31,284 nt of DNA. Origin: a virus. Position numbers and translations under genes: made by a program. The notes below the pieces were generated by a model, which saw nothing but the letters and a program-made list of their open reading frames with translations, was not told the DNA's origin and did no database searches. Where the stretch lies: IMG/VR virus record IMGVR_UViG_3300049445_000079, positions 1 to 31,284 of that record; one strand, 5' to 3'. Of this stretch, positions 1-31,284 are shown piece after piece. Numbering within the stretch: position 1 is the stretch's first letter; the number at the start of each line of letters is the position of its first letter.

Positions 1-1
1 T

Positions 2-163
2 CTTCACCGGGAAGGTCAGGCCAACACGATCATGCAAGTTGCGGAGCGTCTCGGATACCTCGACCCGAAAACGCTTGATCCTGACGGCGAAGCCTATGCG
101 TCGATTGACGAGGCCCAGGCTGCGCATAGCGACATCGTAGAAGGACGCAAAAGATATGGCTGA
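2..163 (+). CDS. C-terminal 53 residues of an unidentified phage protein (cut by window edge)
   Basis: An open frame enters from the left edge and ends at TGA 161-163, giving 53 residues that end in ...VEGRKRYG. I do not recognise the family. The tail is charged, with a LGYLDPKTLDPDGE stretch. It overlaps the next gene by 8 bases (ATGGCTGA), the same tight coupling seen elsewhere in this cluster, which supports it being real and co-transcribed. Its place just upstream of recombination-type genes makes a DNA-metabolism role plausible, but that is inference only. Confidence 0.6.
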   Translation, partial: LHREGQANTIMQVAERLGYLDPKTLDPDGEAYASIDEAQAAHSDIVEGRKRYG

Positions 164-1139
164 CGACGACACGACGGAAATCTCCCGGCCTGTGCTGGTG
201 CCGCCGCGCGGCGCGAACCCGTTCAGTGCCGGCGAGATCGCGGTAAACGCCGGCGGCAACCGGGGCGTCGTGGCGGTCGAGTCGCAGCGCGCGATTGCCG
301 AGGTTCAAGCCCGCATGATCATCGCCCGCGCCAACCCGCGCGACCCGGTGCGCGCGATGGAGCTGGTGCTCAACGACTGCACGCGCCCGACGCTGGCCGA
401 CCACGCCATCTACCAGTACGCGCGCGGCGGCACCGACATCCGAGGACCGTCGATCAGGCTCGCCGAGGCGATCGCGCAGCGCTGGGGCAACATCGCGAGC
501 GGCATCAAGGAGTTGTCGCGCTCGGGCGAATATTCGGAGTGCGTCGCTTACGCCTGGGATCTGGAGTCGGGCTATTACGACGAAAGGCAGTTTCAGATCA
601 GACACTGGCGGGATACCAAAAAGGGCGGCTACCTACTCACCGACGAGCGCGACATCTACGAGCTGATCGCGAATTTCGGCCAGCGCCGGAAGCGCGCGGT
701 CCTGCTGACTGTCATCCCTGGCGATGTCACCGAGGCGGCGCTCGAACAGTGCGAGCGCACCATGCACGCCAGGGCGGACGTAACGCCCGAGGGTATCAAG
801 AAGCTGATCGAGACGTTCGCCGAGCTCGGCATCACCCAGCCACAGATCGAGGCGCGCATCCAGCGCCGGCTCGACGCGATCCGGCCCGCCCAGGTCGTCA
901 TGCTGCGGAAGATCTACACCAGCCTGAAAGACGGCATGTCAGAACCCGCTGATTGGTTTGAGGCGGTCGTGCTGGCGCAGCCCGAGGCCGAGGCTCAGCC
1001 GCCGGCGCAGCAGCAGCGCCGCCAGCGCCGCACCCGCGAGCCCGAGCCGCCGACGCAGGACGCGAAGACCGAGGACAGCCCGGCGCCGCAAGATCAGCCG
1101 CAGCCGGGCGCTCGCCGGCAAGTCCAGTTCGAGGTCTAG
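156..1139 (+). CDS. Conserved phage protein, putative recombination/ssDNA-annealing partner
   Basis: 327 residues. The ATG at 156 has an AAGGA ribosome site 11 bases upstream and overlaps the preceding stop. The central part (about residues 45-265) looks like a conserved phage family I recall from temperate phages of proteobacteria: an AxMIIARxNPRD segment, RGGTDIRGPSIRLAEAI, an ERDIYELIANFGQRRKRA segment and a C-terminal PADWFEAV. The last ~55 residues are a low-complexity Gln/Arg/Pro/Glu tail, probably disordered. The protein is followed after 4 bases by a Rad50-like ATPase, so a role in phage recombination or replication is likely. A RecT/Erf-like annealing function is my inference from context; I see no catalytic motif that proves it. 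Confidence 0.6.
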   Translation: MADDDTTEISRPVLVPPRGANPFSAGEIAVNAGGNRGVVAVESQRAIAEVQARMIIARANPRDPVRAMELVLNDCTRPTLADHAIYQYARGGTDIRGPSIRLAEAIAQRWGNIASGIKELSRSGEYSECVAYAWDLESGYYDERQFQIRHWRDTKKGGYLLTDERDIYELIANFGQRRKRAVLLTVIPGDVTEAALEQCERTMHARADVTPEGIKKLIETFAELGITQPQIEARIQRRLDAIRPAQVVMLRKIYTSLKDGMSEPADWFEAVVLAQPEAEAQPPAQQQRRQRRTREPEPPTQDAKTEDSPAPQDQPQPGARRQVQFEV

Positions 1140-1143
1140 TCCG

Positions 1144-2823
1144 ATGACAATCGATATTGCCGTTCGCAATTTCCGCGGCTGTGCCGACGCGCGGTTGACG
1201 TGCGCCCCTATCGCGCTCGTGGGCGGAAATAACGCTGTCGGCAAGACCTCGATCGCCCAGGCGGTCGGCGCCGCGCTCTCGGGCAACACGCTCCCGGTCG
1301 CCGGCCTGCGCGCCAACGCCGCCGGCGTGCTCGTCCGCACGGGCGCCACCACGGGCACCGTCGAGGTCGGCAACACCGAGGGAAGCTGCACGGTCGAATG
1401 GCCGGCGGCGCGCGCGACGACCCACGGTGCGCCGCCGGTGGCGAGCGCCTATGCCGTGGGGCTTGAGACGATCGTTCCCCCGATGACAGCAAAGGACCGG
1501 CTGCGCATCCTCGCCGAATACCTGCACGCCGACCCGACGCGCGAGGATCTGTCCGCCGCGCTCGACGAGGCCGGGCTCGATCCCGAACGGGTGCTCGCGT
1601 CAATCTGGCCGCTCATCGAGCAATCGGGTTGGGATGGCGCGGTCACCGCCCGGCGCGATCGGGGCGCCGAGATCAAAGGGCAGTGGCGGCAATGCACCGG
1701 CGCCAACTATGGCAGCCGCGTCGCGGCGTCGTGGCGACCCGACCTCGGCGAGCTCGACGAGCAAGACCTTGTGACCGACCTCCACAATGCGCAGCGCGAA
1801 CGCGATCGGGCGATGAGCGCGCAGGCGGTGTCCGCCGACGAGCACCGGAGGCTCGAAGACGAGGCCGAGCTCTATCAGGCCCGCCAGGATGCGCTGGGGC
1901 GCGCGTTGTCGCGGATCGACGAATACACCGCCGTCTTTCAAAAGGCGCAGCAGGCGCGCTCTGTGCTGCCGCCAGCGGGCAAGCTGGACACGTTTCCTTG
2001 CCCGCACTGCGGCGAGTTGGTCGTCATCAACAAGGTGTCGCTGGTAGAGACGCGATACGAGAAGCCCGACGCCGCTGCGCTCGACAGCGCCGAGCTGGGG
2101 AAGCGGCGGATGGCGATCGCCGAGACAGACGGCAAGCTGAGCCACGCGAACGCCGATCTACAGGAAGCGCGCCGGCAAGCGACCCTGGCAGAACAAGCCG
2201 TGAGCGACTCGGAGCACGCCCGAGAACGAATCGCTAACTGGCCGCGCGCGGTCGAGGCCGGCACAGACATCGCGACCGCCGAGGCGCAGCTCCAGCGGGC
2301 CGAGAAGCGGCTCGCCGAGTACCGCAGCAAGGTCGAGGCCGATCGGCTTCACCGGCTGGTCGAGGGCAACGAGATCGTGATCTCCATGCTCGCCGCCGAT
2401 GGGTTGCGGGCGAAGAAACTCGCTCGGGTGATCGACGTGTTCAACGCCCAGGTCGGCAACCTCTGCCATGCGGCAGGCTGGCAGGGTGTGCGGATCGATG
2501 ACGCCGGCAATATCGGCTACGGGGATCGCCCCTACAACCTGCTGTCGAGCTCCGAGCAGTACCGCGTGCGCGCCGTGCTGGCGGTCGCGATGGCGCAGAT
2601 CGACGGCTCGAACCTCGTCGTCCTCGACGGCGCCGACATCCTCGACGCGCCGAGCCGTGGGCAGTTGTTCGCGCTGCTCGCCGAGGTCGAGATTCCCGCA
2701 CTTGTGACGATGACCGTCGCGCGCCGCGAACAGCTTCCCGACCTCGCCGCCGCTGAACTCGGGGCGTCATTCTGGCTCGCCGGCGGCGTGCTCGAACCGC
2801 TCGGCGAAAGGGTCGCGGCATAA
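1144..2823 (+). CDS. Compact Rad50/SbcC-like ATPase with zinc-hook motif
   Basis: 559 residues from ATG 1144, with GAGG about 9 bases upstream; the frame is open further 5' but those codons overlap the previous gene. Walker A is GGNNAVGKT at residues 27-35 (Lys34). A charged, heptad-like coiled-coil region follows. Near the exact middle is CPHC (Cys286, Cys289), then a second coiled coil. A degenerate ABC signature LSSSE lies at 467-471 and Walker B LVVLDGAD at 491-498. This N-lobe/coil/CxxC/coil/C-lobe order is that of Rad50/SbcC, in which the hook dimerises through zinc and the ATPase lobes act on DNA ends. It is much shorter than cellular Rad50 or SbcC. No SbcD/Mre11-like nuclease is seen in the window. 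Likely role: DNA-end processing in phage recombination or replication. Confidence 0.8.
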   Translation: MTIDIAVRNFRGCADARLTCAPIALVGGNNAVGKTSIAQAVGAALSGNTLPVAGLRANAAGVLVRTGATTGTVEVGNTEGSCTVEWPAARATTHGAPPVASAYAVGLETIVPPMTAKDRLRILAEYLHADPTREDLSAALDEAGLDPERVLASIWPLIEQSGWDGAVTARRDRGAEIKGQWRQCTGANYGSRVAASWRPDLGELDEQDLVTDLHNAQRERDRAMSAQAVSADEHRRLEDEAELYQARQDALGRALSRIDEYTAVFQKAQQARSVLPPAGKLDTFPCPHCGELVVINKVSLVETRYEKPDAAALDSAELGKRRMAIAETDGKLSHANADLQEARRQATLAEQAVSDSEHARERIANWPRAVEAGTDIATAEAQLQRAEKRLAEYRSKVEADRLHRLVEGNEIVISMLAADGLRAKKLARVIDVFNAQVGNLCHAAGWQGVRIDDAGNIGYGDRPYNLLSSSEQYRVRAVLAVAMAQIDGSNLVVLDGADILDAPSRGQLFALLAEVEIPALVTMTVARREQLPDLAAAELGASFWLAGGVLEPLGERVAA

Positions 2824-2858
2824 CCGCTGGGTGATCGTGTTGACTTAGGTTTAATTTT

Positions 2859-3281
2859 ATGGAACGTCCAATGGCACACATTACCGTACCGGAAATCGCG
2901 GCCCGCATGGGCGTCTCTGCCGCCACCGCAAAGCGACGCATTGCTGAATGGATGCTCGGAACCGGCTCCGCGCCGATGCGACCGGGCCGCGCCTATGTGC
3001 TGACCGAACAAGAATTTTCGCAAGTCATGGAGTTTACCCGATGTCGCTCAACCTCGTTGCCCCAGGCAAACGCAAGGGCAACCGCACTTGGATATTCCGA
3101 GGGCGAGTCGCCGGAAGGCTCCGCGAGATCACAACCGAGTTCGGCCCCGGTACGCCGGCGCGGGTCTTACGCCAAGCTGCGGAGCAAGCTGAACGAGAGC
3201 TTTGGGCCGAGTACGAGGCCGGTCGTGTCCCTCGATCTGGAGAAAACACGACGTTCCGCCAAGCGTCTGTGCAATACCTGA
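2859..3281 (+). CDS. Small helix-turn-helix protein, excisionase-like
   Basis: 140 residues from ATG 2859; ATG 2871 (MAHITVPEIAARMG) is an equally good start. Residues ~8-30 form a helix-turn-helix of the MerR/excisionase style (PEIAARMGVSAATAKRRI). It lies directly upstream of the integrase, the usual place of an excisionase or directionality factor. The oddity is length: the recognisable domain ends near residue 60, and the remaining ~80 codons (3041-3281) lie inside the integrase gene in another frame. They read as Ser/Arg-rich, unfolded-looking sequence that may only be the shadow of integrase codons. A short AT-rich patch (2838-2858) precedes the gene. Confidence 0.6.
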   Translation: MERPMAHITVPEIAARMGVSAATAKRRIAEWMLGTGSAPMRPGRAYVLTEQEFSQVMEFTRCRSTSLPQANARATALGYSEGESPEGSARSQPSSAPVRRRGSYAKLRSKLNESFGPSTRPVVSLDLEKTRRSAKRLCNT

Positions 3282-4054
3282 ACCTGAAAGACCCGCAGGC
3301 GCAGAACCTGCCGCTTCAGCGCAAGATCGAGAAGCTGGTGGCGCAGCTCGGCGAGAGGACGCTCGCCAGCATCAGCGCGCAGGATGTGATCAACCTCGCG
3401 AACCAGCTTTATTCGCACACGACGCTGAGCAGCCGTAACGACGCCGTGATCATCCCGGCGGCGGCGGTCCTCCACTACGCCGCCCGGAACGGCTGGTGTC
3501 AGTGGCTGAAGATTTCGCAATTCGCCAGGAAGAAGCCAGAGACCCGATCGGTGTCGGATGCGGTCGCTGAGACGCTGATCAACTCGCAGCCGATGGGCAG
3601 CTACGAGCGGCTGTTCCTCTTGTGGATTTTCCGGCAGGGGAACCGGGTCACCGAGGCGCTCGGTGTCCGCTGGGAAAAGGTCGACCTACCACGGAGAACC
3701 GTCGAGCTGTGGGTGCAGAAGCGGCAGGAGTGGCGGAACAAGCCGCTGCACGACGAAGTGTTCGAGGCGCTGGCGGCGATCCCGCTGGCCGAGCGCGGCG
3801 AATACGTCTTCCCGTGGCGCAAGCGCAATGAGGTCTACAAGTGGCTGATGCCCTACGCGAAGCGGCTGGGTGTCCGGTTCACGCCGCACATGGCGCGGCA
3901 CACGGTCGGGCGCTGGCTGAATGCCGAGGGCAACGGGCTGCGGACCATCATGGAGGTGATGGACCACCTCGACCCCAGGTCGAGCGTCCGATACCAGAGC
4001 GTCGACGAGGCCACCGTGCGCCATGCGCTCGCGGGCCTGGGGAAGAGACGATGA
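3041..4054 (+). CDS. int: Tyrosine-recombinase phage integrase
   Basis: 337 residues from ATG 3041, chosen because GGAG (3029-3032) sits 8 bases upstream; the longer frame from 2948 has no such site. The N-terminus (about 1-65) is an arm-binding-type region, ~70-165 the core-binding domain and ~170-337 the catalytic domain. The catalytic set is visible: Arg202 (GNRVTEAL), Lys227 region (VQKRQEW), His283 and Arg286 (HMARHT), His309 (MDHLD) and the nucleophile Tyr318 (VRYQS). It catalyses site-specific integration and excision. A methyltransferase gene starts one base after its stop, so the two are probably co-transcribed. Phage genes lie on both sides, so no attachment-site boundary with host DNA is evident next to it. 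Confidence 0.93.
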   Translation: MSLNLVAPGKRKGNRTWIFRGRVAGRLREITTEFGPGTPARVLRQAAEQAERELWAEYEAGRVPRSGENTTFRQASVQYLNLKDPQAQNLPLQRKIEKLVAQLGERTLASISAQDVINLANQLYSHTTLSSRNDAVIIPAAAVLHYAARNGWCQWLKISQFARKKPETRSVSDAVAETLINSQPMGSYERLFLLWIFRQGNRVTEALGVRWEKVDLPRRTVELWVQKRQEWRNKPLHDEVFEALAAIPLAERGEYVFPWRKRNEVYKWLMPYAKRLGVRFTPHMARHTVGRWLNAEGNGLRTIMEVMDHLDPRSSVRYQSVDEATVRHALAGLGKRR

Positions 4055-4055
4055 G

Positions 4056-5216
4056 ATGAGCGTCCGCATCCTCATCGGCGACGCGCGCGACCAGCTTCGC
4101 CAGATTGCGGATGCGAGCGTGCATTGCGTGGTGACGAGCCCGCCGTACTTCGGCCTGCGTGACTACGGCGTTGACGGTCAGATTGGGCTCGAAGATGCGC
4201 CCGAGGCCTATATCACCGAAATGGTTGCGGTGTTCCGCGAAGTACGCCGCGCTATGCGTAAAGACGCAACGCTGTGGCTGAATATCGGCGATAGCTACGC
4301 GGGCGGCGATGTACCGGGCTGGCGACGCGAGAACGAAGCCAAGAATGGCGGCAACAGCAATAAGAATGGCGTTGGCTATGTTCCCGGCTGGAAGCCGAAA
4401 GACCTGATCGGCATCCCCTGGATGCTCGCCTTCGCGCTGCGCGCCGACGGCTGGTATCTGCGCCAGGACATCATCTGGTCAAAGCCGAACCCGATGCCCG
4501 AAAGCGTCAACGACCGCTGCACCAAGGCGCACGAGTACCTGTTCCTGCTGAGCAAGAGCGCGCGATATTACTTCGATCAAGAAGCGATCCTAGAGCCGTC
4601 AGCCGACGCTAGCCTTAAGCGGCTGTCGCAGAATGTGGCTGCCCAACGCGGTAGCGGTAGGGTTCCGGGTAAGACGAACGGCCCGATGAGGGCTGTGATA
4701 CGGAACGGGCCGGTTGCGCAGCATAAGCAGACCGAACTCGGCCGGGATCTTTCCGGCAGCACGCTTGGGTCAAACGAGGATTTCGGAGCGCGCAACAAAC
4801 GCAGCGTTTGGGAAGTAACCACGCAGCCATTCAGTGAAGCTCATTTCGCCACCTTCCCGCCCGCGCTGATCGAGCCGTGCATCCTCGCCGGATGCCCTGT
4901 TGGCGGCACCGTCCTAGATCCGTTCTTCGGAGCCGGCACCACTGGCCTCGTCGCTGATCGGCTAGGCCGCGATTGCATTGGCATCGAACTCAATCCGGCA
5001 TACGCGGCAATGGCAAAACGCCGCATCGAGGACGACGCCCCGCTTTTTGCTGAGATAGAATTGTGGGGAGACCGTGGGGAGACTTTACCAGAAGCGGCTA
5101 TAATCAATGGCTTAGGCGGGGATGAAACTTATTTGTTGAAATTGTCGATGCCCCCGCTGGACACTGGCGGCAACCCCCGGAAACGGCGGAAACTATTAGA
5201 TCGGTCAATGACTTAA
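4056..5216 (+). CDS. DNA amino-methyltransferase (N4-cytosine or N6-adenine), beta-class order
   Basis: 386 residues from ATG 4056, one base after the integrase stop. The catalytic motif IV is TSPPY at residues 27-31. The AdoMet-binding motif I (DPFFGAGTTG) comes near the C-terminus, followed by GRDCIGIELNP. Motif IV preceding motif I is the beta-class order of the N6_N4_Mtase family. The middle region (about 80-260) would hold target recognition; I cannot predict the target. The core normally ends soon after the helix AAMAKRRIEDDAPLF, but here ~50 more residues follow, starting at LWGDRGET. That tail coincides with a sequence block repeated downstream (see repeats), so it is probably an acquired extension. 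No restriction enzyme is adjacent; this looks like an orphan, protective or regulatory enzyme. Confidence 0.88.
   Translation: MSVRILIGDARDQLRQIADASVHCVVTSPPYFGLRDYGVDGQIGLEDAPEAYITEMVAVFREVRRAMRKDATLWLNIGDSYAGGDVPGWRRENEAKNGGNSNKNGVGYVPGWKPKDLIGIPWMLAFALRADGWYLRQDIIWSKPNPMPESVNDRCTKAHEYLFLLSKSARYYFDQEAILEPSADASLKRLSQNVAAQRGSGRVPGKTNGPMRAVIRNGPVAQHKQTELGRDLSGSTLGSNEDFGARNKRSVWEVTTQPFSEAHFATFPPALIEPCILAGCPVGGTVLDPFFGAGTTGLVADRLGRDCIGIELNPAYAAMAKRRIEDDAPLFAEIELWGDRGETLPEAAIINGLGGDETYLLKLSMPPLDTGGNPRKRRKLLDRSMT
5063..5160 (+). repeat. Degenerate duplicated block, copy A (inside methyltransferase 3' end)
   Basis: Contains GTGGGGAG at 5063-5070 and 5074-5081 (11-base period), then CAGAAG...ATCAATGGCTTAG at 5089-5115, then CCCCCGCTGG at 5151-5160. 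The same elements recur in the same order in copy B at 5295-5431. Here the block is read as the C-terminal tail of the amino-methyltransferase. The order of elements is seen directly; a role as arm-type, attachment or operator site is inference. Confidence 0.6.
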
Positions 5217-5344
5217 TGGCACCCGCCGCATCGCTCAGAACAGAACGAATCGCTACCGAAAACCGCGAACGCGCGCGGAACATTTTCAAAAAGTGTGGGG
5301 AGGCTGTGGGGAGACGTTCCGCAATGGTTCGCGAGGTCCGCTGA
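5216..5344 (+). CDS. Candidate 42-residue basic small protein
   Basis: Starts at an ATG that overlaps the methyltransferase stop (TAATG at 5214-5218) and ends with TGA 5342-5344. The product is highly charged and Arg-rich (IATENRERARNIFKK). The stop/start overlap would allow translational coupling, the arrangement used by many gene pairs here. However, its 3' half lies in repeat copy B and there is no recognisable family, so it may be a chance frame. Confidence 0.3.
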   Translation: MAPAASLRTERIATENRERARNIFKKCGEAVGRRSAMVREVR

Positions 5345-5431
5345 TGCCACCGACACACGGATTTTCAGAAGTAGCTTATACGGCCAATATCAATGGGTTA
5401 GCGGGCGGCGGTTGGCAAAAACCCCCGCTGG
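5295..5431 (+). repeat. Degenerate duplicated block, copy B (intergenic)
   Basis: GTGGGGAG at 5295-5302 and 5306-5313 (again 11-base period), CAGAAG...ATCAATGGGTTAG at 5366-5401, and CCCCCGCTGG at 5422-5431. Collinear with copy A but stretched by about 40 bases. It fills most of the gap between the methyltransferase and the next convincing gene. A weak hairpin, AGCGGG 5400-5405 with CCCGCT 5424-5429, followed by GGTTTTC, ends the block. Confidence 0.6.
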
Positions 5432-5459
5432 TTTTCTACAGCGAGCCGGTATCCGCGCC

Positions 5460-5648
5460 ATGACCGACCGAGAGCTTCTCGACGCTGCCATCAGCGCCTT
5501 GCGCAATATTTACAGGCTCGGCCCGCGCCCGTGGATACCAGGCGCTAACATCACTTGGCCGGATTGGGACAACGCCTACGCAAACGCCGAGACAGTCCTC
5601 GCGGCCTACGAGAGGCTCCATCCCGAAATCGTCGTGGTGCGGCCATGA
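5460..5648 (+). CDS. 62-residue small phage protein, function unknown
   Basis: ATG 5460 to TGA 5646-5648; the frame is open further upstream, but only the part from MTDRELLDAAISALRNI onward looks like protein. It is a small acidic, helical-looking protein with Trp-containing middle segments (RPWIPG, WPDWDNAY) and ends ...EIVVVRP. I do not recognise the family. Its stop overlaps the start of the C5 methyltransferase (ATGA at 5645-5648), so the two are translationally coupled. The ribosome site is weak. Confidence 0.55.
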   Translation: MTDRELLDAAISALRNIYRLGPRPWIPGANITWPDWDNAYANAETVLAAYERLHPEIVVVRP

Positions 5649-5681
5649 CCGCCGCCCGGCAAGCCCCCGGCGCCGCTTGCC
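5643..5681 (+). repeat. 39-bp direct repeat, left copy, overlapping the C5-methyltransferase start
   Basis: Matches 7271-7309 at 37 of 39 positions by eye. It spans the ATGA start/stop junction and the first 12 codons of the methyltransferase. Within it GGCAAGC (5658-5664) and GCTTGCC (5675-5681) form a perfect 7-bp hairpin stem with a 10-base loop. The matching copy lies exactly at the 3' end of the gene, so the repeats bracket it. Confidence 0.85.
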
Positions 5682-7276
5682 ACAGCGCGCCGGTATTGCG
5701 CTACGGCTCGGCCTGTTCCGGCATCGAGGCGGCGTCCGCGGCGTGGCATCACCTCGGCTGGCGACCCGCCTTCTTCTCCGAGATCGAACCCTTCCCCCGA
5801 GCCGTGCTCGCCGAACGCTGGCCCGGCGTGCCGATCCACGGCGACTTCACGACGATCGAGAAGGACACCTATGAGCCAATTGACCTTCTGGTTTGCGGCA
5901 CGCCCTGCCAGGACTTCTCCGTCGCGGGACTTCGCGCTGGCCTTGCTGGCGAGCGTGGCTTCCTCACCATCGAGTTTGTGCGTCTTGCTGAACGACTACG
6001 CCCCCGCTGGCTGGTATGGGAGAACGTCCCCGGCGTCCTGTCGAGCGACGACGGGCGAGCCTTCGGCCTCTTTCTCGGGGCGCTGGGGGAATGCGGGTAT
6101 GGGACCGCCTGGCGCGTTCTTGACGCTCAGCATTTCGGAGTTCCACAGCGCCGCCGCCGCGTCTTCGTTGTCGGATATCTTGGAGATTGGCGCCCTCCCG
6201 CGGCGGTACTTTTTGAGCGCGAAAGCCTGCGCGGGGATCTTGCGCCGCGCCGAGCGGCGGGGGAAAGAGTTGCCCCTTGCCTTGAAGCGTGCGCTAACCG
6301 AACGGGCGGGGATCGGCCACCCCGAACCTGCGTCGATACCGCCGACAGCCTGATTGCCTACGACATCACCGGCACCGGGCCGAGAATGCAGAATGCCGCC
6401 AACCCGACCGATGTCCACACCGTTCTGCGGTCGCGGACACCGGGGCACAGCGAGGGAAGCACTACGACTGTGGTGATCGCCAACCCGCTCGGAGCCAAGG
6501 CTGACGGCGGCTGGCGCGGCGACCTCGACTATGTCGCGGGCGCGCGCCCCATCGCCTTCGACGCGCGGCAGTCCGATACGTTGGTCTACGGCGACAAGAC
6601 AGGGCCGCTCGACACGGATGCCTTCAGCATCGGCGTCGTCACCCACAGCCTGCGCGCCGAGGGCTTCGACGCCAGCGAGGGCGTGGGGGCCGTCGCCGTG
6701 CCGATCCAGTGCAACGGCACCAACGTCGGCACCGGACTACCCTCGCTACGTGCGGGCAATGGGCACATCACGGGCGGCGGGCCAGCCATCGCCTTCGACA
6801 CATACAATCAAACGACATCCGAAACGGTACAAACACTGCGCGATCCGAACGGCACATTCGGCGATGCGCTGCCAGCCGTCGCCGTCGCCTTCCACCAGAA
6901 CGTCCGCTCAGAGGTTCGCATCACCGAGGTCATGGGCGCGCTCAATACCGGCGGCGGCAAGCCGGGGCAGGGCTACCCGGCGGTGCTCGATCTGGGCGGC
7001 AACAAGGGCATGAACGGTGGCGGGTGGAGCGAGGGTGTGACGCCGCCGCTCGGCACAAACGAAGCGCACGGCATTCAACACGACATGTCGGTGCGCCGCC
7101 TCACGCCCGTCGAGTGCGAGCGCCTCCAGGGCTTCCCCGACGACTACACGCTGATCACCTACCGCAAGAAGCCCGCCGCCGACGGCCCGCGCTACCGCGC
7201 GCTGGGGAACTCGATGGCCGTGCCCTGCATGCGCTGGATCGGCGAGCGCATCGCGCTGGTGGAGGAGCAGCCATGA
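5645..7276 (+). CDS. C5-cytosine DNA methyltransferase (Dcm-type)
   Basis: 543 residues from ATG 5645, chosen because it overlaps the previous stop (ATGA) and motif I follows closely; the longer frame from 5555 overlaps a real gene. Motifs run in canonical order: I GSACSGIEAA (~21-30), IV with PCQ (Cys88 is the nucleophile), VI ENV (126-128), VIII QRRRR (168-172), IX LTPVECERLQGFP (486-498) and X GNS (~521-523). It transfers a methyl group from AdoMet to carbon 5 of cytosine. The region between VIII and IX is very long (~310 residues). It holds repeated IAFD/VAFH-type units near residues 301, 380 and 413, as in large phage enzymes of this family. No paired restriction enzyme is seen; it probably protects phage DNA. 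Confidence 0.93.
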   Translation: MTAARQAPGAACHSAPVLRYGSACSGIEAASAAWHHLGWRPAFFSEIEPFPRAVLAERWPGVPIHGDFTTIEKDTYEPIDLLVCGTPCQDFSVAGLRAGLAGERGFLTIEFVRLAERLRPRWLVWENVPGVLSSDDGRAFGLFLGALGECGYGTAWRVLDAQHFGVPQRRRRVFVVGYLGDWRPPAAVLFERESLRGDLAPRRAAGERVAPCLEACANRTGGDRPPRTCVDTADSLIAYDITGTGPRMQNAANPTDVHTVLRSRTPGHSEGSTTTVVIANPLGAKADGGWRGDLDYVAGARPIAFDARQSDTLVYGDKTGPLDTDAFSIGVVTHSLRAEGFDASEGVGAVAVPIQCNGTNVGTGLPSLRAGNGHITGGGPAIAFDTYNQTTSETVQTLRDPNGTFGDALPAVAVAFHQNVRSEVRITEVMGALNTGGGKPGQGYPAVLDLGGNKGMNGGGWSEGVTPPLGTNEAHGIQHDMSVRRLTPVECERLQGFPDDYTLITYRKKPAADGPRYRALGNSMAVPCMRWIGERIALVEEQP

Positions 7277-7309
7277 CCGCCGCCCGGCAAAGCCCCGGCG
7301 CCGCTTGCC
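7271..7309 (+). repeat. 39-bp direct repeat, right copy, at the end of the C5-methyltransferase
   Basis: Second copy of 5643-5681, differing at two adjacent bases (7291-7292). It again spans an ATGA junction: ATG 7273 overlaps the methyltransferase stop 7274-7276. The hairpin is weakened here because the two changes fall in the stem. Confidence 0.85.
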
Positions 7310-7335
7310 GCAGGGCGGACGTTCCACCGCGCTAA
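7273..7335 (+). pseudogene. 20-codon ORF echoing the methyltransferase N-terminus (remnant?)
   Basis: ATG 7273 to TAA 7333-7335. Its first codons (MTAARQSPGAAC) repeat those of the C5 methyltransferase (MTAARQAPGAAC) and then diverge. It is most simply a truncated remnant of the gene that once followed, or of a duplicated start region. A functional 20-residue peptide cannot be excluded, but nothing supports it. Confidence 0.4.
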
Positions 7336-7429
7336 CTATCAAGTTTTTGGCCGGGTCTATCAAGCGGGCACCGCCGCCAGCCGCTAAGTGTGACGAGCGC
7401 GGCTAGGGTAGCTCCCGAACCCCCGGTCT

Positions 7430-7470
7430 CCTTGCACGGGCTGCCGCGCGCTTACCCGCAAGGCGTTTTT
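7430..7470 (+). terminator. Candidate intrinsic terminator after the plus-strand early operon
   Basis: CCTTGC (7430-7435) plus GGG (7438-7440) pairs with CCC (7455-7457) plus GCAAGG (7458-7463), with a two-base bulge and a 14-base loop. It is followed by CG and TTTTT (7466-7470), placed to end transcripts of the modification genes. The rest of 7336-7489 is non-coding; it holds a direct repeat CTATCAAG at 7336-7343 and 7357-7364 (21 bases apart) and no clear promoter. Confidence 0.5.
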
Positions 7471-7489
7471 GTGCAAGGGAATATCCAAA

Positions 7490-7885
7490 GTGAAGAGAAC
7501 ATTGATTGCGGCGGCGGCGATCTGCGCCGTGGCCGGACCCGCTCACGCTGACTCGTCAGGCAAAACACACTGCTATTGGGATCGCGGCGTGTATGCGTGC
7601 AGCTCGACGTATGAGACGCCCTACTCGACAACCAAACAGATTTGCGCGTCGGGCGGAATCGATGCCGGGTGCAGCACGCAGACGACCGAGAAGGAACAGC
7701 CGAAGCCGGAACCTGACCCGGTGTCTCGCGAGCCAACGTCTTACCCATTCGATGCGGCGGCTTGGGAGCGGGCGAGAGCCAGAACGGCAGAGAAAACAGG
7801 ATGGCCGCCTGGTTCATTCGAGGTCTGCGGGCCGGACCATTGGCAACGGGATCACTGGGAGCCGTCGTGCTCGCTCGTCCGGTGA
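7490..7885 (+). CDS. Small secreted cysteine-rich protein, accessory (moron-like) gene
   Basis: 131 residues from GTG 7490, chosen because AAGGGA (7475-7480) lies 9 bases upstream and the product then begins with a clean signal peptide: MKRT, the hydrophobic run LIAAAAICAVAG and an AHA cleavage site near residue 20. The mature part has about seven cysteines (HCYWDRG, YACSS, QICASGG, DAGCSTQ, EVCGPD, PSCSLV), suggesting disulfides in the periplasm or outside the cell. A Pro/Glu-rich linker sits mid-protein. I do not recognise the family. It lies between the early operon's terminator and the convergent late operon, on its own, as lysogenic-conversion genes often do. It could alternatively be a lysis accessory. 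Confidence 0.65.
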   Translation: MKRTLIAAAAICAVAGPAHADSSGKTHCYWDRGVYACSSTYETPYSTTKQICASGGIDAGCSTQTTEKEQPKPEPDPVSREPTSYPFDAAAWERARARTAEKTGWPPGSFEVCGPDHWQRDHWEPSCSLVR

Positions 7886-8491
7886 TCATCGCCTGACCAG
7901 CTTCCCGGCGACCTCGCGCGCGGCCGCCAGTGCCACATCCTCGGCACTGGCCCCGGCAGGCTCCAGCCAGGCGAGATAGATCACCCCGACGAACGCCTCG
8001 GGGCTCGGCGGGATTGGCATCGCGCAAACCCGCTTCATGCCGCGATCGGCGAGGCGGCGCACCAGCGGCGCGGCGCGATCCGCCGTGTCGACGCAAGCCG
8101 GGCGCCCGTTGAGGACGTGCACCAGCGCCTCGACATCGGAGGTCGTCACGATGACGGGCAGTCGCCGCGGTGACGGGATAATTGGCCGCTCGCCGTCCTT
8201 CCGCCGGGCCGCGAGGAAACGCTGCGAATTGCTCCCGAGGTCGACAGCCCAGATCTGGACCAGGTCCGCCTCGGACTCATCGACCAGCTTTTCGAGCGCC
8301 GCCGGCACATCCGCGGTGTTGAGCGCGGCGCTTTCCGGCGTGAGCCACGCCTCGAGCAGCTCGTCCCGCTGCTCATACGCGACCCATCCCGCGCCGCCGA
8401 CCAGGAACAGCACGACGATGGCCACGACCCGCCAAGGACGGTCGATATACCCGAAGAGCTGGGCGAGAAGCGTCGACCGGTCGTCAGCCAC
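7886..8491 (-). CDS. Membrane-anchored protein with GAF-like C-terminal domain, end of late operon
   Basis: 201 residues from GTG 8489-8491, which overlaps the upstream stop by 8 bases; the longer frame to 8851 is shadow of the neighbour. The N-terminus LLAQLFGYIDRPWR is followed by one membrane segment (~20-38, VVAIVVLFLVGGAGW) with positive charge on the N side, so the remaining ~160 residues should be periplasmic. That part has the alternating strand/helix pattern of a GAF-like fold: ADLVQIWAVDL early, then GRPACVDTA, VCAMPIPPS, FVGVIYLAW and a closing helix. The resemblance is judged by eye. As the last late gene, after the tail fibre genes, it occupies a lysis-module position, so a holin/spanin-accessory or virion-associated role is possible. 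No enzymatic motif is seen. Confidence 0.65.
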   Translation of the reverse strand: MADDRSTLLAQLFGYIDRPWRVVAIVVLFLVGGAGWVAYEQRDELLEAWLTPESAALNTADVPAALEKLVDESEADLVQIWAVDLGSNSQRFLAARRKDGERPIIPSPRRLPVIVTTSDVEALVHVLNGRPACVDTADRAAPLVRRLADRGMKRVCAMPIPPSPEAFVGVIYLAWLEPAGASAEDVALAAAREVAGKLVRR

Positions 8492-9101
8492 CGAGCGCCG
8501 CGAGCCGCGCCTCAAGCTGCTGGATCGCGCCGATCGCCGCGGCCAGGAGATGGCTATAGCTGACGTAATCGAGACCGTCCGCTTCATTGTGATAAACCGC
8601 CCCGTGCAATGGGGTCTGCGCGATCTCGGAGGCGAGAAACCCGAACGAGCGTTGCTCGCTATCCCGCAGGAAGTAGCTAACCGGACGCAGACCCTTGATA
8701 GCATCGAGCGTGGTCCCGGCGGCGAGCGGCTCGACGTCTGCCTTGACCCGGTCATCCGAGGTTTGCACGAGGTTGTTGCAGGTAACGGTGCCAGCGCAAT
8801 TGATGTTGCCAGAGACCGACACCACCAGCCCGACGCCGAGATTGCCGCCAAAGGTGCCGTGGTTCGCGCCGAGATTGCCGGACAGGGTCAAGTTGCCGGC
8901 GACCCCGCCGCTACCGCCGACCGTAATGTCATTACAGGAAAAATTGGCTGTTAGTGTGCCGCCAAGCGGCAGATAGGGACCGCCAACCGTTACGGCTTGC
9001 AGCGCGCTGATTTCCGACGCCGCGGCGGCAAAGTTATCCCGCACGCTCTGTGTCGTCGGACTGCCGGCCACCGGCTTACTGGCGTCGATCGCTGATGTCA
9101 T
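8484..9101 (-). CDS. Tail fibre/spike protein with S74 intramolecular chaperone domain
   Basis: 205 residues. Residues 1-40 are helical. Residues ~45-112 are Gly/Asn-rich repeats (LTLSGNLGAN, FGGNLGVG) typical of a trimeric fibre shaft. The C-terminal ~90 residues match the Peptidase_S74 / intramolecular chaperone family: TSDDRVK with Ser115 and Lys120 as the expected self-cleavage dyad, then LRPVSYFLRD, FGFLASEIAQT, DYVSYSHLLAAAI and a final coiled coil IQQLEARLAAL. In this family the chaperone trimerises the fibre and cuts itself off. The protein is short for a complete fibre, so it may be a tip or side spike attached to the larger fibre proteins encoded upstream. Confidence 0.85.
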   Translation of the reverse strand: MTSAIDASKPVAGSPTTQSVRDNFAAAASEISALQAVTVGGPYLPLGGTLTANFSCNDITVGGSGGVAGNLTLSGNLGANHGTFGGNLGVGLVVSVSGNINCAGTVTCNNLVQTSDDRVKADVEPLAAGTTLDAIKGLRPVSYFLRDSEQRSFGFLASEIAQTPLHGAVYHNEADGLDYVSYSHLLAAAIGAIQQLEARLAALGG

Positions 9102-9116
9102 CGCCTGCCCTTCTCG

Positions 9117-9800
9117 CTAAGTGATGATCGAGACCTCGGTCTGTCTGCGTTGCGGGCTGGGAAACGTGATGATCGCATTCGCCCTGCCGCTGCTCGTCCC
9201 GCGGATCGCGCCCCGCATCACTGGGCGCGTCGCTGCGGTCACCATCTGCGCTTTCGCCTGAGCAGTAATTGATCCGGCCAGCAAGATCGTGCGCGGCAGG
9301 CGCGCCGACGCCCTTGAGGTGGCGGCGATCTGCCCAGCGAGCGTGATATGGCGGGCGAGTGCAGCTCGTGCCTGGCTTGTTGCTGTGAGCGTGGCGCCGA
9401 GCGTGATCCCACCGGGTGCAGCGCCAGGCGGTGCGACGATCCCAACCCCGACGATGTGCGACACACCACCGCCGGCCGCCGACCCGTCCCAGGTGCTGCC
9501 GCCTGTGTCCCAGGTGCTGCTGCCGGCATCCCAGATGGACGCCGCTTCAGCGAGCGTGACGGCCGACGAGCCTGTTCCCGCCCTCGACGCGGATAGCACA
9601 TTGGTCGCGCGCGGCCGAACGTGGATGGTGAGTGCGGCGGTTGCCTGGCTCGCCGCGGAGCCCGTGGCGGCAAGGCTGACAACCGTTGCCGCGGTCTGGA
9701 CCGTCCCGACGCCGACGAGCTGGAACGCGCCGCTGGCCACTCCCGACGCTACTGCCGACCCGACTCCTGCCCTTGACGCAGATAGGACGGCTGTCGCCAT
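9117..9800 (-). CDS. Repeat-rich Ala/Gly/Ser virion protein, function unknown
   Basis: 227 residues; ATG 9800 lies one base after the upstream stop. VLSASRAG occurs at residues 5-12 and 68-75. Tandem ~20-residue units start near 132, 152 and 172, each an [IVL]-x-L-[AG] start followed by a Ser/Ala run, with a looser copy near 41. A Trp heptad series (SIWDAGS, STWDTGG, STWDGS) lies at 88-108. The composition suggests an extended beta or fibrous structure. The position among fibre genes supports a tail-tip or fibre-accessory role. I do not recognise a named family. Confidence 0.7.
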   Translation of the reverse strand: MATAVLSASRAGVGSAVASGVASGAFQLVGVGTVQTAATVVSLAATGSAASQATAALTIHVRPRATNVLSASRAGTGSSAVTLAEAASIWDAGSSTWDTGGSTWDGSAAGGGVSHIVGVGIVAPPGAAPGGITLGATLTATSQARAALARHITLAGQIAATSRASARLPRTILLAGSITAQAKAQMVTAATRPVMRGAIRGTSSGRANAIITFPSPQRRQTEVSIIT

Positions 9801-9801
9801 A

Positions 9802-11328
9802 TCAGGTGATGGCGATGACGGGGTTCACATAGACGGTCGTGGATGCGCGCCCGAGCCGGACCTGGCCGCGCACCCGACCGGCGACCCGCGGGGTAAAGGT
9901 GACCACCAGCTTCTGCTTCTGCGGCGTCGCGGGCGAGCTGTTCCACGTCACGGTCGATGTGGTCACGGGGGCGTTCGTGGTCAGCACATTTGCCGGCAGC
10001 GTGTTGGCGAAGCTGGCGACCGACGATCCCGAGGTGCCCTGGTATTCGAGCACCAAACTGATGTCGTCGTTGTTCAGCGTCAGGCTGGAAATGATCTCCA
10101 CCGTCGCGGTCTTCGATGAGCCGACCGCCGTGTTCTCCACATCCATCCAGAAGCCGAACAGCGGGTTGACCCATTTATCGACGTTCGTGCCCGACACCAG
10201 CTTGTGCGAGAAGGTGCCGACATCGTCGGTCGCGCCACCGCTCAAGGTGATCGTCCGCTCGGTGACAACCGATCCCGCCGGCTGGTAGCTCTCGTTGAGG
10301 ATCGAGGTGCCGTCGTAGCAGTTGATCAGCTCGACGAGGTCGCGGGTGTTGGTCGTTCCCGTGGTGGAAAGCCGCACAACGCCAGAGGCGATGCGGCAAC
10401 TGTCGAACAGGAACTTGCTGCCAACGGCTACGCCATTCTGCACCAGCGTACCGGTCACCGCCGACAGATCAACGCCGCGCGCGGTCACGAGCATCGGAAC
10501 GGTCTGCGGCACAAACAGGGTCGCCGGGAATGTCGCGCCGGCAAGCGCGGTTGCCGTGTTCAGCCAAAGTATTTCCCAGCTTGCATTGGATGTCGCCCCG
10601 AACCCATGCGAAGTCGCTCCAAAGCGCAGCGTGGAGTTCTGCAAGACAAGACTTGCGGAAACGGTAGCCAAGATACGAAGATTAGGGCTTGCGGAGTTCA
10701 GGTACAGTTGACAGCTATCTAGGTAAGTTGTCTTGACGCCAATGTTGTTGACAATAATCGAATTGGTAGAGCTGCCGGTGTTTATGTAATTAACACCATA
10801 ATGATATACGGGGAAAGTTGCCTCCAGGACGAGCGCGTTGGTGGTCACCGTAACCGTAGCACCCGCCGTCAGGTCGGCCGCAACCGGCGGCACACTGCCG
10901 GCGCGGTTGACCGAAAGAACCTGCCCGGAGCTGTACCCGGCGGTGGCGGAGCCTGACCCATAGACCGACTGCGATGTCTGCGTCTCGCTGTGATCGCTCG
11001 ACACGAACATCCGGTCGCCTGCGGCAAAGCGGAACGTGCCGACCGCGCCAAGCAGAGTCGGAATGTCGCCCGCCGCCGCGCCCCAGGCGTAGCTCGACTG
11101 GCCGGTCACGTTCGTGAAGGTCGCCCCGCCCGTCGTGATCGTGGCGTTGTTCGCAGTCGGCCAGGTCGGCTCGGTGCTGCTGCTCCCCGCCGTGGTGCAC
11201 CTGAAAACCCACTTGGCCTTGAGCGCCGGCGCGGTCGGGACCACGATGTCGCCGATGCTGTAGGCATGGCTTGCGACGAACGCGGTAAGCCCAGCATAGG
11301 CGGCGCTGCTCGTATACCAATCGGCCAC
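9802..11328 (-). CDS. Putative tail fibre/spike protein, beta-rich
   Basis: 508 residues from a GTG start at 11326-11328. An N-terminal segment (~1-90) resembles the short modules found at phage fibre starts (HAYSIGDIVVPT, KWVFRCTTAG, TEPTWPT). A Thr/Ser/Asn-rich middle (~150-400) has short repeating hydrophobic strands such as SIIVNNIGVKT, LVLQNSTLRFG and FLFDSCRIASG, as in a parallel beta-helix. A C-terminal beta-sandwich-like region ends in VYVNPVIAIT. It probably contributes to host recognition. No catalytic residues for polysaccharide cleavage could be picked out. Confidence 0.7.
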   Translation of the reverse strand: MADWYTSSAAYAGLTAFVASHAYSIGDIVVPTAPALKAKWVFRCTTAGSSSTEPTWPTANNATITTGGATFTNVTGQSSYAWGAAAGDIPTLLGAVGTFRFAAGDRMFVSSDHSETQTSQSVYGSGSATAGYSSGQVLSVNRAGSVPPVAADLTAGATVTVTTNALVLEATFPVYHYGVNYINTGSSTNSIIVNNIGVKTTYLDSCQLYLNSASPNLRILATVSASLVLQNSTLRFGATSHGFGATSNASWEILWLNTATALAGATFPATLFVPQTVPMLVTARGVDLSAVTGTLVQNGVAVGSKFLFDSCRIASGVVRLSTTGTTNTRDLVELINCYDGTSILNESYQPAGSVVTERTITLSGGATDDVGTFSHKLVSGTNVDKWVNPLFGFWMDVENTAVGSSKTATVEIISSLTLNNDDISLVLEYQGTSGSSVASFANTLPANVLTTNAPVTTSTVTWNSSPATPQKQKLVVTFTPRVAGRVRGQVRLGRASTTVYVNPVIAIT

Positions 11329-11340
11329 AACAGCGCTCCT

Positions 11341-12000
11341 TTACGACGACCGGATGATCAGCGACCCCGCCGGGAAGGCCGCCGAGGAGCCATTGGTAAT
11401 GGACTGCGGCAGGATCTTTCGCACCATGCCGTTCCCGGTCGCCGATGCGTTCACGACAGCCGACGCGTTCGTGACGGTGAAGGTGTCGGTGCTCGCCGTG
11501 TTTACCGCGAGCACGCCGGTAAAGCTGCTCGCTGAGAACGTCGGGTTCGTGCCGCCATATTCGATCGACCATTCCACCAGGTCGGCGACAATGTATCCGT
11601 GGGCCTTGGCGGTGATCACGGCCGGCGAGGCTGCGCTAACGGTCGCCGGCAGCCAGTTGTAAGCGCCAAAGAAATCCCAGGCCAACAGGTTGCCGGTCGA
11701 GCTGGCGTCGTAGAGCCCGAACGCCATGATGCTGCCCCAGTCGGCCGTCGCGGTGGGAAAGGTCAGCGTGTTGGCGTTGGATATCTGCGACGGCGCCGAG
11801 CCCGAGGGTGCGGCCCAGTCGGCGGCTGCGGTTGCCACTCGCGCGTAAGCACCGACCGCCGGTTCGGTGAACCCGGTTCCCGCATCGGTCCCGACTGCCG
11901 TGAACAACCCGACGTAGGCTGTCGGCAGCGTGTACAGGGCGGTCTTGCCAACGATGTGAGCGAGGATGCCTTGCGAGGTGCGGTCGGTAAATCCTGTCAT
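11341..12000 (-). CDS. Phage tail-fibre-associated protein (YVGLFTA family)
   Basis: 219 residues, ATG 12000. The first ~115 residues show a pattern common in phage tail proteins: YVGLFTAVGTD, FTEPAVGAYARV, then TLTFPTATADWG and FGLYDASSTGNLLAW. The C-terminal half is a Ser/Ala/Thr-rich insertion (ITAKAHGYIVADLVEWS, VNTASTDTFTV) resembling the small beta modules of fibre proteins, and it ends in a strand, FPAGSLIIRSS. Two bases separate it from the neighbour's stop region, within the fibre block. Confidence 0.72.
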   Translation of the reverse strand: MTGFTDRTSQGILAHIVGKTALYTLPTAYVGLFTAVGTDAGTGFTEPAVGAYARVATAAADWAAPSGSAPSQISNANTLTFPTATADWGSIMAFGLYDASSTGNLLAWDFFGAYNWLPATVSAASPAVITAKAHGYIVADLVEWSIEYGGTNPTFSASSFTGVLAVNTASTDTFTVTNASAVVNASATGNGMVRKILPQSITNGSSAAFPAGSLIIRSS

Positions 12001-12003
12001 GGC

Positions 12004-12984
12004 TTAGCTCTCATACCCCACGAGGGTCAGGTGAAGATCGCCGAAGGTCGCATCGGGTGATGCCGGCCCCCGTATCCGCAGGATGTCGCCCTGCGCGAAA
12101 CTGATCGCCGCCTGTGCCGACATCGACCCGGTGACAGAGCCCGCGGCAAAGGTGATCGTCGCGACATTGGCGAAGGTCGTCGGTGCGCCGGCAACAGCCT
12201 GGGCGAGCATGATCACCGTCGATGCCGTGGCCGCCGTCGCGGCGCCCGCCTCGCTGGTGTGGCCGAGCCAGGCGCCGAGGTTCGCCGGCAGCGTGACCGC
12301 ATTCGAGAACTTGTGGAACAGCAGGTTCTGCGACGCGGTCAGCGTGCCCGGCACATAGGCGCCGATGACGTATTTCGGGCGGTGGTTCTCGAACTTGCCC
12401 GAGCTGCTGCTGTAGCTCAGCGTGTCGAACGGCTGCGGCGAGGTGATTGCGATCAGGTCGATGCCGCCGAGCGCGACATTCTCCCAGGCGTTGTCCGCAG
12501 CGACCCATTGCAGGAAGTCGCGGTCTTGCAGATCCGTCAGGTGCACGTCGGGGAGCGTCGAGAGGCTGGCATCGGCCGAGCCGAACAGTTGCAGCCAGAC
12601 AGCCGCGCCAGTGCTGTCGGTGAGAGCGCCATCGAACGTGTCGCCGCTGGTATGTGTGATCTGGCACATGTAGATGCCGAGATCGGTGACCTTGACGACA
12701 TCGAGCGCGGCATAAATCGTCGCGGGCAGCCATTCGTCACGCCAGCGGAACGTCAGCACAGGCAGCGTGTATGGCCCGAGCACCTGACCATCCATCAGCG
12801 TGATGGTCATTTGAGTGCCCGACACCGTGATAGCCGCGATGCCGTTCGGAACCGCCGGATCGTTCTGTAGGTCGAAAATCGACTGAGCGAGCGCCCAGAA
12901 GTTGCTGTCTACTTCATTTGGTAAAAGGTTGGCGCCCTTGCCCGCGCCCCACGGACCGAGGGTTCTGAAAACGATGGGGTCCAT
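12004..12984 (-). CDS. Phage tail tip/fibre protein
   Basis: 326 residues, ATG 12984. The N-terminal ~45 residues (TLGPWGAGKGANLLPNEVD, then NFWALAQSI) look like a fibre attachment segment. Residues ~80-135 form a carbohydrate-binding-like module (WLPATIYAALDVVKV, IYMCQITHTSGDTFDG). The C-terminal ~115 residues look like a beta-sandwich lectin-like domain (YVPGTLTASQNLLFHKF, GDILRIRGPA, LHLTLVGYES). It is likely part of the adsorption apparatus. Identification is by composition and context. Confidence 0.7.
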   Translation of the reverse strand: MDPIVFRTLGPWGAGKGANLLPNEVDSNFWALAQSIFDLQNDPAVPNGIAAITVSGTQMTITLMDGQVLGPYTLPVLTFRWRDEWLPATIYAALDVVKVTDLGIYMCQITHTSGDTFDGALTDSTGAAVWLQLFGSADASLSTLPDVHLTDLQDRDFLQWVAADNAWENVALGGIDLIAITSPQPFDTLSYSSSSGKFENHRPKYVIGAYVPGTLTASQNLLFHKFSNAVTLPANLGAWLGHTSEAGAATAATASTVIMLAQAVAGAPTTFANVATITFAAGSVTGSMSAQAAISFAQGDILRIRGPASPDATFGDLHLTLVGYES

Positions 12985-12994
12985 TCTGGCCTAT

Positions 12995-14353
12995 CTAAAG
13001 CGGCGGTGGCGGCGGCGGTGATTGCGCGCCGTGCAGGCTCGGGTCTGGCGAATAGGCGACGATCGATCCGGTCGGCGCGAACTTTTCGGCAGGAACGGCA
13101 GACGGCTTGCCGATCTCGTTCAGCTTGATCACCTTGCCGGTGTTCGTGCCGTTGATCCAGTTCCCGCTGCCGTGGAGCAGAATGTCGGCATTCTTGCCGA
13201 GCAGCTCCTGCGGTCCTTTTAGCGGCGGAACCCAGCCGGGCGGCAGAGGAACCGGCGGCGGGGGATTGGGTTTCTTCAGAGGGTCCGCGGGCGTGCCGTC
13301 CTTGGTGATGAACGCGCGGCGGTTGGTCTCGATGCTGGTATCAAGCGAGACGCCGGCGAAGACTTGCATCTCGGCCATCTCAACCGGGTAGATGCTGTCT
13401 ACATAGTCCTCGGACGCCGGGACGCCCAACGCTGCCCCGTGCGCCGGAATGACCGATGGGCCAAAGCTATAAGTCGCCGGCGGAACCGTGCAGTTGAAGG
13501 GAAAGCCGGTTAAAGAGGTGGCGACGCGATTACCATTTTGGGTGAGGATCGCATTCAGGTCGGAACCTCCGACATCAAATGGAGCCAAGTCGTAGGTCGC
13601 GTCATTGTAATTCACGTCGTCGATCGCATACCACAGATGGCAGGCACTATCCGTCCCATCAGTGGTAGTGGCATCGAACACGCCAACGGGCGGCCCGTGC
13701 GTCACGCAAGCGTTGTCGAGATCGAACGATAGCAGCAGGTGGTGCCAGTGGTTCGGCGTGATCCTGATCGACGACTGAACGAGGAAAAATTCCGGCTGTC
13801 CTGTCAGGGCGTATGAGGTGTCTACAAGGGTGGTGAACATGGGATACGACAACCCGGCTGACCAGCCGGACCCCGGGATCATGATCTCGCCTCCCCCCTG
13901 ATCATTGTAAATGTCGACACGGCTGCGATTGAACTGAGCCCACGAAATACTGCCAACGGCCGCCGTTTGCAGATTGAAACTCAGGCTGACAGAGTTCCTG
14001 TCACCATCGGGATAGACATCGAGCCCGATATAGGATGGGTCGACCGGTATGGCGTCGCCGGGCTGGTACGTCGGAAAATCATAAGTCGCAAACGGCGGGA
14101 CAGTGACGTCCGCCGGATTGCCTAAACCATCGGACACGAAAAAATGGTAAACCGAGACAAGTTGCTCGATGCCTTGGTAACCCACATCAACCTGCTGGAC
14201 GCCAAAGGTTAGCAGAGGAATTGTGCGTGGGAGAAAATCCCCGCCAAGGTTCGCCATCTTGCTGTCGATCGACGATTGCGGAATACGGAACCACAGCGAG
14301 ATCACCACCTTCGAGAAGTCATCGATGCCATTGTCGAGTTGTAGATAACTCAT
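12995..14353 (-). CDS. Tail-associated protein with LamG/concanavalin-like domain
   Basis: 452 residues; ATG 14353 overlaps the upstream stop (ATGA). A jelly-roll pattern spans most of residues 10-370: VVISLWFRIPQ near the start, ITPNHWHHLLLSFDL, HLWYAIDDVNYND and VEMAEMQVFAGVSLD. This matches laminin-G/concanavalin-A-like lectin architecture with its usual WHHLxxSFD strand. After ~375 comes a Pro-rich linker, then a ~60-residue C-terminal segment ending in a poly-proline run. It probably binds a surface glycan as part of the tail tip. The lectin call is by pattern. Confidence 0.7.
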   Translation of the reverse strand: MSYLQLDNGIDDFSKVVISLWFRIPQSSIDSKMANLGGDFLPRTIPLLTFGVQQVDVGYQGIEQLVSVYHFFVSDGLGNPADVTVPPFATYDFPTYQPGDAIPVDPSYIGLDVYPDGDRNSVSLSFNLQTAAVGSISWAQFNRSRVDIYNDQGGGEIMIPGSGWSAGLSYPMFTTLVDTSYALTGQPEFFLVQSSIRITPNHWHHLLLSFDLDNACVTHGPPVGVFDATTTDGTDSACHLWYAIDDVNYNDATYDLAPFDVGGSDLNAILTQNGNRVATSLTGFPFNCTVPPATYSFGPSVIPAHGAALGVPASEDYVDSIYPVEMAEMQVFAGVSLDTSIETNRRAFITKDGTPADPLKKPNPPPPVPLPPGWVPPLKGPQELLGKNADILLHGSGNWINGTNTGKVIKLNEIGKPSAVPAEKFAPTGSIVAYSPDPSLHGAQSPPPPPPL

Positions 14354-14568
14354 TGAACTGTCTTGATGACCCGCGTTCTCATTGTCCCCGGCAGCGGGAG
14401 CGACGAGGGCGGCGGTTTAGGTTTCGGCGGCCCGTCCTTGGCGCCGAAGTGCACCGCCAGCCCGCCCCAATGCACGTCGACGATCTGCTCCACCGGCGAC
14501 TCGATGTAATCGGGCGGGTCGCCGCGAAATGACGCCGGCTTGAGACCAGGCGTCCAGGTTATTGTCAC
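14350..14568 (-). CDS. Small (72 aa) tail-cluster protein, unknown
   Basis: Starts at GTG 14566-14568, overlapping the upstream stop (GTGA), and ends in an ATGA overlap with the next gene; the frame upstream of this GTG is shadow. The product begins MTITWTPGLKPASFRGD. It contains EQIVDVHWGGLAVHFGAKD, then a PPKPKPPPSS linker and a basic end. I recognise no family. Four-base overlaps on both sides argue that it is translated as part of the tail operon. Confidence 0.6.
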   Translation of the reverse strand: MTITWTPGLKPASFRGDPPDYIESPVEQIVDVHWGGLAVHFGAKDGPPKPKPPPSSLPLPGTMRTRVIKTVQ

Positions 14569-15023
14569 GGCGTCGGCGCCCCGTGCGTAAACGTCCACGA
14601 TGCCTTGCAGTGCTGGTCGGTCGAATCGAAGGGCGCAAACAGCGCGTCCATTTCGGCGTCGAACGCAGTCAATGACGCGGCGACGATCGAGATCTGGTCG
14701 AAATCGTCGGGCAGGCATTGCGTGGTGTCCTTTTTCTGCAGCGTCATCTGGTGCGGCCGTGCGAGATCGACGTATGACGCGCTGTTCGGGTCGCCGTCCT
14801 GATAAACCCGGATCGGCTGGCTAACGCGGGTCTTTTCCTTCAGCGCCTCGGTGCAGCAAGCAACGTTGACGCTGGCGATTTCAGGTAACGGCATCTGGGC
14901 CGTTGATCCCCAGGTGAGGGTGGCGCGCTGCGCGCTGATGGCGGGCGTCGACGGGATGATCGTTGTGCCGTTCGCGTTCGGCGACTGATAGGGGCGGACG
15001 ATGTATTCAAAACCGTCAGGCAT
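14565..15023 (-). CDS. Tail-tip cluster protein, conserved phage hypothetical
   Basis: 152 residues; ATG 15023 overlaps the upstream stop by 8 bases. It begins MPDGFEYIVRPYQSPNANG, a phage-like opening seen in tail-tip gene clusters. A central RVYQDGDPNSASYVDLARP segment and two adjacent cysteines (VACCTEAL) are visible. It ends in a Trp-containing strand. A baseplate or tail-tip accessory role is inferred from its position between the large hub protein and the LamG-like protein. Confidence 0.6.
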   Translation of the reverse strand: MPDGFEYIVRPYQSPNANGTTIIPSTPAISAQRATLTWGSTAQMPLPEIASVNVACCTEALKEKTRVSQPIRVYQDGDPNSASYVDLARPHQMTLQKKDTTQCLPDDFDQISIVAASLTAFDAEMDALFAPFDSTDQHCKASWTFTHGAPTP

Positions 15024-17817
15024 GGGTCATTTCTCCCGGCGTAGATGCGGACAGATCGATCGTCTTTGGCAACACCAGCGGCGTCACCGCGGGAAAGAAA
15101 GCCGTTGAAAATTCAGAACCCTGCACCGGCTTCAGGTCGAGCGTGACGGTGGTTTTCATGGTCTCCATGAGTTTGAGCGGATTGCCGTTTGTCGGTGCCG
15201 TCGTTTGGCTGTAGGCAAGCAGCGCCGGCAATTGCTCGGTAAAAAGGTTGGTGACGACGCATTCGTTCACCGCCTGCGCTCCGACCAGGCGCGTGAGATC
15301 CAGGCCGTCATCGATGACGGCGAAGTCGTCGAGGGTCTGATAGGCGAGGTCTGCCGTTTCACTCAGCGTGATCTGCGCCCCGGTCACGGTCTGGTAGCCC
15401 AGGTCGACATAAGCATCTTCGACATAGGCATTGACGCCGGTTTGTGGGCTGATCGCATCGCCGGTGCCGATAGCACAGCCGATGGTGAACTCCCCGAGCA
15501 TGATGCCGCCGGTCGCGCAACTCAGCTTGTAGCTCTTGACCTTGCCGAGAGCGCCGCCGCCCGGCAGGCGGCGATCGCTTAATTGTACGTTGTGGCGCAG
15601 CGTGATCGCCATCGCCCGCTGCCACGGGACAGCGAAGGTGATATCGACGGCCCGCGCCCTGGCGCGCATCTTTGCCCTGGCCGCGAGCAGCAGGTACTCG
15701 AACGAGACGTTGCCCCGCGCGGTTTGGAAATACGAGCGATAGGCGACGTTGCCGATCGGTATGCTCCCGTCAGGGTCGACCGCCTTATCGATAAAGTCGG
15801 AACTGAGGCTGATGGTTTCGCGGTCGCTCTCGGCGGAATCGGATAGCTCGCGCTGAACCCCCGCGGTTACTACCGCCGTCACGACTTCCGTGCGTTTGCG
15901 ATTTGCCCTGTACTCGAGCACCATCCGAATCTTGTAGACGTTCATTGGGAAGCGCGCGACGAAGGTGCTGGTTGGTTGGAGAAATATATTGACGTTGCTT
16001 TGCTCGGTCGTGCTCCCCGCTTGGCTCGCTGGCGGCGTCTGTGCTTCATAAGTGACGTTGTAGCTGACCTGGCCGTCCATGACGGCATCGATGATGTAGC
16101 ACAGTGGGATGCCGTCACCGTCGAGCAACGTGCTGAGCGACCAGCCGCCGCCGATACTTGTTCCCGGCTTTGGCCAATCCGATTTGAGACCGTTGCCGGA
16201 GAGCGTCTGGATGAGCCCGCCGCCGCCGGTTCCCCAATAGGTCACCGGAAAGACCCATTTGTAATATGACCCCTGGTCCTTAAACGCATCGAGGATCGGC
16301 TGGGTGATGTCGATCCTGCCCTCGGCCTGCTGCGCCCAGGTCACCGTGCCGGTCACCATCGTCGAGACCAGAGGCGGCTGGCCGTAAGACAGACTGAAAT
16401 TGTTGTATAAGGAGATATCCTCGCCAATATCGATGATGCCGTCCTCGCCGTCGAGAATATCGCTGATCGACACCCCGAGGCTCACGCGGTCGATGTGCCA
16501 CAACGCGGAATAAGTCTCTAGCACCGTGTCGGGATTGGGTGGCCTGGCGATCCACACCGGATCGTAATAGGGCGCGACTTGCAGCGATGTTGCCCACGAC
16601 TGTTTCTGGGCATTGAAGTCGTCCGGCCGGGCGAGAAACTGAAGCTCGACGATCTCGCCGGCCTGTAACTTCGGCACGCCTATGAGTCGCCCGTTAAAGA
16701 GCGGCACGAGGCTCGGCGTATTTCCGGCGGGGCTCCACGCCTGGTCATAGCTCAGCCAGCACCAGAGATATCTGCCGAGCGCCAGGAGGCCGATAGCGGG
16801 GTTTTTGAGCTGCACGGTCAGCGTCGCAAAGCTGCCCTCGTCCTGGCTGATGTCAAAGCTGATGATCTCCTCGTCGAACCGGTTGTGGACAGCGGGATCA
16901 AACGGCGCGGTCGGCGTGCGCGGCCCGGTGATGGTCAAGATCGCATTGATCTCCGATGCGGTGGCGTTCAGGTCGAGTTCGATCGAGCTGCCGCTGCTCG
17001 GCGCCACAAACGTCGCGCCAACAGCGATGCCATTGCCGGTGATGTTGTAGGTGAGGCCCGGCGTCAGGCTCATCAACGCGCTGGACGGGATTGCGGTGAT
17101 GCTCTTCGGGTCTTCGACGGGGAAGCCGCTGATCACCATCGGGAATATGCCCGAGGTCGTCGCCCTGACGGGTTGAGAGGCGATGCTGTACGTCGTAAAG
17201 GTCTCAAGCAGGTGTGGCGGCAAATCGCCGATCCGCGTGCTTGTGTGCGGGGTCGCGGCGATGATGTACATCGTGCCGTGCCCGCTGCCGTCATAGTTGA
17301 GATACGCGCTGCCGATCAGCGTTACCCCGCCGCCGGTGGTGTGTGAGGTGCCATCGGTGGTGCCGATCGGAACGTTGGTCTCGCCGACGCCCGTGCCCTG
17401 AATGCCGTAGATGCCGGCGGGCAGATCGCCGGCGTCCAACGCCACCGTATAGCTGCCGTGGCTCACGGTGCCGAGCACGGTCCCGATCGGCACGGCTTTG
17501 GTCGTTGTGAAATCCCCTGACCTCTCTCCCGATGTCGGCGCGGAGGTCAGATTGAGCGAATTCGGCAGGCCGCTCAGCGTGGTGGCGTTGTCGTAAATAA
17601 AATAGGCGTCGAGGCCCGGCCCGGTGATGTGATAGCCGGCGTCCTGCTGGAGGCTGTCGGTGCTCGCGACATTAATGACCTGAGCGATGCCTGGGTTGGT
17701 GTCGCCGACAATCGTCGCCAACTCGAACAAGACACCGTGCGTCGTGCCGTTGGTGACGAGGGTCACCTGCTCTTCGATCGCGCCGCCAGTCCAGGCGAAG
17801 TACACGGGGCCGGGCAC
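15016..17817 (-). CDS. Large tail hub/tip protein (baseplate-type)
   Basis: 933 residues from GTG 17815-17817, which abuts the upstream stop. The first ~300 residues are Gly/Thr/Ser-rich beta repeats containing two PGL-x-YxITGxGxxxxA-like units (around GYHITGPGLDAYF and LTYNITGNGIAVGA). Around residues 315-420 there is a hub-like segment: ISFDISQDEGSFATLTVQL, then WCWLSYDQ, PLFNGRLIGVP and LQFLARPDDF. This has the character of gp27/hub-type domains in phage tail proteins. The rest is mixed alpha/beta with a helical stretch (LLLAARAKMRARARAVDI). As the largest gene downstream of the tape measure, it probably forms the tail tip through which DNA exits. No peptidase motif is evident. Confidence 0.75.
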   Translation of the reverse strand: MPGPVYFAWTGGAIEEQVTLVTNGTTHGVLFELATIVGDTNPGIAQVINVASTDSLQQDAGYHITGPGLDAYFIYDNATTLSGLPNSLNLTSAPTSGERSGDFTTTKAVPIGTVLGTVSHGSYTVALDAGDLPAGIYGIQGTGVGETNVPIGTTDGTSHTTGGGVTLIGSAYLNYDGSGHGTMYIIAATPHTSTRIGDLPPHLLETFTTYSIASQPVRATTSGIFPMVISGFPVEDPKSITAIPSSALMSLTPGLTYNITGNGIAVGATFVAPSSGSSIELDLNATASEINAILTITGPRTPTAPFDPAVHNRFDEEIISFDISQDEGSFATLTVQLKNPAIGLLALGRYLWCWLSYDQAWSPAGNTPSLVPLFNGRLIGVPKLQAGEIVELQFLARPDDFNAQKQSWATSLQVAPYYDPVWIARPPNPDTVLETYSALWHIDRVSLGVSISDILDGEDGIIDIGEDISLYNNFSLSYGQPPLVSTMVTGTVTWAQQAEGRIDITQPILDAFKDQGSYYKWVFPVTYWGTGGGGLIQTLSGNGLKSDWPKPGTSIGGGWSLSTLLDGDGIPLCYIIDAVMDGQVSYNVTYEAQTPPASQAGSTTEQSNVNIFLQPTSTFVARFPMNVYKIRMVLEYRANRKRTEVVTAVVTAGVQRELSDSAESDRETISLSSDFIDKAVDPDGSIPIGNVAYRSYFQTARGNVSFEYLLLAARAKMRARARAVDITFAVPWQRAMAITLRHNVQLSDRRLPGGGALGKVKSYKLSCATGGIMLGEFTIGCAIGTGDAISPQTGVNAYVEDAYVDLGYQTVTGAQITLSETADLAYQTLDDFAVIDDGLDLTRLVGAQAVNECVVTNLFTEQLPALLAYSQTTAPTNGNPLKLMETMKTTVTLDLKPVQGSEFSTAFFPAVTPLVLPKTIDLSASTPGEMTHA

Positions 17818-18285
17818 CTAGACTTCCTCCAGCGTGAGCGACCAGGTGACCTGGGCATCCCACTCCGCGCGCTCGATCTGCAAGTCGACGACCAGCATGA
17901 TGAATTGCGGGCAGTAGTAGGTGAAGTCGTCTTCGGTGCGGACGCTGCCGGGGACTGCGGGACGCCCGGCGATACCCGTCGATGTCAGATAGGCCAGCTC
18001 GACGTGCGAGGCGACGTTGACCATCATGCCGACCCACAGGCCGTCGAGCGCGGGCGGCGCCTGATCACTGCCGGCAACGTCGAGCTGGTACTTGCGCATC
18101 TGCGGCGCGGAAATGTCGATCAGGCTGCCGTTGACGGTCCGGGCGAGCTTGTCGCTGCCGGTCGCCATCGGGATCGGCCGCAGCGTGCCGTGCAGCCCGC
18201 GCGCCGACCACGGGTTGACGCCCGGCGCCACGGCCGACAAGTCAAAGCGGATGTCGAGCGCGGTGATGAAATAGGGCGCCGCCAT
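17818..18285 (-). CDS. Distal tail-type protein following the tape measure
   Basis: 155 residues from ATG 18285, one base after the tape-measure stop; the longer frame to 18756 is the shadow of the tape measure. Beta-rich throughout: YFITALDIRFDLSAV, a central VGMMVNVASHVELAYL, and a final VDLQIERAEWDAQVTWSL. Its size and position between tape measure and hub suit a distal-tail or tip adaptor. I do not recognise the exact family. Confidence 0.68.
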   Translation of the reverse strand: MAAPYFITALDIRFDLSAVAPGVNPWSARGLHGTLRPIPMATGSDKLARTVNGSLIDISAPQMRKYQLDVAGSDQAPPALDGLWVGMMVNVASHVELAYLTSTGIAGRPAVPGSVRTEDDFTYYCPQFIMLVVDLQIERAEWDAQVTWSLTLEEV

Positions 18286-18286
18286 T

Positions 18287-20023
18287 TTATCCGCCAGGCC
18301 GCGCCGCAAACCAGGAGGGCTTGACCCCGGCCGAGCGGATCTGCTGGGAGTGCGCGGCGCTGACCAGCGCATCGACGACGCTGCCGCTGCCGGCGAGCGC
18401 GAAGCTGCCGCCCCCGAGGTGCAGATGCACCGCCCGGCCGCCACCGGCAGATGGCACCAGGCCGCCGGCGGCGAAGCGCAGCGGCGCCGGGCCGACGAAG
18501 CCGCCATCGGCAAAGCCGTTGAGGCGCTGGAGGAAGCCGAGCCCGACCTGGCGCACGCGCGCGGAATTGACCACGAACTCGCCGGCCGAGAGCCGCGCCA
18601 GGATGCTGTCGCTGGTGCCGCTGCCGGGGCCGCGCACAAAGCCGCCGCGGGCAAATCCGCCCGTGTCCGCACTGTAATCGCCAGGAAGTGCGCCGCCGAT
18701 GGCACCGCTGATGCCGCCGCCAAACGGCTCCGAAATGTTGCTGCCGGGATTGGCAAGGCCAGCCGACACGGCGCTGCTCGCTCTTGCCAAGCCCTGAAAG
18801 ATCGATTGAATGCTGCTCGCCGCAGCCGAGGCGATACTTGTCATCTCGGTCCAGAACGATTGCCACGCGTGCGTCAAATTCGCGATATCGGTCTGGAATT
18901 GGGTCGCGTCACGCGTAAGAGCGGTGGAAAGCACGTCGTTAAAGGCTAACTGCGCCGGCCGCAGGGTGTTGGCGACAATAGCTGCCGCCTCGCTATAAGA
19001 CTTCGATAGTTTGTCCTTCGACGCGCGCAGCTCCTCGTCCTGCTTCAACGTTTCGTCGGTGGCGCCGCGCTGGGCCTGCTCAAGATCCGCGATCTGCGCT
19101 TTCCACTGTTTTAGCAAGGCCGGCGCCGCCTTGAGCATCGAGTCTGCCGGCACGCCGGCGAACAACGTCTTTGAAATGATGTTCAGCGCTGTCGGATCGA
19201 ACGTCTTTGCGGCATTGACAAAGGCCTGAAGCTGTCTGGTGTAAGTTTGCAACTGTGCGAGCCGATTATTGGGGATGTCCGACAGGCTGGCGCCGATCAT
19301 CGCCAGCGGGTCGCTGAAATCGCGCGGTTGCTCGACGCCACCGCGGCCGACCTGGACGCCGGGGCCGCCCGGCACGCCAACGCGCGTGGTGCCCGCGCCG
19401 CCCTTGAAAACGCTGACCTGCCCCGGCGGCATGATCGACTTCTGGCGCGCCGCCTCAATTTGCGCGTTCATGCCCTGCATCGCCTTGGTCGCGATGTCGG
19501 CTTCCTCGCCGATCCCGGTCACGACCTCTTGCGCGGCCTGCAAGGCGATCGGCTTTATCCCGATCTCGCCCGCTTGTTTCTTCAGTTCGCCAAGCCTCTC
19601 CGACACCTCGTTGACGATGTCGCGCACTTTCTCGAAACCCAACGCGACGGCAAAGCCAGCAATCGCGCCTTTCGCCCCGATAATATTGTGACCGATTGCT
19701 TGAAACGCACCGCTGAGCGATTTCAGGCTGTTTTCGACAAGATAGAATTCATGCGGGTGCGCTGCGTGGTGAAACCCCTCGACGGCCTTGGTCGTCGCGT
19801 TAACTTCCTTGCGCAGCCGCGCGACCTGCTTTGACATCCCGTCATAGGTTGCGCTCAGGGTTCGCACTTTGGCGATGGCCGCCGGGTCGGCGGTTTTCTG
19901 CGCCACGTCTGAGGTCGCTTTGATTTCCTTTTGAGTTGCCCGCATCTTGGCGTTGAGCAACTCCATCTCGGCGCGCGCCTTTGAGGTATCGGCGACGATG
20001 TTGATGCTTAGATTGTCGGCCAT
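18287..20023 (-). CDS. Tail tape-measure protein
   Basis: 578 residues, ATG 20023. N-terminal ~120 residues form helical/coiled coil (TSKARAEMELLNAKM, MSKQVARLRKEVNATTKAV). A hydrophobic helix follows near 125-150 (IIGAKGAIAGFAVAL), then long amphipathic helices. The C-terminal ~150 residues are Gly-rich with GGFARGGFVRGPGSGTSDSI, LSAGEFVVNSARVRQ and FADGGFV, the classic tape-measure tail. This protein sets tail length. Using the usual ~0.15 nm per residue, a tail of roughly 85-90 nm is expected. It follows the two chaperone genes, as normal. Confidence 0.9.
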   Translation of the reverse strand: MADNLSINIVADTSKARAEMELLNAKMRATQKEIKATSDVAQKTADPAAIAKVRTLSATYDGMSKQVARLRKEVNATTKAVEGFHHAAHPHEFYLVENSLKSLSGAFQAIGHNIIGAKGAIAGFAVALGFEKVRDIVNEVSERLGELKKQAGEIGIKPIALQAAQEVVTGIGEEADIATKAMQGMNAQIEAARQKSIMPPGQVSVFKGGAGTTRVGVPGGPGVQVGRGGVEQPRDFSDPLAMIGASLSDIPNNRLAQLQTYTRQLQAFVNAAKTFDPTALNIISKTLFAGVPADSMLKAAPALLKQWKAQIADLEQAQRGATDETLKQDEELRASKDKLSKSYSEAAAIVANTLRPAQLAFNDVLSTALTRDATQFQTDIANLTHAWQSFWTEMTSIASAAASSIQSIFQGLARASSAVSAGLANPGSNISEPFGGGISGAIGGALPGDYSADTGGFARGGFVRGPGSGTSDSILARLSAGEFVVNSARVRQVGLGFLQRLNGFADGGFVGPAPLRFAAGGLVPSAGGGRAVHLHLGGGSFALAGSGSVVDALVSAAHSQQIRSAGVKPSWFAARPGG

Positions 20024-20176
20024 CTAGTCTTCCAATTCCTTGAGGCGGGTGCGAATCGCCTTTTCGTCGCCCCTGGCGGCGAGCAAGTTGGTGTGCAACT
20101 GCTCGGCGAGTTCGCGGCCCCGGCGCCGCTGCGCGATAAACTGAAACGCCTGGAGCTGTATCGGTGTGTAGTCCAT
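20024..20176 (-). CDS. Second tail-assembly chaperone (small, gpT-like)
   Basis: 50 residues from ATG 20174-20176. The start overlaps the previous stop (TGATG) and the stop TAG (20024-20026) abuts the tape-measure ATG. The product is helical and charged: YTPIQLQAFQF, RRRGRELAEQL, LLAARGDEKAIRTRLKEL. Small proteins with this profile between the first tail chaperone and the tape measure are typical second chaperones in phages of alphaproteobacteria. It lies in the -1 frame relative to the upstream gene, so a frameshifted fusion is possible, but I see no clear slippery heptamer; translational coupling by TGATG is simpler. Confidence 0.75.
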   Translation of the reverse strand: MDYTPIQLQAFQFIAQRRRGRELAEQLHTNLLAARGDEKAIRTRLKELED

Positions 20177-20637
20177 CACTCGGCAGCCATCATGTCCGGC
20201 GGCGATGAGCTGCTCGGCGGCGGCGGCGTACTCGTAGCCGGAGCCTTGCCAGCCGGGACGGGCACGCTGTCGTCGGGGCCGCCGAGCCCCAGGCGTTGCA
20301 ATAAAGGGCGGATACCGCGCGGAAATGTGAGTCCCTGGATCGCCGTTAGACAGTCGAGTATTTCGTCGGGTGTTAGCAGGTTGCCCTCGGCGACGGCCTC
20401 GGTCGCCTCGGGTTGTCCTGCCGCCTCGGCGATGATGCTGGCAATGGCATCGGGCGCCAGGATGAGCAGTTCGGCAAAGTCGACGCTGGGCGCGGCTTCG
20501 GTGATCAGGTTGCGCAGGCTGGGGAATTGCAGCAACAGGCTGGCGATCTGACGCAGGCCGAGGCCGTGCAGCTCCAGTTCACCGGCGGCGATCTGCACCG
20601 TGCGCTTCTGCGGGACGATGTCGACGAGCGAGACCAT
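20176..20637 (-). CDS. Tail-assembly chaperone (gpG-like)
   Basis: 153 residues; ATG 20637 overlaps the tail-tube stop (TAATG). The N-terminal part is a globular domain (VDIVPQKRTVQIAAG, then helical segments LRQIASLLLQFPSL and LLILAPDAIASIIAEA, and LLTPDEILDCLTAI). A Pro/Ser-rich disordered tail (TPPPPSSSSPP) follows. Size and position between tail tube and tape measure match the first of the two tail-assembly chaperones, which escort the tape measure during tail assembly. Confidence 0.78.
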   Translation of the reverse strand: MVSLVDIVPQKRTVQIAAGELELHGLGLRQIASLLLQFPSLRNLITEAAPSVDFAELLILAPDAIASIIAEAAGQPEATEAVAEGNLLTPDEILDCLTAIQGLTFPRGIRPLLQRLGLGGPDDSVPVPAGKAPATSTPPPPSSSSPPDMMAAE

Positions 20638-21176
20638 TACGGGACCGTAGGCACGCCGAGGAACACCAGCATCAGGTTGTCGTAGGTGAACTCGTCGAGG
20701 ATGAGGTTGAGGCTCGCCGACTTCTCGTGGATGATCTCCAAATCTTTCACCCTGACGCCGTGCCGCGAGGAATAGTGCGGCAAGGTGGTGACGGCCGGGA
20801 CAAATTCAAAAGTCGGTGCGTTGCCGACATCGCGGTAGGTGCCGCCGGTATCCGAGGCGAGTTGGATTTCGACGACACCCTTGCCGAGGTAGTACATATC
20901 GGTAAGCGGCGATACGAGAGTCGTGTCGGGATGGGTGACGGTGCCGAAGATGCCGGTTTCGTCGGCCAGCACTTCGCCCGTGAGGTGCAGTTGTCCCCAC
21001 TCGTCTTGAATGAGCCCGATCGGGTTCCCCGGTCTGAACATTACATTGGTCAGTTCCATTTCGATCAGCGGGCCAATCGCGTTGGCGCCGGTGAACTTCA
21101 CCTTGGCGAGGATCTGGTCGGCGCCGAAGACGTTGAAGGTGCCGGGCGTCGGGGTGCGCGGCTCAGGTGACGACAT
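20637..21176 (-). CDS. Major tail tube protein
   Basis: 179 residues, ATG 21176. The core beta pattern fits tail-tube proteins: MELTNVMFRPG near the start, DMYYLGKGVVEIQLA in the middle, and a C-terminal half with FEFVPAVTTLPHYSSRHGVRVKD followed by EKSASLNLILDEFTYDNL. The VTTLxHYSS...VRxKD...LxLxLDEF run is what I recognise from tube proteins of siphoviruses. It forms the stacked hexamer rings of the non-contractile tail. It sits immediately before the tail chaperones, as expected. Confidence 0.82.
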   Translation of the reverse strand: MSSPEPRTPTPGTFNVFGADQILAKVKFTGANAIGPLIEMELTNVMFRPGNPIGLIQDEWGQLHLTGEVLADETGIFGTVTHPDTTLVSPLTDMYYLGKGVVEIQLASDTGGTYRDVGNAPTFEFVPAVTTLPHYSSRHGVRVKDLEIIHEKSASLNLILDEFTYDNLMLVFLGVPTVP

Positions 21177-21189
21177 CTGTGTTCTCCTA

Positions 21190-21657
21190 TCAGCGAGTGG
21201 GTTTGACGTCGGCGATCGTGTCGGCTATCGCCTGCTGCAATTCGGCAAGCACCTTGGCGCGCATGCCCTCGGCCGCGCCGCGCAGGAACCGCCGCTCAGC
21301 GATGTTGGCGTGCCGGCGATAAGCCACGACCGACCCCCCGCCGCGGCGATAGCCCCTCACCGGAAAGCTGCGATGCGCGCCGTATTCGAGCGCAGCGGCG
21401 GCGACGTTGTGGCCGCGCCCGCCAGGCCCGAGAACGCGCACCCGGCCGCGCACCCAGTTCTCGCGCTGGTCGACAAAGCGCTTGGTCTCCGCTTGCAGCC
21501 GGCCGGTGCGGTGCGGCTCGGCGGCGCGCACCTTGGCTTGCAGCTCGGTGGTGAGCACGTCGAGCCTAGCGGCGATGTTGGCTTGCAGCTTCTTCGGGAA
21601 TTGGTCGAGCATCAGTTGGACGCGGGTGTCGTCGACCTTGATCTTGAAGTCGATCAT
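21190..21657 (-). CDS. HK97 gp10-like head-tail joining/minor tail protein
   Basis: 155 residues from ATG 21655-21657, which overlaps the upstream stop (ATGA); the longer frame to 22236 is shadow. Features of this family: MIDFKIKVDDTRVQLMLDQ, KLQANIAARLDVLTTELQA, PHRTGRLQAETKRF, then a very basic Gly/Arg segment, ALEYGAHRSFPV, and a final helix. The TGRL and EYG motifs are characteristic of HK97-gp10-like proteins at the head-tail interface. Confidence 0.82.
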   Translation of the reverse strand: MIDFKIKVDDTRVQLMLDQFPKKLQANIAARLDVLTTELQAKVRAAEPHRTGRLQAETKRFVDQRENWVRGRVRVLGPGGRGHNVAAAALEYGAHRSFPVRGYRRGGGSVVAYRRHANIAERRFLRGAAEGMRAKVLAELQQAIADTIADVKPTR

Positions 21658-22112
21658 TGCAGCCCGCTCAAGTCGAAGGTGTAGGTGAACGTGAGGTTGA
21701 GGTCGATGCGGAACTCCCGCCCCTCGGCGTCCGGTGGCGGCACCACGCAGCCGGTGTAACGGATGCCGCCGTTGCTGGTGACGCTGGCTTGCAGCGCCGC
21801 ATCGTTGAGGATCGCCGCCAGCACCCGGTTGCGGTAGAGCGTCAGCAGCGTGCCGCCCTCGGCGCCGGTGTTGCCGCGCAGGGCGATGATGATCTGCGGC
21901 ACGAGCTGCATGATCTGCCGCTTCGTTACGGTCGGCGCCCGGTAATCCGTCAGCGCTGCCGTGACGATCTGTTCCGAGCCGTCGAGCACGATCACTGCCG
22001 GGCGCAGCATCTCGGAGACATCGAGCGTGTTGCGGCCGACCGCATTGATGCCCTCGACCTCGCCGCACACCGCCACCAGCCGCGACAGGATCGCCTCGCG
22101 CTGATCGGGCAT
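21654..22112 (-). CDS. Tail terminator/completion protein
   Basis: 152 residues, ATG 22112, abutting the upstream stop. It begins MPDQREAILSRLVAVCGEV, with the amphipathic N-terminal helix typical of tail-terminator (gpU-like) proteins. Then come RPAVIVLDGSEQIV, a QLVPQIIIALRG strand, a helix (LLTLYRNRVLAAILND) and a final FTYTFDLSGLQ strand. Its position after the adaptor and before the gp10-like and tube genes agrees with capping of the tail end that joins the head. Confidence 0.75.
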   Translation of the reverse strand: MPDQREAILSRLVAVCGEVEGINAVGRNTLDVSEMLRPAVIVLDGSEQIVTAALTDYRAPTVTKRQIMQLVPQIIIALRGNTGAEGGTLLTLYRNRVLAAILNDAALQASVTSNGGIRYTGCVVPPPDAEGREFRIDLNLTFTYTFDLSGLQ

Positions 22113-22274
22113 TTACCCCCGCAACCCCGGCAGGAAAATGAACAAGCCGAGCAGGAGGACCGAGACAAAAGCCAGGAAGTCTGACCCACGGGCATAGGGC
22201 GCCAGCGGCGGGAACGGGAGAAGCGTGAGCGCCCACAGGAACAAGCAGACGACGAAGAGGATCTCGATAATCAT
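22113..22274 (-). CDS. 53-residue two-helix membrane protein in the connector block
   Basis: ATG 22272-22274; the longer frame to 22628 is shadow. Two hydrophobic helices: IIEILFVVCLFLWALTLL (2-19) and FLAFVSVLLLGLFIFLPG (33-50), joined by a short loop PFPPLAPYARGSD. Small two-helix proteins can act as holins, but this one sits between head-tail connector genes rather than in a lysis module. Its tight spacing on both sides supports expression. Function unknown. Confidence 0.65.
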   Translation of the reverse strand: MIIEILFVVCLFLWALTLLPFPPLAPYARGSDFLAFVSVLLLGLFIFLPGLRG

Positions 22275-22279
22275 GGGCG

Positions 22280-22624
22280 TTATCCCCGACAGAGCAGGTT
22301 CACGCGGACGAGCTGCCCGCCGTAGTAGAGCGGCGCGATCTGCTCGGCGTTGCTGGGATTGCTGCCGATCAGGATGCGGTCGTCGCGGTTGGGAATGCCG
22401 AAAGCGCCGATCCCGGTCGGGCTGAGAACGACCTGGATATCCTGCACCTCGCCGGCCTCCAGATCCTGCGGCCCGAACGGGCGGACCTTGGCGGCACAGG
22501 TCACCTCTTCGCTGATGGTGATGGCGCCGCTCGACGCATCGATCGCGGTGCGCTGAAGCGTCACCATCTGGCCGTAGCGGGCGAGCGCCGCGTCGAGGCT
22601 GGCGATCATCTCCTGCGGGCTCAT
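22280..22624 (-). CDS. Head closure/stopper-type connector protein
   Basis: 114 residues from ATG 22622-22624, overlapping the upstream stop (ATGA); ATG 22654 would give 10 more residues but a longer overlap. It begins MSPQEMIASLDAALARYGQ, followed by VTLQRTAIDASSGAITI, CAAKVRPFGPQDL and a C-terminal YYGGQLVRVNLLCRG strand. The single N-terminal helix plus small beta barrel agrees with head-completion adaptors that follow the gp6-like adaptor. Confidence 0.7.
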   Translation of the reverse strand: MSPQEMIASLDAALARYGQMVTLQRTAIDASSGAITISEEVTCAAKVRPFGPQDLEAGEVQDIQVVLSPTGIGAFGIPNRDDRILIGSNPSNAEQIAPLYYGGQLVRVNLLCRG

Positions 22625-23277
22625 ACAAACCACCGGCGATAGGGTGTTAGCCAATCACGCACGCCAAGCGGGACAGCGGTTGACCCGCCGGCCGACGGGT
22701 CCGCATAGGTCTGGCTGATGACATCGGGGATCGTCTCGCTGCGCAAAGTCGGGTCGCGGATGTCGGTGAACCATTGCTGCGAGAGGTATTGCAGCGCCGC
22801 GCCCTGCACGTCCGCCGGGATCACGTCGTAGCCGGCGTCGTAATCCAGCACGATCAGGTTGCTCGTCCACGAGTACATCATCGCCGAGGCGTCGAGCCGA
22901 TAGATCGAGCCCGCCTCGGTGTCGACCTCCCACTGTGCGGGATCGACGACGGTGCCTTCTTCGGTCACCGTCAGCACCGGCAAGCCGCCGTCGTCCAGCG
23001 GGATCGGCCATTGCCGGGTCAGCAGCGGGTCGCCGGGATTGAGCCAGTTGCAGACGTAGCGGTTCTGGTCGCGGTAGGTCTGGCGGGCAAAGGTGCGGCC
23101 GCAATACCTGTCGATCGCCGCCGATATCTGGTCGATGTATTGCTGGACGAGGGCGTCCTTCGAGGTATCCGCCAAGTCGATGCCGAGAGCGACCTTGGCC
23201 TGATCGAGGGTCACCAGCGCGAGGCTCGTCGCCGGCACCATCACGCGGCTGAGCTGGTAGCGCGGGTTGGTCGGCAT
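22621..23277 (-). CDS. HK97 gp6-like head-tail adaptor
   Basis: 218 residues, ATG 23277. Residues ~14-62 show the gp6/adaptor signature: VPATSLALVTLDQAKVALG, then DQISAAIDRYCGRTFARQTY. The middle is beta (PVLTVTEEG, SWTSNLIVLDYDAGYD), and then comes a helix IPADVQGAALQYLSQQWF typical of the family, which assembles as a ring under the portal. The C-terminus (VPLGVRDWLTPYRRWFV) is also typical. It overlaps the next gene by 4 bases. Confidence 0.85.
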   Translation of the reverse strand: MPTNPRYQLSRVMVPATSLALVTLDQAKVALGIDLADTSKDALVQQYIDQISAAIDRYCGRTFARQTYRDQNRYVCNWLNPGDPLLTRQWPIPLDDGGLPVLTVTEEGTVVDPAQWEVDTEAGSIYRLDASAMMYSWTSNLIVLDYDAGYDVIPADVQGAALQYLSQQWFTDIRDPTLRSETIPDVISQTYADPSAGGSTAVPLGVRDWLTPYRRWFV

Positions 23278-24149
23278 CAGACGCGCTCGGCATGGTAGAG
23301 CTCGAACACCTCGCGCAGATCGAGCGCTGGCCCGAGGCTACCGTCGCTCATGATCGGCACCGCATGATAGCCCTTCATCGCCCAATCGATGATCGATGGA
23401 CCGGCCGGACCGCGGTCGCCGCGTTCCCCGCGGTCTCCGGACTTGCCGCGGCTGCCGGCCTGCCCCGCCAATTGCCAGCCGTCGCCCGGCAGCGGGCCGG
23501 GATTATCCCGCTTGGCCCGCCACTCGCTGCCGTTGAACGTGACCAGGTCGAACTTCCGATACGCACCTTTCGGGTCAAAAAGTCCGAGAACATCGCCGAC
23601 GTAGGGAGCCTCGCCGCAGGCCGCGACGACGATCCAATCGTCGTGCGGCGGTTCCTCGGCGGTATCCCGAGCCGCGCACCAAGTCGAGCCGCCATGCGTG
23701 ACCAGCGCGCACTCGTAGTGGATGCCCTTCGCCCACGCCTTCGGCGGGATAAACTTCCCCGGCGGGCCGGCTTCTCCGGGTGGGCCGGCGGGTCCGGTTT
23801 CGCCGATCGGACCGGGTTCCCCTCGGGCACCGGCCTCGCCGGGCGCGCCAGGCGGCCCAGGAATGCCCTGAACGCCTGGCGGCCCCTCGATAGCCTCCCC
23901 AGCTTCTCCCCGCTCCCCGCGCTCGCCCTGCGGCCCCTGTGGCCCATCCTGTAACTCAGCGAGTTTTGCCGCCACGGCGCGATCGAGGCGCAACTCGGTT
24001 TCGGCCCGGCTGGCTCGCAGTGCGGACATCTCTTCCCGAAGCTCGGCGAGCATGGTGCCGACCGACAGCTTCAGGTCGCGCTCGATGCGCGCGGCGAAGT
24101 CGCCGAGCTCGTCGGCGAGCGCCTCAAGCGGCGAGATTGTGGTCGTCAT
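23277..24149 (-). CDS. Collagen-like fibre protein with carbohydrate-binding-like modules
   Basis: 290 residues from ATG 24147-24149, overlapping the portal stop (ATGA); the longer frame is shadow. Architecture: N-terminal helical/coiled-coil (about 10-66), collagen-like Gly-X-Y triplets (~69-132), two small modules with the aromatic spacing of CBM5/12-like domains (~135-175: [16 protein letters not shown]; ~193-226: [14 protein letters not shown]), a second short Gly-X-Y run (~231-251), and a C-terminal ~40-residue cap. The position between portal and gp6-like adaptor is odd for a tail fibre and suggests a head-neck whisker or decoration fibre that binds a surface glycan. The fibre shape is strongly supported; its location on the virion is inferred. 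Confidence 0.8.
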
Positions 24150-25564
24150 TGGGCTGCTGCGCGTCGCCGGAACCGGGCGGTGAGGGCCTTGGATTGATCG
24201 ACGGCATCGCCACTCCCATCGTCGGCTGCGGGAGCGTCCGCTGGTGGCGCGGCGGCCGGCGCGTTGGGTGCGGGTGTCGCCGGCGGCGCCTTGGCCCACG
24301 CGCTGAGCGGGACGACCTGCTGCTGGACGCGCGGCTCGTCGCCAAACGCCATCGCCGGCAGATCTTCTTTTGCCCTGGCCTCGTTGGGGCTGAAGATCCC
24401 GCCCTGCACGCCCTGCGCCAATGCCGCGATCCTATCCTTGAAATTGGCCCGCAACAGCGCTTCGAGATCGAGCTCGAGGTAATCGTCCGGCCAGCCGGCG
24501 AGCGCGAAGAGCCGCCCGAACGCGTCCTCGATGTGATTGGCGGCGAAACCGAGGCCGGTCGACACCCATTGCGCCATCAGGCTCTCGGTCGACGCCTGTG
24601 GCCCCTGACTGTTCATCAGGCTGAGCATGGGCAGCGGTACGCGGTACGCGGTAGCGATACGCTGGTCGGAGATTTGCAGTACCTCGGCAAGCTGCGCGTC
24701 GCGGCTGTTCATCACCGCCGGCGCCCACTTCAGCCCGTCCGTCAGGATCGGCGTGCCGCCGACGTTGATGCCTTGGGTCTGCTCGTTCCAGCTCGCGCGG
24801 AGCTGCCGCACCGCCTCGGGGTTGGCGTGGAAGCTCGCGTCGGTTTGCAGGACGCCGCTCGGCCGTCCCTGGTTGCTGGCGTAGGCCAGCGCCTGCGCCA
24901 TCATCGCACTTGAGACCCCGAGTTCGAGCAGTGCCGATTCGAGCGGCGGGATGCCGCGCAGCGGATAGCGCTGGTCGGGCAGCCGCACATGCAGGACATC
25001 GCGCGCCGGGACGCTTTCGAGGAACACCTGGTTGTCGGCGAATAAGCGCTCGACGACATGGTTGCCGGCGAGCGTATAAAAAACCTCGCCGTTCTGTGCG
25101 ACGCGCGGCCAACAGTGCCGCGGGTTCATCAGGTGAATTTCGGTGATCTCAAAACGCGCATTGCGTAGCGCCAGCCCGAAGGCCGCGCCCTCGCCGTAGA
25201 GGCAATCGGTCAAGTAGAGAAAGAAGTCCGAGGGCGACTGATAGGTGTTAGGGCGCCGCAGGACGCGCGACAGCGCCGAGGTCTTCACCCGCTCGCGGCC
25301 GCCCTTGCCGTCGCTCTGCCAATGCGCGGGTGGGCACATCGCGATCGTTTGCGAATAGGCTGAGCGGCAGGCGTAGACCACCGCCGAGCCGCCATAGGGC
25401 AGCGGGTTATGGCCGGATTGCCACCAGTTCGTCGGCCAAGTGGCGGGGATAAAGCCGCCACCGAGCGGCAGCCGCCAGCCGCCGCCGATGGCTTCCTTGA
25501 GGCGCGGCCGGAAGATACGGCTCGCCGCGCTTCGTACCCGCTCTAGGGCAGTCGATTGCGCCAC
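24146..25564 (-). CDS. Portal protein, HK97 family
   Basis: 472 residues, ATG 25564. Recognisable Phage_portal features: [19 protein letters not shown] near residue 60, [65 protein letters not shown], a [22 protein letters not shown] segment, and the C-terminal clip-type LFALAGW and [12 protein letters not shown] ~70-residue Pro/Ala-rich tail follows. The portal is the dodecameric DNA gate at one capsid vertex. Its place downstream of the capsid region is usual, although in many phages the portal precedes the protease. Confidence 0.92.
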
Positions 25565-25570
25565 CGAGCT

Positions 25571-26131
25571 TTACCGCCGGGCTGCCCCGCGACTCGCTCC
25601 GTTGACCGCGACAGCGTTTGACGGCGGTGCGGTCGTCGAGCCGGCGGCATTGGTCGCCGTCACGACGCAGGTGATGCTATGCCCGACGTCGCTCTCGGCG
25701 ACCGTGTAGGTGTCTCCGGTGCCACCGACCGCTGCGGCGTTGCTCTTCCAGGCGTAAGCGTAGCTCGTCGGCTCGCCGTTCCAGTTCCCCTTGGTGCAGG
25801 TCAGCGTCTCGCCAACGGCGCCATTCCCCTGGAGGTGCGGCACGTCGCGATTGGTCGGTGCGCCCGCAGCCGGTGCGCCGCCGCCAGGACGCACTGGCTG
25901 ATGACTAGCGGCCGGTTGTGCTTTCTCGACCATCGCCTGCTGGACCGCCAGCGACGGCATCTCCGGATTGTCAGGGTTTACCTTTTCGTCCGGGTGCATC
26001 AGCCCGAGCCGGAGCAGGTCGTTTTCCTCCTGCGTTGGCGTCGGCTGGCTTTGCGATGTCACCTTCAGCGTCTGCTCGGTCAGCTCGGCGCGAACTTTCT
26101 GGTCGGCGCGGTACTGGTCTTCGGTCGTCAT
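25571..26131 (-). CDS. Ig-like domain protein, putative capsid decoration
   Basis: 186 residues, ATG 26131, with AGGAG 8 bases upstream. The N-terminal ~75 residues are helical and charged (AELTEQTLKVTSQSQ, EENDLLRLGLMHPDE). An Ala/Pro/Gly linker follows (~75-95). The Ig-like domain at 96-178 has the bacterial Ig pattern: GETLTCTKGNWNGEPTSY, AYAWKSNAAAVGG, YTVAESDVGHSITCVVTAT, with Cys112 and Cys155. Ig-like domains on capsid or decoration proteins are thought to help phages adhere to mucin or other glycans. A decoration role fits its position directly after the capsid gene; attachment to the head is inferred. Confidence 0.78.
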   Translation of the reverse strand: MTTEDQYRADQKVRAELTEQTLKVTSQSQPTPTQEENDLLRLGLMHPDEKVNPDNPEMPSLAVQQAMVEKAQPAASHQPVRPGGGAPAAGAPTNRDVPHLQGNGAVGETLTCTKGNWNGEPTSYAYAWKSNAAAVGGTGDTYTVAESDVGHSITCVVTATNAAGSTTAPPSNAVAVNGASRGAARR

Positions 26132-26156
26132 CAGCGTGCTCCTGTTTGGTGACGAT

Positions 26157-26180
26157 CCGGCGCAGCAACCACTGCGCCGG
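26157..26180 (-). promoter_or_regulatory. Strong hairpin between capsid and Ig-like gene
   Basis: CCGGCGCAG (26157-26165) and CTGCGCCGG (26172-26180) are a perfect 9-bp inverted repeat with a 6-base loop, in the 72-base gap after the capsid stop. There is no U-run on the minus-strand transcript, so a full intrinsic terminator is unlikely. More likely it stabilises the abundant capsid message, partly attenuates downstream expression, or marks a processing site. Confidence 0.6.
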
Positions 26181-26203
26181 AATACGCCATGTGTACCGTC
26201 GTG

Positions 26204-28174
26204 CTACCAAGTGACGCTCGAAACCCACGCGACGACGCCGGTTCGGCGCATCGCCCAGTTCATCGGCAGGATCATCCGCAGCGCGAGGCTGTCGGTTTGG
26301 AACAGGTTGCGGACGGGCGCCGCAACGGTCGGCGGGCTGCCGGCGGTGCCAATCTGCAACGGCGTCGTATCCTCAAAGTGCAGCGTGGCCTGGTCCGACA
26401 CGTCAAATCGGGGATCATCCCCGGTGACCGACATGAAGTCGTCGGCGTTGAGGATTATCACCGTGCCCAGCGGCACCGTGTTGGACGTGATGACCGGGTA
26501 ACCTTGCAGCATTCCGCTGTCGATCTCCGCTTTGAACGGGAAGAACCCGCCGGAATTAATCGTCAGCGAGATCGAGATCGCCTGCTGCGGGTTCATGATC
26601 CAGACCGGGACGCGCAAGGCATTGGCCGCCGACAGGACGCCGACCAGTTGCTTGATGTCGCCGAGAAGAGCAGCAAAACCGCCGCCGGTAGTCGCCGTCA
26701 GGCCAGACACGCCATTGCGCAACCCGGCAGGCCGTATGGCCGACGACGCGACGTTGTCGATCAGCGTCGTGTCGACCGCGACTTCGGTGTCTTCGCTGAT
26801 CAGCTTACGCAGCAACCCCTCGATCTGCGGCGTCGAGTGCTCGGCGAGCTCCCGCGTGTAAGAGCAGATGATCGCCATCTTCTTGAGGCCGATGGTGACC
26901 GGGAGGAACGCCGCCTGGCGGACCGGGATCGGCGCCCCTTCGCCGACGAACGACCCCGCCACGGTCGGCGTCGCCGAACGAGTGGGCATCGACAGCGTCG
27001 CATATCGCCCGAGCGTCGCGCGAAAACCCTTCGCTGCGAGCGGCCGATAGATACCCTCCGGCATCAGGATGTCGAAAAACTCGCCGTACTGGATCTGCGC
27101 AAGCTCGGCAGCCCATCCGGTTGTCGTCGTCGTCGCGGGAGCGGTGGCGGCCCGCCTATACCAATCATGCACGGTCTTCGTGACTTCGAAGTCACCACGA
27201 TCCCCGTAATGCTCGGCGAGGATCTGATCCTCGGGCTTTTTCTGGATATGCGACAGCGCCCTGACGACGCAATGGCGGATGAACAGGTAGCCGGGCTCCT
27301 CCTGCTTCTTCGGCATAGCCCAAGTCTTCGGCCCCGCCGCCGGGAGTGTCGAGCCGGGCGGCAGCACGGTCGTGCGCGAGGCCGGGACGGTGATCGCCTC
27401 GCTCTCGCTGCCGAGCGCCCGCTCGGCGCGGGCGTAGATCGAGATCTGGTCCTTGATCTCCTCGATGCGTTGGGTGAGATCTGCCGTCTGGGTCAGATCC
27501 TCGGTTGCGGTCAATTGGTCCTGTAGACCGACGAGCTCGGCCTGCGCGGTTTGAATCCTATCGCTGAGTTGGTTCATGGCTTGAGGCTTTCGCGGGACTT
27601 GTGAGGCGGACACGCCATGAAAGCCGCGTCGGCGCAGCTCTTGATCACCATCGGCGGACACGCCGAAGATCAATCGCTGCCCTTGCGGAGAGATACCGAG
27701 CGCCTTCGCCAGGGCGAGGGCATTCGGGTTAGCGGGTACTGAGACCAACGAGCATTCGACGAGCTCCTGCTCGGTGAAGCGGAGGCCGCCGGTCTTCGAG
27801 CCTTCAATCGGTTCATACTTGCTCGGGTGAAAACCGACCGAGACGGCGCGCAAAACACCGGCGTCCACTGCCGCGTGAACCTCGCGCATCCGGTCGGAAA
27901 CCGGGTCCATCAACTGCAACCGGCCGATCAACTGGTTGCCACGGACGGTGACCTCGCTCCACTTGCCGATCGGGAAGGCGGCGTTATGCCCGAAGAGCGC
28001 GATCGGGTTTTTGCGGAAGTTGTCGAGCAGCCAGCCATCGGCCTCGATGATGTCGCCCATGCGGTCGACGCTGTCGTCGCTCATGACAAATTCCAGCGGG
28101 TCGCCGTTCGGCGGCGGCGCCGCGGTTTGCTTGGTGCGGATCATTTGTGGTGCCTCGAACGATGGCGAACTCAT
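26204..28174 (-). CDS. Prohead protease fused to HK97-fold major capsid protein
   Basis: 656 residues; ATG 28174 overlaps the upstream stop (ATGA). Residues ~25-160 are a U35/HK97-type prohead protease: SVDRMGDIIEADGWLLDNF, catalytic His63 in ALFGHN, RAVSVGF with Ser112, then the ECSLVSVPANPNA end strand. From ~200 (MNQLSDRIQTAQAEL) comes a coiled coil that fits the delta/scaffold domain. The rest is an HK97-fold capsid: GWAAELAQIQYGEFFDIL, FVGEGAPIPV, LRKLISEDTEVAVD, WIMNPQQAISISL, GTVIILNADDFM. Met200 (27577) could in principle start the capsid alone, but I see no good ribosome site there. Separate protease and capsid genes are the usual arrangement. Self-cleavage near the junction would release the capsid. 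Confidence 0.9.
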   Translation of the reverse strand: MSSPSFEAPQMIRTKQTAAPPPNGDPLEFVMSDDSVDRMGDIIEADGWLLDNFRKNPIALFGHNAAFPIGKWSEVTVRGNQLIGRLQLMDPVSDRMREVHAAVDAGVLRAVSVGFHPSKYEPIEGSKTGGLRFTEQELVECSLVSVPANPNALALAKALGISPQGQRLIFGVSADGDQELRRRGFHGVSASQVPRKPQAMNQLSDRIQTAQAELVGLQDQLTATEDLTQTADLTQRIEEIKDQISIYARAERALGSESEAITVPASRTTVLPPGSTLPAAGPKTWAMPKKQEEPGYLFIRHCVVRALSHIQKKPEDQILAEHYGDRGDFEVTKTVHDWYRRAATAPATTTTTGWAAELAQIQYGEFFDILMPEGIYRPLAAKGFRATLGRYATLSMPTRSATPTVAGSFVGEGAPIPVRQAAFLPVTIGLKKMAIICSYTRELAEHSTPQIEGLLRKLISEDTEVAVDTTLIDNVASSAIRPAGLRNGVSGLTATTGGGFAALLGDIKQLVGVLSAANALRVPVWIMNPQQAISISLTINSGGFFPFKAEIDSGMLQGYPVITSNTVPLGTVIILNADDFMSVTGDDPRFDVSDQATLHFEDTTPLQIGTAGSPPTVAAPVRNLFQTDSLALRMILPMNWAMRRTGVVAWVSSVTW

Positions 28175-29052
28175 GGTGCCGGAAGAACATCGTCAGGAAA
28201 GTTCACCACCGACGCGCCACGCGGCTGCCACGCCGGATTGGTCAGATCGTCCGCGCTGAGCAGAACATTGTCGCCGCCGTCTAGCGTCAGCGAGGGTTGC
28301 CAGACCTGCACGAAACTCGCGCCGTCGCCGGGATACGCGATGGACCCAGTCTTGTCCTTGTCCATCCCGATTCGTAGCGTCTGGGCAGCGCTGATCGGAG
28401 TCAGATTGTTCGAGGCGGTGCACTTCCACCAGCCGTTCGGACCTGGCCCCTCGACGGCGAGGTCAAAGACGGAAAAGCCGGCGCCGTAGACGGAATTGGC
28501 ATAGATTTCGTTGGCGGCGAGATCAAAATACACCCGCGCGCCGCCATCGCCGTTGAATATCTCGAGGCCCGCTTGCCTTGTGTCCGACTTCAGCCAAACC
28601 GTGATCGCGCAAGCCATCGGCCCCGGAGCTTGAAACGACTGCTCGATACCGTGAAAACCGTTGGTGGTATCCTCGATTACATGCGCAGAAGTACCTGTGC
28701 CCGGCTGTGATGGCACATTCCCCTCTACGACGAGCCCGAACTCGCGCAGCGCTTGCTGCACCACCGGATTGTCCCGAGTGCCGGAGCGCAATTTTATAGC
28801 TGCACAACTGCGCAGCCGGTTGGGATTGATCATACCCATCGAATCCGGCCGGACGTTGAAACTAAGTGCATTCCCGGTGAAGCCGTCGATCAGATCATGA
28901 AAGAAAGCACCATCCGCCGACCCCTGCACGGTCACCACCGCCGCGGTCCAGTCATTCGGCATGATAAGGCCGACGACCGCGGTAACTCCCGTGAGATCGA
29001 CTGTCTCGGATATTGTGCCTTGATCGGGAATGACTACGGCAAGCACAGGCAT
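28171..29052 (-). CDS. Lectin-like putative virion protein upstream of the capsid
   Basis: 293 residues, ATG 29052. The first ~115 residues are a beta-rich domain with phage-stabilising or decoration character (MPVLAVVIPDQGTISETVD, VVTVQGSADGAFFHDL). Residues ~120-260 resemble carbohydrate-binding-like jelly rolls of phage proteins: HVIEDTTNGFHGIEQSFQ, ITVWLKSDTRQAGLEI, YFDLAANEIYANSVYG, GWWKCTAS, SFVQVWQPSLT. The last ~25 residues (SADDLTNPAWQPRGASVV) look like the first strand of such a domain, displaced to the C-terminus. Its place between terminase and protease-capsid suggests a head-associated accessory. Family not firmly identified. Confidence 0.7.
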   Translation of the reverse strand: MPVLAVVIPDQGTISETVDLTGVTAVVGLIMPNDWTAAVVTVQGSADGAFFHDLIDGFTGNALSFNVRPDSMGMINPNRLRSCAAIKLRSGTRDNPVVQQALREFGLVVEGNVPSQPGTGTSAHVIEDTTNGFHGIEQSFQAPGPMACAITVWLKSDTRQAGLEIFNGDGGARVYFDLAANEIYANSVYGAGFSVFDLAVEGPGPNGWWKCTASNNLTPISAAQTLRIGMDKDKTGSIAYPGDGASFVQVWQPSLTLDGGDNVLLSADDLTNPAWQPRGASVVNFPDDVLPAP

Positions 29053-29071
29053 ATGTCAGCACCTATTGGGT

Positions 29072-30760
29072 TTAGGCGATCAGCGTCGCGATGTTGATCG
29101 GCGGCACTTCGATCATCGCCAGCCGCATGGTCATGATCAGCGCCACGGGCCCGTCGATCTTGTTCTCGGGCCGTTCCTTGCGCGGGAAGACCTGGTCCTT
29201 GCCGTCGAGCCGCGCGGTGACGTTGGACATCATCCAAGTCATCGGGTCGTTGGCGTCGCAATTGTGCTTGAGGCGGCCGGCGTCGATCAGCGCCGCCACT
29301 TGCTTCATCGGCTCGGTGAAATTGGCGGCGGTCTGCTGAAACTCCGAGACGTTGGCGCCCTTCGCCATCAGCCGGGTCATCAGCATCGTCGCCTGCGCCG
29401 GATCGAAGGTGATCTCCTCGACGGTGTACTTCCGCCTGATGTCGTCGAGGTCTTCCTCAATCCGCCCGAAGTCGATCATATTGCCTTGCGTCAGGATCAG
29501 CTTTGGCGGATCGGCCAGCGCCCAGCCGCGGTAATGGTCCTTGCCCGGCTCCTCGACCACGTCCTCGGGCAGGTAGTACCGCCCGAACGTCGCGAAAGAG
29601 CCGTCGCCGAGGTCGAACAGGATCTGCATCGCGGCGATGTCCTGCTTCGAGGCCAAATCCAGCGCGATCTTGCAGCGCTGCCCCTCGAAGTCCTCGAGCC
29701 GCAGCTCCGGGTTACGGCAGGCCGTCCAACTCTGCATGTTGAAGTAGGCCGCGCGGGCGTTGACCCAAAGGTTCAGGTGCTTGGTCTTGAACCGGCCCTG
29801 CTCGCGAGTGTTGCGCACTGCTTCCCGCTGGCGGGCCAGCAGGAACTCGGCCGACACCGACACATCGAGGTTCGGGTTCGCCTTGGCGATCGCCGCGGGA
29901 TCGGTCCAATCGTCCTCGGGATCGACCGTGTACTCGATGAAAAACTTCTCGTCGTCCTCGATGACGCCTTCGAGGATCTTCCGGCATGTCAAAATCTTGT
30001 CGAAGCACGGGCCCGCCAGGTTGTCGCCCGCGGTCGAGATCACCCACATCAGCGGCTGCTCGCGGGCGCCTTGGCCGGTCAGCATCGTGTCGTATTGATC
30101 GGCGCTGTCGTGCTCGTGGTACTCGTCGATGATCGCGCAGCTCGGCATCGCGCCGTCGCCCGGCTTGCCGATCATCGGCTCGAACCGCGACCCGTTGCCG
30201 ACGATGTTGATGTTCGACGAATTGACCGCAATCCCGAAATGCTGGCGCAGGTCCGGTCGCCCTTCGGCCATCTGCCGCGCTGGCCGGAATACTTCCCACG
30301 CCTGTTTCTCGGTGCCGGCTCCCGAGTATATTTCCGCCCCGTGCTCGCCATCGGCGCACAGCATGTACAGCCCGACGCCGGCCGACAGGATGCTCTTGCC
30401 GTTCTTCCGCGGAACGATCGTCACCACCTCGCGGAAGCGCCGCTTGTCATCCGACTTGCGCAGCCAGCCGTAAGCGTTGACCAGCACGAAGCATTGCCAG
30501 CCCTCGAGCCGGATCGTCTCGCGCCGCGCCGCCCAGGCGCCTTTGGTGTGCGGCAACCGCTCGATAAACCGGCACACCCGCTCGGCCGTCAGCGGCTCGA
30601 AGCGGTACGGACCGTCGGCCTCGGCCTCGCGGTCGCGGGTCCAGCGCTCACAGGCGCGCCGTTCCCATTGGCAGGCAGGGCGGCGGCCCGAGCGAACATC
30701 GGCGGCATAGGCCTCGGCGAGAGCAACATGGGGGTGCTCCATCGCCCGGCCGCGCGCCAT
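29072..30760 (-). CDS. terL: Terminase large subunit (packaging ATPase/nuclease)
   Basis: 562 residues from ATG 30760, overlapping the TerS stop (TGATG); Met7 is an alternative. The ATPase region has a Walker A-like motif VPRKNGKS at 116-123 and Walker B AIIDE at 209-213 (Glu213 catalytic), with ISTAGDN as motif III. The nuclease region has IALDLASKQD (Asp) in the middle and further acidic residues toward the C-terminus (EITFDPAQATML, KIDGPVAL). This is the Terminase_1-type architecture that pumps DNA into the prohead through the portal and cuts it. Length is normal. Confidence 0.95.
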   Translation of the reverse strand: MARGRAMEHPHVALAEAYAADVRSGRRPACQWERRACERWTRDREAEADGPYRFEPLTAERVCRFIERLPHTKGAWAARRETIRLEGWQCFVLVNAYGWLRKSDDKRRFREVVTIVPRKNGKSILSAGVGLYMLCADGEHGAEIYSGAGTEKQAWEVFRPARQMAEGRPDLRQHFGIAVNSSNINIVGNGSRFEPMIGKPGDGAMPSCAIIDEYHEHDSADQYDTMLTGQGAREQPLMWVISTAGDNLAGPCFDKILTCRKILEGVIEDDEKFFIEYTVDPEDDWTDPAAIAKANPNLDVSVSAEFLLARQREAVRNTREQGRFKTKHLNLWVNARAAYFNMQSWTACRNPELRLEDFEGQRCKIALDLASKQDIAAMQILFDLGDGSFATFGRYYLPEDVVEEPGKDHYRGWALADPPKLILTQGNMIDFGRIEEDLDDIRRKYTVEEITFDPAQATMLMTRLMAKGANVSEFQQTAANFTEPMKQVAALIDAGRLKHNCDANDPMTWMMSNVTARLDGKDQVFPRKERPENKIDGPVALIMTMRLAMIEVPPINIATLIA

Positions 30761-31233
30761 CAGCCGAACTCGGAAAAGATGTTGGTCTTATCGCCGCCCG
30801 GTGCGCTGCTCAACCTGCTGCGCGCGGATGGCGTCATCCCAAATTCACCGGCATAACGCACCATCTCCGTCATCGCGTGGCTGGCAGTCCGAACCATCGC
30901 GTTCGGGACGCCGCCGCCTTTGGTTGGCTTGATCAACCCATGAGTCAGCGGATCGGCTTTCGCCATCTCTGCAATCGCACGCTCGGCGATTACCCAACGC
31001 CCATAGGATTGGCAGTAAGCAGCCAGCGCGGCGCGATCGAGGCGCGTCAACAGCCCGAGGCTATGCAATTCCTTGGCGACGCGGTTCCATTCGCGCTTTG
31101 CTTCGGGATAAAGCACCGGCGGCGGGCTCGGCAGCTTCCGCGCCGGCTGAGGCTCGTTCTGGTTAAGCGGCCGCTTGCCGGGATTGCCGGTCACGAGCTT
31201 CAAGTGGGTCGGCTTAGGCTTTCGACCTCGCAT
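30760..31233 (-). CDS. terS: Terminase small subunit, P27 family
   Basis: 157 residues from ATG 31231-31233, chosen because GGAG lies 9 bases upstream and the family normally begins MRGRKP; a TTG at 31248 would add 5 residues. The N-terminus MRGRKPKPTHLKLVTGNPG is the P27-terminase signature. The PNAMVRTASHAMTEMVRY-like segment near the C-terminus is also typical. It binds phage DNA and recruits TerL. It is the first visible gene of the late operon; the 36 bases to the right contain no convincing promoter. Confidence 0.92.
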   Translation of the reverse strand: MRGRKPKPTHLKLVTGNPGKRPLNQNEPQPARKLPSPPPVLYPEAKREWNRVAKELHSLGLLTRLDRAALAAYCQSYGRWVIAERAIAEMAKADPLTHGLIKPTKGGGVPNAMVRTASHAMTEMVRYAGEFGMTPSARSRLSSAPGGDKTNIFSEFG

Positions 31234-31284
31234 CCGGCCTTTCTCCAAAAATCAACCCGATTTTCGCGGTGATAAAAAAATGGC

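Follow-up and report, generated by a model that had tools for sequence, protein, structure and literature searches.

Sequence features place a predicted attP of a tyrosine-integrase phage at positions 5059-5332 of the DNA studied, a complete virus record of 31,284 bases (hereafter, the window). This region contains two pairs of GTGGGGA repeats, most likely putative docking sites for the integrase of the phage in attP. We consider it very probable that the phage is a temperate siphophage and that both pairs are arm sites bound by its own integrase. The best reading of the layout is int, a P'-type arm pair A, an IHF site, the core, a weaker IHF-like site and a P-type arm pair B (Table 1). The site is predicted to work like the attP of an arm-binding tyrosine integrase, and it is one by the sequence features tested. 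As an arrangement it adds one more case to a well-known kind; neither the sequence nor the phage group is described in the literature and databases searched. In particular, a literature search for the arm sequence gave nothing relevant.

Table 1. Features in and around the predicted attP (window coordinates unless a relative is named)
Feature	Position	Strand	Remarks
HTH ORF, candidate excisionase/RDF	2859..3281	+	upstream of int and overlapping it; putative role
Tyrosine integrase gene, 337 aa	3041..4054	+	Pfam PF00589 E 2.3e-20; PHROG integrase E 1.8e-25
N6/N4 DNA methyltransferase gene	4056..5216	+	Pfam PF01555 at residues 22-321 of 386
Conserved island, predicted attP	5059..5332	+	~270 bp, 80.7-84% identity in all four relatives
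Arm pair A (P'-type), two GTGGGGA(G), 11-bp pitch	5063..5081	+	heptamer invariant at both positions in five phages
IHF-type site, H'-like (AATCAATGGCTTA)	5102..5114	+	exact consensus; exact in all five phages
Predicted core region	5126..5182	+	boundary expected at ~5138-5140; putative
Weaker IHF-like stretch, H2-like (GGTCAATGACTTA; GATCAATCACTTA in L003 and L005)	5203..5215	+	putative
Arm pair B (P-type), two GTGGGGA(G), 11-bp pitch	5295..5313	+	intact in L002, L003, L005
Second exact IHF consensus (TATCAATGGGTTA)	5388..5400	+	outside the conserved island
Small ORF	5460-5648		right of the predicted attP
C5 methyltransferase gene	5645 (probable start) to 7276		right of the small ORF
Dispersed repeat copies	5642-5691, 7270-7317; L004 3097-3141, 3473-3521, 4452-4497; L002 6339-6387; L003 4464-4513

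Early genes occupy the + strand of the window up to ~7.9 kb and are followed by tail, capsid, portal and terminase genes on the - strand; the late-gene functions other than terminase are our own reading of the sequences. The closest annotated relative of the terminase belongs to a Komagataeibacter phage (61% identical) and the next ones to Caulobacter phages (52%), which makes an alphaproteobacterial host likely. Four metagenomic viral contigs (L002, L003, L004 and L005) were retrieved via the integrase and are used below as relatives; their integrases are 88-98% identical, and an alignment gives all five phages the same integrase start codon. About 180 residues precede the Pfam catalytic match of the integrase, which is room enough for an N-terminal arm-binding domain; the structure model (pLDDT 45) was unusable. 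The L005 integrase (L005 3207-4232) is near-identical to the others up to about residue 170, while its catalytic half is more divergent and has small insertions, as if domains had been exchanged; the attP core stretch of L005 is nonetheless the same. The HTH ORF is kept in the four relatives. It has no Pfam match, and its PHROG match, to “excisionase and transcriptional regulator” (phrog_66, E 0.064), is weak. It shares ~240 nt with the integrase gene, read in another frame, and this overlap is open in all relatives; a short true HTH gene and a translated overlap are both possible.

The octamer GTGGGGAG occurs four times as an exact match on the + strand (at 5063, 5074, 5295 and 5306) and nowhere else in the window on either strand. 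The expected number is 0.97, and four occurrences were reached in one of 100 shuffles. The start-to-start pitch is 11 bp in pair A and in pair B, as the first-pass annotation had described, and 300 dinucleotide shuffles of the window, read on both strands, yielded no twin GTGGGGA. Together the pairs make up a direct repeat of 28 nt with 86% identity and a distance of 232 bp. This 28-bp segment carries the similarity of the two copies, which is better than that of shuffled sequences (score 36 against a shuffled maximum of 30, p ~0.001). Both copies also have ATCAATGG-TTAG, a segment that alone aligns at p ~0.004; it lies 22 bp from the octamers in copy A versus ~76 bp in copy B. Outside the 28-bp segment and this IHF-type consensus the copies align at noise level, and the decamer CCCCCGCTGG, present in both, has a further occurrence at 6001 in the C5 methyltransferase gene. 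The first-pass annotation had regarded the copies as a duplicated block. The two common segments are real, but the block is not, because the alignment is limited to 28 bp and to ATCAATGG-TTAG at differing distances and because CCCCCGCTGG recurs at 6001. Copies A and B rather resemble the two arms of a single site, set a fixed distance apart.

The comparison with the relatives points in the same direction. The island was sought relative to int and was found downstream of it in all four viral relatives, with different neighbouring genes. Its flanks are unrelated to those of the window on the left side in all four relatives and on the right side in three. In each relative, homology to the window reaches as far as the int stop codon, gives way to unrelated sequence and resumes at the position of arm A (5057-5063). 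The right limit of homology is just past arm B, at 5314-5332, or at 5456 in L002. Between int and arm A lie 195-1008 bp of cargo (195-498 bp in the relatives, 1 kb in the window) with a different gene in each phage, so the island is a DNA site and not the end of a gene. Both pairs and the distance of 232 bp between them are kept in the window, L002, L003 and L005. In L004 one base is changed in the first repeat of pair B, and homology stops right after this pair. The constant unit across the five phages is the heptamer GTGGGGA, and the eighth base is G or A. An extra inverted TTCCCCAC stands directly before pair B in L002 (~4649), L003 (~4413) and L005 (~4739) and is absent from the window and L004.

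The N6/N4 methyltransferase gene is found between int and attP in the window alone and is absent at this place from the four relatives. With no stop before attP, its frame continues across arm A and the predicted core for ~50 codons. Codon 336 is where arm A starts, so that residues 336-386, a tail of 51 residues, are read from the DNA of arm A, the IHF site and the predicted core. The first-pass annotation had called a tail of about 50 residues unusual, and this observation holds: the Pfam domain ends at residue 321 of 386, and the listed phage homologues align up to residues 324-353, mostly up to 324-340. The comparison of lengths brought up no homologues that have the same tail and lack a second copy. 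The tail could in principle be a functional C-terminus whose coding sequence resembles copy B as a by-product; the frame is indeed open to 5216 in the window. However, the homologues are without the tail, and the same DNA is kept in phages without the methyltransferase, including stretches that are stopped in frame. We give this explanation a vanishingly small probability. An incidental read-through into attP is the most likely origin of the tail. Other cargo frames likewise run into the arm in L003 and L004, and the case shows that a reading frame can cross an attachment site without its tail needing a function.

The end of the methyltransferase inside copy A and a tail that is not common to homologues would also fit a block duplicated, or a scar left by recombination (the latter an earlier suggestion), when the methyltransferase was acquired. 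This is hardly probable at all, since relatives without the methyltransferase have both pairs at the same distance and the copies, a two-arm pattern at a fixed 232 bp, align only at 28 bp and at the IHF consensus. Another early suggestion was that an arm-type or attachment sequence had been captured into a coding region. The attachment nature of the sequence is well supported by the island kept downstream of int in four relatives and by the twin found at integration sites of unrelated bacteria (see below), but the capture is better read the other way round: the attP is fixed and the methyltransferase is its variable neighbour, with a frame that enters it.

The IHF consensus WATCAANNNNTTR has three perfect matches in the window against 0.16 expected, and two of them lie in copies A and B. 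In the match that follows arm A, changes among the five phages fall only on free N positions. Thus all five have, as far as the sequence tells, an exact site for the bending protein IHF between arm and core. The stretch at 5203-5215 is kept in the five phages with one or two mismatches to the consensus. The exact match at 5388-5400 carries a single mismatch in L002; L003, L004 and L005 lack homologous DNA at this place. It is probably not an essential part of attP. Because it is missing from three of the four relatives, we do not regard the B-side ATCAATGG segment as part of the conserved site. Between the pairs, the five phages do not differ at any of the 24 bp of 5126-5149. A palindromic core was also searched for, and no candidate common to all five came up. 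In sum, the central segment is flanked on both sides by the repeated motif in the window and three relatives (slightly degenerate in L004), and the site neighbours a tyrosine integrase gene of the same element.

The predicted mechanism, drawn by analogy from lambda (PMC4880445) and the Cluster J mycobacteriophages (PMC3706429), is as follows. The N-terminal part of the integrase would bind both GTGGGGA pairs, whose 11-bp pitch would place two integrase subunits on the same side of the DNA. The pair nearer to int, A, would serve as the P'-type arm and pair B as the P-type arm. IHF at 5102-5114, and perhaps at 5203-5215, would bend the DNA so that arm-bound subunits could reach the core. There, at about 5126-5182 between the pairs, the catalytic part of the integrase would carry out strand exchange with the host attB. 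The methyltransferase would be cargo between int and attP, present in the window phage only. Both arms lie on a single unbroken molecule and are flanked by phage genes left and right, so the record seems to represent the unintegrated form.

The same twin is met at integration junctions elsewhere. The species-genome collection was scanned for a twin heptamer with the IHF consensus (ATCAANNNNTTR) after it; the 20 loci obtained are partly related elements and were selected for the ATCAA match. At 12 of the 20, the first repeat is 75-77 bp away from a tRNA gene whose 3' end faces the twin; the genes are those of tRNA-Leu, tRNA-Gln and tRNA-Ala in Bacteroidota and in one Desulfuromonadales MAG. The ATCAA match in the tRNA cases is within the apparent tRNA terminator hairpin. 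In two Paenibacillus genomes 17 nt separate the end of an integrase frame from the twin, and groEL (recognised by its GGMGGMM end) ends on the other strand at +75, counted in nt from the twin start. One sampled genome has the twin ~65 bp from a facing tRNA-Arg 3' end. Arms adjoining an integration core should look like these twins beside tRNA and groEL ends. If the ruler of 75-77 bp is applied to the window, the core boundary is expected at ~5138-5140, within the best-conserved stretch. The bare twin has six matches in 385 genomes of the sampled class and six in the reversed control; with no enrichment there, the motif alone is therefore not diagnostic in these genomes.

We tentatively propose, as a possibility that falls short of an even chance, that several distant lineages of tyrosine integrases (those of Bacteroidota, Bacillota and proteobacterial phages) have a widespread arm-site code in common, namely GTGGGGA twins with an 11-bp pitch placed 75-77 bp from where the target gene ends, and that in the group of the window phage attP keeps its place while the cargo slots on its two sides hold different genes from relative to relative. 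The results suggest that a rule of motif plus distance picks out integration junctions in several bacterial phyla. If the proposal is true, such junctions are readable from raw sequence by the motif and the distance ruler.

Two further explanations of the pairs bear on these data. The pairs may lie within attP but serve as directionality or operator sites for an excisionase/RDF, which could be the HTH protein. RDF sites are described as direct repeats with a spacing of one helical turn (PMC7498355), and a candidate HTH gene with a weak PHROG match stands ahead of int. On the other hand, the conserved centre has a pair on either side, as in Cluster J (PMC3706429), whereas the lambda Xis sites are in one arm (PMC4880445), and elsewhere the same pair follows immediately on the 3' side of integrase genes and keeps a fixed distance to the ends of target genes. 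We judge this explanation unlikely; an operator for the HTH protein, an option of the first-pass annotation, is likewise the less likely reading. It is very unlikely that the pairs are iteron-like repeats, or repeats of transcriptional control, that have no relation to integration: they are 3' of int, symmetric about a conserved segment with an IHF site, and recur at tRNA and groEL genes. G-rich repeats can nevertheless serve other ends, as an unrelated phage shows by many GTGGGGAC repeats upstream of its terminase genes. This one phage (contigs L006, L009 and L011) came from a scan of viral contigs for a pair of pairs and was rejected, with no integrase seen nearby. Its array is dense and has both orientations (L006 5775-6021, L009 4054-4300, L011 3960-4206).

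For arm sites of the integrase, the reading preferred here, the integrated counterparts were searched as well. No attB, attL or attR of the phage group was found in the 385 genomes of the sampled class, the phages and the plasmids. Four short blastn matches to the block in the 385 genomes (L044-L047) were rejected as attB candidates: they hit differing block positions, the two that were examined lie mid-gene, and there is no agreement across relatives. The block gave chance-level matches in the phage and plasmid collections. Half-site scans gave no integrated copy and returned the known relatives, plus contigs L013 and L014 in one scan. Integrase homologues in the sampled genomes are ~30% identical and have no twin nearby. 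The location of attP, the arm motif and the predicted core would help to identify the host of this undescribed phage group.

Several other features of the group lie to the right of attP. A dispersed repeat of ~41-50 bp (GCCATGACCGCCGCCCGGCAA..CCCCGGCGCCGCTTGCC) is found at the boundaries of cargo genes; most copies provide the TGA of the preceding gene (ending ..P-stop) and the ATG of the next one. It could be a boundary sequence that enables swaps of cargo genes. It was found in none of 240 genomes, and a search of viral contigs by the exact pattern returned only the copies of L002 and L004. The Rfam int-alpA RNA (RF02996) is at 7396-7463 (+) of the window with 38.6 bits and also in L003, L004 and L005, within the conserved stretch that resumes after the variable cargo. 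Directly after arm B of L004, a cargo ORF (L004 2789-3103; MALKIVKRHGNILQMRGTVQLPNGQ...) looks by eye like an integrase N-terminal arm-binding domain without the catalytic part; this frame has no PHROG match.

Among known systems, Cluster J mycobacteriophages (Omega, BAKA) have paired direct repeats as putative arm sites on both sides of the core, 3' of int (PMC3706429). The predicted attP of the window shares with them the place 3' of a tyrosine integrase gene and the core flanked by pairs of direct repeats (PMC3706429). The arm consensus is different, TGCATAC-like in Cluster J (PMC3706429) and GTGGGGA here. The Cluster J attB is a tRNA-Leu gene with a 44-bp common core (PMC3706429), while none was found for the window phage, and the Cluster J core is ~100 bp from int (PMC3706429), in contrast to the 195-1008 bp of cargo in the window group. 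The logic of arm, IHF site and core is that of the lambda attP (PMC4880445). Lambda and the predicted attP of the window have in common arms on both sides of the core, IHF sites between them and the order of candidate xis, int and P'-type arm (PMC4880445). In lambda, experiments have mapped five arm sites, three IHF sites and Xis/Fis sites (PMC4880445), whereas the 2+2 arm repeats and the one exact and one weak IHF-like site of the window are read from sequence. The junctions of Bacteroidota, Paenibacillus and the Desulfuromonadales MAG share the heptamer and the 11-bp pitch with the window, and their distance to where the target gene ends is a constant 75-77 bp. They belong to other hosts, with tRNA genes or groEL as targets, and their integrases, where seen, are not necessarily close relatives of the one in the window.
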